From Dongia rigui (GTDB taxonomy: Bacteria > Pseudomonadota > Alphaproteobacteria > Dongiales > Dongiaceae): 64,000 nucleotides of DNA. The translations under genes were made by a program, and so were the position numbers. This document shows, one piece after another, positions 1 through 64,000 of this stretch (within the stretch, counting starts at the first letter, position 1; the number at the start of each line of letters is the position of its first letter). Location of the stretch: NCBI RefSeq assembly GCF_034044635.1, contig NZ_JAXCLX010000001.1:1426001-1490000 (forward strand). Direction: 5' to 3'. The notes below the pieces were generated by a model. The model saw only the letters and a list, made by a program, of their open reading frames with translations, was not told the origin of the DNA and did no database searches.

Positions 1-1
1 C

Positions 2-328
2 CTGGCCGGGGCACCGGTGATCGAAATCGTCGACCGCGGCGTCGGCATCGCCGCCGAGGATCTCGAACGCGTGTTCGAGCCCTTCGTGCAGGTCGAAAGC
101 CACTTGAACCGCAAGAACGAGGGCACGGGGCTGGGCCTGCCGCTGTCGCGCCAAATCATGAGCCTCCATGGCGGCACGCTGCATCTCGAATCCGACCTCG
201 GCGCCGGCACGGTGGCGGTGATGATCCTGCCGCCGCAGATCCTGATCGACGGTCAGCCGATCGAACTGCCCGCCGCTACTCGCCCACCTGAAGCAGCAGA
301 CCCAGCTTGCGCGCCTTTGCAAAACTGA
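2..328 (+). CDS. Sensor histidine kinase, C-terminal ATPase part (5' truncated by window)
   Basis: The frame is open from the window edge, so only the last ~108 residues of a kinase are visible. They form the end of a GHKL ATPase domain: a G1-type box (DRGVGIAAED), an F box (FEPF) and a G2 box (GTGLGLPLSR), then the closing strand. The dimerisation/His region lies outside the window, so the sensed signal cannot be judged. The last ~53 bases overlap the end of the convergent ABC permease gene. The tail after the ATPase fold is low-complexity and has no recognisable domain. Confidence 0.85.
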   Translation: MAGAPVIEIVDRGVGIAAEDLERVFEPFVQVESHLNRKNEGTGLGLPLSRQIMSLHGGTLHLESDLGAGTVAVMILPPQILIDGQPIELPAATRPPEAADPACAPLQN

Positions 329-1073
329 TCAGATAGATCCCGACGCCGATCAGGCAAAGAAGGCCGTTCAAGGCCAGGGCCGCGGCGAAATGATCCCAGC
401 GAAACACCTGGTGGAACAGCATCTCGCGCATGCCTTCGAAGACATGGGTCGAAGGCAGGGCGAACGCGATCACCTGCGCCCAGCCGGGCAGGACCGTCAC
501 CGGGTAATAGACGCAAGAGAACGGCGCCAGCAGGAAGACGAGGAACCACGCCATGTTCTCGGCCGCCAGGCCATAGCGCAGGATCATGGCGGTGACGATC
601 AGCCCCAAGGCGCAGCCCATGATCAGGAGGTTGAAGAAGAAGGCGAGCAGCGGGATCCCCAGCGTGAAGATCGAGAAGTGATAGAAGGGGATGGCCAGCA
701 GCATCGCCGGCAGCACGCCGATGACGGCGCGCACGAAGGACATGGCGACGAGCGAGATGATGTGCTCAAGCGGTGTCAGCGGCGAGCAATAAAGATTGGC
801 CAGGTTGCGCGACCACAGCTCTTCCAGAAACGAGAGCGAGAACCCGAGTTGCCCGCGAAACAGCACGTCCCACAGCATGACGCCGGCGATGAGCACACCG
901 AATGCGTTCGCCACATAGGATGAATTGGTGGCAAGAAACTGGGAGAGGAAACCCCAGATCACCATCTGCATGGTTGGCCAATACGCCATCTCGACAATGC
1001 GCGGCCAGGACCGCCGCATGACATAAAAATGCCGCTGGCACATGGCGCCCACACGGGCGAAGGAGAAGGTCAT
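276..1073 (-). CDS. ABC-2 type transporter permease
   Basis: A 265-residue integral membrane protein with about six hydrophobic segments, typical in size and pattern of the single-domain ABC-2 permease that pairs with a NatA/DrrA-like ATPase. The ATPase gene lies directly upstream on the same strand (ends 1216), separated by a dispersed repeat, so the two probably form one exporter. The substrate is unknown; lipids, polysaccharide, drugs or Na+ are all moved by relatives. The ATG at 1073 gives a positive N-terminus (RHFYVMRR) before the first membrane helix. Its 3' end overlaps the convergent kinase gene. Confidence 0.85.
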   Translation of the reverse strand: MTFSFARVGAMCQRHFYVMRRSWPRIVEMAYWPTMQMVIWGFLSQFLATNSSYVANAFGVLIAGVMLWDVLFRGQLGFSLSFLEELWSRNLANLYCSPLTPLEHIISLVAMSFVRAVIGVLPAMLLAIPFYHFSIFTLGIPLLAFFFNLLIMGCALGLIVTAMILRYGLAAENMAWFLVFLLAPFSCVYYPVTVLPGWAQVIAFALPSTHVFEGMREMLFHQVFRWDHFAAALALNGLLCLIGVGIYLISFAKARKLGLLLQVGE

Positions 1074-1081
1074 GACAAAGC

Positions 1082-1190
1082 GCCCCTCACCCCGACCCTC
1101 TCCCCGCTATCGCGGGGCGAGGGAGTTGTCGCCGAGTTCTGCCTTAAGCCCCTCGCCCCGCTTGCGGGGAGAGGGGTTGGGGTGAGGGGG
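1082..1190. repeat. Dispersed CCCCTC/GAGGGG palindromic repeat, copy 1
   Basis: Two GC-rich hairpins (CTCTCCCCGC...GCGGGGCGAGGG and CTCGCCCCGC...GCGGGGAGAGGGG) are joined by a short linker and bounded by CCCCTCACCCC and GGGGTGAGGGG. A second, very similar copy lies at 43562-43696, and even the linker is related (GAGGGAGT...TAAGCCCCTCGCCCC). Here it separates the ABC ATPase and permease genes. This resembles REP/BIME-type intergenic repeats. Confidence 0.85.
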
Positions 1191-1215
1191 AGCGACTGCG
1201 CGAACTTTGCCATCC

Positions 1216-1977
1216 TCACACCTCCGCCTTCGCCGGTTCGCCGCTGCGGCGATCGCGCGCGATGTCGAGGAAGACTTCTTCGAGATTCTGGCGGCCGAAG
1301 CGATAGATGAGATCGTCCGGCGTGCCGCGATCGACGATCTTGCCCTTCCTGAGCATCAACACCTCATGCGCCAGGCGCTCGACCTCGTTCATGTTGTGGG
1401 ACGCGAGCAGAATGGCGGCACCGGATTGGCGCTGATAGCTCTCCAAGTAGTGACGCACCCAGTCTGCCGTGTCGGGGTCCAACGACGCGGTAGGCTCGTC
1501 GAGCAGCAGCAGTTCCGGGCGATTGAGCAGCGCCTTGCCCAGGGCCACCCGTGTCTTCTGCCCGGCCGAAAGCGACCCGGTCTTGCGGTCGAGCAAGGCG
1601 CCGAGATCCAGGGCCGCCGCAATTTCCTTGATGCGCGTGGCGACATCCTTGATGCCATAGAGCTTCCCGAAGACGATGAGGTTCTCGCGCGCCGACAGAC
1701 GGTGCGGCAAATCGACATAGGGGGAGGAGAAATTCATCCGCCCCAGCACCTTGTGGCGGTGCCTGGCGATGTCGAGGCCAAAGAGCGAGATGCGCCCGGC
1801 GGTCGGCACCAGCAATCCCAGCAGCATCGAGATGGTGGTGGTCTTGCCGGCGCCATTGCCGCCCAGCAAGGCCACGGTTTGCCCCGCCGCCACGGAAAAA
1901 GTGAGGCCGTCCACGGCCTTAAGATCGCCAAAGCGTTTCTGAAGCTGATCCACGTCAATGATGGGCTGGGAAAGCAT
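1216..1977 (-). CDS. ABC transporter ATP-binding protein
   Basis: A 253-residue ABC ATPase of the NatA/CcmA type. Visible motifs are Walker A (GGNGAGKTT), the signature (LSAGQKTR, a variant of LSGGQ), Walker B (LLLLDEPTASLDPD) and the switch His (LLASHN). The ATG at 1977 was chosen because the ABC fold begins within ten residues; another ATG at 2016 would add 13 residues, and the much longer open frame beyond that is only antisense to regB. It partners the permease downstream and is divergent from regB. Confidence 0.9.
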   Translation of the reverse strand: MLSQPIIDVDQLQKRFGDLKAVDGLTFSVAAGQTVALLGGNGAGKTTTISMLLGLLVPTAGRISLFGLDIARHRHKVLGRMNFSSPYVDLPHRLSARENLIVFGKLYGIKDVATRIKEIAAALDLGALLDRKTGSLSAGQKTRVALGKALLNRPELLLLDEPTASLDPDTADWVRHYLESYQRQSGAAILLASHNMNEVERLAHEVLMLRKGKIVDRGTPDDLIYRFGRQNLEEVFLDIARDRRSGEPAKAEV

Positions 1978-2124
1978 GTTAAGGCTCGGGCCCCAAGGGA
2001 AGAGGATTGCGCGCATCGGAGGCGCAGATTCGGTATGACTTTCAGCGCCTTGATAGCCCATCCGGGCCGCACCTGTAAAACTGCCGGGTTGCAAATCGGG
2101 CTTTAATGTCTTGAATGGCTCCTG

Positions 2125-3513
2125 ATGAGTGAGGTTACTGCCCCCGTGGCCGGTCTTCGGCCCGAATTCCAGCCCGCCCGCCGCCCGGCGCGCGGCCATG
2201 TGCGGCTGCGCACGCTCCTTGCCATCCGCTGGGTGGCGGTGGTGGGCCAGGCGGCCTCGCTGTTCTTCGTCAACGTCGTGCTGGGCTATCCGATCGAACT
2301 CGTACCCGCCGCCCTGGTCATTGCCGCGCTGGCCGTGGCGACCCTGGTCCCGCAAGTGAAGCGCAAGGCCAATGCGCGTTTGACCGACCGGGAATCCGCG
2401 CTCTATTTCGCCTTCGACATGGTGCAGCTGACGGTGCTGCTGGGGTTGACCGGCGGGCTGCACAACCCCTTCTCGCTGCTGCTGCTCGCCCCCGTCACGG
2501 TCTCGGCCGCAGCCTTGAGCTATCGTTCGACCTTGGGTTTGACGGCGCTGGCCATCACCTGCGTCAACGTCCTTGCCTTCTTTCACCTGCCCTTGCCCTG
2601 GCCGGGCGGCCTCTTCGACCTGCCGCCGATCTTCGTCTTCGGCCTTGCCATCGCGCTGGGCCTCGCCGTCGTCTTCATCTCGGTCTATGTCTTCAAGGTG
2701 GCCGAGGAATCGCGCCGCGTCACCGATGCCCTCATGGCCGTGCAATCGGCCCTCGATCGCGAGCAGCGCATCAATTCGGTGGGTGCCTTGGCCGCCGCCG
2801 CCGCCCATGAGCTGGGTTCGCCCTTGGGCACCATCTCGCTCATCGCCAAGGAATGGACGCGCGATCTACCGGCGGACTCACCCTATCGCCCCGACGCCGA
2901 ACTGCTCTTAAGCCAGGCCGAACGCTGCCGGCATATTCTGGCTGAAATCGCGGCGCGGCCCGAGCAATCCTCGAAGGATCATTTTCATGTCCTCGCCGCA
3001 CCGCTCCTTGTCGAGCTGGCGGCCGAGCCCTTCCTGCGCCCCTCGGTCGCCCTGCGCATCGAGGCGAAATCGGAGGGCGGCGAGCAGGACCCGCCGGTCA
3101 TGCCGCGCCGGCCTGAAATCATGCACGGCCTTGGCAATTTGCTGCAGAACGCCATCGAATTCGCCAAGGAAGAAGTGCAGGTGGTGATCAGCTGGTCGCG
3201 CACCGAGCTTGCCATCACCATCACCGATGACGGTCAGGGCTTCCCGCAGGAATTGCTGGCGCGCCTTGGCGACCCCTATATTTCAGCGGCCCTCGGGCGC
3301 TATGGTGGCAAACTGGTCAGGAGCGCGGTGGGTGGGCCCAAGAGCAGTCCGGACCGGCGCAAGGGCGACCATATGGGCCTTGGCATCTTCATCGCCCAGA
3401 ATCTGCTGGAACGCTCGGGCGGGAATGTCCATTTCGACAACAACGAATTCGGCGGCGCCGAGGTCAAGGTGATCTGGCCCCGGAGCGCGCTCACCGAAGC
3501 GCATAAGGAGTGA
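2125..3513 (+). CDS. regB: Redox sensor histidine kinase RegB/PrrB/ActS
   Basis: A 462-residue membrane kinase. An N-terminal region with about six transmembrane helices carries the quinone-binding signature GGLHNPF (near residue 110). The H box (AAAHELGSPLGT) has its phospho-acceptor at His228, and the redox-active Cys of this family sits at Cys268 (ERCRHIL). A GHKL ATPase follows (N box HGLGNLLQNA, G1 DDGQGF, G2 MGLGIF). In characterised relatives, oxygen and quinone redox state inhibit the kinase, which phosphorylates RegA to control respiration, CO2/N2 fixation and photosynthesis genes. regA follows 13 bases later, with no senC between them. Confidence 0.95.
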   Translation: MSEVTAPVAGLRPEFQPARRPARGHVRLRTLLAIRWVAVVGQAASLFFVNVVLGYPIELVPAALVIAALAVATLVPQVKRKANARLTDRESALYFAFDMVQLTVLLGLTGGLHNPFSLLLLAPVTVSAAALSYRSTLGLTALAITCVNVLAFFHLPLPWPGGLFDLPPIFVFGLAIALGLAVVFISVYVFKVAEESRRVTDALMAVQSALDREQRINSVGALAAAAAHELGSPLGTISLIAKEWTRDLPADSPYRPDAELLLSQAERCRHILAEIAARPEQSSKDHFHVLAAPLLVELAAEPFLRPSVALRIEAKSEGGEQDPPVMPRRPEIMHGLGNLLQNAIEFAKEEVQVVISWSRTELAITITDDGQGFPQELLARLGDPYISAALGRYGGKLVRSAVGGPKSSPDRRKGDHMGLGIFIAQNLLERSGGNVHFDNNEFGGAEVKVIWPRSALTEAHKE

Positions 3514-3526
3514 AGGGTAAGACGAC

Positions 3527-4081
3527 ATGAACGATATTCCGCAAACCCAGGTGGCCGAGAAGACCTTGCTGATCATCGACGACGACGCGCCCTATCGGCA
3601 GCGTCTCGCGCAGGCGCTGGAGAAGCGCGGCTTTGCCGTCACCCAGGCCGAAAGCGTCGAGGCCGGCATTGCGGCCGCCAAGGCGCAGCCGCCGCGCTAT
3701 GCCGTCGTTGATCTGCGGCTCGCCGATGGCAGCGGCCTCGACGTCGTGCCGGAGATCAAGAAGAGCCGCCCGGATTGCCGCGTCGTCATCCTCACCGGCT
3801 ATGGCAATATCGCGACCGCCGTGGCCGCCATCAAATCCGGCGCCATCGACTACTTGCCCAAGCCCGCCGATGCCGACCAGGTCGAAGCGGCCTTGCTCGA
3901 GCATCGCGATGCATTGCCGCCGCCCCCGGAACAGCCGATGACCGCCGACCGCGTGCGCTGGGAACACATCCAGCGCGTCTACGAACAATGCGACCGCAAC
4001 GTCTCGGAGACCGCAAGACGCCTCCGGATGCACCGTCGCACCCTGCAGCGGATCCTCGCCAAATACGCGCCCAGGGCGTGA
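3527..4081 (+). CDS. regA: Response regulator RegA/PrrA/ActR
   Basis: A 184-residue response regulator, the normal RegA length. The receiver domain carries the acidic pocket (IIDDDAPY) and phospho-Asp62 (VVDLRLADGSG). The C-terminal Fis-like helix-turn-helix (NVSETARRLRMHRRTLQRIL) is the near-invariant RegA/ActR DNA-binding element. GAAGGGTAAGA lies before the ATG. It is co-transcribed with regB and is expected to control energy-generating pathways in response to redox state. The cbb3-like proteins and FNR-like sites elsewhere in the window fit such a lifestyle but are not shown targets. Confidence 0.96.
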   Translation: MNDIPQTQVAEKTLLIIDDDAPYRQRLAQALEKRGFAVTQAESVEAGIAAAKAQPPRYAVVDLRLADGSGLDVVPEIKKSRPDCRVVILTGYGNIATAVAAIKSGAIDYLPKPADADQVEAALLEHRDALPPPPEQPMTADRVRWEHIQRVYEQCDRNVSETARRLRMHRRTLQRILAKYAPRA

Positions 4082-4115
4082 AGTCCGTTCGACCTAAGCC
4101 ACGTCTCACACTTTC

Positions 4116-4206
4116 GTCATGCCCGGGCCCAGCGTTGATCCCACTGGCCGGGCATCCACTCCATCAACTTCGAAAGTGGATCCCCGGGTCTTCGCCCGGG
4201 GATGAC
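4116..4206. repeat. GTCAT-CCCGGG palindromic intergenic repeat, copy 1
   Basis: A pair of hairpins bounded by GTCATGCCCGGG and CCCGGGGATGAC, with an internal half GTGGATCCCCGGGTCTTCG. The same design occurs at 4739-4814 and 54433-54511. It fills most of the gap between regA and the Nudix gene. Repeats of this look are common in alphaproteobacterial intergenic DNA; transcription termination, mRNA stabilisation or selfish mobility are all possible roles. Confidence 0.85.
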
Positions 4207-4230
4207 GGCAATTTCCTTCGAGGCGCACCC

Positions 4231-4719
4231 ATGAGCTTCCGCGACAGCTATCTCTATCCGATCCGCCAGAAGGTCGGCAGCGACCTGCTGCTGTTGCCCG
4301 GTGCCTCCTGCCTCTTCGTCAATGAGGGCGGTGAGATTCTTCTGGAGCGGCGCAGCGACTTCAAGATCTGGGGCGTGCCAGCTGGCTCACCGGAGCCGGG
4401 CGAAGACATCGCCACCGCCGTCTGCCGCGAGATGCTGGAAGAGACCGGCGTGTTGCCCGCGCGCGTCATCCCCTATGGCTTCGGCTCGGACCCCAAGACG
4501 AAGACCATCGTCTATCCCAACGGCCATCGCTGCCAGTATTTCGTGATGCTGTTCTATGCCGATTGGCCGGCGGGCGCCGTCCCCGTGACGTCCGAGGAAT
4601 CGCTCGAATTCGGCTGGTTCAAGCCGGAGGCACTCCCCGCCGACGTCATGCCCTCGGTGCCGGCCAGTGTCACCGCCTACCTGCGCTTCCGCGAGACGGG
4701 CGTCTTTCAGTTGATTTAA
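4231..4719 (+). CDS. Nudix hydrolase
   Basis: A 162-residue protein with an exact Nudix box, G-x5-E-x7-REMLEETGV, within residues 50-75, so it should hydrolyse a nucleoside-diphosphate-linked compound using Mg2+. The substrate is not deducible; the motif context (WGVPAGSPEPGE) is of the general MutT/ADP-ribose pyrophosphatase sort. The ATG at 4231 gives the first residues of a normal Nudix fold; the upstream extension of the frame runs through the repeat and regA and is not credible. Repeats flank the gene on both sides, so it is probably a single-gene unit. Confidence 0.88.
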   Translation: MSFRDSYLYPIRQKVGSDLLLLPGASCLFVNEGGEILLERRSDFKIWGVPAGSPEPGEDIATAVCREMLEETGVLPARVIPYGFGSDPKTKTIVYPNGHRCQYFVMLFYADWPAGAVPVTSEESLEFGWFKPEALPADVMPSVPASVTAYLRFRETGVFQLI

Positions 4720-4738
4720 ATCTAGCGGTTTTAGTGAG

Positions 4739-4814
4739 CGTCATCCCCGGGCTTGTCCCGGGGATCCACTGCTAGCCGGTGAGAGTGGATGCCCGGAACA
4801 AGTCCGGGCATGAC
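4739..4814. repeat. GTCAT-CCCGGG palindromic intergenic repeat, copy 2
   Basis: GTCATCCCCGGGCTTGTCC is followed by a mirrored half (GTGGATGCCCGG...CCGGGCATGAC). It lies between the converging ends of the Nudix and DoxX genes and may act as a two-way terminator-like structure. It is related to copies at 4116 and 54433. Confidence 0.88.
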
Positions 4815-4820
4815 GGAGTA

Positions 4821-5216
4821 TCAGGACCGCCCCATCTTCGCATCGACGCTCCAGGGGCCCGGGCCGGCGAAGACGAGGTAGAAGAACAGGAAGCAATAGA
4901 GCAGCGCCGCTTCGCCGCCATTGACGGCCGGATAGAAGCTCTGCGGCGCATGCACCATGAAATAGGCGACCGCCATCGTGCCCGACGAGATGAAGGCGGC
5001 AAGGCGCGTGAAGAGACCGACGGCGATCAGCGCGCCGCCGACAAGCTCGATCCAGCCGGCGATCCAGGGCGGCGAGCCGGGATCGAAGACCATGCCGAGA
5101 TCGGGGAAGCCGAAATGCTTGCCAAGGCCATGCACCATGAAGGCGAGGCCGGCGACGATGCGGACGATGCTGAGCACGCGTGGTGCCCAGGAATTGAGTT
5201 GGGAGCTGAGAGCCAT
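4821..5216 (-). CDS. DoxX family membrane protein
   Basis: A 131-residue protein with four hydrophobic segments and the DoxX-type opening VLSIVRIVAGLAFMVHGLGK. DoxX proteins are small membrane proteins linked to quinone and thiol redox balance; the exact role is usually unknown. The ATG at 5216 was preferred to the one at 5231 because GAGGGGA sits about eight bases upstream of it. The gene stands alone, bounded by a repeat downstream and ~130 bases of non-coding DNA upstream. Confidence 0.85.
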   Translation of the reverse strand: MALSSQLNSWAPRVLSIVRIVAGLAFMVHGLGKHFGFPDLGMVFDPGSPPWIAGWIELVGGALIAVGLFTRLAAFISSGTMAVAYFMVHAPQSFYPAVNGGEAALLYCFLFFYLVFAGPGPWSVDAKMGRS

Positions 5217-5344
5217 GGCGGGTCCCCTCATCTATGCGGCCTCAAAGCGGTCCGCAAACTGGCATCCGCCGGAGGGCGGGCTGCCGCCGAGGGTATAAAA
5301 CCGACTCCGCCCCTGCCAAGGCGGTAAGAAACCCAGGTTTCCTG

Positions 5345-6001
5345 CTAAACCCCTAGGATTCTTGCCACTTCGCGCATGTCGTCGACCGCGGTCATGGCCC
5401 CCGTCTCAATGAGGCGGGCGCCGAGGCCGGGCAGCACATGGCTGCCGCCGGTAAAGCCGATGACCGTCATGCCGGCGGCCTTCCCCGCCGTGACCCCGGC
5501 GACGCTGTCCTCGATGACGACGCAGGTTTCCGGCGCATGGCCCATTTTCCGGGCGGCATAGAGGAAGAGATCGGGGGCCGGCTTGCCGTTCTTCACCATG
5601 GTGGCGCTGAAGATATGGGGCGCCAACCGGTCATAGAGGCCAACGAGGCTGAGGCTGTGCTGCAGGCGTTCCGGCGCACTCGACGAGGCGACACAGCGCG
5701 GCAGGGTCAGGCGGTCGAGCAGATCGGCAATCCCCGCCGTCGCGGTGAGCTCGGTTTCGAAAATCGACTTCGTCTCGGCGAGGATGTCGGCGATGCAGGC
5801 GTCCGTAACCGGCCAGTTGAAGTGTTCCTCGACCAGCTTCATGCTGCTCTTGAAACTCAAGCCGATGCAGTGGTTGACGATGAAGTCGTCCGGCATGTCG
5901 AGGCCGTGGCGGCGAAAGACGCGCGTCTCGGCGATGCAGCCGAGATGCTCGCTGTCGATGAGGACGCCGTCGCAATCGAAGATGACGAGGGTGGGTTTCA
6001 T
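5345..6001 (-). CDS. HAD-superfamily phosphatase (phosphoglycolate phosphatase-like)
   Basis: A 218-residue HAD hydrolase. Motif I is FDCDGVLIDS near the N-terminus (nucleophile Asp plus acid/base Asp), motif II is CVASSS, motif III is NGKPAPD, and motif IV is VVIEDSVAGVTAGKAAGM. This layout matches the beta-phosphoglucomutase/Gph subgroup with an alpha-helical cap. The substrate is unassigned. It starts four bases after the UbiH-type gene stops, so the two are probably one transcript. Confidence 0.88.
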   Translation of the reverse strand: MKPTLVIFDCDGVLIDSEHLGCIAETRVFRRHGLDMPDDFIVNHCIGLSFKSSMKLVEEHFNWPVTDACIADILAETKSIFETELTATAGIADLLDRLTLPRCVASSSAPERLQHSLSLVGLYDRLAPHIFSATMVKNGKPAPDLFLYAARKMGHAPETCVVIEDSVAGVTAGKAAGMTVIGFTGGSHVLPGLGARLIETGAMTAVDDMREVARILGV

Positions 6002-6005
6002 CGGC

Positions 6006-7376
6006 TCAAAGCTTTTCGCCGCGCACCAGGCGCGGCAAGGTGCCGACGATCCCCATGGCATGGCGCATGGCGAGGCGCTTCAAGGGCTTCGCCTTGTTGA
6101 AGAGGAAGAAGCCGATATCGCGCGCCAGCCGAATGGGCCCGATATCGTTGGAGAAGAGGCGCGTCAGCCCGTCCGTCACCACCAGCATCATCAGATTATC
6201 AAAGCGCCGCCAGCGCGCGTAATGTTCCAGCACGGCCAAGCTGCCGAGATCGGCACCACCGCGCCAGGCATCGACCAGCACTTCGGAAAGGGCCGCGACA
6301 TCGCGCACGCCCATGTTGAAGCCCTGCCCCGCAATGGGGTGCATGCCATGCGCCGCATCGCCGGCCAGCGCCAGGCCCTCGCGGATATAGGTCGAGGCGA
6401 GGATCATCTTGAGCGGATAATTGAAGCGCGGCCCCACCGGGCGAATGCGTCCGAGCGTCGGGCCGAAGCGGCGCTCGATCTCACCCCCCAATTCATCATC
6501 GCTGAGGGCCAGCAGCATCGGGATGATGCGCGGGTCTTCGGTCCAGACGATGGAGGAGCGGTGGCGGCCTTCCGCATCATCCGTCATCGGCAGCATGGCG
6601 AAGGGACCGACGGGCAGGAAATGCTCATGCGCCACGCCGTCATGCGGCCGATCATGCGTCACGGTGCAGACGATGGCGCTGTGCTTGTAGCCCAGTTCCT
6701 GCGTCGTGATGCCCGCCATGCGCCGCACCGCGGAGGCGCGGCCATCGGCGCCGATGACGAGGCGCGCGCGGATCAGGGTGCCGTCATCGAGGGTCACCAC
6801 ATTGAAGCTGCCCTCAAACGCAATCTCGCGCACACGCGTGCCGGGCAGGTGCGTGACGGCGGCAATCTCGGCGAGGCGCTTCAGCAGCCCGACGCGCACC
6901 GCGCGGTTCTCGATGATCCAGCCGAAGGGCGGCTGGGCGCCGTGCGCTCCCGGTACCGTGTCTGGATTAAGATCGGCGAAATGGTAATGGACGAAGAACG
7001 GGCTCGCTTCCCGGTACTGCCAGCCGCCATCGGAGACGCGGATATCGCGGATGGGTTCGGCGGCGGCGGCGATATAATCCCAGGCGCCGATGCCCGAGAG
7101 CACCTGCTGCGACCCATAGGCGATGGCCGAGGAACGGCCGTCAAAGGTCTCGGCGGTGATGTCGGGCAGCTTTTCCGATTCGACCAGCGTCACCGGGATT
7201 CCCGCCCCGCCCAGCGCCGCCGCCATGGCCATGCCGACGAGCCCGCCGCCGACAATCAAGATTTCGGTTTCGGCAGGACCTGCGTTCGAAAGCGGAACGC
7301 GCGCTGGCACCGCGGTATTCAGCGGGTAAGTGCCTGTCTTTGCTGGCCCATTCGGTGTGGTATGCGAGTCTGTCAT
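6006..7376 (-). CDS. FAD-dependent UbiH/UbiF-family hydroxylase
   Basis: A ~456-residue flavoprotein monooxygenase. It has the FAD Rossmann motif (ILIVGGGLVGMAMA), the DG motif (RLVIGADGRASAVR) and the second FAD motif (LALAGDAAHGMHPIAGQG), which are diagnostic for ubiquinone-biosynthesis hydroxylases. It probably hydroxylates the benzoquinone ring during ubiquinone synthesis, but UbiH, UbiF, UbiL and UbiM cannot be separated by eye. An ATG at 7376 has GGGA about 11 bases upstream; a GTG at 7385 is the alternative. About 35 residues precede the FAD fold, longer than usual. Confidence 0.85.
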   Translation of the reverse strand: MTDSHTTPNGPAKTGTYPLNTAVPARVPLSNAGPAETEILIVGGGLVGMAMAAALGGAGIPVTLVESEKLPDITAETFDGRSSAIAYGSQQVLSGIGAWDYIAAAAEPIRDIRVSDGGWQYREASPFFVHYHFADLNPDTVPGAHGAQPPFGWIIENRAVRVGLLKRLAEIAAVTHLPGTRVREIAFEGSFNVVTLDDGTLIRARLVIGADGRASAVRRMAGITTQELGYKHSAIVCTVTHDRPHDGVAHEHFLPVGPFAMLPMTDDAEGRHRSSIVWTEDPRIIPMLLALSDDELGGEIERRFGPTLGRIRPVGPRFNYPLKMILASTYIREGLALAGDAAHGMHPIAGQGFNMGVRDVAALSEVLVDAWRGGADLGSLAVLEHYARWRRFDNLMMLVVTDGLTRLFSNDIGPIRLARDIGFFLFNKAKPLKRLAMRHAMGIVGTLPRLVRGEKL

Positions 7377-7428
7377 GGCTGGCACAATCCCGGTTTACGC
7401 AGGCGATGTCCAGCGGCTATAAGGCCGC

Positions 7429-8199
7429 ATGAAACTGGCCCCCGATTGGAACAGGACCGCCGCCGATTACGCCCGCCACCGGGCCGGCTTTCCGGACTGG
7501 TTCTACGACCGGGTGGCTGAGCGCGGGCTGTTCCGGCCCGGCACGCAAATCCTCGATATCGGCACCGGTACCGGATTCCTCGGCCGCGGCTTTGCCCAGC
7601 GCGGCGCAAAGGTCACCGGCCTCGATGTCGCCACCGCCATGTTGGACGCGGCCCGCGCACTCGACCAGGCGGCGGGCCTTGCCACCGACTACGTCACCGC
7701 CCCGGCGGAATCCACCGGCCTGCCGGCGCAGAGCTTCGATCTCATCAGTGCCGGCACCTGCTGGCATTGGTTCAATGCGCCGAAAGTGATGGCGGAGGCG
7801 ATGCGCCTCCTGAAACCCGGCGGGCATCTCCTCATCGCCAACCTCGTCTGGCTGCCGCTGCCCGGCAATGTGGTGGCGCGCACGGAAGCATTGATCGAGG
7901 CCTATAACCCCAGCTGGCATCTGGGCGGCTGGCAGGGGCACAGCGCCGACCAGCAGCGCCACCTCATCGAGGGCGGCTTCGTGGCACGCGAGAGCGCCTC
8001 GGTCGATTACGACATCCCCTACAGCCCCGAAGCCTGGCGCGGCCGCATCCGCGGCTCGGCCGGCGTGGCGGCAAGCCTCCCCGCAGCGGCCGTCGAAAAA
8101 TTCGATGCCGAGCTCGGCGCGCTGCTGGCGCAGGACTTCCCCGGCGATCCCATCCCCGTGCCGCATCGCTTGGTGGCACTGTGGGGGCAGAAGCCATGA
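7429..8199 (+). CDS. SAM-dependent methyltransferase (class I)
   Basis: A 256-residue class I methyltransferase with motif I ILDIGTGTGFLGRGF, the acidic end of strand 2 (VTGLDVA) and a motif IV/post-I region (SFDLISAGTCWHWF). The CWHWF segment is typical of the Methyltransf_11-type group in which Trp/His line the pocket. The substrate is unknown. Its stop codon overlaps the ATG of the GNAT gene (ATGA at 8196), so the two are translationally coupled. Confidence 0.87.
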   Translation: MKLAPDWNRTAADYARHRAGFPDWFYDRVAERGLFRPGTQILDIGTGTGFLGRGFAQRGAKVTGLDVATAMLDAARALDQAAGLATDYVTAPAESTGLPAQSFDLISAGTCWHWFNAPKVMAEAMRLLKPGGHLLIANLVWLPLPGNVVARTEALIEAYNPSWHLGGWQGHSADQQRHLIEGGFVARESASVDYDIPYSPEAWRGRIRGSAGVAASLPAAAVEKFDAELGALLAQDFPGDPIPVPHRLVALWGQKP

Positions 8200-8741
8200 C
8201 CCAGATCCGCCCCACCACGGCAGCCGATCTCACCACGATCGCCGAGATCCACCTGAAGGGCTGGGAACTCGCCTATGGCGCCTTCCTCCCCGCCGATCAA
8301 CTGGCCGCCATGCAGCCGGCGAAGCGCCTGCCGCTGTGGCAGGCTTGGCTCAGTGACCCGAAGAAACTGATCCTCGTCGGCAGCATCGGCGACGAGATCG
8401 ATGGTTTCCTCCTCGGCGGCCCGGTCAAAGATCACGACATCCGCAAAGGCAGCACCGACGGCTTTGATTGCGAGATCTACTCGCTACATTGCCGCGCCCA
8501 TGTGCAAGGCAAGGGCCTCGGCCGCGCCCTCATCAGCGCCGCCGCCACGCATTGGTCCGCCGCCGGCAAGCACGCCCTGATGCTCTGGGCCTATAGCGAC
8601 AACGCCTACCGGAAGTTCTACGAAAAGATCGGCGGCCACCTCATCGCCGAAGGCATCGACGACGGCATCCCGGATGTCGCCTATGGCTGGCGGAGCCTCG
8701 CTGATTTATCTGCAATCAGACATAGATTGGAGATCGCATGA
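8196..8741 (+). CDS. GNAT family N-acetyltransferase
   Basis: A 181-residue GNAT acetyltransferase. The acetyl-CoA loop is visible as VQGKGLGRALI (Q/RxxGxG/A), preceded by the beta-strand YSLHCRAH and followed by the usual YRKFYEKIGG segment. The substrate cannot be predicted. ATGA overlaps join it to the methyltransferase upstream and to the membrane protein downstream (8738), giving a three-gene coupled unit. Confidence 0.9.
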   Translation: MTQIRPTTAADLTTIAEIHLKGWELAYGAFLPADQLAAMQPAKRLPLWQAWLSDPKKLILVGSIGDEIDGFLLGGPVKDHDIRKGSTDGFDCEIYSLHCRAHVQGKGLGRALISAAATHWSAAGKHALMLWAYSDNAYRKFYEKIGGHLIAEGIDDGIPDVAYGWRSLADLSAIRHRLEIA

Positions 8742-9442
8742 CTCGTTACTGGCTGGAGAATTCGATCGCGGCGAAATGGATTTTTGGTATCGGTCTTGCG
8801 ACCATCGGCGGCGCAAGCGTAATTGAGGGGGCTCTGCTATTTCGATCTTATTTTTTGCGTGAAGCGATTGATCCGCAAGACGTTGGCCGGTTCGCGCAGA
8901 TGGTATGTTTTTTGCCATTACTGTTGGCGAATTGGCAACGGCGCGGGATAGCGCCGAAAGAGGGATGGGATCGAGACTATAGAAAGGACATCGATTTCGC
9001 CGAGGCGCCGGAGGATCGGCTTCTGTCCGTGTTCTCATTTCTGTCAGTCGCAACCGGGTCGACGATCTCGACACTGCTTGCCGACCGATCCGTGACATCA
9101 TCTTGGTTCGGCGCATTTCCGGTAGCACTTTGGTGTGCGCTTCTTTTGGTAGCGATCATCAATCTCGTTCGCCCGATTTATGGAGTTCGGCTTGCGAGTG
9201 ATGGCATCAAGATCAGCAATTGGCGTAATCGCACCATTTCCTGGCAGGACATTCGCGACGTCAGGATCACTCAAATACTTGGCTCCCCGCAAGTCGCAGT
9301 GGACCTAATTGACCCATTAAAATACGGCCTCAACAAAGCTACGCTGAGGCTCAGTCCCTATCTTCTTCGATCGACCCCAGAAGACATCGCTGAGTCGATC
9401 CGCCAACGACAAGCCATCTACGCACCCTTACAGGGCGTATGA
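8738..9442 (+). CDS. Uncharacterised membrane protein with PH-like C-terminal part
   Basis: I do not recognise a named family. The 234-residue product has hydrophobic segments near residues 12-30, 48-64, 93-110 and 125-145, then a soluble part (VRLASDGIKISNWRNRTISW) that reads like a bacterial PH-type barrel as in STM3941-like proteins. The gene is AT-richer than its neighbours with less biased third positions, suggesting acquisition, yet its ATG overlaps the GNAT stop (ATGA). It ends 14 bases before guaA. Confidence 0.7.
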   Translation: MTRYWLENSIAAKWIFGIGLATIGGASVIEGALLFRSYFLREAIDPQDVGRFAQMVCFLPLLLANWQRRGIAPKEGWDRDYRKDIDFAEAPEDRLLSVFSFLSVATGSTISTLLADRSVTSSWFGAFPVALWCALLLVAIINLVRPIYGVRLASDGIKISNWRNRTISWQDIRDVRITQILGSPQVAVDLIDPLKYGLNKATLRLSPYLLRSTPEDIAESIRQRQAIYAPLQGV

Positions 9443-9456
9443 CCTAAGGAGACCGA

Positions 9457-11004
9457 ATGACCGACCGCATCCTTATTCTCGATTTCGGCTCGCAGGTGAC
9501 ACAGCTGATCGCGCGGCGCGTGCGCGAGGCTGGGGTCTATTGCGAGATCTTCCCGTTCAACGTCGATCCCGCGCGTATCAAGGCATTCGACCCGAAGGGC
9601 ATCATCCTCTCCGGCTCGCCGCATTCGGTGACGACGGCGGACGGCCCCCGGGCGCCGGCCATCGTCTGGGAATCGAAGCAACCGGTCTTTGGCATCTGCT
9701 ATGGCGAGCAGACCATGTGCGCGCAGCTGGGCGGTGAAGTCGCCGGCTCCGACCACCGCGAATTCGGCCGTGCCCTCATCACCGTGAAGAAGGAGACGCC
9801 GCTCTTTGAAGGTGTGTGGAAACAGGGCGGCGAATACCAGGTGTGGATGAGCCATGGCGACCGCGTCGTGGCGCTCCCCGCCGGGTTCGAAGTGGTGGCG
9901 GTCTCCGATGGCGCCCCCTTTGCCGCCATCGCCAACATCAAGGACAAGCGCTACGCGGTGCAGTTCCACCCGGAAGTGGTGCACACGCCCGACGGGGCGA
10001 AACTTATTTCAAACTTCATTCATAAAGTCTGCGGCTGCAAGGGCGATTGGACCATGGCGGCCTTCCGCGATGCCGAGATCGCCAAGATCCGCGCCCAGGT
10101 AGGCAAGGGCCGCGTCATCTGCGGCCTCTCCGGCGGTGTCGATTCAGCCGTCGCCGCCGTGCTGATCCACCAGGCGATCGGCGACCAGCTCACCTGCATC
10201 TTCGTCGATCACGGCCTGCTCCGCGCCGGTGAGGCGGACCAGGTGGTGGCGCTGTTCCGCGACCATTACAACATCCCGCTGGTGCATCGCGACGCGTCCG
10301 ATCTGTTCCTCGGCCAACTCGACGGCGTCTCCGACCCCGAGACCAAGCGCAAGACCATCGGCCGCCTCTTCATCGAGGTGTTCGAGGAGGAAGCAAAGAA
10401 GCTCGGCGGCGCCGATTTCCTGGCGCAAGGCACGCTCTATCCGGACGTGATCGAAAGCGTCTCCTTCACGGGTGGACCAAGCGTCACCATCAAGAGCCAC
10501 CACAATGTCGGCGGCCTGCCGGACCGCATGCGCATGCAGCTGGTCGAACCCTTGCGTGAGCTGTTCAAGGACGAAGTCCGCGTGCTGGGGCGCGAACTGG
10601 GCTTGCCGGAAAAGATGATCCGCCGCCATCCCTTCCCCGGCCCCGGTCTTGCCATCCGCATTCCCGGCGCCGTCTCGAAGGAGAAGTGCGACATCCTCCG
10701 CAAGGCCGACACGATCTATCTCGAGGAGATCGACAAGGCCGGCCTCTATGAGAAGATCTGGCAGGCCTTCGCCGTACTGCTGCCCGTGCGCACCGTGGGC
10801 GTCATGGGCGATGGCCGCACCTATGATTTCGTCTGCGCCCTTCGCGCCGTCACCTCGACCGACGGCATGACCGCCGATTTCTACCCCTTCGAGCCCGCCT
10901 TCCTCGGCCGTGTCGCCACCCGCATCGTCAACGAGGTCAAAGGCATCAACCGCGTCGTCTACGACTACACCTCGAAGCCGCCGGGAACGATCGAGTGGGA
11001 GTGA
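9457..11004 (+). CDS. guaA: GMP synthase (glutamine-hydrolysing)
   Basis: A 515-residue GMP synthase that converts XMP, glutamine and ATP to GMP. The N-terminal class I amidotransferase domain has nucleophile Cys81 (FGICYGEQ) and the catalytic His/Glu (VQFHPEV). The ATP pyrophosphatase P-loop is LSGGVDSAV, and the C-terminal dimerisation domain ends in the conserved [16 protein letters not shown]. Length matches the family. AAGGAGACCGA provides a clear ribosome site. A strong hairpin terminator begins ten bases after the stop. Confidence 0.98.
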
Positions 11005-11013
11005 GCTGACGGC

Positions 11014-11046
11014 AAAAAGGGCCGGGTCATCACGCCCGGCCTTTTT
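11014..11046 (+). terminator. Rho-independent terminator after guaA (two-way)
   Basis: AAAAAGGGCCGGG and CCCGGCCTTTTT form a stem of about 12 pairs around an eight-base loop, with a T-run on the plus strand and, by symmetry, on the minus strand. It can terminate both guaA and the convergent dabA gene, whose stop codon abuts it. Confidence 0.93.
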
Positions 11047-13460
11047 CATGGCGCCTGTGTCGTGTCGCCGATGTTGCTCTCCCAGCGCAGGCCGCCTTGA
11101 TAGCGCCAGGCCATGCGGCCTTCATCATCAAGGGCGAAGAGGTGGAGCCAGCGATTATCGAACAAGGCGCGCACCTCTGGGTGACGTTCGAGGATGCCGC
11201 CGATCGCCGCGCAGGGTGCCTCGATCAGCACGGCAAGCCGCAGCGGTTCATGTACCAGCCGCTCGCCGTCATGGACCGATTGCCACGGCAATCCACCGCG
11301 CAGCAGGCCGCCATTCCCTTCGACCACACCGATGCCGCCGGTGACGTTGTGCAGCAGCTTGTTGCCTGCCCCGAAAACTTGGGGCGCAACCGTCGAGCCG
11401 TAATACTGCAGGCTGATCCAGCTGGCGACGACGACCGGGGCCGTCAGGATCAGCTCCAGCACGCCGAAGCCATCGTCCCGCCGCCAATCATAGTCGTGCA
11501 GGAAGGCCCTGCCCGCAAGGTCGCGCACGGCCGTTCGCGCGCGTGGCGCCGCGACAAGGGCCTCGCAGCCGGCCAGCGCCCATTCCGGGCGGAGCTCCGC
11601 CCAGTCGCGGGCACGCTGGGCAATGTCGCGCCCGCGCCGCGCACGCGGCAGGCGCAGCGCCCGTTCGCCGCGGGTCAAGGCGCCGGCCGATGCCAGCCAA
11701 CGCGTCGCCTGATCCAGATCCCGGGCATGCGATGGCGAGGGGTGATCAGCGCTGTAGATCGTCACCTTATCGGTGGTCGTGTCGTGCAAGGCGGCCAAGA
11801 ACAGCGTGTCTTCGGGAATGGCGATGCCGCGCGCGGCAAGACCCGCCCGCATATCGCGGTCGTTGAGGAGCGAGGCCAGCAGCCGCGCGTTCACCTCGCC
11901 CGAATAGCCGCCGCAGGCACCGCAATGGAGCGCGCTCGCATGCGGGTTGTTGACCACATTGGCGCCATGGCCGGTGAGGAGGACGAGCCGCGCAAAGCCC
12001 GCCGTCAGCGACATCGCCTTCAGCACGGTCTCAGCCATCCCGATCCGCGCATCGAGATCGAGGGTCTCGGCCGGACGCGGCGCCGGATCGTTCGGTGCGG
12101 CATGGCGCTTCAGGCCCAATCCATCACAAAGCAGCTTTGCCACATAGATCGGCCCCGTCGCCTCGACGAAGGCGAAGGAGGAGATGGCGGCAAGCTTGAA
12201 GCGGCCCCAGGCCCGCGTCGCGCGCGCCCTGATCCGTGCTGAGCGATCCGCCCGTTCCGTTGCTAGCGTCGCCGCGCCCGATGCGGTGAAGAGACGCGGC
12301 GTCAGCAAGACCGGCAGGCGGGCCTCGACCACATCCGAGGCAAAGCGGCGATGGCCGATGCCCAGCCCGAAGAAACCGGCAAAGCCCAACGTCCGGATGC
12401 CGGGATCGACGCTTTCCAACGCCCGGCGAAAGACTTCCGAGCGAACGTCGATGCAGAAGGCCATCTGTAAAGCGGGACGACCGGGTACTGCAGCCGTCGC
12501 AGACGCTGCGGAAAACAGCGTGCTGAGCCGCCGCTGGGCCGCGCGTTCGGCAGCCTCCTGGAGGATGCTGTCGACGACATCATCCGCTGTGGCAAAAACC
12601 GGCTCGGCATAGGCAGCGAGTGCCGCCTGCCACGCCGGCTCGAGGACGGAACCATATTGGCGCAGCAGCGCCACCTCCCACATCATGCGGATCGCCAAAA
12701 GGTCGGTCACGCTCGCATCGGTCCCGCCGCCCAGCTCCGCCTGCCAGAGCCGATAGCGCGCGACCTGGCCCCAGCCGCCAAGCGTTGTCAGCAGCCGGTG
12801 GAAATAGCCTTGGAGCGCCGCCTCGGGGAGACCGAGGCGCGCCACACAGGCGACCAATGCGGCCTCGGCTGCATCCGGCGCATCCGCCACGCTTTGGGCG
12901 AACCCCGCGAGACCGGCGATCTCCGGCGTCAAATCGTGGCTGGCGACCGTGCGCCAGGCCGCATAGGCATTGCGCGATTGTCCACTGGCCCAGAGCGCCT
13001 GGCCCTGGTCGAAATAGCCGGACGCCCAATGGCCGATGCGCTCGGCAACGATGCCTCCCCAGTCGGTCCCGGAGACATCGCGCGCCAGATCGGCGACGGT
13101 GGGCAGCGCTTGCGGCGCGGGGCGTTCGACTTCTATGGCGTGCTTCAGTACCGCCAAGCTCGCCGGCCTAAGTGCTGCCGGAGCGCTCAAGAAGGCCGCG
13201 TGCAGATCGGCCTCGGCGATCTCGCCCGATCGCAGCCGCGCGGCATACCAGGCCCGCGGCATGGTGAGCGATATTCCGGCCGCGCGGCGCAGGCGTGCTG
13301 CCGCCACCGCCAGCGGCTCGCCCGTTTGGCCCAGGAAGGGATTGACCGCGACGCTTGCGGCAAGCGGCCACAGCGGGGGAATGGCGCGCGCGGCACAATC
13401 TGCCGCCTCGGCGATGGCGCTGGGGGTCATGAGCGGCGCTTTGATGGCGGTCATCAGCAT
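11046..13460 (-). CDS. dabA: DabA, zinc-binding subunit of the DAB inorganic-carbon transporter (DUF2309)
   Basis: An 804-residue UPF0753/DUF2309 protein. The family is a carbonic-anhydrase-like subunit that, with a proton-channel partner, traps CO2 as bicarbonate in the cytoplasm. Expected zinc and catalytic residues are visible: Cys336 and Asp338 in FCIDVRSE, a His in LLTGHG near residue 498, and Cys in HCGACGG near residue 513. dabB follows the conventional pairing immediately upstream on the same strand (24-base gap). No RuBisCO or carboxysome genes are in view, so a heterotrophic role supplying bicarbonate to carboxylases is likely. Confidence 0.94.
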
Positions 13461-13484
13461 GGCGTGATCCTTGCTCTCATCTGC

Positions 13485-15056
<1,572 letters not shown>

Positions 15057-15144
15057 GGCAAGTCCTCAGGATCGATGGCAGGGGCCGATGCCTTAGGTAG
15101 CAAGCCGGGGATCGCGACAAAAATTCATTGTTTGCGCTAAATCG

Positions 15145-15159
15145 TTCGTTATTATCGAA
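15145..15159. promoter_or_regulatory. LysR-type palindrome in the dabB/lysR divergent promoter
   Basis: TTCG-TTATTAT-CGAA is a perfect inverted repeat that contains the T-N11-A LysR motif. It sits in an AT-rich patch and ends only five bases before the ATG of the LysR gene, a position suited to autorepression as well as activation of dabBA. Confidence 0.65.
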
Positions 15160-15163
15160 CATT

Positions 15164-16045
15164 ATGGCAGCGCTCAATTACAACCATTTGCGCTATTTCT
15201 GGGCGGTCGCCCATGACGGCAACCTCACCCGCACGGCTGAGCGGCTGAACCTCACGCAATCCGCCCTGTCGGTGCAGATCCGCAAGCTCGAGGCGCAGCT
15301 TGGTCATGCCCTGTTCGAGCGGCGGGGTCGGCAGCTACACCTCACCGAAGCCGGCAAGATCGTTCTCGACCATGCCGACGCCATCTTTGCCACCGGCGAT
15401 GAACTGCTGGGGACGCTCCGCCAGTCGGGCGCGGCACGCCAGGCGTTGCGCGTCGGTTCGCTCGCCACCCTCTCGCGCAACTTCCAGATGGAGTTCCTGC
15501 GACCGGTGCTGGGCCGCACCGACATCGATCTCATTCTCCGCTCCGGCAGCGCCGGCGAATTGCTGCGGGCACTCGAAGCCCTCAATCTCGACGTCGTGCT
15601 CCTCAATCAGGCGCCGGCGGGTGACGCCCTCACCTCACTTGTCACCCATCGCCTCGCCGAGCGCTCGGTCAGCCTGGTCGGAACACCCAAACGCCTGCGT
15701 GATGCCGCCAGCCTCGCCGATCGGCTGCGCAAGCACCCCATCATCCTGCCGACGGTGGACAGCAGTATCCGCATCGGCTTCGACGCGATGGCCGACCGCC
15801 TCGGTGTCAGGCCGCAGATCGTGGCCGAGGTGGAGGACATGGCAATGATGCGTCTTCTCGCCCGCGAAGATATCGGCCTCGCCGTCCTGCCGCCCATCGT
15901 CGTCAAGGACGAGATCGCCGGCGGTGTTCTGGTCGCCGGCGATCAATTGCCGGGCATCGTCGAGACCTTCCATGCGGTCACCATGGCACGGCGCTTCCCC
16001 AATCCGCTGGTGCGACTGCTGCTGCGGCCGCAGAACGCGCGCTGA
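15164..16045 (+). CDS. LysR-family regulator (NhaR/CbbR-like), likely DAB regulator
   Basis: A 293-residue LysR protein. The opening NYNHLRYFWAVAHDGNLTRT plus the winged helix (LTQSALSVQIRKLEAQLG) most resembles NhaR-type members, and the effector domain fills the rest. LysR genes beside dab operons are common. The ATG at 15164 was chosen because the DNA-binding domain begins there; a TTG at 15128 would add 12 residues encoded by the operator region. No clear Shine-Dalgarno is seen, so translation may be weak or nearly leaderless. Confidence 0.88.
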   Translation: MAALNYNHLRYFWAVAHDGNLTRTAERLNLTQSALSVQIRKLEAQLGHALFERRGRQLHLTEAGKIVLDHADAIFATGDELLGTLRQSGAARQALRVGSLATLSRNFQMEFLRPVLGRTDIDLILRSGSAGELLRALEALNLDVVLLNQAPAGDALTSLVTHRLAERSVSLVGTPKRLRDAASLADRLRKHPIILPTVDSSIRIGFDAMADRLGVRPQIVAEVEDMAMMRLLAREDIGLAVLPPIVVKDEIAGGVLVAGDQLPGIVETFHAVTMARRFPNPLVRLLLRPQNAR

Positions 16046-16102
16046 GACGGCAAGGTTCAAGGCGTAGCCGGATGGTTGCAGAGGCGCCGGGCCGGGCCTT
16101 TT

Positions 16103-17035
16103 TCACTGCGCCGCCGTCAGGCGCTGCTTCCCATAGGCGCGGGGGGTCAGGCCCATTTCGCGTTTGAAGGCGGTGGCGAAGGCCGCTTCCGATTCATAGC
16201 CGAGGCCCAGCGCGATGCTGGCAACAGATTGCCCCGAATGCATCAGCCGGTCACCCGCCAGCAGCATGCGCCAGCGCGTCAGGTAATCCATCGCCGGCAT
16301 GCCGACGGTCTCCTTGAATTTCAGCGCGAAGGTCGAGCGCGACATGGCGGCCTTTGCCGCCAACGCCTCCAGCGTCCAGCGCTGCGCCGGGTCGTCATGC
16401 ATGGCGCGGAGTGCGGCACCGATCTGCCGGTGGGCAAGCCCGGCGAGCCACCCGCTTTCGGCGCTCGCTTGCGCGAGATGCAGACGCAGCGCCTCGATCA
16501 GCATCATATGCGCCAGATGCTGCATGACCAGCGTGCTGCCCGGCTGCGGATCGCGCAACTCCTGCATCGTCCGCTCGATGGCACCGCGCAGCGCCGCCTC
16601 GCCATTCCCGCGGCCAGCATCTGGCCGGATATGCACGATCGGTGGGAGGAGGCCCAGCAGCATCTCCGCCTGCGGCCCGTCGAGCGCGAAGCGGCTGCTC
16701 ACCATCAGCGTCTCCCCGCCGCCATCGATGGTGAGGATGCGGCCATGGCTGGGCGACGGCAAAAGTTCCCGCGCCGGTGTGGGCGTCAGCGTGAGATCGC
16801 TGGAAAGCGTAAAGGGCAGCCCGCGCGGCAGCAGGAAGCAATCGCCTGGCGCCAGCCGCACCGGTTCGGCCACCGTCTCGACGGCGAGCCAGCAGAAGCC
16901 GGCGATCAGCGCCCCGGTCTTGATGGTACCGGTCTGGTCGGGGAAATGGACCGACCAGCTGGGACCCGCATCGAAGCCGGCCGACATGTAATTGCGCGGG
17001 CGCAGCAGCGCCAGCAGGTCGGAGAGAGGATCCAT
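16103..17035 (-). CDS. AraC-family regulator with cupin-type sensor domain
   Basis: A 310-residue regulator. The N-terminal half resembles the cupin_6/AraC-binding domain seen in CadC/FeaR-like AraC proteins ([29 protein letters not shown]), and the C-terminal ~100 residues carry two helix-turn-helix units ([20 protein letters not shown] and [20 protein letters not shown]). It is divergent from an epimerase gene that it probably controls; the 109-base gap holds an inverted repeat. The ATG at 17035 gives a complete sensor domain without the unlikely 57-residue extension. Confidence 0.86.
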
Positions 17036-17074
17036 AGGGTCGCATTCCCGGACGATCGCGAAGATATTGCAGAC

Positions 17075-17103
17075 GATAGCGCATAGATCGTCTGTGCGCC
17101 ATC
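17075..17103. promoter_or_regulatory. Inverted repeat between AraC and epimerase genes
   Basis: GATAGCGCA (17075-17083) and TGCGCCATC (17095-17103) form a near-perfect inverted repeat (8 of 9 pairs) with an 11-base spacer, in the divergent promoter region. It is a plausible operator for the AraC protein, by position only. Confidence 0.45.
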
Positions 17104-17144
17104 GCCTATCTCTCCCCTCGTTCCAAACGCGAGAGGAGAGAAAC

Positions 17145-18056
17145 ATGCGTGTATTCGTGACCGGTGCCAGCGGCTTCGTGGGGTCCGCCGTGGTGCGCGA
17201 TCTCATCGAGGCCGGCCATCAGGTGCTGGGCCTGGCGCGCAGCGATGCGGCGGCCGAAAGTTTGCAAGCCATGGGGGCCAAGGTGCATCGCGGCGACCTC
17301 ACCGACCTCGCCGGCCTCCAGGCGGGTGCTGGAAGCTGCGACGGCATCGTCCATTGCGGCTTCATCCACGACTTCGCGCGCTTCAAGGAAGTGTGCGAGA
17401 TCGACCGGCGCGCGGTGACAGCCTTGGGCGAAACCCTGCGCGGCACGGAACGCCCGCTCATCGTCACCTCCGGCACGGCGCTGGTGAGCGGCCAGGTGCC
17501 GGCAACGGGCGCCCTCGCCACCGAAGCGCTGGTGACACCGACGGGTGAGACGGCCCTGCCGCGCGTGGCATCGGAAGAGGCGGCAGCATCCGTCGCCGCC
17601 ATGGGTGTCCGCGTCTCGGTGATGCGTCTGCCGCCCTCGGTCCACGGCGCCGGCGATCACGGCTTCGTGCCGCTCCTCATCAATCTTGCGCGCGAGAAAG
17701 GTGTCGCCGCCTATATCGGCGATGGCGCCAATCGCTGGCCGGCGGTGCACCGCCTCGATGCAGCCAGGGCCTATCGCCTGGTGCTGGAGAGCGGCGCCCA
17801 GATGCCGCACTATCACGCCAATGCCGAGGAAGGCGTCCCCTTCCGCGACATCGCGACCGTCATCGGCAAGCGCTTAGGGGTTCCCGTCGTCAGTCAATCC
17901 GGCGATGAAGCGGCCGCCCATTTCGGCTGGTTCGCGCATTTCGCCGCGCTCGACAACCCGACCTCCAGCGCCCTCACCCGCGCCAAGCTCGGCTGGCAGC
18001 CGCAGCACCCGGGCCTCTTGGCCGATCTCGATCAGCCGCATTACTTCGAAGGCTGA
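17145..18056 (+). CDS. NAD(P)-dependent epimerase/dehydratase (extended SDR, atypical)
   Basis: A 303-residue protein with the N-terminal dinucleotide motif [11 protein letters not shown], resembling atypical SDR5-type NAD-binding proteins. The usual YxxxK catalytic dyad is not obvious: the expected region reads [13 protein letters not shown], so it may lack classic SDR chemistry. The specific function is unknown. GAGAGGAGAGA is an excellent ribosome site before the ATG at 17145. It is divergent from an AraC regulator, and this AraC/SDR pairing is a frequent stress-response arrangement. Confidence 0.84.
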
Positions 18057-18067
18057 CTTGCCAACGG

Positions 18068-18111
18068 ACACTTAGCCCTTGCGCTAAGTGTCCCGTTCTG
18101 GAATACTTAGC
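18068..18111. promoter_or_regulatory. Operator-like repeats upstream of ArsR gene
   Basis: ACACTTAGC (18068-18076) and GCTAAGTGT (18083-18091) form a perfect 9-bp inverted repeat with six bases between. A third half-site, ACTTAGC, occurs at 18105-18111, just before the ATG at 18115. This is a convincing autoregulatory operator for the ArsR-type repressor. Confidence 0.78.
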
Positions 18112-18114
18112 CTT

Positions 18115-18495
18115 ATGGAACAGTATCCGGAACGCTTGAACGACATCTTCCAGGCCCTCGCCGATCCCACCCGGCGCGCGGTCCTCGGCGCCCTTGCCAA
18201 GGGCCCCACCAGCATCAGCGAGCTGGCAGCCCCGTTCGAGATGGCCCTTCCCTCCTTCATGAAGCATATCCACCAGCTCGAGGCGAGCGGCTGGATCGTC
18301 ACTAAAAAGCAGGGCCGCGTGCGCACCTGTTCCATTGAGAAGAAGGCGCTCCGCGCCGCCGATGCCTGGCTCGCCACCCAGCGCGCCATCTGGGAAGGCC
18401 GCGCCGACCGCCTCGAAGCCTTCGTCACCGCGCGGCCCGCCAATGCACGTGGGCGAAGCACCCGCAAGCCGCCCACGCGAAATAAGGACAAGTGA
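18115..18495 (+). CDS. ArsR-family transcriptional regulator
   Basis: A 126-residue winged-helix protein: LNDIFQALADPTRRAVLGAL, then SISELAAPFEMALPSFMKHI as the recognition helix and a wing with KKQGRVRT. No metal-binding Cys set (ELCVCDL) is present, so it belongs to the non-metal ArsR group that pairs with SRPBCC proteins. The start at 18115 is set by the fold; the longer frame includes the operator. Its stop codon overlaps the ATG of the SRPBCC gene. Confidence 0.88.
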   Translation: MEQYPERLNDIFQALADPTRRAVLGALAKGPTSISELAAPFEMALPSFMKHIHQLEASGWIVTKKQGRVRTCSIEKKALRAADAWLATQRAIWEGRADRLEAFVTARPANARGRSTRKPPTRNKDK

Positions 18496-18974
18496 TGATG
18501 GCCAGCACCGTGAAGCCCGATCTCGACCTCACCCTCACCCGCCTCATCAAGGCACCGCGCGCCAAGGTCTGGAACGCCTTTGCCGATCCCCGCCAATTCG
18601 AGCAATGGTGGATCCCCGCACCCTATCACTGCCGCGTCATCGAGATGGACTTGAAGCCCGGCGGCGCCTTCATCACCGAGATGAGCGAAGACGGCAAGAC
18701 CTTCACGCCCCACATCAACGCCTGCTTCCTCGCGATCGAGGTGGGACACAAGATCGTCTTCACCAACGCCCTCACCGCCGGTTGGCGCCCAGCGGAAACC
18801 TACTACCCCAACGCCCTCACCGCGATCATCACGCTATCGGACAAGGATGGCGCCACCGACTACACCGCCCACGTCATGCACAAGAACGCCGGCGACCGCG
18901 ACCAACACAACGAGATGGGCTTCCAAGAAGGCTGGGGCACCTGTGCCGCACAGCTGGCGAAGATGGTGGAGTGA
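18495..18974 (+). CDS. SRPBCC/AHSA1-domain protein
   Basis: A 159-residue START-like protein of the AHSA1 (activator of Hsp90 ATPase homologue 1) type: LTRLIKAPRAKVWNAFADP at the start, the central FEQWWIPAPY strand and the C-terminal helix with EMGFQEGWGTCAAQLAKMV. It is coupled to the ArsR gene through TGATG, and ArsR-AHSA1 pairs are widespread, usually annotated as small-ligand binding or stress modules. ATG at 18495 or 18498 are both possible; AAGGAC lies upstream. Confidence 0.86.
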   Translation: MMASTVKPDLDLTLTRLIKAPRAKVWNAFADPRQFEQWWIPAPYHCRVIEMDLKPGGAFITEMSEDGKTFTPHINACFLAIEVGHKIVFTNALTAGWRPAETYYPNALTAIITLSDKDGATDYTAHVMHKNAGDRDQHNEMGFQEGWGTCAAQLAKMVE

Positions 18975-19217
18975 GGGGATAGCCCGAACGGTGGCGCTTT
19001 ACCGATGCCTATATCTACAGGACTGCATCCCGCTTTCCGTAAATGGCAGGCACGATTTCATAACATATTGATTCGTTTAATTTTTACATCAGTGCTCACT
19101 ACCCAAGACAGCTGATAGCTGGTTTCTGTCGGGCTACTGTCATTATGCTGCCGTAGCGAAGTGTCAGCCAAACTCCTAGATTTATCGCTAGCGGCAACAA
19201 ACTAGAGTGCAGTAGCG

Positions 19218-19907
19218 ATGCAACGCCTGTCTCCTCATATCCTGGCTTGGTGGACTAAGCTTCTTCGCGAGACGTCCAACCTTTCTCAAGATGCGCTAGC
19301 GGCAAACGCCGGATTAAATATCCGCACGATACAGCGCATAGAGTCGGCTGAATCTACAACAATCTTGACCCGTCGCCTGCTGTCTGTGGGCCTGGGGTAT
19401 GACGATCCGGATGTATTTGAGGATCCGAATTTCATTCACTCAATTTCTGAGCTTCGCAAGAACGTTGAACATATCAATAATGAAACTATATCCAATCGTT
19501 TTCCCCACATGATTAAGCTGCCAGCCGCGTCCGTAAGAAGCGGCGAGCAACTTGGATTGATGGCAGAGAATTGCAACGCAAGCAACTTTCAGTGGGATGA
19601 AGATCTAAGTACGGAAGCCAAGTCTGCTGCTGCCGAGCTGTTCGATTTCTTGCGCGAGTACGGGGACTTTGATGACTGCTATTCAGCAAGTCAGAAGCTT
19701 GATGCCTATCGCTGTATTGATGAGCTCCTCCACGCAATCCGAGAAGCAGATGCGGTTGTTCATTCTGCATTCCGCAACACACATGTTCTCAATCCTGCAT
19801 GGGTCGACAAGACGCCAATGCCTTTAAACATTGCTTATCTCGTCGTTAGCAAAAAGGGTACAGAACTTGACGAATTGATGGTCGGCAAGAAAATGCAATT
19901 CAGATGA
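19218..19907 (+). CDS. XRE-type helix-turn-helix protein of AT-rich island
   Basis: A 229-residue protein whose first ~60 residues form a Cro/C1-type helix-turn-helix (WWTKLLRETSNLSQDALAAN, then AGLNIRTIQRIESAE). The rest has no family I recognise. Base composition is visibly AT-richer and codon use more even than in the flanking genes, suggesting recent transfer. It is followed 49 bases later on the same strand by another island gene, so it may regulate or pair with it. No good Shine-Dalgarno precedes the ATG (GTGCAGTAGCG). Confidence 0.75.
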   Translation: MQRLSPHILAWWTKLLRETSNLSQDALAANAGLNIRTIQRIESAESTTILTRRLLSVGLGYDDPDVFEDPNFIHSISELRKNVEHINNETISNRFPHMIKLPAASVRSGEQLGLMAENCNASNFQWDEDLSTEAKSAAAELFDFLREYGDFDDCYSASQKLDAYRCIDELLHAIREADAVVHSAFRNTHVLNPAWVDKTPMPLNIAYLVVSKKGTELDELMVGKKMQFR

Positions 19908-19956
19908 ACCCGAAGCAGGAATCGTATCCGCAACTTAGAAGCCAGGCCGATAACCA

Positions 19957-20838
19957 ATGAAGGATTACTTTACTGATCGTGAGTTCGGTACACGTGCCAG
20001 GACTCTCGAGGTTGTTGACGAGCGTTTATGGGGAGGCATCTATTCGCTGATTGTGGCACGAATAGACGATGGCTCTTTTGGATATCGCTTTCCCGAACAG
20101 TGTCCGGATCGTATGGGGCCATGCGGATGCGACAGACAAGCATTTAGGCGAACGCTTGTTGCAGAGATCCATGGCGTTGACTGGCCGCTATCGGCCGATC
20201 GCGTTCTCGACACGCCAGCGATCCTGGACCTACTAGAGTTCTGTGCATCAGCCATAGGTCAACCCGTCAATGGCACATACCATTCATACTTCGGACACTA
20301 CCACTTGGACTGGGAGAGAGAGGAGGGCCTGCGGCGTTTCTGCAGAGACGTAAATCTACTCTTTGCCCGAAATGGATTGGCGTACGAGCTAGATTCGACA
20401 GGTCGAATTCGAAGGCTACTACCGCAACCCATGACCGATGCATTAGCGTCAGCATTATTTGCTACAGGTGATGGTGAAACCGACCGACTTCTTGAACTAG
20501 CTCGTACTCGTATCACCTCTCCCAGATTGATTGATCGGCAAGATGCGCTTGAAAAGCTATGGGACGCCTTCGAGCGAATAAAAACGCTGGAACCCGGCGC
20601 CGATAAGAAGCGGCAGGCGGATGCGCTTCTTGATCGAGTAGCGCCGGCAGGCTCAAAGCTAAGGCAGCTGATGGCAGACGAAGCCGTAGTACTGACAAAG
20701 ATCGGGAATACATTTCGCATTCGTCACTCCGAAGCCAGTCAGGAGTTGCTGACTAGCGCAGAGCAAATTGACTACATGTTTGGTCGATTGTTTTCCTTCA
20801 TTCGACTTGTCCTAAAATCCAGTGGCCGAGGGGGATAA
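19957..20838 (+). CDS. Uncharacterised island protein, possibly abortive-infection-like
   Basis: A 293-residue protein, AT-rich like its upstream partner. The N-terminal ~50 residues (FTDREFGTRARTLEVVDERL, WGGIYSLIVARIDDGSFGYR) contain a Cys cluster, CPDRMGPCGCD. The C-terminal part ends with RIRHSEASQELL and DYMFGRLFSFIRLVL. From memory, this architecture resembles bacterial proteins annotated as AbiJ-like or linked to abortive infection, but no catalytic motif is certain. It could equally be an uncharacterised accessory protein. It stops 14 bases before a fragmented gene. Confidence 0.65.
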   Translation: MKDYFTDREFGTRARTLEVVDERLWGGIYSLIVARIDDGSFGYRFPEQCPDRMGPCGCDRQAFRRTLVAEIHGVDWPLSADRVLDTPAILDLLEFCASAIGQPVNGTYHSYFGHYHLDWEREEGLRRFCRDVNLLFARNGLAYELDSTGRIRRLLPQPMTDALASALFATGDGETDRLLELARTRITSPRLIDRQDALEKLWDAFERIKTLEPGADKKRQADALLDRVAPAGSKLRQLMADEAVVLTKIGNTFRIRHSEASQELLTSAEQIDYMFGRLFSFIRLVLKSSGRGG

Positions 20839-20851
20839 AAGACCGACAGAG

Positions 20852-20988
20852 CTACCTCTTCGGCCGCTTCACTGCCCTAATCTTCCCACTCGGGCCGCCG
20901 CAGCAATAGAAACTGTCGCCGCCGATCGGCAATCTTGAGATGAAGAAGCCCTGTGGCATGTCGAACTGGTCGAGGACCTCGCCGCTGC
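20852..20988 (-). pseudogene. 3' fragment of a beta-propeller gene (paralogue of 22950-23588)
   Basis: Read on the minus strand, the DNA encodes SGEVLDQFDMPQGFFIS, then IGGDSFYC and GGPSGKIRAVKRPKR before a TAG at 20854. This matches the last ~45 residues of the intact protein at 22950 (SGEVLDQLDMPQGLFIS, IGGDSFYC, GGPSGKIRAVKRPARKN). Homology stops about 20988, so only the 3' end remains. It sits exactly between the AT-rich island and the GlxA gene, marking a rearrangement or insertion boundary. Confidence 0.88.
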
Positions 20989-21007
20989 CGGCGGCACCGC
21001 CATTACT

Positions 21008-21949
21008 TCACCCCGCCCGCGCCAGGCGGCGCAGCGCTTGGGGGGGCTGGCCGTATTGGCGCATGAAGGCTTCGCGCATGCGGCGCAGATCGATGAACCC
21101 GGTTTCGCGCGCCACGGTTTCCAGGCTGTGGCGTGAATCCTCCAGCAGAAGTCTTGCCGCCTCCAGGCGCAAGCGCTCGACCGCCTTGGCGGGCGATTGG
21201 CCGGTTTCGGCGCGGAAGGCGCGGCTGAACTGGCGCGGTGAGAGGGCGGCGACGGCCGCCAGTTCCTCGACCGACAGCAGATTGGTAAGATGCGTGCGGG
21301 CGTGCATCAAGGCCTTCTGGATGCGGTCGCTGCTGGGGCCAAGCTGCAGCAGTTCCGAATGCTGCGACTGGCCGCCAGCACGCCGGTGATGCATCACCAT
21401 GCGCCTGGCCACGGAACGGGCGACCTCGGGGCCGAGATCCTGTTCCACCAAGGCGACGCCGAGATCGAGCCCGGCGCTCAGCCCGGCTGAGGTCCAGACG
21501 TTTCCCTCATTGATGAAGATGGCGTCTTCCTCGACGCGAACCGCTGGAAAGGCCGCGCGCAGCCGCGGCGCGTGAACCCAATGCGTCGTGGCGCGCTTCC
21601 CATCGAGGAGCCCCATCTGTGCCGCCAGGAACGCGCCGGTGCAAAGACCGGCCACGCGCCGCGCCGTCTGGGCCGCCGTCCGAAGGGCTGCCAGATCCGC
21701 GGCACTTTGCGGCGCCGGCGGCGTCAAGCCCGCCATCAGCAGCAGCGTGTCGATGGGTCCTGACTCGGCAAGGGGTGCCGTCGGCACAGGCAAGCCGCTC
21801 GACGACAGCATCGGCCCGCCGCCCGCGGAATAGAGGCCGAGCGAATAAAACTTGTCGCCCGTCACCAGATTGGCCAGTTCGAACGTGGCCTGGATACCCA
21901 GCGCCAGGAACTGGAAGCCCGGCGTCAGTACCATCGCAACATGGGGCAT
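21008..21949 (-). CDS. GlxA-type regulator (DJ-1/PfpI domain plus AraC helix-turn-helix)
   Basis: A 313-residue fusion. Residues ~1-180 form a DJ-1/PfpI-like amidase-fold sensor with the nucleophile-elbow-like stretch RRVAGLCTGAFLAAQMGLL (Cys present). The C-terminal ~100 residues carry paired AraC helix-turn-helices (EELAAVAALSPRQFSRAFRA and ETVARETGFIDLRRMREAF). It is divergent from a short-chain dehydrogenase gene with a perfect palindrome between them. The ATG at 21949 was chosen because the fold starts at once (PHVAMVLTPGF). Confidence 0.9.
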   Translation of the reverse strand: MPHVAMVLTPGFQFLALGIQATFELANLVTGDKFYSLGLYSAGGGPMLSSSGLPVPTAPLAESGPIDTLLLMAGLTPPAPQSAADLAALRTAAQTARRVAGLCTGAFLAAQMGLLDGKRATTHWVHAPRLRAAFPAVRVEEDAIFINEGNVWTSAGLSAGLDLGVALVEQDLGPEVARSVARRMVMHHRRAGGQSQHSELLQLGPSSDRIQKALMHARTHLTNLLSVEELAAVAALSPRQFSRAFRAETGQSPAKAVERLRLEAARLLLEDSRHSLETVARETGFIDLRRMREAFMRQYGQPPQALRRLARAG

Positions 21950-21982
21950 GGGTGGGCCTCGCCTGTGATCCGTGTCCTGAAT

Positions 21983-21997
21983 ACGTATGTTATACGT
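21983..21997. promoter_or_regulatory. Palindromic operator candidate, GlxA/SDR divergent promoter
   Basis: ACGTAT-GTT-ATACGT is a perfect 6-bp inverted repeat with a three-base centre, lying 34 bases upstream of the GlxA ATG and ~130 bases upstream of the SDR ATG. It is a good candidate site for the GlxA-type regulator. Confidence 0.6.
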
Positions 21998-22125
21998 CAT
22001 TTAAGACACGAGGCACCAGCGCTAAATCTGGTCTCGAAGCGAGGGCCTTGCCGGCGGTCCCCAGCGGTTTGCCGGCCAGACCTCGCCCCGCTTTCCCCGT
22101 CACCGACACCCGAGAGAAAGAGACC

Positions 22126-22890
22126 ATGAAACTCACCGGCAATACGATCTTCATCACCGGCGGCACCAGCGGTATCGGCCGCGGCCTTGCCGAAGCCCTG
22201 CACAAGCGCGGCAACAAGGTCATCATCTCCGGGCGCCGCCGCGCCTTGCTCGATGACGTGACGGCCGCCAATCCGGGCATGGCCGCGATCCCGCTCGACA
22301 TCACCGACCCGGCCAGCATCGACGCGGCGGCGCGGATTCTCCGCCGCGATTTCCCCAAGACCAATGTGCTGTTCAACAATGCGGGGATCATGCCGTTCGA
22401 TGATGCGGCCTCGGCCATCGACGATGCCGCCGCGCAATCGGTCATCACCACCAATCTGCTCGGCCCCATCCGCATGACCTCGGCCCTCATCGAGCATCTG
22501 AAGGCGCAGCCGGCAGCGACGATCCTTTATACCAGCAGCGTGCTGGCTTTCGTGCCGCTCGCCAGCAACGCGGTCTACTCGGCGACCAAGGCGGCGCTGC
22601 ACTCCTATGCCTTGTCGCAGCGCTTCCAGCTGCGCAACACCGGCGTCCGGGTGCAGGAAATTGCGCCGCCCTGGGTCGACACCGACCTCATCTATAAGAG
22701 CGGCGATCCGCGGGCGATGCCGCTGGATGCCTTCATCGCCGAGACGATGGCGGCCCTTGCCAGCGACGCGCCGGAGGTGATCGTCGAAGGGGTGAAGGCC
22801 TTGCGCGACAATCCCGGCGCCAACGAACACGCGCTGGTCCATGGCTTCAACCAGAGCGTCGTCGACAACCCGATCCCGCTCGGTCACTGA
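22126..22890 (+). CDS. Short-chain dehydrogenase/reductase (DltE-like)
   Basis: A 254-residue classical SDR: TGGTSGIGRGLA nucleotide-binding loop, LFNNAGIM structural motif, Ser of LYTSSVLAF and the catalytic YSATKAAL (Tyr-x3-Lys). The sequence is closest in feel to DltE/YdfG-type oxidoreductases acting in LPS or small-carbonyl metabolism; the substrate is unknown. GAGAGAAAGAGA precedes the ATG at 22126. It is divergent from the GlxA-type regulator and is probably its target. Confidence 0.9.
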   Translation: MKLTGNTIFITGGTSGIGRGLAEALHKRGNKVIISGRRRALLDDVTAANPGMAAIPLDITDPASIDAAARILRRDFPKTNVLFNNAGIMPFDDAASAIDDAAAQSVITTNLLGPIRMTSALIEHLKAQPAATILYTSSVLAFVPLASNAVYSATKAALHSYALSQRFQLRNTGVRVQEIAPPWVDTDLIYKSGDPRAMPLDAFIAETMAALASDAPEVIVEGVKALRDNPGANEHALVHGFNQSVVDNPIPLGH

Positions 22891-22949
22891 GCGGACTCAA
22901 ACGCGCGCCGCTGGGTGACTCTTCTTCCCCAGCGGCGTCTGCGTTTGGC

Positions 22950-23588
22950 CTAGTTTTTCCGTGCTGGTCGCTTCACCGCCCTGATCTTCCCACTCGGTCC
23001 GCCGCCGCAATAGAAGCTGTCGCCGCCGATCTCGAGGCCGGAGATAAAGAGGCCTTGGGGCATGTCGAGTTGGTCAAGGACTTCGCCGCTCTTCGGGTCG
23101 ACGCGGCGTAAGGAGCTCTCCTCGTTTTCCCAGGTGGCGTGCCACAGTTCGCCATCGGCCCAGGTGACGCCGGTGACGAAGCGGTTGCTCTCGATCGTGC
23201 GCAGGATCTTGCCCGTCTCGGGATCGATCTGATGGATCTTGCGGTCGCGGTACTGGCCGACCCACAGCGTGCCTTCGGCCCACGTGAGGCCGGAATCGGT
23301 GCCGTTGCCGGGGGCGGGAATGCTGTGGAGGATCTTGCCACTGGCGGGGTCGATCTTCTGGATGCGGTTCTCGGCAATCTGGAAGAGATGCTTGCCGTCA
23401 TAGGCCGTGCCGGCATGGGCGGCGACGTCGAGCTTTCGGTGCGGCTTGCCGCTCGCCGGGTCCATGGCATGCAGGCTGTCGCCGGCGCCGAACCACACGT
23501 CCTTTCCGTCGAAGCTCACGCCATGAATCTTCTCGACGCCCGGGAAGGGCCCGTATTCGCGGGTGACTTCGGCAGCTTTGCGCTTCAT
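22950..23588 (-). CDS. Beta-propeller protein (Vgb/glutaminyl cyclase-like repeats)
   Basis: A 212-residue soluble protein built of repeated ~40-residue blades with the pattern (I/L)DP.(S/T)GK (MDPASGKPHRKL, IDPASGKILHSI, IDPETGKILRTI, VDPKSGEVLDQL). This is typical of streptogramin-lyase/glutamine-cyclotransferase-type propellers, but no lyase residues can be assigned. It has no signal peptide. A degraded copy of its 3' end is present at 20852-20988. It lies beside a TPR-wHTH regulator and DUF899 gene. Confidence 0.78.
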   Translation of the reverse strand: MKRKAAEVTREYGPFPGVEKIHGVSFDGKDVWFGAGDSLHAMDPASGKPHRKLDVAAHAGTAYDGKHLFQIAENRIQKIDPASGKILHSIPAPGNGTDSGLTWAEGTLWVGQYRDRKIHQIDPETGKILRTIESNRFVTGVTWADGELWHATWENEESSLRRVDPKSGEVLDQLDMPQGLFISGLEIGGDSFYCGGGPSGKIRAVKRPARKN

Positions 23589-23623
23589 CTCGCTCTCCTC
23601 AAATCTCGGTGTGTGCCACGAAC

Positions 23624-24841
23624 TTAATCGCCGGGCAGCGGGGCGGTGAGTAACAAGGTTGTCGTGAAACCGGGCATGGGTGTCGTGAGCCAGCGCCGGG
23701 CGCGCCCCGATCCGAAAAATTGCACCTTGCCCTCGGCGCTCAGGGCATCGAGCGCGCGCTGCACTGTGCGCTGGCTGGCGCCCAGCGCCAAGGCGAGGGC
23801 CGAGCTGGACCAGGCTTCGCCATCGGCAAGAAAGGCCAGCACGGCCGCGTATTTCTCCGCGACCGGGCGCGCCAGCACCACGACGCGCCGGGCCTTGGGC
23901 TGCAGGGCGAAGCCGTCCGGCGTGGCGGTGATGTCGGCAAGGGTTTTGAGCAGTGCGCGCAGGCGTCCGATCTCGACCCGCAAACGCGCGCGGTGGGAAT
24001 CGTCGGCTTCGCGGCCGCCAAACGCGCGGGCCACCAGCACATCGCGGGCGACGGCAGTGGGGAAGCTTTCAGCCAGCGCCTGCACGAGGGCAAAGAGCAC
24101 CGGCCGCCGCGCCAGGGGAACGCGCGTCGTTCCCTGCACCACGATGAGGCGGCAGGCATCGATCACCAGCGCCTTCGAGGCCAGCACCGCCTCGACACCG
24201 GCGAGATCGAGCAGGCGTTCCGGTTGCGGCGTCACTTGCTTAGCCGCCGGTGCCGCCAGCAATGCCTGGGCGGCCGCGACCTCCGCCGCCAGGGCCGGAA
24301 TGCGCGCTGCGTCCGCAGCACGGGCCGCCCGCGCGAGAGCCTCGTGCGCGGGCTTGGCCTGGAGGCGCCGCATCGCGATGCCGGCACTGATCAATTCATG
24401 CGCCGCGCGCAAGGCCGGCGGGAGCGCCGTGGGATCGAGGGAGTGCAACAACCGCTCGGCATCATCGAGGCGCCCCAGCAGCAGATGGCGACGAAGCTCC
24501 AGATAGCGGGCATGGGCGGCGTTGATACGGTCGCCATGATCATCGAGCACGGCACGCGCGGCATCGAGCGACTTGGCCGGCCAGGCGAGATCGCGGGCAG
24601 CCAATGCCACCTCCGCCTCCGCCACCACGCAGCGGGCGCGGGCAACCGCTTCCCTAGGGCCGAAGGCGCGCGCGGCGCGGCGCAGCAGCATCTTGGCGCG
24701 GGGGAGATCGCCGAGCTGCGCCATGGCAATGCCGCGCAGTGCCAGCGCCGGTGCATCATCGCGCAAGGCAACGCGGTTGAGCGCCCCCAGCGGATCACCG
24801 GTCGCCAGGGCACGCGCTGCTGCGGTGATGAGCGAGTCCAT
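23624..24841 (-). CDS. Putative regulator with helical repeats and C-terminal winged helix
   Basis: A 405-residue, Ala/Leu/Arg-rich protein. The N-terminal ~200 residues look like TPR-type helix pairs (ARALATGDPLGALNRVALRD and similar). The middle has a region like a transcriptional-regulatory domain (RVEIGRLRALLKTLA). The C-terminus is a winged helix (SSSALALALGASQRTVQRAL) followed by a short wing. No catalytic motif is seen. It is divergent from DUF899, 104 bases away, so it probably regulates that gene. The ATG at 24841 removes an implausible 40-residue leader. Confidence 0.75.
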   Translation of the reverse strand: MDSLITAAARALATGDPLGALNRVALRDDAPALALRGIAMAQLGDLPRAKMLLRRAARAFGPREAVARARCVVAEAEVALAARDLAWPAKSLDAARAVLDDHGDRINAAHARYLELRRHLLLGRLDDAERLLHSLDPTALPPALRAAHELISAGIAMRRLQAKPAHEALARAARAADAARIPALAAEVAAAQALLAAPAAKQVTPQPERLLDLAGVEAVLASKALVIDACRLIVVQGTTRVPLARRPVLFALVQALAESFPTAVARDVLVARAFGGREADDSHRARLRVEIGRLRALLKTLADITATPDGFALQPKARRVVVLARPVAEKYAAVLAFLADGEAWSSSALALALGASQRTVQRALDALSAEGKVQFFGSGRARRWLTTPMPGFTTTLLLTAPLPGD

Positions 24842-24944
24842 GGCAAATCCCGACACACTTGTCACTCCCACCTGGCGCGGGAGCGGCGCCAATCTAACCC
24901 AGGGCAGGCAGCGACGCCTAGCCATCAACCCGAAAGGACATGAC

Positions 24945-25742
24945 ATGCCGGTAGGTTTCAAAGCGAAGTCGGATGCGCAAGATGTCGGCCACGCCGTGGC
25001 GACGCGCGAGGAATGGCTGCAGGCGCGGCTGGCGCTCTATCGCGCCGAGAAGGAATTGACGCGGCAGAGCGATGCGCTCGCTGCCCAGCGCCAGGCGCTG
25101 CCCTGGGTCAGGGTCGAGAAGGAATACCGCTTCGAAACGGCGCAAGGGATCGCGTCGCTGCCCGATCTCTTCCAGGGCCGCTCGCAGCTTCTCGTCTATC
25201 ACTTCATGTTCGGGCCGGATTGGCAGGCGGGTTGCCCGTCCTGCTCGATGATCGCCGATGGCTTCGATGGCTATCATGTGCATCTGGCCAATCATGACGT
25301 GACCTTGATGGCGGTCTCACGCGCGCGGCTTGAGAAACTCGATCGCTATAAGGCGCGCATGGGCTGGTCCTTCCCCTGGGCCTCATCCGGCGATGGTGCG
25401 TTCAACTTCGACTTCAACGTTTCCTTCACCGAGGAACAGCAGCGCCAGGGGATCGAGTACAATTACCTCAAGAAAGGCCATGCGATGGATATGGAGCCGC
25501 TGCCGGGGCCGGTGGTGCAGTTCGCGCAATCCTGCGGCACCACGGGACCGTCCTACGCGCGCGACCGGCCGGGGATGAGTGCGTTCGTGATGCGCGAGGG
25601 GGCCGTCTATCACACCTATTCAACCTATGCCCGCGGGCTCGACGTGTTGTGGGGCAGCTATCAATGGCTCGACCGGGCACCCTTGGGGCGGAATGAAACG
25701 GGGCCCTGGTTCCGGCGTCACGATGAATACGGCGCCGCTTGA
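24945..25742 (+). CDS. DUF899 thioredoxin-like protein
   Basis: A 265-residue DUF899 protein, a thioredoxin-fold family of unknown reaction. Family landmarks are the EWLQARLALYRAEKELTRQ opening, LPWVRVEKEYRFE, the CPSCSMIADGFDG segment with a CxxC at the fold's active-site position, and the terminal WFRRHDEYG. AAAGGA precedes the ATG. It probably forms a unit with the GFA gene 38 bases downstream and a switch with the divergent regulator. Confidence 0.9.
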   Translation: MPVGFKAKSDAQDVGHAVATREEWLQARLALYRAEKELTRQSDALAAQRQALPWVRVEKEYRFETAQGIASLPDLFQGRSQLLVYHFMFGPDWQAGCPSCSMIADGFDGYHVHLANHDVTLMAVSRARLEKLDRYKARMGWSFPWASSGDGAFNFDFNVSFTEEQQRQGIEYNYLKKGHAMDMEPLPGPVVQFAQSCGTTGPSYARDRPGMSAFVMREGAVYHTYSTYARGLDVLWGSYQWLDRAPLGRNETGPWFRRHDEYGAA

Positions 25743-25780
25743 TGTGCCTGCTGTGCCTCACAAACTTCAGGAGCTATGAG

Positions 25781-26194
25781 ATGACGAAGGCCTATACCGG
25801 CGGCTGCGCCTGCGGGCGCATCCGCTATGAGATCGCGGGCGAACCGATGTTCATGAACCATTGCCAATGCCTGGATTGCCAGGCGGTGAGCGGCACGGGG
25901 CATGGCTCGTACCTGACCTTTCCCAGCAAGCAGGCGGTGACGTTGAAAGGCGAGGCCACCTTGTGGAGCAGCGTCGCCGATAGCGGGCAGCAGAAGACGC
26001 GGGGCTTCTGCCCCATCTGCGGCTCGCCGGTCTACCTCACCTTTGCGGCGATGCCGGACATCTTTACCGTGGCAGCGGGGAGCCTCGATGAACCGGCGCG
26101 GTTCAGGGCGCAGGCAATCACCTATGCCGCGCGCGCCTTGCTCTGGGACAGGCTCGATTCGGGCTTACCGGCCTTTCAGAAAATGCCCGATTGA
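25781..26194 (+). CDS. GFA-family glutathione-dependent formaldehyde-activating-like protein
   Basis: A 137-residue GFA/CENP-V domain protein with the Zn-binding Cys pattern CACGRIRY, HCQCLDCQ and FCPICGSPVY. Members bind zinc through these cysteines; only some act on S-hydroxymethyl glutathione, so the reaction is unproven here. TTCAGGAGCT lies about eight bases before the ATG. The likely partner is DUF899 immediately upstream. Confidence 0.9.
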   Translation: MTKAYTGGCACGRIRYEIAGEPMFMNHCQCLDCQAVSGTGHGSYLTFPSKQAVTLKGEATLWSSVADSGQQKTRGFCPICGSPVYLTFAAMPDIFTVAAGSLDEPARFRAQAITYAARALLWDRLDSGLPAFQKMPD

Positions 26195-26201
26195 CCTTAT
26201 G

Positions 26202-26213
26202 GTTGATATCAAC
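26202..26213. promoter_or_regulatory. Perfect 12-bp palindrome upstream of MFS gene
   Basis: GTTGATATCAAC is a perfect palindrome with near-symmetric TTAT/ATAA flanks, 48 bases before the MFS start. The size and symmetry suggest a MarR- or GntR-type operator; no such gene is adjacent on either side, so the regulator would act in trans. Confidence 0.5.
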
Positions 26214-26260
26214 ATAATCTGATTGCAAAGTGCAAGTAGGATAAGACGGGGAGCGTAGAC

Positions 26261-27487
26261 ATGTCGGAACCACGGTATCGCTGGGTGATCGTCGCGGCCG
26301 GCGGATTGCTGGGCTGCATGGCGGTCGGCGGCATGTTCGCCCTCCCCGTCTTCCTGCGCACGGTCGCCGCCGAGACCGGCTGGTCGATGACCGGCATTTC
26401 GAGCGCCATGACCATCGGCTTCCTCGCCATGGCCTTCGGCAGCATGGCCTGGGGCAATCTCTCCGACCGCATCGGCCCGCGCCCCGTGGTGCTGATCGGT
26501 TCGGCGCTGCTGTCGGGGAGCCTTGCCCTTGCCGCCCACGCCACCTCGCTCATCGCCTTCCAGGTGATCTTCGGCCTCTTCGTCGGCATCGGTGTTGCCG
26601 CGATCTTTGCGCCGATGATGGCGTGTGTGACCGGCTGGTTCGAGACACAGAGGAGCCTCGCCGTCTCGCTGGTCTCGGCCGGGATGGGCATGGCGCCGAT
26701 GACCATGTCGCCCTTGGCCGCCTGGCTGATCGAGCGGCATGACTGGCGCACATCGATGATGATCATCGCCGCCGTCACGGCGGCGGTGATGATCCCGGTC
26801 TCGTTCCTCATCCGGCGCCCGCCGGCGCTCGCCGCACAGGCAGCGATGCCAGTCGCCACGCCAAGCAGCACTGCGGATGGTGAGATGTCGATGGCGCAGG
26901 CGATGAAGTCGCCGCAATTCCTTGTCCTCTGCGCCACCAATTTCTTCTGCTGTGCGACACATTCGGGGCCGATCATCCATACCGTGAGCTATGCGGTGAC
27001 CTGCGGCATCCCGCTCCTGATGGCGGTCTCGATCTACAGCGTCGAAGGCTTGGCCGGCATGGGCGGGCGCATCGCCTTTGGAATCCTTGGCGACAAGTTC
27101 GGCGCCAAGCGCGTGCTGGTCGCGGGCCTGCTCGCCCAAGCCTTCGGGGCACTCGCTTATGTGTTCGTCAGCCAACTCGCGGCATTCTATGTGGTGGCGG
27201 CCCTCTTCGGCTTCATCTATGCGGGCGTCATGCCGCTCTATGCCGTGCTGGCGCGCGAAAACTTCCCCTTGAAGATGATGGGGACCGTCATCGGCGGCAC
27301 GGCGATGGCCGGGAGCCTGGGCATGGCGTTGGGACCCGTGGCGGGCGGTTTCATCTACGACACCTTTGCCAGCTATAGCTGGCTCTATATCGGGGCCTGG
27401 GGCATGGGGTTGGGCGCCACCATCATGGCCTTCACCTTCAAACCCTTCCGTCGTTCAACCTTGAGCGCCACATCTGCAATCGCTTGA
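26261..27487 (+). CDS. MFS transporter (OFA/monocarboxylate-like)
   Basis: A 408-residue 12-helix major facilitator protein. It has the loop 2-3 signature GNLSDRIGPRP, the duplicated loop 8-9 version GRIAFGILGDKFGAKR and a long central loop. The overall pattern (one half beginning RWVIVAAGGLLGCMAVGGMF) resembles oxalate/formate and monocarboxylate carriers. The substrate is unknown. The last eight codons and stop lie within the left inverted end of the 27464-27823 element, so the native C-terminus may have been replaced. Confidence 0.88.
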   Translation: MSEPRYRWVIVAAGGLLGCMAVGGMFALPVFLRTVAAETGWSMTGISSAMTIGFLAMAFGSMAWGNLSDRIGPRPVVLIGSALLSGSLALAAHATSLIAFQVIFGLFVGIGVAAIFAPMMACVTGWFETQRSLAVSLVSAGMGMAPMTMSPLAAWLIERHDWRTSMMIIAAVTAAVMIPVSFLIRRPPALAAQAAMPVATPSSTADGEMSMAQAMKSPQFLVLCATNFFCCATHSGPIIHTVSYAVTCGIPLLMAVSIYSVEGLAGMGGRIAFGILGDKFGAKRVLVAGLLAQAFGALAYVFVSQLAAFYVVAALFGFIYAGVMPLYAVLARENFPLKMMGTVIGGTAMAGSLGMALGPVAGGFIYDTFASYSWLYIGAWGMGLGATIMAFTFKPFRRSTLSATSAIA

Positions 27488-27823
27488 GCAGCTTGGGTGG
27501 ATTTAGGCGCAACGAACCACCCGATGGGCGCCGACCGTATGTCTGACGGCTGGCAGTGGCGGCGTCACCCGGCCGACACGGGACGGCGCTGATCCAACGC
27601 GCCGCTCGGAGCGCCGGTATGTCCCCAGGACGGCGCACGGGGGATGGCGCCTACCGCCCCATTCCAAGCGGGGATCGCGTGACCCTGACGATCCGGGGGG
27701 CCGGCTTCACGCAGCCGACCGGACGGGGACCAGGCGTGATCCCGCACGATCCATCGGCCTGCGCCCTCGAAACATCGAGAGCCTGCGCCGATCAGACAGC
27801 CAAGCGATTGCAGATGTGGTGCT
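27464..27823. mobile_element. 360-bp inverted-end element (MITE-like candidate)
   Basis: Twenty-three-base inverted ends (27464-27486 and 27801-27823) match at 22 positions; the shared core is CCACATCTGCAATCGCTTG. The ~310 bases between them have no convincing gene and a different texture (CpG-rich, short inverted runs). The left end overlaps the last codons of the MFS gene. It may be a non-autonomous transposable element or a structured RNA with a long closing stem; no target duplication is certain. Confidence 0.55.
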
Positions 27824-27941
27824 GGGTTTGAGTCCTTCACGCCATCGAGACCGGCGTCCCGGTTGCCCCGTATCGGCGGCGAAGGCGCCCAATTTTCATC
27901 CTAGCCATCGCCCTGGCTTTTGTCAAGAACAAAATGGGAAC
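27824..27941. other. Non-coding DNA between element and DHA2 MFS gene
   Basis: Together with the element this makes a ~450-base gene-free stretch. The 118 bases here show no convincing coding frame or hairpin terminator with a T-run; I see nothing further in it. Confidence 0.5.
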
Positions 27942-29489
27942 TCACGCCTTTACGGGCTTGGCGCGCAGCGCCGCGATGAGGCCGAGAGCCAGCACGCCGC
28001 CGATGAGGCCATAGGTGAGGCGCAGGCCATGAGTGAGGGCGGCCGGATCCACCGCCTCGGTCACGGCACCACCGGCGCCATAGGCGAAGACGGCGCCGAG
28101 CAAGGCCGCCCCGGTGATGAGGCCGAGATTGCGCGAGAGACTGAGCATGCCGGAGACGACCCCGCGTTCATCGGCACCGATCCCCTGTATGATGCCGGTG
28201 TTGTTGGCGGCCTGGAACAGCGCGTAATGGGCGGTCAGCAGCATCAAGGGTGCGACGTAACCGGCGACGCCGAACAGCATCGGCAAGGTCGAGAGGCCGG
28301 TGAGGCCCAGCACCATGCCGGCGAGGCCCAGAAGCATGATGCGCCGCGTGCCGAAGCGATCGACCAGGCGACCGGCGGGCACACCGGCCAGCGCCGAGAC
28401 GGCCGGTCCTGCTGAGAGCGCGAGACCCACCGCACCCGCCGAGAGGCCAAGGCCGTGGCCGAGATAGAACGGCCCGACGACGAAGACGCCCATCACGGTC
28501 GCGGCGACGGCGATGCTCAAGGCAAGGCTCAAGGCGAGGCCTGGCCGTTGGAACATGGCAAGGCGGAGCAAGGGGGCGGCGACCAGGCGCTGCGACTGGA
28601 TGAAGACGGCGCCACCGATGAAAGCGGCGATGACGAGGCCGATATTGAGCGCGCCGAAATGCCCCTCGCCCCATGTCAGCGCCAGCGCATAGGCGCCGAG
28701 GCTTGCGGCCAGCAACACCGTGCCGATGGGATCGAAGCGCGGGCCTTTCTTCGCCGTCGCCGCCGGCTTGTCGGCGGGGAGCGACGTGTAAGCGAGCGCG
28801 AAATTGATGAGCCCCACCGGCACATTGACCAGGAAGATGAGGCGCCAGTCGAAAGCGGCGATGAGCAGCCCGCCCAGGGTCGGCCCCAGCGCCGTGCCGA
28901 TGGCCGACATGGTGCCAAGGAGGCCCATGGCGCGGCCGGTGCGTTCCTTCGGCACCGTGCCGCTCACCAGCGCGATGGTGAGGGCCATCATGATGGCGGC
29001 ACCGATGCCCTGCACCGCACGGGCGGCGATGAGGATGGGGAGCGTCGGGGCAAGGCCGCAGGCAAGCGAGGCGACGGTGAAGAGGACGATGCCGATGAGG
29101 AGCAGATGCCGCCGCCCGATGAGATCCCCGAGCCTTCCGGCGCTGACGATGAGGCAGGTGATGGCGAGGAGGTAAGAGAGCACCACCCATTGCACCGTCT
29201 GGAAGGGCGCTGCGAAGGCATGGCTCAGCGCGGGGAGGCCGATATTGGCGATTGACGCATCGAGCGAGGGCATCAGCATGGAGAGCGAGAGGGCGGCGAG
29301 GGCGAGGCGGGGGTTTCGTTTTCCAGCAACGGACTCGCTGCGGCCCCCCACCCCACCCTCCCCCCTGAAGGTGGGAGGGCTTTGAAGCGAGGTGGTGATG
29401 GCGGCCTCTCCTCCCACCTTCAGGGGGGAGGCCGGGAGGGGGGCTGGTCTGGGTTCGGTTCCGCGCGGCGGTGGGACGATCTGGTTCAT
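27942..29489 (-). CDS. MFS drug-efflux transporter (DHA2-like)
   Basis: A 515-residue MFS exporter with about 14 helices. Its signatures are LDASIANIGLPALSHAF in helix 1, RLGDLIGRRHLLLIG after helix 2, and GTALGPTLGGLLI (motif C of drug antiporters). The first ~50 residues are odd: Pro/Gly-rich, and residues ~15-49 are encoded by a dispersed palindromic repeat (29343-29445). The ATG at 29489 is favoured by CCGAGG upstream; starting later, at the Met codons inside helix 1, would damage it. A LysR gene is divergent. Confidence 0.88.
   Translation of the reverse strand: MNQIVPPPRGTEPRPAPLPASPLKVGGEAAITTSLQSPPTFRGEGGVGGRSESVAGKRNPRLALAALSLSMLMPSLDASIANIGLPALSHAFAAPFQTVQWVVLSYLLAITCLIVSAGRLGDLIGRRHLLLIGIVLFTVASLACGLAPTLPILIAARAVQGIGAAIMMALTIALVSGTVPKERTGRAMGLLGTMSAIGTALGPTLGGLLIAAFDWRLIFLVNVPVGLINFALAYTSLPADKPAATAKKGPRFDPIGTVLLAASLGAYALALTWGEGHFGALNIGLVIAAFIGGAVFIQSQRLVAAPLLRLAMFQRPGLALSLALSIAVAATVMGVFVVGPFYLGHGLGLSAGAVGLALSAGPAVSALAGVPAGRLVDRFGTRRIMLLGLAGMVLGLTGLSTLPMLFGVAGYVAPLMLLTAHYALFQAANNTGIIQGIGADERGVVSGMLSLSRNLGLITGAALLGAVFAYGAGGAVTEAVDPAALTHGLRLTYGLIGGVLALGLIAALRAKPVKA
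29343..29445. repeat. CCCTCCC/GGGAGGG palindromic repeat inside MFS coding region
   Basis: ACCCTCCCCCCTGAAGGTGG and its inverted partner CCACCTTCAGGGGGGAGG bracket a ~35-base linker with outer GGCCCCCCACC and GGGAGGGGGGC. The design matches the element at 54975-55100. It lies in frame within the N-terminus of the MFS gene. Confidence 0.8.
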
Positions 29490-29615
29490 GGCATAACCTC
29501 GGGGGATAGCTGAGTTGCCCCCAGCGTGCCCCCAAACCCACCCATGGCGGAAGACGCAGCATTTGCATTTTATTCGTGCATTTGACGCCATATCCCGCCG
29601 TGCTACCATCGCGCC

Positions 29616-30518
29616 ATGGCGAATGCTCACCTCAACCTGCCCGACCTCAACCTGCTGGTGACGCTCGACGTGCTGCTCTCGGAAGGCTCCGTGGCGGCGG
29701 CCGCACGGCGCCTGCGCCTCAGCCCCTCCGCCATGAGCCGGCAATTGGCACGGCTGCGCGCAGCGACGGGCGATCCGCTGCTGGTGCGCGCCGGGCGCGG
29801 GCTGGTGCCGACACCGCGTGCCACGGAATTGAAGGCGGAAGTGGCGCCGCTGGTGGCGGCGGCGCAGAACCTGCTGCGCCCGGTTGCCTTGCTCGACATC
29901 AAGAGCCTCACGCGCAGCTTCACCTTGCGCGCCTCGGACGGGTTCGTGGAAAATTTCGGCCCCGCCCTCATCGCCCGGGCGAAGAAACAGGCACCCAATG
30001 TGCGCCTGCAATTCATCCCCAAGATCGCCAAGGACTCTGGCCCCTTGCGCGACGGCTCGGTCGATCTCGAGACCGGCGTGGTGGGTGCCGCGCAAGGCCC
30101 GGAGCTCCGCGTCCAAGCCCTCTTCCGCGATCGGCTGGTGGGCGTGGTCAGGAAGGGCCATCCGCTCACGAAGGGCAAGGTGACGCCCGTGCGCTATGCC
30201 GCGCAATCCCACATCTTCGTCTCACGCCGCGTGCTGGAGCGCGGCCCCATCGACGACATATTGGCAGAGATCGGCATCACCCGCGACATCGCCACCATCG
30301 TCGGCGGCTTCAGCGCGGCGCTGGCATTGGCCCGCCACACCGACCTCGTCGCCACCGTGCCGGAACGCTACACCGCGAGCCTCGCCAAAGGCCTCATCCG
30401 CTTCCCGCTCCCCTTCAAGGCGCCGGAGATCACGATCTCAATGCTGTGGCATCCACGGCAGGACGCCGACCCGGCGCATCGGTGGCTGCGGGGCGTGGTG
30501 CGGGAGGTTTGTGGGTGA
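29616..30518 (+). CDS. LysR-family regulator
   Basis: A 300-residue LysR protein of the NodD/LinR-like subgroup: LPDLNLLVTLDVLLSEGSVA opening, helix-turn-helix ARRLRLSPSAMSRQLARLRA, then a two-lobe effector domain. It is divergent from the DHA2 exporter with a 126-base gap containing TGCA-N9-TGCA (29564-29580), making it the probable exporter regulator. The start is fixed by the DNA-binding domain. Confidence 0.9.
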   Translation: MANAHLNLPDLNLLVTLDVLLSEGSVAAAARRLRLSPSAMSRQLARLRAATGDPLLVRAGRGLVPTPRATELKAEVAPLVAAAQNLLRPVALLDIKSLTRSFTLRASDGFVENFGPALIARAKKQAPNVRLQFIPKIAKDSGPLRDGSVDLETGVVGAAQGPELRVQALFRDRLVGVVRKGHPLTKGKVTPVRYAAQSHIFVSRRVLERGPIDDILAEIGITRDIATIVGGFSAALALARHTDLVATVPERYTASLAKGLIRFPLPFKAPEITISMLWHPRQDADPAHRWLRGVVREVCG

Positions 30519-30608
30519 CTTCAGCCTAAACTTCACTGTTGTGCGTTATCCCTCCAGTCGTAAAAGTGCATCAACTTTTTAGTGAATATTGATGCTTAAC
30601 GGCTACTC

Positions 30609-32564
30609 ATGTATGTTGACAATAATTTCGTCTCAAACAGAGATTGCGTCGTAGCTCATATGACTGCGCAGCTAATAGGACTTGAGCAAATTCCCCTGTT
30701 CGCCAAGGCTGGCGACATCTCTCCGAACGAAGTCACCGACCAACTTCGCGCTTCGGTGAAGGCGCTTCATGAAAGCGAAGATATCGAAGAATTCGTCCGC
30801 GCCATTCTAAGCGATAGAGCTGCGACGCCACATGGGCCCGCGGAAATTGTGGACATCCTCACACACAGAATTGAAATTTCGGGCACCTCCGGTTGGGCAG
30901 CTTTCATACTGAAGGGACGGTCTTTTAAGACAGTGCGACCAGCAGATATCTCGCATCAGATTTATCGGATCGAGAAGATCGCGGGCCTAAAGGTCGCCAT
31001 TCTGGGAGCAACTGGCGTCGTCCTCGATGGAGTAAAGGAACAGTTTTCCTCTACGTGCGAAAGACTCGGCGTTCAGTACTGCTTTATGGACGTTGACGAT
31101 TTCGCCCGGTTGTTCTGGGCTTACGGATTTCTTTGCCCGAGGGATGGGCGTCGCATTTCCGGTGGTCGGTGTACGTGCGGGTATGCACCAAAATCAGCTA
31201 ACTTAAACGTTCTTCAAACTGAAGCGCTGAAGGAGTTGTCGCGAGTACACGAGCTGCGGCAACCAAGGGGGCTGGTGATACTGCCACCAGGTACCGGAAA
31301 GACACGCATAGCGGCTAATGATGCGCGAAATGTGGACGCGAAAAGCGTATTATACGTTGCACATACTCATGAGATTCTAGAGGTCGCCGAGTCTGAGTTT
31401 TCCGCTATCTTCGGTGTGGAGCAAGTGTCTCTTGAGACGAGAGAAGCGCCTGTCTCACTGGTTACGATTCAGTATTTGGCACGACATCTCGATGAGCTAT
31501 CAGCGAAACCGATTGACTATCTAGTGATAGATGAGTTTCACCACGCCGCTGCGAAATCCTACCAAGCAACCATCGATCGATTGAATTTTGGGTTCCTACT
31601 TGGCTTAACGGCAACTCCATTCCGGTCAGACAGGCAAGACATTGCGCAGATATGCAATCAAAATGTCGTAGTCAATTATGAGCTGAGAGCCGGCGTGGAT
31701 GCAGGCATTCTCTCACCATATCACTACTACGGCTGCTTCGATGATGTGGACTACAGTAGTCTGAGCTTCAGCAACGGAAAATACAGCGTGCGTGACTTGG
31801 AGCGAAAGCTAATCATCAAGGAGCGCCACGAAGCAATAGTTCGAAAGTGGCGAGAAAAGGCTGACGGCAAGCCGAGTTTGGCTTTTTGTTGCTCTCACAG
31901 ACATGCTGAGAAGGTGGCTGAAGAGTTCAATAACCAAGGTATCAGAGCCGAAGTATACATTTCGTCAACCCCGAGCATTCGGCGGAAACAAATGGTCAGC
32001 GCTTTGGAAAGAGGCAAAACCAAGGTGCTCTGCGTGGTCGACATTCTAAATGAAGGAGCTGATATTCGTTTTGTTGAATGCCTGCTCTTCCTGCGTCCGA
32101 CAGAGTCGAAGCGCATATTCTTTCAGCAATTGGGTCGCGGGCTGCGCAAAGACGTGGGGAAGACACAGTGCATAGTCATAGATTTCATCGGCAATTTCAG
32201 AAATGCGCATAGGTTGGTCGAATTCCATGGCTTGCGGCCGGAAGAGACAGAATCGCGGGTAGGCGGTCTGCGCAGTCTTCGGGAGATTCTAGACTTGCCG
32301 ATCGGTTGCAAAGTTGAATTCGAGGATAGAGTTCTCGATATCTTCGCTCGTGAGGGGTTGGACCCTCGAACAGCCACTAGACAAAACATCTCTCGAATTC
32401 TCATCTACCAATATGAGAGGCTGAGACGTCGGCTTGACCGAATGCCGACAAAGAAGGATGTTGATCGGGGCCTTCTGTTTGGTAGAGACATGTATGAGAG
32501 TGTCTTTGGCAGTTGGAAGCGCTTTATAGACATATTTGAAGAATTTTACTTACCCAACCAGTAG
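30609..32564 (+). CDS. SF2 DEAD/DEAH-type helicase with N-terminal Mrr-like region (orphan)
   Basis: A 651-residue protein. Residues ~50-190 (EEFVRAILSD, AAFILKGRSFKT, LKVAILGATGVVLDGVKEQF, FMDVDDFARLFWAYG) read like an Mrr/PD-(D/E)xK nuclease fold, but a clear E-x-K is not visible. A Cys cluster (FLCPRDG, RCTCGYA) follows. The helicase core has Walker A PPGTGKT (Lys231), DEFHH, TATPFR, and motif VI QQLGRGLRK. It is AT-rich against GC-rich flanks and stands alone, like many defence genes. ATGs at 30609 and 30660 are both possible; neither has a good Shine-Dalgarno. Confidence 0.82.
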   Translation: MYVDNNFVSNRDCVVAHMTAQLIGLEQIPLFAKAGDISPNEVTDQLRASVKALHESEDIEEFVRAILSDRAATPHGPAEIVDILTHRIEISGTSGWAAFILKGRSFKTVRPADISHQIYRIEKIAGLKVAILGATGVVLDGVKEQFSSTCERLGVQYCFMDVDDFARLFWAYGFLCPRDGRRISGGRCTCGYAPKSANLNVLQTEALKELSRVHELRQPRGLVILPPGTGKTRIAANDARNVDAKSVLYVAHTHEILEVAESEFSAIFGVEQVSLETREAPVSLVTIQYLARHLDELSAKPIDYLVIDEFHHAAAKSYQATIDRLNFGFLLGLTATPFRSDRQDIAQICNQNVVVNYELRAGVDAGILSPYHYYGCFDDVDYSSLSFSNGKYSVRDLERKLIIKERHEAIVRKWREKADGKPSLAFCCSHRHAEKVAEEFNNQGIRAEVYISSTPSIRRKQMVSALERGKTKVLCVVDILNEGADIRFVECLLFLRPTESKRIFFQQLGRGLRKDVGKTQCIVIDFIGNFRNAHRLVEFHGLRPEETESRVGGLRSLREILDLPIGCKVEFEDRVLDIFAREGLDPRTATRQNISRILIYQYERLRRRLDRMPTKKDVDRGLLFGRDMYESVFGSWKRFIDIFEEFYLPNQ

Positions 32565-32589
32565 CTCTAATTGTCGCGGTCTCGCTAGC

Positions 32590-33498
32590 TCATTCCTTCA
32601 AATACTTCACCCCCGCATCGCACATCACCGTGACGATCTCCGCACCCTCCTCCATCCGCTCGGCCACGCGCAACGCTGCCGTGACATTGGCGCCGGTGGA
32701 GGGGCCGGGGAGGATGCCTTCTTCTTTGGCGAGGCGTGCCGCCATCGCCTTGGCGTCTGCGGTTGAGACGGGTTCGATGGAATCGGCCAACCCTTCCTGC
32801 CAGAGCGGTGTCACATAGCCGGCGCCGATGCCGTCGATTTTGTGGGCGCCGGTGGCACCACCTGAGAGGACGGCGCTTTCCGCCGGTTCGACGGCGATGA
32901 TCTGGATGTCGGGTTTGAGTTGCCGCAGACGCGTGGCCATCCCCCTGATGCTGGCGGCGGTGCCGACGGCCTGGACGAGGGCGTCGAGGCGGCCATTCGT
33001 CTGCGCCCAGATCTCATCCGCCATTTTCGTATAGGCCACGAGCTGGTCGCGGTTCTGCATCTGGTGGGTAAGCATGCCGCCGGTCGCCGCGGCGATGCTT
33101 TCGGCGCGGGCGATCATGTCCTTCACCAGTTTTTCGGTCTGACGGCCGTTATCGGATTGGAGCACCGTCAGCTCGGCGCCCAGTGCCTGCATATGCGCGA
33201 GCTTCTCTGGCGCGAACGCGTCGGCGGTGACGATGTGGCAATGATAGCCTTTGACCGCGCAGACGAGCGCCAGCGAGATGCCGGTGGAGCCGCCGGTATA
33301 TTCGATGACCGTGCCGTGCGCTTTGAGGCGGCCGTCCGCTTCAGCCGCGTCGATCATGGCGAGCGCCATGCGGTCCTTCATGCTGCCGGTCGGATTTTCG
33401 GCTTCCATCTTGAGCGCGATGCGGGCGCCGGTCATGCGGCCGATATGGTTGAGCGGCAGCAGGCGCGTGTTGCCGATATGGTCGAGGATATTGGGCAT
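32590..33498 (-). CDS. Cysteine synthase-family PLP enzyme
   Basis: A 302-residue fold-type II PLP enzyme: ILDHIGNTRLLPLN at the start, PLP-Lys in NPTGSMKDRMA, and the phosphate loop GIGAGYVTP with GPSTGANVTAAL near the end. The substrate loop is TGGSTGISLAL rather than the TSGNTG of CysK/CysM, so it may not be a true O-acetylserine sulfhydrylase; cystathionine synthase-like or other beta-replacement chemistry is possible. GAAAGGACACG precedes the ATG at 33498. A long hairpin occupies its leader. Confidence 0.87.
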   Translation of the reverse strand: MPNILDHIGNTRLLPLNHIGRMTGARIALKMEAENPTGSMKDRMALAMIDAAEADGRLKAHGTVIEYTGGSTGISLALVCAVKGYHCHIVTADAFAPEKLAHMQALGAELTVLQSDNGRQTEKLVKDMIARAESIAAATGGMLTHQMQNRDQLVAYTKMADEIWAQTNGRLDALVQAVGTAASIRGMATRLRQLKPDIQIIAVEPAESAVLSGGATGAHKIDGIGAGYVTPLWQEGLADSIEPVSTADAKAMAARLAKEEGILPGPSTGANVTAALRVAERMEEGAEIVTVMCDAGVKYLKE

Positions 33499-33523
33499 GG
33501 GCGTGTCCTTTCCGCGAGAGCCG

Positions 33524-33570
33524 TCACGCGGCGCCCCCACCCGCCGATGCATGGTGGTGGCGCCGCGTGA
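33524..33570 (-). promoter_or_regulatory. Long hairpin in leader of cysteine-synthase-like gene
   Basis: TCACGCGGCGCC (33524-33535) pairs perfectly with GGCGCCGCGTGA (33559-33570), and the stem continues inward (CCACC/GGTGG) past one bulged base to give about 17 pairs. No T-run follows, so it is not a simple terminator; it ends about 26 bases before the gene's ATG. Confidence 0.6.
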
Positions 33571-33596
33571 TGATTAGCGTGCGTCGGGAAGGAAGA

Positions 33597-33617
33597 CCGG
33601 TCCGGAATCCGGACCGG
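33597..33617. promoter_or_regulatory. CCGGTCCGGA palindrome, site 1
   Basis: CCGGTCCGGA-A-TCCGGACCGG is a perfect 10-bp inverted repeat around one base, placed after the marR stop and ~100 bases upstream of the PLP gene. An almost identical palindrome (19 of 20 bases) lies upstream of the HxlR gene at 37477-37496, suggesting one regulator binds both. Confidence 0.55.
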
Positions 33618-33618
33618 A

Positions 33619-34104
33619 TCAGGCCTGCTGCGCGGCGGCCTTCAAGAGATTGTCGCGGAGCGTGGTGATCATCTTCTGCACCTTCTTGAAATCCTCCGGC
33701 GGCAGGCCGGATTCCTTCACCAGATTCATCGGCAGGGCTTTTTCGCGCAGATGCCGGCCGGCATCGGTCAGGGTCACCACCACCTGGCGCTCGTCCTTGG
33801 GGTCGCGCTGGCGGGTGAGGTAGCCCAGCCCCTCGAGCTTCTTGAGGATGGGGGTGAGGGTGTTGGATTCGAGGAACAGTTTTTCACCGAGCCCGCTCAC
33901 GGTCTGGGCGTCATTCTCCCAGAGGGCGACGATGGTGATGTACTGCGTGTAGGTGAGGCCCAGTTCCTCGAGGATCGGCTTATAGGCCTTGCCGTAAGCG
34001 AGGTTGGCCGAATAGATCGCGAAACAGAGGAAGTCGGCGAGGCGCGGATCGCCGGCTTGCGGGGTGCGAGGTTCGCGGGGTTGGGGCGTTGCTTGGGCTT
34101 TCAT
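33619..34104 (-). CDS. MarR-family regulator, OhrR-like
   Basis: A 161-residue MarR protein. The N-terminal FLCFAIYSANLAYGKAYKPI holds the conserved redox Cys of OhrR-type organic-peroxide sensors, and the winged helix follows (QTVSGLGEKLFLESNTLTPI, wing DPKDERQVVV). It should release its operators when oxidised. AAAGG about nine bases upstream supports the ATG at 34104 over that at 34113. It is divergent from a Tat-exported hydrolase, and CGAT-N3-ATCG palindromes lie before both genes. Confidence 0.9.
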   Translation of the reverse strand: MKAQATPQPREPRTPQAGDPRLADFLCFAIYSANLAYGKAYKPILEELGLTYTQYITIVALWENDAQTVSGLGEKLFLESNTLTPILKKLEGLGYLTRQRDPKDERQVVVTLTDAGRHLREKALPMNLVKESGLPPEDFKKVQKMITTLRDNLLKAAAQQA

Positions 34105-34145
34105 GGCCGTCATCCTTTCGCTTTCTCCCTTATATAAGTCGGATG

Positions 34146-34156
34146 CGATTAAATCG
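34146..34156. promoter_or_regulatory. MarR operator candidate, site 1 (CGAT-TAA-ATCG)
   Basis: This is the first of two CGAT-N3-ATCG palindromes in the 130-base divergent region. It falls between a possible -35 and the TATATA -10 of the leftward marR promoter, a classic repression position. Confidence 0.68.
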
Positions 34157-34163
34157 GAAGGCC

Positions 34164-34192
34164 TTGACAGCTTTGCCACGCATGCTTATTTA
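34164..34192 (+). promoter_or_regulatory. Sigma-70-type promoter of the hydrolase gene
   Basis: TTGACA (34164-34169) is followed after 17 bases by TATTTA (34187-34192). The predicted start of transcription falls around 34200, immediately before the second operator. Confidence 0.6.
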
Positions 34193-34201
34193 CATCGTAT
34201 C

Positions 34202-34212
34202 CGATCTAATCG
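34202..34212. promoter_or_regulatory. MarR operator candidate, site 2 (CGAT-CTA-ATCG)
   Basis: This is the second copy of the CGAT-N3-ATCG palindrome, 56 bases from the first, just downstream of the predicted transcription start for the hydrolase gene. A bound repressor would block clearance. Confidence 0.7.
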
Positions 34213-34234
34213 AATGCGTAACGAGGAGGAACAC

Positions 34235-35269
34235 ATGCGCGAGACCACCGCCCTGCCCCAAATCGACCCCACGCGGCGCGGCTTCCTGGGCCTCGGCGCC
34301 CTGACCGCCGCGGCCCTGTCGGTGGGCTTCACCCGCAAGGCGCAAGCGCAGGCGCAGGCGCAGGCGGGCACGTCGCTGGGCGCGATCCGGCAGATCGATG
34401 CCGGCCTCCTCAATGTCGGCTATGCCGAGATGGGGCCGGCGGATGGCCAGCCGGTGCTGCTCCTCCATGGCTGGCCCTATGACATCCATTCTTATGTCGA
34501 CGTGGCACCGATGCTTAGCGCGCGCGGCTACCGCGTGATCGTGCCGCACAACCGCGGCTTCGGCACGACGCGCTTCCTCTCCGACGCGACGATGCGCAAC
34601 GGCCAGCAGGGGCAGATCGCGCTGGACGTCGTGGCGCTGATGGACGCGCTCAAAATCGAGAAGACCATCCTCGCCGGCTATGACTGGGGCGGGCGCTCGG
34701 CCAACATCATCGCCGCCCTGTGGCCGGAACGCGTCAAAGCCATGGTCTCGGTCAACGGCTATCTCATCAACAACCGCCAACGCAACCAGCTGCCCTTGGC
34801 GCCCAAGGCCGAGCATGGCTGGTGGTACCAGTTCTATTTCGCGACCGAGCGCGGCAAGGCGGGCTACACGGCGAACACGCGCGACTTCAACGAGCTGATG
34901 TGGCGCAACAACTCGCCGAGCTGGAAATTCGACGCCGATACCTACGCCCGCACGGCGGCGTCGTTCGAGAACCCGGACCATGCCGCGATCGTCATCCATA
35001 ACTATCGCTGGCGCCTCAGCCTTGCCGATGGCGACCCGGCACTCGACGATCTCGAGGCCAAGCTCGCCGCCGGGCCGGCGATCACGGTGCCGAGCATCAC
35101 CATCGACGGCGATTCGGATGGCGTCGTGCCGGCGACCGATGGCAGCGGCCAGGCCAAGCGTTTTGCGGGGCCGCGCCAGCACCGCATCCTGAAGGGCGTC
35201 GGCCATAACCTGCCGCAGGAAGCGCCGCGCGACTTCGCACAGGCCGTCATCGACGTGGACGCAATGTGA
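34235..35269 (+). CDS. Tat-exported alpha/beta hydrolase (epoxide hydrolase/haloalkane dehalogenase-like)
   Basis: A 344-residue hydrolase. A twin-arginine signal (TRRGFLGLGALTAAALS) leads to an AQAQAQAQA run before the mature fold. The oxyanion motif HGWP, an Asp nucleophile (Asp150 in GYDWGGR) rather than Ser, the acid IDGDSDG and the catalytic His in GVGHNLPQEAP point to the epoxide hydrolase/haloalkane dehalogenase branch. It has an excellent ribosome site (GAGGAGGA). It is followed by an anchored thioredoxin gene and controlled by the divergent MarR. Confidence 0.9.
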   Translation: MRETTALPQIDPTRRGFLGLGALTAAALSVGFTRKAQAQAQAQAGTSLGAIRQIDAGLLNVGYAEMGPADGQPVLLLHGWPYDIHSYVDVAPMLSARGYRVIVPHNRGFGTTRFLSDATMRNGQQGQIALDVVALMDALKIEKTILAGYDWGGRSANIIAALWPERVKAMVSVNGYLINNRQRNQLPLAPKAEHGWWYQFYFATERGKAGYTANTRDFNELMWRNNSPSWKFDADTYARTAASFENPDHAAIVIHNYRWRLSLADGDPALDDLEAKLAAGPAITVPSITIDGDSDGVVPATDGSGQAKRFAGPRQHRILKGVGHNLPQEAPRDFAQAVIDVDAM

Positions 35270-35275
35270 GGTGAG

Positions 35276-36376
35276 ATGATGAAACGCCGCGAACTCAAAT
35301 TTGTGCTGGGCCTGGCGGTGGTGGCGGCCGGTGCCGCGATCGCCGTTACCCTCAGCGACAAACCCGGGAGCTTTTCGATGTCCCCTGCCATCGCGCGCTC
35401 TGAGGCGGCGGAGCTGTCGCCGCCGCTCAACGCCCTCCTTCAAACCACCACATGGCTGAACGCGCCGCCGCTCACCCCGCAGGATCTGCGCGGCAAGGTC
35501 GTGCTGGTCAATTTCTGGACCTATTCCTGCATCAACTGCGTGCGCACACTCCCTTACTTGCGCGCCTGGGCGGAGAAGTACCGCGCAGAGGGGCTGGTGG
35601 TGGTGAGCATCCACACGCCGGAATTCGCCTTCGAGAAAGTGCCGGACAATGTCACCCGCGCACTGCATCAGCTGGACGTGCCGTACCGGGTGGCGCAGGA
35701 CAATGACTTCCGCCTGTGGCACGCCTTTGGCAATCGCGGCTGGCCGGCCTTCTATTTCATCGGTGCCGACGGGGCCGTGGCGCATGAACAGCTGGGCGAA
35801 GGCGATTACGAGGCGTCAGAAGCGCGCATCCAGGCACTGCTGAAAGAGGCCGGCAGCCTGAAGGTCGCCCTGCCCATCACGCCCATCGCCGGCAGCGGCG
35901 CGCAGGCGGCGCCCGATCTTGCCACACTCGGCTCCGGTGAGACCTATATCGGCTACGGCCAGGCAAGCGGCTTTGCGAGCCCCGAGAGCTTTGCCAGCGA
36001 CCGGACGCGCACGTACACGCTCCCCGACAATCCCTGGGTCAACGAATGGGGCCTTGGCGGCGATTGGCTGGTGGGGGCGGAATTCGCGACATCGAGTGCG
36101 CCGCAGAGCAGCATCGCCTATCGCTTTCATGCCCGCGATCTGCATCTGGTGATGGCGCCGGCAAGCCCGGAGAAACCGATCCGTTTCCGCGTCACGCTGG
36201 ACGGGAAGGCGCCGGGTGCCGATCACGGTGCCGATACCGATCCGCAAGGCTGGGGCACGCTCGATGCCGACCGGCTCTATCAGCTGGTCCGGCAATCAGC
36301 TGAGGTGACGGATCGCACCTTCCGGATCGCGTTCGAGGAACCGGGTGTGCGGGCTTATGCCTTCACCTTCGGCTAA
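35276..36376 (+). CDS. Membrane-anchored thioredoxin-like protein (DipZ C-terminal-like)
   Basis: A 366-residue protein: one N-terminal membrane anchor or signal (ELKFVLGLAVVAAGAAIAV), then a TlpA/DipZ-type thioredoxin domain with active site SCINC (WTYSCINCVRTLPYL). A ~140-residue beta-rich C-terminal domain follows, of the kind that caps DipZ (RTYTLPDNPWVNEWGLGGDW). It should act outside the cytoplasm on disulfides or peroxides. The six-base gap from the hydrolase implies one transcript. Confidence 0.88.
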   Translation: MMKRRELKFVLGLAVVAAGAAIAVTLSDKPGSFSMSPAIARSEAAELSPPLNALLQTTTWLNAPPLTPQDLRGKVVLVNFWTYSCINCVRTLPYLRAWAEKYRAEGLVVVSIHTPEFAFEKVPDNVTRALHQLDVPYRVAQDNDFRLWHAFGNRGWPAFYFIGADGAVAHEQLGEGDYEASEARIQALLKEAGSLKVALPITPIAGSGAQAAPDLATLGSGETYIGYGQASGFASPESFASDRTRTYTLPDNPWVNEWGLGGDWLVGAEFATSSAPQSSIAYRFHARDLHLVMAPASPEKPIRFRVTLDGKAPGADHGADTDPQGWGTLDADRLYQLVRQSAEVTDRTFRIAFEEPGVRAYAFTFG

Positions 36377-36380
36377 CGCA

Positions 36381-36767
36381 TCACGCCATCCTGGCGCCGT
36401 GCTCCTGCAAGAGTGCGCGCAGGATCGACCGGTGGCAGCGGGATTCGTCTTCGCAATAGCAGCCGACCGAGAAATCGGCGTGCTGCGAGAGGGCGGCGAG
36501 GAGCTCCAGCGTGCGCTTGGCTGCGGGCGCGTTCATCTCGGCGCGGTAGGCGCGCTCAAACGCCGCCCAGTCCTTCGGCGTCTCGGCACCGAGCGCCTTG
36601 GCGACGAGATCGGCGCTGGGTGAAAGCTCCGGATACCAGACATCGTACCAATTGTCGGCAGCGAAACGCGCCTTGGCGACACCGCGGGGCGGTCGCCGCA
36701 CGGTACCGATCCGGGTGCCTTCGTTCTTGAGGCGCGCTGTGCCGAGGCGGACGATATGGGCGCTCAT
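36381..36767 (-). CDS. DUF488 family protein
   Basis: A 128-residue DUF488 protein with the family's HIVRLGTARL start, WYDVWYPELSPS centre and the C-terminal CYCEDESRCHRSILRALL, in which Cys, His and Arg form the conserved putative metal or catalytic site. No reaction is established for the family. The start overlaps the end of the HxlR gene (ATGA), so the two are co-translated. Confidence 0.87.
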   Translation of the reverse strand: MSAHIVRLGTARLKNEGTRIGTVRRPPRGVAKARFAADNWYDVWYPELSPSADLVAKALGAETPKDWAAFERAYRAEMNAPAAKRTLELLAALSQHADFSVGCYCEDESRCHRSILRALLQEHGARMA

Positions 36768-37444
36768 GATTTCCCCTTGATCGCGGCGGCGGGCTTGATG
36801 CCGGCCAGAAGATAAAGCTGGAACCAGGATGGAAAGGCGCGGATCGCGGCCCGCGATCCTTCGAGGCGCAGTCCCGCCCGCTTCGCGGATGCCAGGTCGC
36901 AGTCACCACGCCACCAGGCGACGAGAGCGGCAAACTTGCCGCGCAGTGTCAGGGCTTCCGGAAAGCCGGGATTTTCGCCGCAGGCCGAGACCTCGCCAGC
37001 CTTGAGGAGGAGGAAGCGCAGGGGCTGGCGCTCGAGAGCAAAGCGAATGACGGTGGGTTCGGCAGGCAGGTGCTTGACCTCGACCCGCCGCGCCATGTCG
37101 TGAAGGAGCGGATCGAGATCGACGTCCTCCTGCGACGCCTGACGCCCGAGCCAACGCTGGCCCCATCGCCCCAAGGCGGCGATGACGTCGAAGAGTTCAT
37201 GGCCCGCCGGGGTGAGGTCGTATTCGGGACCATGGGTCCCATCGGTGCGCGTCACCGCGCCGATATGGACCAGTTCCTGCAGCCGTTCGGAGAGCACGGT
37301 CTTGGAGATGCGCGGGATGCCGCGGCGGATGTCGTTGAAGCGGCGGCTGCCCATCAACAGTTCGCGCGCGATCAGCAGCGTCCAGCGTCCGCCCAGCACT
37401 TCATGTGCGCGCGCAATCGCGCAGAATTGTCCGTATCCGGTCAT
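36764..37444 (-). CDS. HxlR-family transcriptional regulator
   Basis: A 226-residue protein whose first ~100 residues are an HxlR winged helix (CAIARAHEVLGGRWTLLIAR, RFNDIRRGIPRISKTVLSER, wing DGTHGPEYDLT). The C-terminal ~110 residues (VIRFALERQPLRFLLLKAGE) resemble an SCP2-like lipid-binding fold, a known accessory to HxlR proteins. The Cys at position 8 is the usual redox or aldehyde sensor. A perfect-looking palindrome sits 33 bases upstream. It is divergent from a GST gene. Confidence 0.88.
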   Translation of the reverse strand: MTGYGQFCAIARAHEVLGGRWTLLIARELLMGSRRFNDIRRGIPRISKTVLSERLQELVHIGAVTRTDGTHGPEYDLTPAGHELFDVIAALGRWGQRWLGRQASQEDVDLDPLLHDMARRVEVKHLPAEPTVIRFALERQPLRFLLLKAGEVSACGENPGFPEALTLRGKFAALVAWWRGDCDLASAKRAGLRLEGSRAAIRAFPSWFQLYLLAGIKPAAAIKGKS

Positions 37445-37476
37445 GGCAACAGTCTAGCACGGCGGGCAGGAGGGCG

Positions 37477-37496
37477 CGGTACGGAATCCGGACCGG
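37477..37496. promoter_or_regulatory. CCGGTCCGGA-type palindrome, site 2 (HxlR/GST promoter)
   Basis: CGGTACGGAATCCGGACCGG differs at one base from the palindrome at 33598-33617. Lying between the divergent HxlR and GST genes, it is a natural operator for the HxlR protein. Confidence 0.58.
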
Positions 37497-37556
37497 GTGA
37501 CAGGGCGCCCCGGTTTGCGCTATGCGGTTTGGGTCGAGATGCTGAGGCGGTTCCCC

Positions 37557-38177
37557 ATGATTCTCATCGGCCAGTATGATTCCCCCTTCGTGCGGCGCGT
37601 CGGCATTGCGCTGGCGCTTTACGGCCTGCCCTTCGAGCATCGCCCGTGGTCGGCCTTCAGCGATGCCGACAAGTTGCGCGCCTATAACCCGCTGACCCGT
37701 GTTCCGACGCTGGTGCTGGATGACGGCACGGCGCTGATCGAGAGCCATATCATCCTTGATTACCTCGACGGCTTGATGCCGGGAGAGCGGGCCCTGTTCC
37801 CGCGCGCCGAGCCGGCCCGGCACAAGGCGCTGCGCATCGCGGCCCTCGCCTGCGGGTTGGGCGACAAGGCGGTGAGCCTCTTTTATGAGAAGCGCCTTCA
37901 TGACGTGGCGTCGGATGTCTGGGTGACGCGTTGCCGCGCCCAGATCGGTGCCGTGCTCGATGTGCTGGAGCGGGAACGCCCAGCGGGTACCTATTGGTTC
38001 GGGCCCACGATCGGTCATGCCGATATCGCGGTGGCAGCGGTGCTGCGCTTCATCGGCGAGGCGCACCCGGGCCTTGTTGACATGACGGCCTATCCGAAGC
38101 TCAAGACCCATGCCGCCACGTGCGAAGCGCTGCCGGTCTTCAAGGACATCGCGCAACCCTTCATTCCACCCGCCTGA
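37557..38177 (+). CDS. Glutathione S-transferase family protein
   Basis: A 206-residue GST. The thioredoxin-fold N-terminal half starts MILIGQYDSPFVRRVGIAL, with Ser at the usual glutathione-activating position and the cis-Pro in RVPTLVLDDG; ALIESHIILDYL follows. The helical C-terminal half carries the N-capping-box-like GHADIAVAAVLRF. The substrate is unknown. The ATG at 37557 is set by the fold. It is close to a downstream ArsC-like gene (ten-base gap) and probably co-transcribed. Confidence 0.88.
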   Translation: MILIGQYDSPFVRRVGIALALYGLPFEHRPWSAFSDADKLRAYNPLTRVPTLVLDDGTALIESHIILDYLDGLMPGERALFPRAEPARHKALRIAALACGLGDKAVSLFYEKRLHDVASDVWVTRCRAQIGAVLDVLERERPAGTYWFGPTIGHADIAVAAVLRFIGEAHPGLVDMTAYPKLKTHAATCEALPVFKDIAQPFIPPA

Positions 38178-38187
38178 GCAGGAAGAG

Positions 38188-38535
38188 ATGAGCATCACCC
38201 TTTACGGCATCAAGAATTGCGACACGATGAAGAAGGCGCGGACATGGCTCGATACACATGGCGTTGCCTATCGCTTCCATGACTACAAGGCTGAGGGGAT
38301 CGACAAGGCGCATCTTACCGCCTGGTGCCAGGAGCTCGGCTGGGAGAAGGTCTTGAACCGCGCCGGCACGACGTTCCGCGCGCTGAGCGAGGCCGACAAG
38401 GCGAATATCAGCGAGGCCAAGGCCATTGCGCTCATGCAGCAGCAGCCCTCGATGATCAAGCGGCCGATCCTGGAGACGCCGAAGAAACGCCTGGCCGGTT
38501 TCAAGCCCGAGGAATATGCGGCCCTCTTCAAATAG
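38188..38535 (+). CDS. ArsC/Spx-like protein (YffB family)
   Basis: A 115-residue thioredoxin-fold protein of the ArsC/Spx superfamily: YGIKNCDTMKKARTWLD with the single catalytic Cys, KAEGIDKAHL and the terminal RPILETPKKRLAGFKPEEY. This is the YffB type, a probable glutathione-dependent thiol reductase, lacking the Arg triad of true arsenate reductases. GCAGGAAGAG precedes the ATG. Confidence 0.9.
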   Translation: MSITLYGIKNCDTMKKARTWLDTHGVAYRFHDYKAEGIDKAHLTAWCQELGWEKVLNRAGTTFRALSEADKANISEAKAIALMQQQPSMIKRPILETPKKRLAGFKPEEYAALFK

Positions 38536-38538
38536 TCC

Positions 38539-39198
38539 TTAGTCGCGATCAGGCGCGCCCAGGGGAAAGAGGTGGCGGAACGGGCGCCCTTCATCGACGG
38601 CGCGGGCAAAGCTCGGCCGCGCGAGGAGTTTCTGCCGATAGGCCTTGAGGGTCGGATAGCGCAGGCCCATTTCCTGCACCCAATCGGCATAGAAGAGCGA
38701 GGGTGCCGCCGCGCAATCGGCCAGGCTGAAGTCGGGACCCGCCGCCCAGGCGCGGCCTTTGAGCTTTTCCTCGAGCCAGGCATAGCTCTTCTCGATCAAC
38801 GCCCGCGCGTCGGCGACGCCTTGGGGGTCGCGCTTCTCAGCGGGCCGGATGGCGTCGAAGACAATCTTCTGCATCGGCGTCATGACATAGCAATCGAAGA
38901 CGCGGTCGAGGAATCGTGCCTCCAGCGCGGCCTTCGCATCTGCCGGCAGCAGCCGCGTCTTCCCCGGGTGATAGAGGTCGAGATGCTCGATGATGACCGT
39001 GGATTCCATGACGCTGGTCGCGCCATCGCGCAGCAACGGCATGCGCTGGATTGGCCAGAGAGCTGCGAATTCGGCCCCGGTCTGGCTGTCGTCGAAGGAA
39101 AGCTGGCGATAGGTGAAGGGCGTGCCGTTCTCGTAAAGGGCGGTCAGCACCTTCTGGCAATAGGACGACAGCGGATGCGCGAAGAGCGAGAGGGTCAT
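38539..39198 (-). CDS. Glutathione S-transferase family protein
   Basis: A 219-residue GST, with N-terminal LSLFAHPLSSYCQKVLTALY carrying Ser and Cys at the active-site turn, the cis-Pro RMPLL motif and VMESTVIIEHLD. The C-terminal FSLADCAAAPSLFYADWV is a standard GST helix. It ends three bases from the convergent ArsC-like gene. Function is probably detoxification or thiol repair; not resolvable further. Confidence 0.9.
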   Translation of the reverse strand: MTLSLFAHPLSSYCQKVLTALYENGTPFTYRQLSFDDSQTGAEFAALWPIQRMPLLRDGATSVMESTVIIEHLDLYHPGKTRLLPADAKAALEARFLDRVFDCYVMTPMQKIVFDAIRPAEKRDPQGVADARALIEKSYAWLEEKLKGRAWAAGPDFSLADCAAAPSLFYADWVQEMGLRYPTLKAYRQKLLARPSFARAVDEGRPFRHLFPLGAPDRD

Positions 39199-39343
39199 AT
39201 TCAACTCCCAGAAACTGATTTTCTTTTGCAACTGGTTGTAGTTTGAATACTCCTAGGCGGTATTTCAAGCGGAATCTGCGCGCATCGGCTCCGATCTCTC
39301 GCCGCAAAATCGGCCCGCCGCGTCATTGCTCCGCGAAGTAATA

Positions 39344-39358
39344 GAACATATCATGAAC
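39344..39358 (+). promoter_or_regulatory. LexA (SOS) box, GAAC-N7-GAAC
   Basis: GAAC-ATATCAT-GAAC exactly matches the alphaproteobacterial LexA recognition pattern (GTTC-N7-GTTC on the other strand). It lies 18 bases upstream of the preferred start of the radical SAM gene, suggesting DNA-damage induction of the two-gene repair unit. Confidence 0.8.
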
Positions 39359-39376
39359 GAGCGGGAGGGCGCGGCG

Positions 39377-40585
39377 ATGGACAAGAAACTGGTGGGGAAG
39401 CTGCGCATCCTGGCGGATGCCGCAAAATATGACGCGTCCTGTGCCTCCTCCGGCGCGCCGAAGCGATCGGCCGGCAAGAATGGGCTGGGCTCGACCAGCA
39501 ACGGCATCTGCCATGCTTATACGCCGGATGGCCGCTGCATCTCGCTGCTCAAAATCCTGCTGACCAATTACTGCCTGTTCGATTGCGCCTATTGCATCAA
39601 CCGGCGCTCGTCCAACGTCGCGCGGGCGCGATTCACCGTCGACGAAGTCGTGGCGCTGACCATCGCGTTCTATAAGCGGAATTATATCGAGGGACTGTTT
39701 CTCTCCTCCGGCATCGCGCGCTCGCCTGACCGCACGATGGAGGAGATGATGTTGGTGGCAAAGAAGCTGCGGCAGGATCACGGCTTTGCCGGTTACATCC
39801 ATCTGAAGACGATCCCCGAGGCCAGTCCTTGGCTGATTGAACAGGCGGGACTGTTTGCCGATCGTCTCTCGATCAATCTGGAACTCCCCGACCGCGCGAG
39901 CCTCAAGCGGCTGGCGCCGGAAAAGGACGGCGCCAACATCGCCGGCGCCATGGATCAGATGCGCGAGCGCATCGTCGAAGCCAAGGCCGAGAGACGGCGC
40001 TTTGCGCCGGCCGGGCAGAGCACGCAGCTCATTGTCGGGGCCGATGCCACCACCGATACCGGCATCCTCGAGACCAGCGATCATCTCTATAAGGGGTACC
40101 GTCTGCGCCGCGTCTATTATTCGGGCTTCAGCCCCATTCCGGAGGCGAGCGCCGTCCTGCCGGTGAAGCCGCCGCCTTTGCAGCGCGAGAACCGCCTTTA
40201 TCAGGCCGATTGGCTGTTGCGATTTTACGGCTTCACCGTCCCTGAGATCGCGCAAGGTGCGCAAGCTGGCATGCTCGATCTCGAGATCGATCCCAAGCTC
40301 GCCTGGGCATTGAAGAACCGGCAGCTCTTTCCGCTGGATGTGAATGCGGCACCACGCGAGATGCTGCTGCGCGTGCCGGGTCTGGGTGTGCGGGTGGTCG
40401 ACAAGCTGATCGCGGCCCGGCGGCATGCCACCTTGCGTTACGGCGATCTCATCCGCCTCAGCCCGCATTTGAAGCGCGCCCGCGCTTTCCTGGTGACGCC
40501 GGATTACCGGCCGGCGCGCCAGTTCGACGCCGACGACCTGAGGTCCTTGCTGGTCGCCCCGGCGCAGCAGCTGAGCCTCTTCTGA
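39377..40585 (+). CDS. DNA modification/repair radical SAM protein
   Basis: A 402-residue radical SAM enzyme with the 4Fe-4S motif CLFDCAYC and a C-terminal helix-hairpin-helix (LDVNAAPREMLLRVPGLGVR), which suggests DNA binding. The family is named a putative DNA modification/repair radical SAM protein and is almost always beside a UdgX-type gene, as here, with stop-start overlap (TGATG). The ATG at 39377 has GGGAGG eight bases upstream. An earlier ATG at 39353 overlaps the LexA box and has no ribosome site, so it was rejected. The substrate is unknown. Confidence 0.9.
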   Translation: MDKKLVGKLRILADAAKYDASCASSGAPKRSAGKNGLGSTSNGICHAYTPDGRCISLLKILLTNYCLFDCAYCINRRSSNVARARFTVDEVVALTIAFYKRNYIEGLFLSSGIARSPDRTMEEMMLVAKKLRQDHGFAGYIHLKTIPEASPWLIEQAGLFADRLSINLELPDRASLKRLAPEKDGANIAGAMDQMRERIVEAKAERRRFAPAGQSTQLIVGADATTDTGILETSDHLYKGYRLRRVYYSGFSPIPEASAVLPVKPPPLQRENRLYQADWLLRFYGFTVPEIAQGAQAGMLDLEIDPKLAWALKNRQLFPLDVNAAPREMLLRVPGLGVRVVDKLIAARRHATLRYGDLIRLSPHLKRARAFLVTPDYRPARQFDADDLRSLLVAPAQQLSLF

Positions 40586-41988
40586 TGTATCGCGTCACCC
40601 TGCGGGAAGGCGCCGATCTCGACGGTTTCCGCGCCGCGTTGCGGCGCCTCATCGCCGTGCGCGCCCGGCCCACGGATGTCGCCTGGATTGCCGGCGGCCA
40701 GGACGCGCTTTTCGGTGCCGCGCCGCCAGCTGAGGCGCCGCCTGTCGCCCTGCCCCGCGCGGTGAGCGACTTGATCGGTGACGTCATCTGCCACCGCGAT
40801 CCGGAGCGCTTCACGCTGCTTCACAGCTTGGTGTGGCGCATCGTCAATGGCGAGCGGTCGCTATTGGCGGCGGCCGCCGATCCGCTGGTGCACCGCCTGA
40901 CGATGCTGCGCAAATCGGTCAGCCGCGACATTCACAAGATGCACGCCTTCGTGCGGTTTCGCCGCATCGACAGCAGCGATGGAACCGAGCGCTTTGCTGC
41001 CTGGTTCGAGCCGGAGCATTTCATCCTGGAGGCGGTCGCCGATTTCTTCGTGCGCCGTTTCGAAGCCCTGCACTGGTCGATCATCACCCCGGTCGGCTCG
41101 TTGCACTGGGATCGCGACACGCTAACCGTCGGACCAGCGGGCCGGCGCGGCGATGTGCCGGAAAGCGACGCCTTTGAAGCGGGCTGGCTGTGCTATTACG
41201 AGAGCACCTTCAACCCGGCGCGCGCCAACCCGCGCATGATGCGCCAGGAGATGCCGAAGAAGTACTGGCAGAACATGCCGGAAGCGCGCGCGATCGCCGG
41301 CCTGCTGCGCGCGGCGCCGCAGCGCGTCGCAGCGATGGTGGAGAAGGAGGCGAGCGTGCCGACAAAGCGCGATCCGCAAAAGGCCGTGGCCGCGATGGGC
41401 GATCAGGACCCGACCACGCTTGAGGCGCTGAACAAGATCATCGCCGCATCGGCACCGCTGGTGCCGGGTGCCACCCAGGCGGTGCTGGGCGAAGGGCCGG
41501 CCGATGCCGAACTCGTCTTTGTCGGCGAGCAGCCGGGCGACCAGGAAGATGTGCAGGGGCGGCCCTTCGTCGGTCCGGCCGGGCAGTTGCTGACGCGCGC
41601 GCTGGAAGAAGCCGGCATCGACCGCGGCGAGGTCTACCTCACCAATGCGGTGAAGCACTTCAAGTTCGAGCCGCGCGGCAAGCAGCGCATTCACCAAAAG
41701 CCGACCATGGGCGAAGTGAAACATTACCGCTGGTGGCTGATGAAGGAATTGGCCTTGGTCAAGCCGCGCCTGGTCGTGGCCTTGGGCGGCACGGCGGCGG
41801 CGGCCCTTTCCGGTCATGCCGTTTCAGTGACACGGGCGCGCGGGCCGGCCAAATTTGAGAACTGGCCAGGGTTCATCACCGTGCATCCCTCCTATCTGCT
41901 GCGTATTCCAGAAGCAGCGGCCAAGAAGGCGGCGTATGCGGAATTTCTCGATGACCTGCGCAACATCCGCCGCATCGTCGCCAATTGA
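40585..41988 (+). CDS. DUF4130-UdgX fusion, uracil-DNA-binding protein
   Basis: A 467-residue two-domain protein. Residues ~1-250 are DUF4130 (LLHSLVWRIVNGERSLLA, KKYWQNMPEA). Residues ~275-467 are a UdgX-type uracil-DNA glycosylase domain with GEQPGDQEDVQG, TNAVKHFKFEPRG, the R-loop KQRIHQ whose His becomes covalently linked to the abasic sugar in characterised UdgX, and HPSYLLR. Unusually, this domain has no cysteines at all, although UdgX normally ligates a 4Fe-4S cluster. It is co-translated with the radical SAM gene. Confidence 0.9.
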   Translation: MYRVTLREGADLDGFRAALRRLIAVRARPTDVAWIAGGQDALFGAAPPAEAPPVALPRAVSDLIGDVICHRDPERFTLLHSLVWRIVNGERSLLAAAADPLVHRLTMLRKSVSRDIHKMHAFVRFRRIDSSDGTERFAAWFEPEHFILEAVADFFVRRFEALHWSIITPVGSLHWDRDTLTVGPAGRRGDVPESDAFEAGWLCYYESTFNPARANPRMMRQEMPKKYWQNMPEARAIAGLLRAAPQRVAAMVEKEASVPTKRDPQKAVAAMGDQDPTTLEALNKIIAASAPLVPGATQAVLGEGPADAELVFVGEQPGDQEDVQGRPFVGPAGQLLTRALEEAGIDRGEVYLTNAVKHFKFEPRGKQRIHQKPTMGEVKHYRWWLMKELALVKPRLVVALGGTAAAALSGHAVSVTRARGPAKFENWPGFITVHPSYLLRIPEAAAKKAAYAEFLDDLRNIRRIVAN

Positions 41989-42075
41989 CGCAGCGCTACA
42001 GTTCCAGGACTTTCTTGCCCTTGCCGGGGAGGGTACCCAGGATGCTATGCGATACGCCATCCCAGGGAGGCACGA

Positions 42076-43536
42076 ATGAATTCCGGCAAGACGACACCCG
42101 AGCCGATGCGCGACGTGGCACTCGGACCCTTGTTTCAAACCGCGGCGGCACATGCGCTGCGCTACCGTTCCCATGTGGCCGAGGCGCCGCAGCGGCCGAG
42201 CCGCGATTTCATGGCGATGCTGGCGACCTTTGCCGCACCGCTGCCCGAGACGGGCGCGGAAGGTCCGGCGATCATCGACCAGCTCGCGCGCGATGCGGAG
42301 CCGGGCCTCCATGCCATGACCGGCCCGCGCTTCTTCGGCTGGGTCATCGGTGCCTCGCATCCCGTGGGTGTCGCCGCCGACTGGCTGACCAGCGCCTGGG
42401 GACAGAATACCGGCAACCATGTGGCGACACCGGCGGCGGCGGCGGTCGAGGCGGTGGCCGCCGGCTGGCTGCTCGACCTTCTCGATCTGCCGCGCGAATG
42501 CTCGGTCGGGTTTGTGACCGGCGCCACGGTCGCCAATTTCGTCGGCCTTGCCGCCGCGCGCCATGAGGTGTTGCGGCGCGCCGGCTGGGACGTTGAGGCG
42601 CAGGGTCTGTTCGGGGCGCCGCCGATCTCGGTGATGATCGGCGACGATGCGCATACCACGGTCTTTTCAGCGCTGCAGTTTCTGGGCCTGGGCCATGACC
42701 GCGTCATTCGTGTGGCGACCGATGCGGCGGGCCGCATGCGCGCCGATGCCTTTCGTGACGCGATCGCACCACTCAGCGGTCCCATCATCGTCATCTGCCA
42801 GGCCGGGCAGATCAACACCGGGGCCTTCGATCCCTTTGCCGAGATCATAGCGCTGGCGCGGGCGAAAGGCGCCTGGGTGCATGTCGACGGCGCCTTCGGC
42901 CTGTGGGCGCGGGCCGAGCCGGAGCTGAAGGGGCAGACCGGTGGCATCGAGCAAGCCGATTCCTGGGCAACCGACGGCCATAAATGGCTGCAGACGCCTT
43001 ATGATTGCGGCTATGCCATCGTCAGGCACCCGGAGGCGCATCGCCGCGCCATGACGATCGCCGCGAGCTACCTGCCGCCTGCACAGGCCGGTGAACGCGA
43101 CCCCAGCCATTATGTGCCGGAACTGTCGCGCCGGGCGCGGGGCTTTGCCACCTATGCCATCATCCGGCATCTGGGACGCCAGGGCATTGCCGCCATGGTG
43201 GCGCGCCATTGCCGCGTGGCGCGGATCATCGCCGCGCGCGTTGTAGCCGAGCCCGGCATTGCCGTGCTCCATGAGGTGACGCTCAACCAGATGCTGCTGC
43301 GCTTCGGCGGCGACGGGGCGGGTGCCGACGACCTCACCCGCCGCACCATCGCCCGCCTGCAGGCCGACGGCATCTGCTTTGCCGGCGGTGCCGCCTGGCG
43401 CGGGTCGCAGGTGATGCGGCTCTCGGTCATCTCCTGGTACACGACCGAGGCAGAGGCCGAGATCGCCGCCGACGCCATCATCGCCGCCTGGCGCGCGGTC
43501 AAGGCCGGAGCGAATTTTAGAGATTGGGAGCGGTAG
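42076..43536 (+). CDS. PLP-dependent decarboxylase (aromatic/glutamate-type, group II)
   Basis: A 486-residue fold-type I PLP enzyme of the group II decarboxylase family. The Schiff-base Lys is in ATDGHKWLQTPYDCG, VHVDGAFGLWARA holds the ring-binding Asp, and GFVTGATVANFVGLAAAR the phosphate loop. The exact amino acid substrate is not evident. CCAGGGAGGCACGA precedes the ATG. It appears monocistronic; a dispersed repeat follows. Confidence 0.87.
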   Translation: MNSGKTTPEPMRDVALGPLFQTAAAHALRYRSHVAEAPQRPSRDFMAMLATFAAPLPETGAEGPAIIDQLARDAEPGLHAMTGPRFFGWVIGASHPVGVAADWLTSAWGQNTGNHVATPAAAAVEAVAAGWLLDLLDLPRECSVGFVTGATVANFVGLAAARHEVLRRAGWDVEAQGLFGAPPISVMIGDDAHTTVFSALQFLGLGHDRVIRVATDAAGRMRADAFRDAIAPLSGPIIVICQAGQINTGAFDPFAEIIALARAKGAWVHVDGAFGLWARAEPELKGQTGGIEQADSWATDGHKWLQTPYDCGYAIVRHPEAHRRAMTIAASYLPPAQAGERDPSHYVPELSRRARGFATYAIIRHLGRQGIAAMVARHCRVARIIAARVVAEPGIAVLHEVTLNQMLLRFGGDGAGADDLTRRTIARLQADGICFAGGAAWRGSQVMRLSVISWYTTEAEAEIAADAIIAAWRAVKAGANFRDWER

Positions 43537-43561
43537 GCTTCTTGGATAGGTTTTTCAGTTA

Positions 43562-43696
43562 GCCCCTCACCCCGCCCCTCTCCCCGCAAGCGGGGCGAGG
43601 GAGTCTCGACCGAGGCTTGCTTCTAAGCCCCTCGCCCCACGCAGTGGGGAGAGGGGCAGTCGGCGAATGCCGACATGCGTCGGCGGGGGTGAGGGG
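43562..43696. repeat. Dispersed CCCCTC/GAGGGG palindromic repeat, copy 2
   Basis: This is a close relative of the element at 1082-1190, with the same outer CCCCTCACCCC/GGGGTGAGGGG and inner CTCTCCCCGC/GCGGGGCGAGGG pairs, but a longer right arm containing a small TCGGCGAATGCCGA hairpin. It lies between the convergent decarboxylase and NmrA-like genes. Confidence 0.85.
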
Positions 43697-43706
43697 TCGT
43701 ACTCGG

Positions 43707-44594
43707 TTAATGCGCCGCCGCTTTCGCCGTCGCCAGATGCTTGGTGGCGGTGAGGTAGTCGGTAAGGGTCAGCGCCTTCTTGCCGGTGAGGTGTTCGACG
43801 TCGTGGGTGACGACATCGAGCAGGCCCTTGGCGCGGGCGGCTTCGATGCCGCCGATGGCGTCGACCACGAAATCCGGCAGGCCCGCCGCCGCAAGGCCGC
43901 CATTGTAATCAGCTTGGGTCACGGTGACGGCGTCGACCTTTTTCCCGAACACATCGCCGATTGCCTTGGCGACGTCGGCAGGCGTGAGCGAAGCCGGGCC
44001 GGTCGCGTGATAGATGTGGCTGTCATGACCCTTGGCGGCGAGCAGGGCCGCGGCGGTTGCGGCCACATCGCTGCGCGCGACCTTGCCCTCGCCCGCTGGG
44101 CCGGTCGCTGCATAGACGCCCTGGCTGAGGGCATAGGCGATGCCGCCCATCCACAGATTGTCGTAATACATGCCCATGCGCAGGATGGTCCAGGCGAGGC
44201 CCGAGGCGAAGATCGCCTGCTCGGTCGCAAAATGCGACGCGAAGAGATCCTGCCCGCGATGGGCGCCGGTGGTCGAGATGTAGATGACGTGGCCGACGCC
44301 CGCGGCCTTGGCGGCGTTGACCGCATTCTTGTGCTGGGGCGTGCGGATGCCCGGGCGCAGATCCGAGGCCGGAATGATGAGGAGGCGTTCGACGCCTTTC
44401 AACGATGCCTCAAGTTCCACAGGCTTGTCGAAATCGCCGGCACGCACGGTGATGCCCTTGGCGGCATACCCTGAAAGCTTCGCCGGATCGCGCGTCAGCG
44501 CCACGATGTCCTTTGGGGAAACACCTTTGGCAAGCAGGCTATCTAATACCAGGCCGCCCAATTGTCCGCCTGCACCCGTGACGCCGATGGTCAT
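43707..44594 (-). CDS. NmrA/QorB-like NAD(P)-binding oxidoreductase
   Basis: A 295-residue atypical SDR: IGVTGAGGQLGGLVLDSLL as the dinucleotide site, HVIYISTTGAH in the active-site region without a Tyr-x3-Lys, and the QorB-like TILRMGMYYDNLW. QorB is an NADPH:quinone reductase and this is the closest assignment. It is divergent from a TetR gene and downstream of two TetR-type palindromes, so it is almost certainly repressed by that regulator. Confidence 0.88.
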   Translation of the reverse strand: MTIGVTGAGGQLGGLVLDSLLAKGVSPKDIVALTRDPAKLSGYAAKGITVRAGDFDKPVELEASLKGVERLLIIPASDLRPGIRTPQHKNAVNAAKAAGVGHVIYISTTGAHRGQDLFASHFATEQAIFASGLAWTILRMGMYYDNLWMGGIAYALSQGVYAATGPAGEGKVARSDVAATAAALLAAKGHDSHIYHATGPASLTPADVAKAIGDVFGKKVDAVTVTQADYNGGLAAAGLPDFVVDAIGGIEAARAKGLLDVVTHDVEHLTGKKALTLTDYLTATKHLATAKAAAH

Positions 44595-44653
44595 GACTTC
44601 GCTCCATGAAAGAATGCGGAAAAAGGCTTCGCCTGCCCGCACAGATGATGTAT

Positions 44654-44669
44654 GTTACCGATCGGTAAC
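44654..44669. promoter_or_regulatory. TetR operator 1, GTTACCGATCGGTAAC
   Basis: A perfect 16-bp palindrome in the divergent NmrA/TetR promoter, 25 bases from a near-identical second copy. This is the classic spacing for paired repressor sites. Confidence 0.88.
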
Positions 44670-44678
44670 GTTCGCTAT

Positions 44679-44694
44679 GTTACCGACCGGTAAC
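44679..44694. promoter_or_regulatory. TetR operator 2, GTTACCGACCGGTAAC
   Basis: The second palindrome (one central mismatch), flanked by symmetric AT/AT, 20 bases before the TetR ATG. Together with the first site it should allow autorepression and control of the divergent oxidoreductase. Confidence 0.88.
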
Positions 44695-44714
44695 ATTTCG
44701 TCAAGTGACATTTC

Positions 44715-45341
44715 ATGAGCACGAGAAAAACGCGCGCGATCAACAGGAAAGCGGACCCCGCCGAAACCGCGACGGAACTGCCGCCGCGGGCCCGCATCCT
44801 CAAATCCGCGCATGACCTGTTCTATGGCCACGGCATCCGCGGCGTTGGCGTCGAGGCGGTGGCCGCCGCCGCCGACACCAATAAGATGACGCTCTATCGC
44901 CATTTCAGTTCGAAGGACGAGCTGGTCGCCGAATATTTGCGCGACGTCGCCGCCGAGATCGAGGCAAGCTGGGAGAAGATCGGCCGGCAGCATGCGGACG
45001 ACCCCAAGGGCCACATCATCGCCTGGCTCAAAGACATGGGGCGGCAGATGGAGCGCCCAGAGAGCCGCGGCTGCCCCATCACCAATGCCGCCATTGAGCT
45101 CCCCGACACCACGCATCCCGGGCGCCAGGTGATCGAGGCACACAAGCGCGGCATGCGCCGCCGCTTTGCCGAGAACGCCAAACGCGCCGGATTGAAGCGG
45201 GCCGAGATGATCGGCGAACAGCTGCTGCTGCTGCTCGATGGCGCCGGCGTCTCGCTGCAGACCATCGGCCATGAAAGCCGCCCCATCGCCACATTGATCC
45301 GCCACGCCGAATGGCTGCTGGAAATGGACGCGGGGAAGTAG
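44715..45341 (+). CDS. TetR-family transcriptional regulator
   Basis: A 208-residue TetR protein: RILKSAHDLFYGHGIRGVGV, then EAVAAAADTNKMTLYRHFSS as the recognition helix. A helical ligand domain follows with SRGCPITNAAIELPD, the Cys-containing segment common in YcdC/AcnR-like quinone- or thiol-sensing regulators. The gene is divergent from an NmrA-type oxidoreductase with two palindromic operators between them. An FMN reductase lies downstream and may be co-regulated. Confidence 0.91.
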   Translation: MSTRKTRAINRKADPAETATELPPRARILKSAHDLFYGHGIRGVGVEAVAAAADTNKMTLYRHFSSKDELVAEYLRDVAAEIEASWEKIGRQHADDPKGHIIAWLKDMGRQMERPESRGCPITNAAIELPDTTHPGRQVIEAHKRGMRRRFAENAKRAGLKRAEMIGEQLLLLLDGAGVSLQTIGHESRPIATLIRHAEWLLEMDAGK

Positions 45342-45434
45342 ACGGGTCGCTCAAGAGCGCGCACATCGCCCGTCGTGACCTTGCCATCCGACAGCGAATC
45401 AGGTCCGCTGCGCGTGGCAATTTTGAGATCATCG

Positions 45435-45959
45435 ATGCTCGACATTCTCGCACTCTCCGGCAGCCTGCGGGCCGCGTCGCTTAACACGGCTTTGCTGCGC
45501 GCGGCGCAAGCGCTGGCACCGGCCGGCATGACGATCGAGATATATGAGGGGCTTGGCGCGTTGCCGCTGTTCAATCCCGATCTCGATCCGCGTGCCTTCC
45601 CGAACGTGACGGCGTTCCTCATCCGTGCGGCGCAAGCCGATGCGCTGCTGATCGCCTGCCCGGAATATGCGCGGGGGATTCCAGGTGCCTTCAAGAACGC
45701 ACTCGACTGGCTGGTAGGCTGCGAGGATTTCGGCGCCAAGAAGGTGGCGCTCCTCAATGCCTCAGCCCGCGCCACGGCGGCGCAAGATGCCCTGCGCCTG
45801 GTGCTGACAACCATGGCGATGGAGATCGTCGAACCCGCTTCGGTGACGGTCCCACTGGCGGGGGCCCATGGGGATCCTGCCGCGATCCTGGCCGATGCCG
45901 AAATCGCGGCGCGCCTCGCCAGCGCGCTTGAGACCCTTGCCGAGGCGCTTGCCGCTTGA
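45435..45959 (+). CDS. NADPH-dependent FMN reductase
   Basis: A 174-residue flavodoxin-fold reductase: LALSGSLRAASLNTALLRAA is the FMN phosphate loop, DALLIACPEYARGIPGAFKN the signature of the NADPH-dependent FMN/quinone (azo)reductase family. It probably supplies reduced flavin or reduces quinones in two-electron steps, matching the quinone theme of its neighbours. The ATG at 45435 gives the exact fold start; the longer frame is not needed. Confidence 0.92.
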   Translation: MLDILALSGSLRAASLNTALLRAAQALAPAGMTIEIYEGLGALPLFNPDLDPRAFPNVTAFLIRAAQADALLIACPEYARGIPGAFKNALDWLVGCEDFGAKKVALLNASARATAAQDALRLVLTTMAMEIVEPASVTVPLAGAHGDPAAILADAEIAARLASALETLAEALAA

Positions 45960-46007
45960 CGCGCGTTCCCTTTGCCAGTGCCGCGCGTGCTGGATAGATT
46001 GTGCGCC

Positions 46008-47081
46008 ATGAAGATCGCCGTCTACACCATCGCCCTCAACGAGTCACAATTCGTCGAACGCTGGGCCGCGGCCGCGGCACCGGCGGATTATCGCCTGGTG
46101 GCCGATACCGGTTCGAGCGATGACACGGTCGAGAAACTGATCGCCGCCGGTGTCGCCGTCAGCAGCATCGCCATCAAGCCCTGGCGTTTCGACCATGCGC
46201 GCAATGCCGCCCTGGCCTTGCTGCCGACGGATATCGACATCTGCATTTCGGTCGACATGGATGAGGTGCTGCAGCCGGGCTGGCGCGAGGCGCTGCTCGA
46301 CGCCTGGGCACCGGGAACGACGCGACTGCGCAATCCGCTGGAGATCGATATCGGCGCCGATGGCGTGGCGCGGCGCTATTTCTATTCCAGCCGCATTCAC
46401 CAGCGCTTCGGCTATCAGTGGAAATATCCGATCCATGAATTGCTGTCCGCGGCACCCGGGACGGTGGAGAAGACGGTCCTTTGCGACCGGCTGCGCATCC
46501 GGCATCTGCCCGATGACGCGAAATCGCGCGCGCAATATCTGCCGATGCTGGCTTCGGCCACGGCCGAGGCCCCCGATGACGACCGGCTGGCGCATTACTA
46601 TGGCCGCGAGTTGATGTTCCGGCATGAATATGAGGCAGCGATCGTGGAGTTGCGGCGGCATCTTGGCCTGCCGCGCGCCACCTGGAAGGCCGAGCGATCG
46701 GCATCGCTGCGCTTCATCGGCCGTTGCCAGAAATCGCTGGGGCGCAAGAGCGAGGCGAGGAGCGCTTACTTGCAGGCCTGCGCAGAAATGCCGGACGCGC
46801 GCGAACCCTGGCATGACCTGGCCAAATTCTGCCTGGACGAGCAGGACTGGACCGGCGGCATCTGGGCGGTAACGCGCGCACTGGCCATCACCGTCGTGCC
46901 GACCGACCATACGCGCGATGCCAAGGCCTGGGGCATCGGCCCCTACGACATCGGCAGCATCTGCGCCTATTACAATCGGCAGCCCGACTTGGCGCGCGAC
47001 TGGCTGACCAAGGCGCTGGAACTGGAACCCGACAATCCGCGCCTGATCAAGAACGGCGGCTTCATCCTGCCGGCCACGTGA
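46008..47081 (+). CDS. Glycosyltransferase family 2-like protein
   Basis: A 357-residue protein with a GT-A-like start (IAVYTIALNESQFVERW), an Asp-rich site (DICISVDMDEVLQPGW, equivalent to the DxD) and a long helical tail with TPR-like repeats (HYYGRELMFRHEYEAAIVEL). No membrane segment is visible. Such GT2-plus-TPR proteins often modify surface glycans or flagellins; no target is indicated here. The ATG at 46008 is favoured by the fold. Confidence 0.84.
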   Translation: MKIAVYTIALNESQFVERWAAAAAPADYRLVADTGSSDDTVEKLIAAGVAVSSIAIKPWRFDHARNAALALLPTDIDICISVDMDEVLQPGWREALLDAWAPGTTRLRNPLEIDIGADGVARRYFYSSRIHQRFGYQWKYPIHELLSAAPGTVEKTVLCDRLRIRHLPDDAKSRAQYLPMLASATAEAPDDDRLAHYYGRELMFRHEYEAAIVELRRHLGLPRATWKAERSASLRFIGRCQKSLGRKSEARSAYLQACAEMPDAREPWHDLAKFCLDEQDWTGGIWAVTRALAITVVPTDHTRDAKAWGIGPYDIGSICAYYNRQPDLARDWLTKALELEPDNPRLIKNGGFILPAT

Positions 47082-47127
47082 GCCTGGGAAACGCGGTCCG
47101 CGCGATTGGGACCGAACTTGAGACAGC

Positions 47128-47158
47128 AAAAGGGGCGGTCCGCCTTGCGAACCGCCCC
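47128..47158 (-). terminator. Terminator of gcrA
   Basis: GGGGCGGT (47132-47139) and ACCGCCCC (47151-47158) form an 8-bp stem. Read on the minus strand the stem is followed by CTTTTGCTG, a short T-run, so it terminates the leftward gcrA transcript rather than the glycosyltransferase. Confidence 0.75.
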
Positions 47159-47223
47159 AGGTTGGCCCCCACCGGATCGGCGCCTGTTGCCGGCTGCCGT
47201 CCCCTGATGGCTTGGGTCTTCGT

Positions 47224-47766
47224 TTACGCCGCTTCGGATTTGCGGTGATAGGCGATGCCGCAGTGATGGGCGCAATAGGGCCGGCCCGCTTCGGCGGCAT
47301 CGCCGCAGAAATGGAAGCCCGGCTGCTTGGGGTCACCCACCGGCCAGGAGCAGGATTTGGACCCCGCCTGGGCGGCAACGCGCGGTGCGCTCGGCGCCTT
47401 GGGGGCCGCCACCTGCGCTTCGACGCGGATTTCGCCGCGATCTGGAGCGGGCGCTGCATAGCGGGGTTCGGCCTGGGCGGTCGGTGCCGGCGCGGCACTG
47501 GCCTGTGGCGCCACATGGCGCGGCGCCGGCATGGCGGCAACGGCCGGCTGCTGGCGGCGCTGGGCGGCGGGTTTGCGGCGCGGTGCCGCAGCTTCGGTGC
47601 CTTCGCGCTTGATCGGCGAGGGGCGGCCGGTGAGGCCCAGACGATGTGCCTTGCCGATCACCGCGTTGCGGGTGACGCCGCCCAAAAGGGTCGCAATCTG
47701 GCTTGCCGTCTGGCCCTGGCCCCAGAGCTTGCGCAGCATCTCAATCCGCTGTTCGGTCCATTCCAT
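47224..47766 (-). CDS. gcrA: GcrA cell cycle regulator
   Basis: A 180-residue GcrA protein. The N-terminal domain (WTEQRIEMLRKLWGQGQTAS) and helix-turn-helix (RNAVIGKAHRLGLTGRPSP) bind DNA at CcrM-methylated GANTC sites, with a long Ala/Pro/Gln-rich linker. The C-terminal Cys/His cluster (CSWPVGDPKQPGFHFCG, PYCAHHC) contacts RNA polymerase sigma-70. GcrA works with CcrM in alphaproteobacterial cell-cycle transcription. GGAGAAGACATC precedes the ATG at 47766. Confidence 0.97.
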   Translation of the reverse strand: MEWTEQRIEMLRKLWGQGQTASQIATLLGGVTRNAVIGKAHRLGLTGRPSPIKREGTEAAAPRRKPAAQRRQQPAVAAMPAPRHVAPQASAAPAPTAQAEPRYAAPAPDRGEIRVEAQVAAPKAPSAPRVAAQAGSKSCSWPVGDPKQPGFHFCGDAAEAGRPYCAHHCGIAYHRKSEAA

Positions 47767-47905
47767 GATGTCTTCTCCCCACCGGTTCTTTGCTGGCGAT
47801 TTGGCTGGCGCCATAAGCCACAAAGGCGGCGCCGGCTCAAGATGTTGAGTGAGGATTATTTCACCCTACAAGATGCGGGGAGGCAACAGGGAAAACTCAA
47901 AATGT

Positions 47906-47914
47906 TGTGGATAA
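47906..47914. promoter_or_regulatory. DnaA box upstream of gcrA
   Basis: TGTGGATAA is an exact 9-base match to the consensus TTATCCACA read on the minus strand, ~140 bases upstream of the gcrA ATG. In Caulobacter DnaA directly activates gcrA, so the site fits that circuit. A GANTC site (GATTC, 47920-47924) lies six bases away. Confidence 0.68.
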
Positions 47915-47919
47915 AAGCA

Positions 47920-47924
47920 GATTC
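47920..47924. promoter_or_regulatory. GANTC (CcrM) site near gcrA
   Basis: GATTC occurs beside the DnaA box, ~155 bases upstream of gcrA. A short motif like this appears by chance, but its placement at a cell-cycle promoter makes methylation-dependent regulation plausible. Confidence 0.4.
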
Positions 47925-48020
47925 TATCGGAACATATAGTGGTCATGCACATAATCGGGTGCTCAGCCGAACTTCGCGAAGCCCGGCGCGACATCAGCGC
48001 CCACCCGGACGATGCGGGCT

Positions 48021-48356
48021 TTAGTCCACCAAGTTCAGCTGCCGGTCGAGGAAGTCGATGAGTTCGGGCAGGCGCCGGGAGGATTTCAGCTGCCGCTTGC
48101 CGGCGAGGAGGATGTAGTTGGCATCCTTATCGCCGCGCAGCAGGACCTTGGTCACAGCAAAGGTCGGCTGCTCCTGTGCCCGGCGATAGACCGAAAAGAT
48201 CGCCATGTTGGAGCGATGGTCGATGGCGTAGTCGCGCCAGACGGCGTGCGCCACCTTGCGGCTGTAGATCCCGAGCAGAAGATTGAGTTCGTCGCGGTTG
48301 AAATAGACCCGGCGGCCCTGGCGGCGGTAATCATTAAGAAGAACGAGCTGCGCCAT
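48021..48356 (-). CDS. DUF2794 family protein
   Basis: A 111-residue protein matching the alphaproteobacterial DUF2794 pattern: VYFNRDELNLLLGIYSRKVA, WRDYAIDHRSNMAIFSVYRR and a C-terminal basic strand/helix. No function is known. The family lies near cell-cycle or housekeeping genes in this lineage, as here between gcrA and a small lipoprotein gene. It is a soluble protein without signal or membrane segments. Confidence 0.88.
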   Translation of the reverse strand: MAQLVLLNDYRRQGRRVYFNRDELNLLLGIYSRKVAHAVWRDYAIDHRSNMAIFSVYRRAQEQPTFAVTKVLLRGDKDANYILLAGKRQLKSSRRLPELIDFLDRQLNLVD

Positions 48357-48374
48357 TCGGTCCTATGATCACAT

Positions 48375-48394
48375 GGGGCGACTCGGGTCGCCCC
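48375..48394. other. Hairpin between lipoprotein and DUF2794 genes
   Basis: GGGGCGAC and GTCGCCCC form an 8-bp stem with a four-base loop, without a T-run on either strand. It may weaken readthrough or protect an mRNA end between the two leftward genes. Confidence 0.5.
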
Positions 48395-48475
48395 CAAGCC
48401 TTGGGGAAAGTGTCGCCCAACTTCATGAATCCGTAAAGCGCGGATCGCCAGCCCCGGGCCCGTCGGATGGCGCCC

Positions 48476-48868
48476 TTAATACCCCTTGGCCTCGGGATAA
48501 ATCTCGAGCGGGTCGGTGGCGGTGGGATCGGGCGTCTTGTAGCAGACGACGCTGGCCCGCTGGCGGTAGCAATAGCCCGGATAGGGGCGGTTCTTTTCCG
48601 CCTGCTCCTGCGCCATTTCGGCGGCGGTCCGGCAGTATTTGCCGGTCTTGGTGTAATCGAGGATCGAGCAATCGTCGCCGGTCGCCAGCGAAGCGAGGTG
48701 GTCGGACGCCGTCTTGCCGGTCTGGTTGAGCGAGATGCCCTCGACCGCGGCATAGGCGGTCGTGCCGGAAATCCAGGTAGGAATGGTCGTCGTGTTGCAG
48801 CCGGCCAGGGCCATGGCCGCCACCGTCAGAGCCGCCAAGCGGCCACGCCTCATCCACAGCGTCCTCAT
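48476..48868 (-). CDS. Small lipoprotein of unknown function
   Basis: A ~130-residue secreted lipoprotein with a basic N-terminus (LWMRRGR), hydrophobic run and lipobox LAGC, followed by ~110 residues with four further Cys residues (DDCSILDY, KYCRTA, GYCYRQ, VVCYKT) that may form two disulfides. No family is recognised. The ATG at 48868 has GAGGA six bases upstream; a TTG at 48883 is less likely. Confidence 0.75.
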   Translation of the reverse strand: MRTLWMRRGRLAALTVAAMALAGCNTTTIPTWISGTTAYAAVEGISLNQTGKTASDHLASLATGDDCSILDYTKTGKYCRTAAEMAQEQAEKNRPYPGYCYRQRASVVCYKTPDPTATDPLEIYPEAKGY

Positions 48869-49068
48869 CGTCGATCCTCGCAACCAGGCCTAGCTGGGCA
48901 GGATACAAGCAATTCCCGTTCCAACACCCTGCCAGGCCTGGGAAAGCCGCGGCAAAGGCTTGGTTGGCAAGGCGCGGGCCTTGCCTGTATGTTAGCCCGC
49001 AATCCAAGGTCCGGCCGCCCAAAGGCCGGGTCCGCATAAAATTACCCGACGGGCTCCAGGGGTCATAA

Positions 49069-49734
49069 GTGGCTGATATTTTTGAAGAAGTCGACGAGGA
49101 TCTGCGCCGAGACAGTGCGGCTGCCTTGTGGGCGAAATACCAGAATCTGGTTTACGGCGCCGTGGCGCTGGTCATCCTGGGCACGGCCGGTGTGACCGGC
49201 TGGCAGATTTATGACCGCAACGCGCGGGAAAAGGCCGGGATCGAGTACCTGCAGGCGCTGCAGCGCGCCGACCAGGATCCGAAGGCCGCCGGCGACGTGC
49301 TGGGGACACTTATCCATGAAGGTGGTCCGTTTGCGGGCCTCGCCCGCTTCGACCTGGTGCATCAGGCGATCAAGGCCGGCGACAAGGCAGGTGCCCTGGC
49401 GCAGCTGAGCGCGATGGCCGGTGACGCGAAACTGGAAGCGCCGCTCAAAGGTGCCGCGGCCTTGATGGGTGGCTATGTCGCCCTCGACCTCGGCAAGGCG
49501 GACGCCGCCCTCGCTTTGGCAACGCCGCTCACCGGCGACGGCCAGCCTTATCGCCTGTCGGCCGCCGAGATCACCGGCCTTGCCGCCTATGCCAGCGGCG
49601 ACAAGACGAAGGCCAAGGAAATTTTCACCAAGCTCGACGAAGAGTTGAAGAAGGCGGCGGAAGCCGGGACGACCAGCGTCCCCGCCAATCTGCAGAACCG
49701 CGTCTCCATCATGCTCGACCGCCTGGCTGGGTAG
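49069..49734 (+). CDS. YfgM-like membrane TPR protein (BAM/periplasmic chaperone ancillary)
   Basis: A 221-residue protein: N-terminal cytoplasmic stretch (FEEVDEDLRRDSAAALWAKY), one transmembrane helix (VYGAVALVILGTAGVTGWQI), then TPR-like helices. This matches YfgM/TPR_21 proteins that link SecYEG to periplasmic chaperones, and the gene order YfgM-bamB-der is the conserved one. It starts with GTG (49069), preceded by CCAGGGG eight bases earlier. The next gene begins almost immediately. Confidence 0.86.
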   Translation: MADIFEEVDEDLRRDSAAALWAKYQNLVYGAVALVILGTAGVTGWQIYDRNAREKAGIEYLQALQRADQDPKAAGDVLGTLIHEGGPFAGLARFDLVHQAIKAGDKAGALAQLSAMAGDAKLEAPLKGAAALMGGYVALDLGKADAALALATPLTGDGQPYRLSAAEITGLAAYASGDKTKAKEIFTKLDEELKKAAEAGTTSVPANLQNRVSIMLDRLAG

Positions 49735-49764
49735 TTGCGAACAATCCGGCCACAGGTCATGCCA

Positions 49765-51135
49765 ATGGACAGTCTTGAGAAAATGATGGCGCAGCACGGC
49801 ACCCGCACCCAAACGACATTGGCAACGGCGCGGCGTGGTGCGGCACTGCTTTGTGCCGCTGCCTGCGTGCTGATCGCCGCTTGCGACAAGACCAAGGTGC
49901 CGCTGCCCGGCGAGCGCGTCTCGGTGCTGCAGCAGAGCAGCGAGAACGCGGCCGATCCGACACTGACCGAAATGGCCGTGCGCCTGCCCAAGCCCTACGT
50001 GAACAAGGATTGGGCGCAGGTCGGCGGCAACCAGGCCCATGCGATGTATCATCTGCAGGTCAGCTCGGACGTGCTCACCGAAGTGTGGTCGGCCGATATC
50101 GGTTCGTCAGCCGATTCCGCCAACCGGCTGCTCGCGGAACCGGTCGTGGCCGATGGCATCATCTACACGCTCGATGCCGAATCCCTGGTGCGCGCCTTCG
50201 ATGCCAATACGGGTGCGCGCCTGTGGCAGGCGGATTTCACGCCGGACGATGAGGACGACGACCTCTTTGGCGGCGGCATGGCGGTGGCCGAGGGCAAGAT
50301 CTTCGTCACCACCCCTTATGCCAAGGTCTATGCGCTCGATGCCAAGACCGGCAATTTCATCTGGGAAGCAAAGGCCCCGGCACCGATGCGCGCGGCGCCA
50401 GCCGTGAGCGATGGCCGCGTCTTTGCCACCACCATCGACAACCAGCTGGTGGCCTTTGCCGTCGATGACGGGCGCCGGCTGTGGTCGAATGCGGGCGTCG
50501 AAGAAGCGGCGGGCCTCCTTGGCGGATCGACCCCGGCCGTCCTCGGCAATGTCGTCGTTGCCGCCTATACCTCGGGCGAGCTCCTTGCCTTCGACGTGGT
50601 CAACGGCCATTCGCTGTGGACCGACAGCCTGGCCGGCAAGGCCCGCACCTCCTCCGTCGCCGCACTCACCGACATTCGCGGCAAGCCGGTCATCGACCGC
50701 GACCGCGTCCTTGCCATCGGCAATGGCGGCGTGATGGCGGCCATCGAGCTGCGCCGCGGCGAGCGCTATTGGGACAAGGATCTGGGCGGCACGCAAATGC
50801 CCTGGGCCGCCGGCGATTACATCTACGTCGTCACCTCGCAGAGCGAGGTCGTGTGCCTGACCCGCGATGACGGCAAGATCAAATGGCTGACGCCGCTGCC
50901 GCCGTTCGAGGACATGGAGACGCGCGAGGATCCGATTTATTGGTCGGGCCCGGTGCTGGTCGGCGACCGCCTGCTGGTCACCGGTTCCAACGGCCTCGCT
51001 TTGTCGATTTCGCCCTATACCGGGGCGCTGCTCGGCAAGCAGGAACTTCCCGACCGCTCGCATCTGCCGCCGATCGTGGCCAATGAGATGGTCTATATGC
51101 TGTCGGATGACGCCGACCTGATCGCCCTGAAGTAA
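49765..51135 (+). CDS. bamB: Outer membrane assembly lipoprotein BamB
   Basis: A ~456-residue PQQ-like beta-propeller lipoprotein: N-terminal signal with lipobox VLIAAC, then repeated blades (VWSADIGSSAD, LVRAFDANTGARLWQADF, VYALDAKTGNFIWEAKAPAP, AIELRRGERYWDKDL). BamB binds BamA and helps barrel insertion in the outer membrane. The ATG at 49765 is chosen because CACAGG lies eight bases upstream; ATG 49759 and TTG 49735 are alternatives. Flanked by YfgM-like and der, as expected. Confidence 0.92.
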   Translation: MDSLEKMMAQHGTRTQTTLATARRGAALLCAAACVLIAACDKTKVPLPGERVSVLQQSSENAADPTLTEMAVRLPKPYVNKDWAQVGGNQAHAMYHLQVSSDVLTEVWSADIGSSADSANRLLAEPVVADGIIYTLDAESLVRAFDANTGARLWQADFTPDDEDDDLFGGGMAVAEGKIFVTTPYAKVYALDAKTGNFIWEAKAPAPMRAAPAVSDGRVFATTIDNQLVAFAVDDGRRLWSNAGVEEAAGLLGGSTPAVLGNVVVAAYTSGELLAFDVVNGHSLWTDSLAGKARTSSVAALTDIRGKPVIDRDRVLAIGNGGVMAAIELRRGERYWDKDLGGTQMPWAAGDYIYVVTSQSEVVCLTRDDGKIKWLTPLPPFEDMETREDPIYWSGPVLVGDRLLVTGSNGLALSISPYTGALLGKQELPDRSHLPPIVANEMVYMLSDDADLIALK

Positions 51136-51187
51136 CAGAAAGCGGGTGCCCGCGTGGCACCTCGCCAGAAATTGGCTTGAACCAACG

Positions 51188-52612
51188 ATGTCTTTGACCG
51201 TCGCCATCGTCGGCCGCCCCAATGTGGGGAAGTCGACGCTTTTCAACCGCCTCATCCGCAAGCGTCTCGCCATCGTCGACGACACGCCTGGGGTGACGCG
51301 TGACCGTCGCTACGGCGAAGCGCATCTGGGCGATCTCACCTTCACGGTGATCGACACGGCCGGCCTCGAAGAAGGTATCGACGATAGTCTGGAAGGGCGC
51401 ATGCGCCAGCAGACCCATGCCGCCATCGCCGCTGCCGACGTGACCTTGATGGTGTTCGACGCCCGCGCCGGCATCACCCCGATGGACGAGCATTTCGCCC
51501 GCATCGTGCGCAAGGCCAAGCGGCCCGTCATCCTCATCGCCAACAAGGCCGAGGGACGTGCCGGCCTCGATGCGGCGCGGGAAGGCTTCTCCTTGGGCCT
51601 CGGCACGCCGCTGCCGCTCTCGGCCGAGCATGGCGAGGGATTGGGCGACCTCTACGACGCGCTGGAGCCATTCGCGCTCAAGAAGGCGGGCGAAGCGTCA
51701 GCGGCACAGCTCGATGCCGATCTCGAGGAAGTCACCTCGCTCGATCTTGACGAAGATGCGGGTGAGGAAGACGTGGTCGAGGCGCCGCCTGCCCCTAAGC
51801 ACCTGCAGCTTGCCATTGTCGGCCGGCCCAATGTCGGCAAGTCGACCATGGTCAATGCGCTGCTCGGCGAAGATCGGCTGCTGACCGGCCCCGAGGCCGG
51901 CATCACCCGCGATTCCATCGCCATCGACTGGAGCTGGCAGGGCCAGGCGATCCGCCTCATCGACACGGCGGGCCTCAGGCGCCATTCGCGCGTCACTGAA
52001 AAGCTGGAGCGCCTCTCTGGCGCCGATACGCGGCGCGCCATCCAATACGCCCATGTCGTCGTGCTCGTGCTCGATGCCAACGACATGCTGGAGAAGCAGG
52101 ACCTCACCATCGCAAGGCAGATCGTCGAGGAAGGCCGCGCCCTCATCATCGTCGCCAACAAATGGGATGCGGTCGAGGACAAGAACGCCGCGATCAAGAA
52201 ACTCAACGACCGTATCGACTGGTCGCTGCCGCAGATCAAGGGCGTGCCGATCCTCACCGTCAGCGCCATGACCGAGCGCGGCCTCGACAAGATGATGAAG
52301 GCGGTGCTCGACATCTACGAAACGTGGAACCGCCGCGTCTCGACCGCCAAGCTCAACCGCTGGCTTTCGGAAGTGACGGCGATGCATCCGCCGCCCCTCG
52401 TCGCCGGCCGCCGCATCAAGATCCGCTATATCACCCAGATCAAGACCAGGCCGCCGACCTTCGCGTTGTTCGCCTCGAAGGCCGATGACCTGCCCGACAG
52501 CTACCACCGTTATCTGGTGAAGTCTTTGCGCGACGTGTTCGATCTCCCTGGCACGCCCATCCGCATCGTCATGCGCCGCACCGACAACCCCTATGACAGC
52601 GAGCGGGATTGA
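51188..52612 (+). CDS. der: GTPase Der (EngA)
   Basis: A 474-residue double GTPase for ribosome assembly. Both G domains have intact motifs: G1 GRPNVGKST twice (residues ~9 and ~217), G3 DTAGL twice, G4 NKAE and NKWD. A C-terminal KH-like domain follows (RIKIRYITQIKTRPPTFALF). The acidic linker (DLEEVTSLDLDEDAGEED) between the domains is long. The ATG at 51188 begins directly at the first G domain. A hairpin terminator lies ten bases after the stop. Confidence 0.97.
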   Translation: MSLTVAIVGRPNVGKSTLFNRLIRKRLAIVDDTPGVTRDRRYGEAHLGDLTFTVIDTAGLEEGIDDSLEGRMRQQTHAAIAAADVTLMVFDARAGITPMDEHFARIVRKAKRPVILIANKAEGRAGLDAAREGFSLGLGTPLPLSAEHGEGLGDLYDALEPFALKKAGEASAAQLDADLEEVTSLDLDEDAGEEDVVEAPPAPKHLQLAIVGRPNVGKSTMVNALLGEDRLLTGPEAGITRDSIAIDWSWQGQAIRLIDTAGLRRHSRVTEKLERLSGADTRRAIQYAHVVVLVLDANDMLEKQDLTIARQIVEEGRALIIVANKWDAVEDKNAAIKKLNDRIDWSLPQIKGVPILTVSAMTERGLDKMMKAVLDIYETWNRRVSTAKLNRWLSEVTAMHPPPLVAGRRIKIRYITQIKTRPPTFALFASKADDLPDSYHRYLVKSLRDVFDLPGTPIRIVMRRTDNPYDSERD

Positions 52613-52621
52613 ACCAAGTAA

Positions 52622-52650
52622 CCCTCTCCCGCGAGGGGAGAGGGGCTTTT
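52622..52650 (+). terminator. Terminator after der
   Basis: CCCTCTCCC pairs with GGGAGAGGG (9 bp, five-base loop), followed by GCTTTTC. Its stem is the same motif as the dispersed CCCCTC/GAGGGG repeats, suggesting a repeat half is being used as a terminator. Confidence 0.82.
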
Positions 52651-52660
52651 CACTTCACCA

Positions 52661-53425
52661 TCACCTTGCCCCGCCGCCATCCATGACGATGGTCTGGCCG
52701 GTGATGTAGGGGGCGCCGGCCAGCAGATAGAAGATCGCCTCGGCGTATTCCGAAGGTTTGCCGGCACGCCGCAGCGGCAGCTTGCCCACATAGTCCTTGA
52801 GTTGGGCCGGATCGAATTTGCAATCCCAGCCGGAGCCATCGACCACATTGGGAGCGATGGCGTTGACGCGCACCTCCGGGCCCATGGCATAGGACCATTC
52901 GGTGGTGAGGAGGATGATCGCGGCCTTGGTCGAGGCATAGACGCTGGAGGAGCCGCCATAGCCGAGCCCCGCGGTCGAGGCCACGTTGACGACGGCGCCG
53001 CCGGCCTTCTTCAAATGCGGTGCCGCGGCCTTGAGGCAGCGATAGGGGCCGATCTGGTTGATGCTGACCAGCTTCTGCCAGAAGGCCTCGTCCATGCGGG
53101 CAAAGTCGTCGACCGGAATCGGCGCGGACGTCCCCGGCGTGCCGGCATTGTTGACGAGAAAATCGAGGCGGCCGAAATGACTGACCGCCAGCGCCACGGC
53201 CGCGTCGACATCCGCCTGTTGCGAGACGTCGCCGGGACAGGCGATGACGTCGTGACCGGCTTTTGTCAGCCGCTCGACCTCGGCGTTGAGGCGCGGCGAC
53301 GTGGCCAGATCGTTGATCGCCACCCGGCATTTGTTGGCAACCAGGCGTTCCACCACGGCAAGGCCGATGCCCGAGGCCCCGCCGGTGACGAAGGCCACCT
53401 TGCCGGAAAGATCGGCAGTAATCAT
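52661..53425 (-). CDS. Short-chain dehydrogenase/reductase
   Basis: A 254-residue classical SDR with TGGASGIGLAVVERL, DFLVNNAGTPG, Ser of NVASTAGLGY, and catalytic YASTKAAIILL, plus the ITGQTIVMDGGGA ending typical of FabG-like enzymes. The substrate is unknown. The start at 53425 follows AGGGGGAAG. It ends close to the der terminator and is preceded on the same strand by a small membrane protein gene (13-base gap), so they may be co-transcribed. Confidence 0.9.
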   Translation of the reverse strand: MITADLSGKVAFVTGGASGIGLAVVERLVANKCRVAINDLATSPRLNAEVERLTKAGHDVIACPGDVSQQADVDAAVALAVSHFGRLDFLVNNAGTPGTSAPIPVDDFARMDEAFWQKLVSINQIGPYRCLKAAAPHLKKAGGAVVNVASTAGLGYGGSSSVYASTKAAIILLTTEWSYAMGPEVRVNAIAPNVVDGSGWDCKFDPAQLKDYVGKLPLRRAGKPSEYAEAIFYLLAGAPYITGQTIVMDGGGAR

Positions 53426-53438
53426 GAAACTTCCCCCT

Positions 53439-53813
53439 TCAGGCGCGATCGATCCCGCGCCACAGATTGACGGCAAAAGCGATGATACCGATGACAGTGA
53501 CGATCGAGAAGATGCCGGCCAAGGGTTCGCCCAGTTCTGGATTGACGCCGCTATGCAGCAGCCAGACGCCCAGCATCATGAGCGGCGTGCCGATATTGTG
53601 CAGCCAGAAATGCAGCTTGGCGAGGCGGGTCGTGGCAAGCGCTGGCTTCTGGAGATAGAGGCACCCGATGATCCCCAGGCTGACCCAGCCCAGCAAGTTG
53701 AGATGGGCGTGGACAGGCACGAGGCTCAAATCCTGCGCGGCACCCATATAGGTGCCCATGCAAACGGCGATGACGAAATAGACGGCAGCAATTTTGAGCA
53801 AGCGGTGCGCCAT
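53439..53813 (-). CDS. Small four-helix membrane protein, cytochrome oxidase subunit I-like
   Basis: A 124-residue protein with four transmembrane helices and conserved His residues in VHAHLNLLGWVSL and LHFWLHNIGTPLMMLG, which resemble a fragment of the heme-copper oxidase subunit I (cbb3/NnrS-like) bundle. Such proteins are annotated as oxidase-like or heme-containing, with no proven role. A paralogue is encoded at 54532-54912. AAAGGGGATCG precedes the ATG. A GTGA-N6-TCAC palindrome lies ~70 bases upstream, suggesting FNR/CRP control. Confidence 0.78.
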   Translation of the reverse strand: MAHRLLKIAAVYFVIAVCMGTYMGAAQDLSLVPVHAHLNLLGWVSLGIIGCLYLQKPALATTRLAKLHFWLHNIGTPLMMLGVWLLHSGVNPELGEPLAGIFSIVTVIGIIAFAVNLWRGIDRA

Positions 53814-53880
53814 TTTGCGATCCCCTTTGGCGGTTGGCGGTGGATAGCTCTGTCTTAGCCCGCGCCTGCCCTCCCCGGCA

Positions 53881-53894
53881 GTGACCGCGGTCAC
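53881..53894. promoter_or_regulatory. FNR/CRP-like palindrome upstream of oxidase-like gene
   Basis: GTGACCGCGGTCAC is a perfect 14-bp palindrome and fits the GTGA-N6-TCAC half-site scheme of CRP/FNR family regulators. It is ~68 bases upstream of the leftward membrane protein gene and ~174 bases upstream of the ABM gene. Confidence 0.65.
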
Positions 53895-54067
53895 AGCGAA
53901 GATGGCATATTTCGCGCCCCGACGAAGCATCGATCCCGCCTGGCACCATAAAAAGGGGTCATGTCACGATGGCGCGGGGAAAGGCGTTTCAACCGGCGCG
54001 CGGAAGAGACATCCTTCTGAGACCTCACGAGAACGCATCACCAGCCGCCAAATCCCGGGAGCCAGCC

Positions 54068-54412
54068 ATGATCGCCATCATCTTCGAAGTGGAACCGGTC
54101 GCTGAACATCGCGACGCCTATCTCGACATCGCCGCCAAACTGAAGCCGGAACTGGAGAAGATCGACGGCTTCATCTCGGTCGAACGATTCCAGAGCATCA
54201 CCCATCCGGGGAAGATGCTGTCCCTCTCCTTCTTCCGCGACGAGCAGGCGGTGCAGGCCTGGCGCAACCTCGCCACCCATCGCCGCGCGCAAGAGGCGGG
54301 GCGCGGTGGGCTCTTTGCCAATTACCGGCTGCGGGTGGCGTCGGTCTCACGCGATTACGGCATGACCGAGCGCGCGCAGGCACCTGAGGACAGCGTCAGC
54401 GTGCACGGGTGA
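54068..54412 (+). CDS. Antibiotic biosynthesis monooxygenase (ABM)-type protein
   Basis: A 114-residue ferredoxin-like ABM protein: MIAIIFEVEPVAEHRDAYLD, GFISVERFQSITHPGKMLSL and SFFRDEQAVQAWRNLATHRR, with the His/Arg of the active-site groove. Roles in the family range from quinone-forming monooxygenases to heme degradation; no substrate is evident. CGGGAG lies about seven bases before the ATG. It lies between two paralogous oxidase-like genes, on the opposite strand. Confidence 0.85.
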   Translation: MIAIIFEVEPVAEHRDAYLDIAAKLKPELEKIDGFISVERFQSITHPGKMLSLSFFRDEQAVQAWRNLATHRRAQEAGRGGLFANYRLRVASVSRDYGMTERAQAPEDSVSVHG

Positions 54413-54432
54413 GGCCTGCACCGCCCTTTCGA

Positions 54433-54511
54433 CGTCATGCCCGGGCTTGACCCGGGCATCCAGTCCATCAACCGCGCTGGTGGATCCCCGGGTCTTCGCC
54501 CGGGGATGACG
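54433..54511. repeat. GTCAT-CCCGGG palindromic intergenic repeat, copy 3
   Basis: GTCATGCCCGGGCTTGACCC...GGTGGATCCCCGGGTCTTCG...GGGGATGAC, nearly the same design and words as the copy at 4116-4206. It lies between convergent genes (ABM and the oxidase-like protein). Confidence 0.88.
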
Positions 54512-54531
54512 AGGGAGCGCAGGGAAAGAAG

Positions 54532-54912
54532 CTAGACTCTGACATCCACCCGCGTGCGCGTTACGACATTGATGGTGAAGGCCACGGCGCCGACGAGCAA
54601 CAGCACCATGCCGATGATCGCGATGGTGTGGCCGGTCATGAAGGCGTCGAGCTGGGTCATCGTGAGGCCGATGAGCAGCACGGGCAGGCCGATCATGTGC
54701 AGCCAGAAATGCGCCCACGCAAAGATCCCGCTGCCGAGATCGGGGCGGGCGAGATAGATGGCGCCGACGAGGCCGAGCGCCAAGAAGCCAAGGCCGCCGA
54801 TATGGGCATAGACCACCCCTAAGCGATAATCGGCGATGAGGCCCATATGAAGGGCCAGCGCCGCGCCCAGCATGAAATAGAGCCCCGCCACCCCCAACAG
54901 AATGCGCGCCAT
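54532..54912 (-). CDS. Small membrane protein, paralogue of 53439-53813
   Basis: A 126-residue four-helix protein with the same His-containing segments (YAHIGGLGFLALGLVGAIYL, FAWAHFWLHMIGLPVLLIGL), so it is a paralogue of the upstream gene and likewise cytochrome oxidase subunit I-like. Divergence is large, with helix composition shifted. AAGA before the ATG is only a weak ribosome site. A dispersed repeat follows its upstream side. Confidence 0.75.
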   Translation of the reverse strand: MARILLGVAGLYFMLGAALALHMGLIADYRLGVVYAHIGGLGFLALGLVGAIYLARPDLGSGIFAWAHFWLHMIGLPVLLIGLTMTQLDAFMTGHTIAIIGMVLLLVGAVAFTINVVTRTRVDVRV

Positions 54913-54974
54913 CTTTCTCTCCGCATGATGATTGCGGGGAAAGGAATGCGGCGAGCGCAAGTTGGTTCCGCGAA

Positions 54975-55100
54975 GCCCCCTCTCCCTAACCCTCCCCCAC
55001 GTAGGGGGGAGGGAACTGGAGCGAGCATGAGCGCAATCTATGAGGCAGACACGGGCGGACTCCCTCCCCCCTACGTGGGGGAGGGTCGGGGAGAGGGGGT
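54975..55100. repeat. CCCTCCC/GGGAGGG palindromic repeat pair
   Basis: CCCTCCCCCACGTAGGGGGG and its mirror CCCCCTACGTGGGGGAGGG are spaced by ~50 bases, with outer CCCCCTCTCCC/GGGGAGAGGGGG. The same architecture is found inside the MFS gene at 29343-29445. Here it is intergenic between convergently oriented units. Confidence 0.85.
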
Positions 55101-55134
55101 AAGCGAAGAGAGAGGTTGGTTAGCTAAGCGACAA

Positions 55135-55578
55135 TCAATGACAGCCACAGCCGCCGGAGCCGCAACCGCCGTGATCATGCGGCTTGGGTGTTTTCGCTGC
55201 ACGCGGATCGCGGCTGAGGCCGTGTTGCTTGAGGCCATCGAGATAGCCTTGCCAGATCTGATCCTGGTCGCGTCCCAAATCATAGAGATAGCGCCACGAA
55301 TAGATGCCGGTATCGTGCATGTCGTCGAATTCGATGCGGATGGCGTAATGGCCGACCGGCTCGATCTTCATGATGCCGACATGCTGACGGCCCGGCACGA
55401 TGGTCTTCTGGTTCGGCCCATGACCCTGCACTTCGGCCGACGGACTTTCGACACGCAGGAGTTCCGCCGGATAGCGGAAGGTCTTGCCGTCATCGAATTC
55501 GATTTCGAGCAGCTTTTCCGCCTGTTTGTGGCGGATCTCGACCGGCCAATGCTCGGTGCCGAATGTCTCGGCGCTCAT
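55135..55578 (-). CDS. DUF971 (GBBH-like N-terminal) protein
   Basis: A 147-residue protein: [40 protein letters not shown] and [20 protein letters not shown], which is the DUF971 beta-fold of gamma-butyrobetaine hydroxylase N-termini, usually found as an Fe-S- or iron-linked partner. The Gly/Cys/His-rich tail ([14 protein letters not shown]) could bind metal. Its ATG overlaps the stop of the Trm112-like gene. Confidence 0.86.
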
Positions 55579-55769
55579 TCCTCGACCTCGAGCGGGCGCG
55601 CTTCATCGACCAGCATGATCGGGATACCGTCGCGGATCGGGAAGGCAAGACCCGCCGCCTTGCTCACCAGTTCCTGTTTCTGCCGGTCATAGATCAGCGT
55701 CGTCTTGCTGATCGGGCAGACCAGAATCTCTAGCAGCTTCGGGTCGATGAGATTGTCGTTGTCGCCCAA
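55575..55769 (-). CDS. Trm112-like UPF0434 protein
   Basis: A 64-residue protein matching UPF0434/Trm112: [20 protein letters not shown], then [20 protein letters not shown]. Trm112 proteins are small zinc-ribbon-type activators of methyltransferases, but here one of the usual Cys positions seems reduced (only one Cys). ATGA overlap (55575-55578) joins it to the DUF971 gene. Its gene partner upstream is the LonN protein. Confidence 0.9.
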
Positions 55770-55784
55770 GTCATATCCCCTTGA

Positions 55785-56483
55785 TCAGTGCAGGCGATGC
55801 TCGCCGCCGGCAGCGGTGGCGCCATGCACCTCGAACATCGCGGTCATCATTTCGACCACCGCATCGAGGTCTTCGCATTCGAGGAGCGACTGCTTCTCTT
55901 CCGGGTCGAGCGGCGACATCTGCGCCATGGCGACGACCAACTCGTCATCGGCCACTTCCTCGATACCCTTCCAGTCGAGCCGCGCCTGGCGCGTCTTCAG
56001 ATATTCCTGCAGCACGGCGAGGAAGCGCGGCCGGTCGGCCAATTGGAATTCATGCTCGGCCATGTCGTGGGCGAAGACATCGAAATCCGGCACGACGCGG
56101 CGGAAGCCCTGCTGGTCGAGCGGCAGTTCCTGGTGGATGCGAAAGCGGATAAGGCCAGAGAGGATGAGCTGGTAGCGCCCATCCGGCGTTTCCTCGAACG
56201 AGACGATGCGGCCGGCGCAGCCCACGCGATGCACCGCTGGGACGAAATCGGCCTGCAGCTTGCGATCGGCATTGGCGTCGATCGGCTGCACCATGCCGAT
56301 GAGGCGTTCGGGTGTGGCGAGCGCCGCGCGCACCATGGCGAGATAGCGCGGCTCGAACACGTTCAAGGGCAAGCGCCCGCCCGGCAGCAGCAGCGCATTG
56401 GTCAGCGGGAAGATCGGCAGTTCGGCGGGGAGTTCCGCAAAACCCGGATCGAAGGGACCGAGATGGCTGGGGCCTGAGCGCAT
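55785..56483 (-). CDS. LON peptidase N-terminal (LonN) domain protein
   Basis: A 232-residue protein of the substrate-binding Lon N-domain without the ATPase: LPIFPLTNALLLPGGRLPLN, then VFEPRYLAMVRAALA, QPIDANADRKL and GRIVSFEETPDGRYQLILSG. Stand-alone LonN proteins have no established activity. It is the second gene of the LonN/Trm112/DUF971 string, typical in alphaproteobacteria; the start at 56483 follows AGAGG ten bases upstream. Confidence 0.9.
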   Translation of the reverse strand: MRSGPSHLGPFDPGFAELPAELPIFPLTNALLLPGGRLPLNVFEPRYLAMVRAALATPERLIGMVQPIDANADRKLQADFVPAVHRVGCAGRIVSFEETPDGRYQLILSGLIRFRIHQELPLDQQGFRRVVPDFDVFAHDMAEHEFQLADRPRFLAVLQEYLKTRQARLDWKGIEEVADDELVVAMAQMSPLDPEEKQSLLECEDLDAVVEMMTAMFEVHGATAAGGEHRLH

Positions 56484-56511
56484 GATCTTTAAACCTCTCG
56501 CGACGTTTGTT

Positions 56512-57441
56512 TTACGAGAAGAGCAGCGAGGAAAGCCGGCGCCGGGCACTCAGGGTCAGCGGATCCATCGGGCCCAGCGCCTCGAAGAAGGTGACGAGCT
56601 GCTTGCGGGCCGCTTCCTCGTTATGCGCGCGGTTGATGCGGATGCTTTCCAGCAACTGGTCCATCGCCCCTTCCTTGTCGCCGGTGGCGAACAAGGCCTG
56701 AGCCAACTCAATACGCGCCTCGTGGTCCTTGGGATCAGCGGCGACGCGCGCCTTCAGCGCCTCCGACTGGCCGGCGGCCTTTTGACCGCTCTGCGCCACC
56801 TCGAGCTGCGCCTTGGCGGCGGCGATGATGGGATCGTTCTGCTTGTCCTTGGGCGCCTGGCCCAGGAATTCGGCGGCCTGCTCCAACTCGCCAAGCGCCA
56901 CCAGGCAGCGCACCATGCCGGCGATGGCTTTCACATTGCCGGGTTCGTGCTCGATGATCTGGCCGAAGATGTCGGCAGCGGTCGCCTGATCGCCCGCTTC
57001 CATAGCGGCTTCGGCATGTTCCAGCGCTTCGTCGATGGGGTTTGCCGGGGCTTCGCCGCCGAGCTTGGTGAGGCGCGCCACGAACTGCTTCAACTGGCCT
57101 TCCGGCTGTGCGCCCTGGAAGGCGTCGACCGGACGGCCCTGGAAGAAGGCAAAGACCGCGGGGATCGACTGGATGCGCAGCTGGCCGGCGAGCTGCTGGT
57201 TCTCGTCGACATTGATCTTCACCATGCGCACGGCGCCATGGGCTTCCTTGACGACCTTTTCGAGGAGCGGCCCCAACTGCTTGCAGGGGCCGCACCAGGG
57301 CGCCCAGAAATCGACGATGACAGGCACCTGCATCGAGGGATCGATGACATCGGCCTTGAACGTCTGCTGGCTGCCGTCCTTCACGAGGTCGGCCGCGGCG
57401 GCGGCATTCCCGGCAAGACTTGCGCCGATCAGATTGTCCAT
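56512..57441 (-). CDS. CnoX/YbbN-type thioredoxin with C-terminal TPR
   Basis: A 309-residue protein. The thioredoxin domain (VPVIVDFWAPWCGPCKQLGP, residues ~35-55) has an intact WCGPC site, unlike E. coli YbbN (SQHC). TPR-like helices (EALEHAEAAMEAGDQATAAD) follow. Redox-active homologues act as holdases for GroEL/DnaK under oxidative stress. It lies directly upstream of the LonN gene (28-base gap) and is probably co-transcribed. Confidence 0.9.
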   Translation of the reverse strand: MDNLIGASLAGNAAAAADLVKDGSQQTFKADVIDPSMQVPVIVDFWAPWCGPCKQLGPLLEKVVKEAHGAVRMVKINVDENQQLAGQLRIQSIPAVFAFFQGRPVDAFQGAQPEGQLKQFVARLTKLGGEAPANPIDEALEHAEAAMEAGDQATAADIFGQIIEHEPGNVKAIAGMVRCLVALGELEQAAEFLGQAPKDKQNDPIIAAAKAQLEVAQSGQKAAGQSEALKARVAADPKDHEARIELAQALFATGDKEGAMDQLLESIRINRAHNEEAARKQLVTFFEALGPMDPLTLSARRRLSSLLFS

Positions 57442-57557
57442 ATTCTCGAACTCCCAAAAACCCGGATTTGGCCCTATAGATGGGCCTTTCCGGCGATCAA
57501 ATCAACAGCCGCGGGGTCCGGCGCGTTCCCGGAAAAACCCCCTGCCCGCAGAAGGTC

Positions 57558-58157
57558 TTAGGCAAAATCCAGAAGCTGCGGCTTATGCCCCTCGGCTTCG
57601 AGGAATTTGAGGAGATCCTGCGGTGCAATCGCCGTGGTCTTGAAATTCACCAGGGGATGCGCGTTCACGGGATGGCAATCGAGCAAATGCTTGTCGAGGA
57701 CCATCTTGACGCGGCGGTTCTTGTCATTGATCACGGCAAAGGGGGTGACGGCACCGGGGACGACACCCAGATACGTCATCAACCTGTCGGCCGAGCCGAA
57801 GGAGAGCTTTGCCGCCCCGCCCGTCTCACCGGTGAGCTTCTCGCCCAGCGCCTTCAAATCGACGCGGCGGCTTTCCTCGACCGTCACCAGCCACATGTCT
57901 TCCTTGCGGTTGCGGAGGAACAGGTTCTTGATATGCCCGCCCGGCAGTTCGCCCCGCAAAGACTGGCTTTCCTCGACCGTGAAGACCGGCGCGTGATCCT
58001 TGGTCTGGGTGGTGATCCCCAGTTCAGCGAGGCGCGCCAGCAACTGGTCGGGGCTGGTCGGCAGATTGGCCTGGGCGGTCAGGGCAGCGGCCAGGGCTGC
58101 GGCCTGGGCATCAGCCTGGGCGGCCTGGATATCGGGTGTCGCGGAATCGGCTGGCAT
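57558..58157 (-). CDS. Prolyl-tRNA editing protein (YbaK/ProX family)
   Basis: A 199-residue deacylase with the ProX/PrdX fold: SPDQLLARLAELGITTQTKD, then HAPVFTVEESQSLRGELPGG, catalytic-region KNLFLRNRKEDMWLVTV and C-terminal VPGAVTPFAVINDKNRRVKM. It hydrolyses misacylated Ala-tRNAPro in trans. An extra ~30-residue Ala/Gln-rich N-terminal tail (QAAQADAQAAALAAALTAQA) is not part of the domain, and a later start may be used. Confidence 0.9.
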   Translation of the reverse strand: MPADSATPDIQAAQADAQAAALAAALTAQANLPTSPDQLLARLAELGITTQTKDHAPVFTVEESQSLRGELPGGHIKNLFLRNRKEDMWLVTVEESRRVDLKALGEKLTGETGGAAKLSFGSADRLMTYLGVVPGAVTPFAVINDKNRRVKMVLDKHLLDCHPVNAHPLVNFKTTAIAPQDLLKFLEAEGHKPQLLDFA

Positions 58158-58397
58158 GGGGCATTTCTCTCGTTAACGCGGTCGGCGCCGGGTATAGCCG
58201 GGGAAGCCACCCGGCGGCAACGGTCGGGGCCGCGATATCGGCGAAAGAGCGCCGATTCCCGATTTGCGGCGATGCCCCATTTTCAGCTTAAATATTTGTC
58301 GAGATTAGATAATATGCACGCTTGCAAATGCGGCGCTGATGCGTATGATGCGCCGCGCTCGTGAGGCCAAGGCCGAAGCGGGCGGACCAAACGGAGT

Positions 58398-58472
58398 GCG
58401 GGCGTAGCTCAGGGGTAGAGCACAACCTTGCCAAGGTTGGGGTCGAGGGTTCGAATCCCTTCGCCCGCTCCA
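58398..58472 (+). tRNA. tRNA-Gly (GCC anticodon)
   Basis: A complete cloverleaf: acceptor GCGGGCG/CGCCCGC, D arm GCTC...GAGC, anticodon stem CAACC/GGTTG with loop TTGCCAA carrying GCC, T arm GAGGG/CCCTT with TTCGAATC, discriminator T and encoded CCA. It lies between the prolyl-tRNA editing gene and ChaC, with a terminator ~25 bases downstream. Confidence 0.97.
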
Positions 58473-58494
58473 GTTTGGCCGAAGACGTCGCCAG

Positions 58495-58528
58495 AAACGG
58501 CCCCTTAGCGGGCCGTTTTTCTTTTTTC
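58495..58528 (+). terminator. Terminator after tRNA-Gly
   Basis: AAACGGCCC pairs with GGGCCGTTT (9 bp, six-base loop), followed by TTCTTTTTT. A strong rho-independent terminator for the tRNA transcript. Confidence 0.95.
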
Positions 58529-58602
58529 GCCCTTTGTGACCATGTCGCGATGTGGGCCGGGCCTCCCGATCGGCGCCCCCCGTGTTCTTACAGCGACGGA
58601 TA

Positions 58603-59301
58603 TCAGTCGACGTTGGCGTCTCGGGGCATAGCGTGATTGGCGCGTATTTCGGCCGCCATCAGCTTCTGAATTTGCCAGAGATTCCGGTCACGGATGCCAT
58701 GCTCCTCAAGCTTGCTGACGGTATTGAAAACATACTGCGCAGCGGATCCCCAATGACCCGCAGCTCGTGACAGTACGTTGGCGACCTCAGGAAGGGGGCG
58801 TCGTCCGGCATAGGCATTGCCCGTCGGCAGCGCCACGAACGTCAGCGCCCGTATCGGCCCATCGCTGGTCGCCACGCTGATCCACCGCGGGACATTGGTG
58901 GGAGGGTTGGCGTCGATCTCACGGCGCAACAACTGGACGACCTGCCCATGGGTATCGCCGGCTGGAAGACGATAGGCGATGCCAACGCAGGTTCCGCCCC
59001 GATCGAGCGCCAGCATCAGCGCGGGCAATTCGCGCGTGCCCCTCCATCGTGTCAGGGTCAGGCAGAAAGCCCGATGCCATCCTCTTGCGACAGCGCGGCG
59101 CTGCTCCACGACCTCGAACTCCGGGTTCCAAATCAGCGATCCGTAGGCGAAAACCCAAAGGTCATCGGCATTGAACTGCGCCAGCAGATCGTCCGCCATT
59201 TGCGCAAAATCTGCGTCGGTGTGTTCTGTCGCGCCCGGCTCCGGGCCAGGGTCCGGCTCCGTTCGTTCGACCAACGCTACGAGTGCGGCAGTCAGGTCCA
59301 T
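58603..59301 (-). CDS. ChaC-type gamma-glutamylcyclotransferase
   Basis: A 232-residue ChaC protein: LWVFAYGSLIWNPEFEVVEQ is the substrate-binding signature, with the later RREIDANPP holding the catalytic Glu area, and the terminal segment typical of the glutathione-specific branch. It cleaves glutathione to 5-oxoproline and Cys-Gly. The N-terminal 45 residues are a low-complexity acidic extension (EPDPGPEPGATEHTDADF). Confidence 0.91.
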   Translation of the reverse strand: MDLTAALVALVERTEPDPGPEPGATEHTDADFAQMADDLLAQFNADDLWVFAYGSLIWNPEFEVVEQRRAVARGWHRAFCLTLTRWRGTRELPALMLALDRGGTCVGIAYRLPAGDTHGQVVQLLRREIDANPPTNVPRWISVATSDGPIRALTFVALPTGNAYAGRRPLPEVANVLSRAAGHWGSAAQYVFNTVSKLEEHGIRDRNLWQIQKLMAAEIRANHAMPRDANVD

Positions 59302-59532
59302 GTTATCTCCACGGATTCCTAAGAGTTGAACGTCAAATTCAGATCAGGAACATCGTCATTCTTCACGAACTAAACCTGTTTTTGCCGTTCGGGGTCCTCG
59401 GCTGTCAGGAACGCATAGGTTTCTTGGCTGCGATAGCTATCGTCGAGGAGATCACATCACAACGATGGCCGCCACTATGATTGTCGCTGACAAAGACGCT
59501 GGACCACGGGCACACGCCTGATGTGACAGTGG

Positions 59533-59976
59533 CTATTTCCGGACCACGTTCTGTGCGCCCTTCGGGGCGAAGTCGTAGACGATGAGTTTGATGGCATCGC
59601 TGCCGGTGTTGGCGGCCTTGTGCCATTGGTCGACCGCTTCGATGATGACATCGCCGGCCTTATAGGTGGTGGTCTTGCCTGTGACCGTGTTGGTGACGGC
59701 GATGGTGCCGGCGACGACATAGGCGTAGCGCGGGAATGGGTGCTTGTGTTCGGGCAAGGAGGCGCCCGGGGCGATGTCGTAAGCGCTGGCGGTGAAGGCG
59801 AGGTGGCCGGATGGGAAGGTGATCGGCTGGCCGCTGGCGGTCGATTCCGTGGCGAGGATCGGCGTCACCGTGACCGGTTTTGCGTCTTCGGCCCAAGCAG
59901 CGCCTGACCACAGGCACAGCAGCAGGCCGGCGGCGAATTTTCCGCTCATCATCATCTTCTCCATTTTATGGTTCAC
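59533..59976 (-). CDS. Secreted cupin-domain protein
   Basis: A ~147-residue exported single cupin. The signal peptide (KFAAGLLLCLWSGAAWA) ends near residue 29, then the cupin motifs LPEHKHPFPRYAYVVAG and the second conserved strand YKAGDVIIEAVDQWHKAANT follow, with His residues suited to a metal. Function is unknown. It overlaps the upstream secreted protein gene (GTGA at 59973-59976); a downstream ATG cluster (59949-59964) with GGAG may be the true start. Confidence 0.8.
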   Translation of the reverse strand: MNHKMEKMMMSGKFAAGLLLCLWSGAAWAEDAKPVTVTPILATESTASGQPITFPSGHLAFTASAYDIAPGASLPEHKHPFPRYAYVVAGTIAVTNTVTGKTTTYKAGDVIIEAVDQWHKAANTGSDAIKLIVYDFAPKGAQNVVRK

Positions 59977-60557
59977 TGGACCAGATAGCAGCGGTCCGGG
60001 TCGGTGCCGTCATTGCCGGCGAAATAGAAGGCGAGCTTTTCGCGCGAGACGGTCATGCGGTGGACGGACATGAAAAGCGGGATGCCGATGATGCGTTCGC
60101 CGACATCGACGGCGAAGTCCGGGTCATAGGTGAGTGTGGCCCCCGTGTCATCGAGGCGGTAGCTGCCCGCGATGCGCTTGGGCAGGCGGAACAGCGTCTC
60201 GCGCCCGGCGAAGATACCTTCGATTGTGACCTTCTTTGGCCCCTGGTTGCTGTAGTCGCCGCCATTGGCCGTGCGCCGCGTCATTTGCACCTCTTGGCGC
60301 GCGTCGAGTTTGCCATTGTCTTCGGCATCGATATCGGTGACGCCGAACAGCACCTCGCGGATCGGCATCGCGCCGCTGCCTGCGGCCTGGGCCGTGGCGG
60401 AATGGGTGAGGAAGCTTTCAACCTGGCCCAATATCCCCGGCACGGCGACGCAATCCGCGTCGGCCGATGCGGGCACGGGCCAGAAGCCGGCGAGCAACGC
60501 CAATACCTGCCAGGGATAACCCCATCTTGTGCCGCCAGACCGCCATCCCATCATCAT
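59973..60557 (-). CDS. Secreted protein of unknown function
   Basis: A 194-residue protein with an N-terminal signal (WQVLALLAGFWPVPASA, cleavage near ASADAD), and a region DIDAEDNGKLDARQEVQMTR that superficially resembles an EF-hand but is not a confident one. No family is recognised. It is co-transcribed with the cupin gene, and two FNR/CRP-like palindromes sit 55 and 114 bases upstream, so oxygen- or nitric-oxide-linked control is possible. Confidence 0.7.
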   Translation of the reverse strand: MMMGWRSGGTRWGYPWQVLALLAGFWPVPASADADCVAVPGILGQVESFLTHSATAQAAGSGAMPIREVLFGVTDIDAEDNGKLDARQEVQMTRRTANGGDYSNQGPKKVTIEGIFAGRETLFRLPKRIAGSYRLDDTGATLTYDPDFAVDVGERIIGIPLFMSVHRMTVSREKLAFYFAGNDGTDPDRCYLVQ

Positions 60558-60611
60558 CTCCCTCCTGCCGCAGCGCCCGGCGCTTCATACCGCCGGCGCG
60601 TCGTCGTTGCG

Positions 60612-60625
60612 GTGAAGCGGATCAC
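60612..60625. promoter_or_regulatory. FNR/CRP-like site 1 (GTGA-N6-TCAC)
   Basis: GTGAAGCGGATCAC matches the GTGA-N6-TCAC scheme, 55 bases upstream of the leftward secreted protein gene. A second related site lies 59 bases farther. Confidence 0.5.
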
Positions 60626-60670
60626 AAATCGCCGGTGCTGGAAATCGAAAACGCCGGACCGCAGCGGGTC

Positions 60671-60684
60671 TTGACCTAAATCAA
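60671..60684. promoter_or_regulatory. FNR box (TTGA-N6-TCAA) between divergent genes
   Basis: TTGACCTAAATCAA matches TTGAT-N4-ATCAA of FNR/FixK-type regulators with one mismatch. It lies 114 bases upstream of the leftward gene and 77 bases upstream of the macro-domain gene. Confidence 0.72.
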
Positions 60685-60760
60685 AGACGGCGCCTGTCAC
60701 AGGTCTAGGCTTTCATCGGGATCCATCCCATTCAGCCACCGTATTTGAGGACGAAACATC

Positions 60761-61276
60761 ATGATCCGCGACGTCGAAGGCGATATCCTGCTCTCCAAGG
60801 CCCAGGTGGTGGCCCATGGCGTGGCGCCGGGCGACCATTTCGACAGCGGCCTCGCCTTGGCCTTGCGCGAACGCTGGCCGGCGATGGTGAAGGACTTCCG
60901 CCATTACTGCCAGACGACCCATCCGGAAGCCGGTTCGATCTGGTTCTGGGCCGGGGCCGGTGGCCCGGAAATCATCAATCTGATGGTGCAGGAACCAGCC
61001 GCCCGTCCGGGCGACCGCCCCGGCAAGGCGACCCTGGAGAACGTGCACCATGCCTTGAAAGCGCTGGCCAAGCTGGTGGTGAAGGAGAAGGTCCAGAGCC
61101 TGGCACTGCCGCGTCTTGCGACCGGCGTCGGTGGGCTGGATTGGAGCGATGTGAAATTGCTGGTCGAGAAGCATCTGGGCGGGCTCGACATCCCGGTCTT
61201 CGTCTACAGCGTCTATCACAAGAATGTCGCCGCGATGGAACCGGGCTTCAGCGCACCGCGCGCGGCCAACGGCTGA
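60761..61276 (+). CDS. Macro-domain protein (ADP-ribose-binding)
   Basis: A 171-residue macro domain: MIRDVEGDILLSKAQVVAHG, then GDHFDSGLALALRERWP (ligand-binding loop) and LPRLATGVGGLDW near the C-terminus, of the TARG1/Poa1p-like branch. It probably binds ADP-ribose or removes it from a target; the catalytic Lys of TARG1 is not verifiable. It is the first of three small genes on the plus strand, two of unknown function. Confidence 0.85.
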   Translation: MIRDVEGDILLSKAQVVAHGVAPGDHFDSGLALALRERWPAMVKDFRHYCQTTHPEAGSIWFWAGAGGPEIINLMVQEPAARPGDRPGKATLENVHHALKALAKLVVKEKVQSLALPRLATGVGGLDWSDVKLLVEKHLGGLDIPVFVYSVYHKNVAAMEPGFSAPRAANG

Positions 61277-61281
61277 CCGAG

Positions 61282-61644
61282 ATGACGGCACTGAAGGTTA
61301 TCCGGCTGGAACTCGGCCGCACCAAGGAGCGCCCGGAAGGGGATGCGGGGTGCGGCTATGAGTTCACGGCACCCCTCACCACCGACGGGCATCTCGACGC
61401 GGAAGCCTTCAAGGCGGTGAAGGCTGATTGCACCGTGCGGCGCTTCTGGACGGGCGAAAAGTACCAGCAGGGGATCTTGCGTCATCTGGGTCCCGACCGC
61501 TGGGTGTTTTCCTATGCGCCGGGCAAGGACGATGACGAGCCGGCGTTCAAGTTCGACAAGCATCGCTTTGCCGTCGGCGAATATGTCTCGATCACCGAGC
61601 ATGACGGCATCACGCGGCCATTCAAGGTGGTGTCGGTGACCTGA
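61282..61644 (+). CDS. Hypothetical small protein after macro-domain gene
   Basis: A 120-residue soluble protein with no recognised family. Its centre (ADCTVRRFWTGEKYQQGILR, then HLGPDRWVFSYAPGKDDDEP) and end (FAVGEYVSITEHDGITRPFK) look like a small beta-rich fold. It starts six bases after the macro-domain stop and has normal GC-rich codon use, so it is likely co-transcribed and may share its function. The start ATG follows ACCGAG. Confidence 0.72.
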   Translation: MTALKVIRLELGRTKERPEGDAGCGYEFTAPLTTDGHLDAEAFKAVKADCTVRRFWTGEKYQQGILRHLGPDRWVFSYAPGKDDDEPAFKFDKHRFAVGEYVSITEHDGITRPFKVVSVT

Positions 61645-61683
61645 ATCGGCGCTGCACTTGGCCCGCACGGGATGGAGGTTGGC

Positions 61684-61950
61684 ATGCTGACATTCGAGGA
61701 TTGCCAGGCCCTGTGCGGTGCCAGCCGCGGCGTCGTCGCCGCCATCGCCGAACATGAGCACATCCCGGAAATGGCGGCGGCGGAACTTGCCAATTATCTG
61801 TGCGAGAACGAGGCCGGCGAGCGCTGCATTCGCCGCTATATCCTGGATGACATCGCCGCGGCCAAGCGCCGTGGCGACAAGCGCCATGCCGCCGTGCTGG
61901 AGGCGGTCCTTCACCATTTCGTGGCAACGCACCCCCGCGCCGAGAAGTAA
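61684..61950 (+). CDS. Hypothetical small helical protein
   Basis: An 88-residue, mostly helical protein: MLTFEDCQALCGASRGVVAA, IAEHEHIPEMAAAELANYLC, then KRRGDKRHAAVLEAVLHHFV. No family is recognised. GGAGG five bases upstream of the ATG at 61684 is a strong ribosome site. It completes a three-gene set with the macro domain. Confidence 0.75.
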   Translation: MLTFEDCQALCGASRGVVAAIAEHEHIPEMAAAELANYLCENEAGERCIRRYILDDIAAAKRRGDKRHAAVLEAVLHHFVATHPRAEK

Positions 61951-61979
61951 CCCCGGCACGGGGGGTTGGGTCGCTCGCC

Positions 61980-62273
61980 TCACCCGCGGCGATAGACGTA
62001 TTCGCCGATCTTAAGCGTGTCGTTGCTGATTTCGCCCACCATGATGAAGTCGAATTCATCGACGAAGCGGATTTCGCGGCCGCGGCGGCTGTAGCGGCCG
62101 CTATGGGTCGCCATGCGCACGCCCTGGTGCTTGGCATAGCGACCGTCGCTGGTGAGGAACAGCCGCACGCCGGTGTTGCGCAGGCTGATCCATTCACCGC
62201 TCGGCTCGACGGCCGGGTTGTCTATGAGCGGTGTCGGCATCGGCTCGAAGCGAGCCTCGGCATGAACTGCCAT
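61980..62273 (-). CDS. Possible Atu4866-like small protein
   Basis: A 97-residue beta-rich protein: GEWISLRNTGVRLFLTSDGR, then MATHSGRYSRRGREIRFVDE and GEISNDTLKIGEYVYRRG. The pattern recalls the Agrobacterium Atu4866 family (short beta barrels of unknown role), but only from memory. It lies between the macro-domain set and an SDR gene on the minus strand. Confidence 0.62.
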   Translation of the reverse strand: MAVHAEARFEPMPTPLIDNPAVEPSGEWISLRNTGVRLFLTSDGRYAKHQGVRMATHSGRYSRRGREIRFVDEFDFIMVGEISNDTLKIGEYVYRRG

Positions 62274-62315
62274 GTGTCATCTCCTTGAGTTTGCGTGACG
62301 GCGATCTGCCAGCCG

Positions 62316-63077
62316 TCAGTGAGTCGTGATGGTCGGTCGCACCATGATCTCGCCAACATCGATGTCGTCCGGCTGGGCGATGGCGAAAGCAATCGCCCGC
62401 GCCACGGCATCGGCCCCCATCGCCTGTTTGCGCAGGTTGGTGATCGCCGCCTTTGTAGCCTGATCGGTGATGGTGTCGGCTAGTTCCGATTCTGTAGCGC
62501 CAGGCGAAATGACGGTGACGCGGATGTCATTGTTTTCGATGCGCAGCGCCTCGGACAGCGCATGCACGCCGAATTTGGTGGCGCAATAGACGCCAGCCGT
62601 CGCCATCACCCGGCGGCCCGCCATGGAGGAAATATTGATGATATGCCCCATGCCTTGCGCCTTCATGAGCGGCAAGACGGCGGCGATGCCATAGAGCACG
62701 CCCTTCAGATTGACGTCGATCATGCGGTCCCATTCATCGACCTTGAGGGCGGTGAAGGGCGAGAGCGGCATCAACCCCGCATTATTGACGATGACATCGA
62801 CCCGGCCGAACGTGGCCTTGGCAAAATCGACGAAGGCCGCCACATCGGCGCGGTCGGTGACGTCGAGCTTGCGCCATTCCACCGTACCGCCGGCCGTCTT
62901 GATCTCCGCTGCAATCTTCTCCAGCCGGTCGGTGCGGCGGGCACCCAGCACCAGTTTGGCGCCTTCTGCCCCCAACGCGCGCGCAGTGGCCTCGCCGATG
63001 CCGCTGCTGGCCCCCGTGATCAGGACGACCTTGCCCAGGACATTTTCCTTACCGGGCACATTCTCTTTGCCAGCCAT
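62316..63077 (-). CDS. Short-chain dehydrogenase/reductase (YdfG-like)
   Basis: A 253-residue classical SDR with TGASSGIGEATARAL, VIVNNAGLMPLS, Ser of ISSMAGRR and catalytic YCATKFGVHAL. It is of the NADP-dependent serine/3-hydroxy acid dehydrogenase-like group; the substrate is unknown. An N-terminal repeat (GKENVPGKENVLGK) precedes the fold. AAGGAGAACAAG supports the ATG at 63077. It is divergent from an AraC gene, its likely regulator. Confidence 0.9.
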   Translation of the reverse strand: MAGKENVPGKENVLGKVVLITGASSGIGEATARALGAEGAKLVLGARRTDRLEKIAAEIKTAGGTVEWRKLDVTDRADVAAFVDFAKATFGRVDVIVNNAGLMPLSPFTALKVDEWDRMIDVNLKGVLYGIAAVLPLMKAQGMGHIINISSMAGRRVMATAGVYCATKFGVHALSEALRIENNDIRVTVISPGATESELADTITDQATKAAITNLRKQAMGADAVARAIAFAIAQPDDIDVGEIMVRPTITTH

Positions 63078-63335
63078 CTTGTTCTCCTTCACGTGGGGAC
63101 CATCTTTTCGGGGATCAGGGTCGACGGGACCGGGGTCGGGTCGCCCTATGGCTGGGAAGATGGGGGCGGCAAGGGCCCAAGCGGTAGACCAGAACTGTTT
63201 CGTTCTTGCCTAATCCTCCAGGATTGAGAATTGTCACTTCTCCCCCAAAGGGAGCGCCCTATATGGTTTAGGGAGCCGTCGGGCTCTTACCTACTGATTT
63301 GTTGTAAAATTATTAGATCTAAAAGGACCATATTC

Positions 63336-64000
63336 ATGGACCGACAGGCCGAATTCGCCGCCTTGATTGAACAATACACCAGCGGAGACGGGATGCTGGA
63401 GACCGCCCTGCCCCGGGTGGCCCTGGCCAAATTGAGCAAACCGTCCGAGCCGATGCACGGCGTTCACCAGCCGGCCTTGTGCATCATTGCGCAAGGGCGC
63501 AAGCAGGTGATCCTGGGCGACAGCATCTATTTCTATGACGCCAGCCAATATCTGGTGGCCTCGGTCGACGTGCCGGTGGTGGGCCAAGTGGTCGAGGCCA
63601 CGCCGGAGAAGCCTTATCTGAGCTTCAAGCTCAACCTCGATCCGCATCTCATCAGCGAATTGATCCTGGAGACCGGCCTCACCGACGAGATCGAGCGCGA
63701 GGGGGCGGGTGGGACGCTGAGCACATCGCTGAGCCTTGCCACCGTGACGCCGGAACTGCTCGATGCCGTCATGCGCATGCTGCGCCTGCTGGACAAGCCC
63801 CGCGACATCGCCGTGCTGGGGCCCTTGGCCGAGCGGGAGATTCTCTATCGCCTGCTCAACGGCCCGGATGCCGCGCGCCTGCGCCAGATCGCCCAGGTCG
63901 ACAGCAAGCTGCAGCGTGTGACCCGCGCCATCGCCTGGATCAAGCAGCATTTCACCGAGCCGTTCTCGATCGAACTCCTCGCCTCGGAAGCGCGCATGAG
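63336..64000 (+). CDS. AraC-family regulator with AraC_N domain (3' truncated by window)
   Basis: The open frame runs to the window end, giving the first ~221 residues. The N-terminal AraC_N domain (HQPALCIIAQGRKQVILGDS, then FYDASQYLVASVDVPVVGQV and the FKLNLDPHLISELILE region) is visible. A region typical of AraC proteins (RQIAQVDSKLQRVTRAIAWI) follows, but only the start of the helix-turn-helix (FSIELLASEARM) is inside the window. AAAAGGACC lies about seven bases before the ATG. It is divergent from an SDR, the usual AraC_N/oxidoreductase pairing. Confidence 0.88.
   Translation, partial: MDRQAEFAALIEQYTSGDGMLETALPRVALAKLSKPSEPMHGVHQPALCIIAQGRKQVILGDSIYFYDASQYLVASVDVPVVGQVVEATPEKPYLSFKLNLDPHLISELILETGLTDEIEREGAGGTLSTSLSLATVTPELLDAVMRMLRLLDKPRDIAVLGPLAEREILYRLLNGPDAARLRQIAQVDSKLQRVTRAIAWIKQHFTEPFSIELLASEARM

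Follow-up and report, generated by a model that had tools for sequence, protein, structure and literature searches.

Dongia rigui carries two adjoining genes, one for a radical SAM protein and one for a fusion of DUF4130 with a UdgX-type domain, behind a sequence with the form of an alphaproteobacterial LexA site. The locus raises the question of whether the pair is a damage-inducible repair operon and, if it is, which of its parts form the working core. We examined it within a window, by which we mean the whole 64,000-nucleotide stretch that was analysed (contig NZ_JAXCLX010000001.1, positions 1,426,001 to 1,490,000), and the features described below are on the forward strand at window positions. 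The reading we favour, on sequence comparison and at a rough probability of 0.6, is that of a LexA-repressed, damage-inducible two-gene repair operon in which the radical SAM protein and DUF4130 would be the core and UdgX an add-on.

The LexA box and the promoter

The box, GAACATATCATGAAC (39344..39358), is an exact GAAC-N7-GAAC, and 18 bases separate its end from the radical SAM ATG at 39377. Pattern and start both agree with the first-pass annotation, and 39377 is also the N-terminus seen in the orthologues. The alternative in-frame ATG, at 39353, falls within the box and is not the conserved start.

Taken by itself, the pattern is no more frequent than expected by chance in the window (2 observed, 1.4 expected) or in the genome (97, against 148 for a reversed control pattern), and this is the argument for regarding the box as a functionless chance match. 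We dropped genome-wide frequency as a means of judging the box, the bare pattern being uninformative in the light of that control; position and conservation in orthologues decide the matter. All 29 named alphaproteobacterial loci have the box no further than 150 bp upstream, and 24 of the 26 loci of a second set, which is mostly an even draw across the class, also have it upstream. One locus is in both sets (L016 is the same as L036), so that together, the window not included, 52 of 54 alphaproteobacterial loci have the box upstream of the radical SAM gene. The exact pattern is absent upstream of the other two (L136 and L137), and control patterns for spacing and for word gave 0-1 matches upstream of the same loci. 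With a LexA position matrix trained without the window sequence, the window box is the top site in the 64 kb at 27.8 bits, the runner-up having 21.7. The box is therefore more than chance, and to a chance match, confronted with matching positions across the class, near-empty controls and the top matrix score, we give hardly any credence. The LexA/SOS control proposed in the first-pass annotation thus came through the check on box conservation, and we consider it very likely that the operon is regulated in this way.

Within the box the spacer has the consensus A-T/A-A-T/A (52 unique promoters), from which TATCAT (39349..39354) is a putative -10 element, so that the -10 element would sit inside the LexA box. 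A putative -35 element, TTGCTC (39326..39331), lies 17 bp upstream of TATCAT, and 29 of 51 orthologous promoters have TTG at -20 to -17 relative to the box, with 7 or fewer at other 4-base offsets. The two hexamers are individually weak, and we treat the assignment as putative because a strict sigma-70 promoter scan of the window does not flag TTGCTC/TATCAT.

SOS context in this genome and in other phyla

The genome has its own lexA on contig 4 with the box GAACTAAACTAGAAC upstream, and an imuA-like gene with a box of the same type, GAACATAAAACGAAC; we name the latter “-like” because its match falls below the NCBIfam cut-off. A PA0069-family radical SAM gene (L103:1525-2796, contig 1, near 1166624), which we take to be SplB-like and of COG1533, also has a LexA-type box, GAACATTTCAAGAAC. 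In box type, promoter position and the company of lexA and imuA, the operon has no notable difference from the alphaproteobacterial LexA regulon.

The second GAAC-N7-GAAC in the window (27927-27941) has about 20 bases in common with the ends of a set of dispersed repeats. These repeats (L105, L116, L117, L004, L123, L124 and further copies in the genome) terminate exactly at a GAAC-N7-GAAC box, and on their opposite strand the box adjoins TTGAC-N8-AGGAATTTGATAC, in 8 copies in the genome with a control count of 0. Such repeats may serve as LexA-type promoters, in multiple copies, for some transcript.

The pair is also present in Bacteroidota, where CTAA-N5-TTAG, the motif of Bacteroidetes LexA-like repressors, occurs no more than 130 bp upstream in 24 of the 44 loci examined, a set that is not fully independent because several loci come from one genus, Mucilaginibacter. 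The exact motif is missing in the other 20, and CTAA/TTAG with a spacer one base longer or shorter was found in 0 of the 44. The Bacteroidota orthologues bear their own LexA motif, and SOS control of the pair therefore involves two unrelated LexA types. Single loci of Verrucomicrobiota, Bdellovibrionota, Planctomycetota and Lysobacteraceae (L049, L055, L060, L051 and L047) gave no clear result as to a LexA motif.

DUF4130 is the constant partner

The radical SAM gene (39377..40585, 402 aa) and the fusion gene (40585..41988, 467 aa) overlap by TGATG at 40583-40587. The first part of the fusion, about aa 1-235 (40585..41289), is a DUF4130 domain with 190.7 bits for TIGR03915 (cut-off 112.25) and 130 for PF13566 (cut-off 27), and the second part, aa 237-467 (41293..41985), has 297.5 bits for TIGR03914, the UdgX family (cut-off 189.95), and a Pfam match to PF03167. 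The earlier description of a TGATG-coupled DUF4130-UdgX fusion is thus correct. In a fold search with the whole fusion, the 50 matches listed were all of the UDG family or on the UDG part, with none for DUF4130.

Of 80 named loci, 76 have DUF4130 next to the radical SAM gene and on its strand, and for the 10 DUF4130 proteins tested TIGR03915 was confirmed, without UDG. From this pattern of association it is very likely that DUF4130, and not UdgX, is the obligate partner of the radical SAM enzyme.

UdgX as an optional part

The first-pass annotation had proposed a two-step response, with the radical SAM enzyme and UdgX acting on one lesion, which would make UdgX an essential second step. Operon coupling is consistent with this, as are the fusion of UdgX with DUF4130 in the majority of the alphaproteobacterial loci examined and the retention of the R-loop trap histidine in 51 of 51 fusions. 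However, none of the 44 Bacteroidota loci of the pair has a UdgX domain, and in the whole of 13 Bacteroidota genomes with radical SAM-DUF4130 no UdgX reached the cut-off (a single trace had 19.6 bits). In addition six alphaproteobacterial loci (L011, L134, L139, L140, L141 and L142) lack UdgX but have DUF4130, and they have kept the SOS box. UdgX, being missing both from those 13 genomes and from boxed alphaproteobacterial operons, is therefore dispensable, and the two-step proposal is not supported; we regard an essential UdgX as distinctly unlikely. That UdgX, where present, acts on the same lesion as the radical SAM enzyme is a separate claim, which we find rather doubtful. The distribution argues strongly for a working core of radical SAM protein and DUF4130, with UdgX very probably an add-on that could possibly improve the process where it is present.

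A UdgX-type domain without cluster cysteines

Using the motif definitions of PMC10359453 (R-loop KRRIH, motifs A and B), the domain has motif A as GEQPG, motif B as HPSYLLR and an R-loop KQRIH, in which Q replaces the first R. The R-loop histidine (H370) is present in 39 of 39 sequences in the alignment, and in a fold comparison the domain is 47% identical to MsmUdgX over about 200 columns. Mycobacterium smegmatis UdgX (PDB 6AJO and others) has the motifs GEQPG, KxRIH and HPSxLLR in common with it, and there the histidine forms a covalent bond (PMC10359453, PMC10776899). By the conserved residues the window's domain would likewise trap uracil-DNA covalently.

The domains differ in that ours is fused to DUF4130, has KQRIH as its R-loop and has no cysteine at all within aa 237-467, which leaves no [4Fe-4S] site of the known kind. 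UdgX as described so far carries a [4Fe-4S] cluster (PMC10359453), and we therefore refer to aa 237-467 as a UdgX-type domain and a cluster-less variant. It is not an isolated case: C-x2-C and the later cysteine, which other fused UdgX domains retain, are always either both present or both missing, and they are missing in 30 of 51 fusions; in the tree of the radical SAM protein the 30 fall on one side of one branch (support 100), as a single character change. The clade includes loci L016-L046, L146 and L147. The cluster-less variant looks to be still under selection for its active site. We found no paper on such a cysteine-less clade in a literature search that covered few subscription journals.

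The radical SAM protein

The radical SAM protein scores 543.4 bits for TIGR03916 (rSAM_link_UDG; cut-off 343.5) and has a Pfam match to PF04055. An alignment of 70 sequences, drawn from several phyla and with 52-77% identity to the protein in the window, has a mean column identity of 61%, and the CX3CX2C motif (C66/C70/C73) is invariant in it. The predicted model (pLDDT 86) has the radical SAM barrel, closest in fold to HydE, HydG, biotin synthase (BioB), MiaB and lipoyl synthase (LIAS), and with family score, cysteines and fold in agreement the call of a radical SAM enzyme is sound. By sequence, the PDB search gave no better than E ~0.35, to HydG. Relatives in phage-collection records H16-H25, which include two 240-kb Acinetobacter phage records, are about 45-55% identical.

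Preceding CX3CX2C there is a second cysteine triad, C22, C45 and C54 (39377-39598), also invariant in 70/70, as is H46 next to C45. Lipoyl synthase and MiaB-type enzymes have auxiliary clusters on N-terminal cysteine triads, and a natural guess is that C22/C45/C54 hold a second cluster, which would be a candidate auxiliary cluster. Leaving aside the C-terminal tail, the model is least certain at residues ~21-60, as expected if the loop is held by metal. Near the C-terminus (residues ~327-348) is a helix-hairpin-helix (HhH)-like motif, with a weak match to PF12836 (E 0.083; 13.4 bits, cut-off 27) and a core, R332-P334-G335-G337, that is invariant in the 70 sequences.

Spore photoproduct lyase (SPL) gave no family-model match and is not among the best 50 PDB fold matches listed, and because of its absence from those 50 the label “SplB-like” (PMC3765255) finds no support here. 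SPL/SplB (COG1533) and the PA0069 family are likewise radical SAM proteins linked to DNA repair and SOS. However, TIGR03916 is a separate family, with its N-terminal cysteine triad and C-terminal HhH-like motif.

The conservation of this protein also bears on a proposal that would reverse the roles, with the glycosylase as the main activity, removing misinsertions made by ImuB-DnaE2 after mutagenic synthesis, and the radical SAM protein as helper. Such an aim is suggested for the UDG system in the discussion of PMC8565304, and the box type common to the operon and the imuA-like gene of the genome is in keeping with it. However the glycosylase is the dispensable part and the radical SAM protein the strongly conserved one, and we think clean-up of this kind improbable as the main role.

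Distribution and history of the operon

Of 385 alphaproteobacterial species, 24 have a TIGR03916 match above cut-off, while none of the six other genomes of the genus has one, and the operon is thus not a core SOS function. In the nearest relative species (G001, same genus) the order of the flanking genes is unchanged, and between them there is a broken UdgX remnant, from the C-terminus of the domain (L167:6565-6830). The presence of the remnant at the same locus indicates that the operon was once present there and has been lost in this close relative. The corresponding interval in another genome, G003, measures about 150 bp and gave no match.

Relatives are encoded on 158 plasmid records and 10 phage-collection records. 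This spread, the patchy distribution and the NCBIfam wording, “putative DNA modification/repair”, would suit a pair whose role is DNA modification, or action against the DNA of phages or plasmids, and not repair. Against that are SOS control in two phyla, each with its own LexA motif, and the fact that no defence genes were recognised in the neighbouring ORF list, and we rate such a role as quite improbable.

Proposed mechanism

In the repair reading that we favour, LexA bound at 39344-39358 would cover the -10 region and block transcription. Damage would activate RecA, and RecA-stimulated self-cleavage of LexA would free the -10 region, after which both genes would be expressed and translated together. 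The radical SAM enzyme would work with SAM and a [4Fe-4S] cluster; C22/C45/C54 would probably bind a second one, and the enzyme would dock on DNA by the HhH motif. With DUF4130 it would then reverse or process a damaged DNA base. Where present, the fused UdgX would excise and hold uracil or an abasic site, so that the intermediate would be protected or marked.

The steps of this scheme are not equally firm. DNA as the radical substrate is suggested by the company of the gene and the HhH motif only, and we lean slightly towards radical repair of a DNA base; a modified pyrimidine as the lesion is a guess. We put forward tentatively a fuller version, in which radical SAM/DUF4130 would be a self-sufficient SOS-induced repair machine of undescribed chemistry with two Fe-S clusters, the tethered UdgX of one clade being an Fe-S-free covalent trap.

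Relation to known systems and significance

With regard to earlier work, SOS regulation of the COG1573-COG4277 pair has been reported in Bacteroidetes (PMC8565304), and that paper cites such regulation for Verrucomicrobia and Alphaproteobacteria from a 2016 Verrucomicrobia and a 2008 Caulobacter SOS study. The association of DUF4130, radical SAM and UDG is already in PMC3765255, and NCBIfam curates the pairing and describes TIGR03916 as a radical SAM family. With both the LexA link and the pairing already published or curated, the window holds a real instance of a known system, the TIGR03916/TIGR03915/TIGR03914 operon (COG4277-COG1573), with the same two genes, domains and SOS control. It differs from the COG4277-COG1573 UDG system as described in that its UdgX lacks the Fe-S cysteines and in that DUF4130, and not UDG, is the constant element in Bacteroidota. 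As far as we could find, four points are new: that UdgX is dispensable, being absent from whole genomes; the UdgX clade without cluster cysteines; the additional cysteine triad of the radical SAM protein; and the pseudogene remnant in the relative.

The UdgX-type domain that lacks Fe-S ligands offers a natural experiment on the role of the cluster, and a cluster-less UdgX could serve in uracil-DNA probes or base editors and may be easier to express. For the question of substrate, Bacteroidota without UdgX are the simplest hosts, and the retention of SOS control and DUF4130 in operons without UdgX shows which pair to purify.
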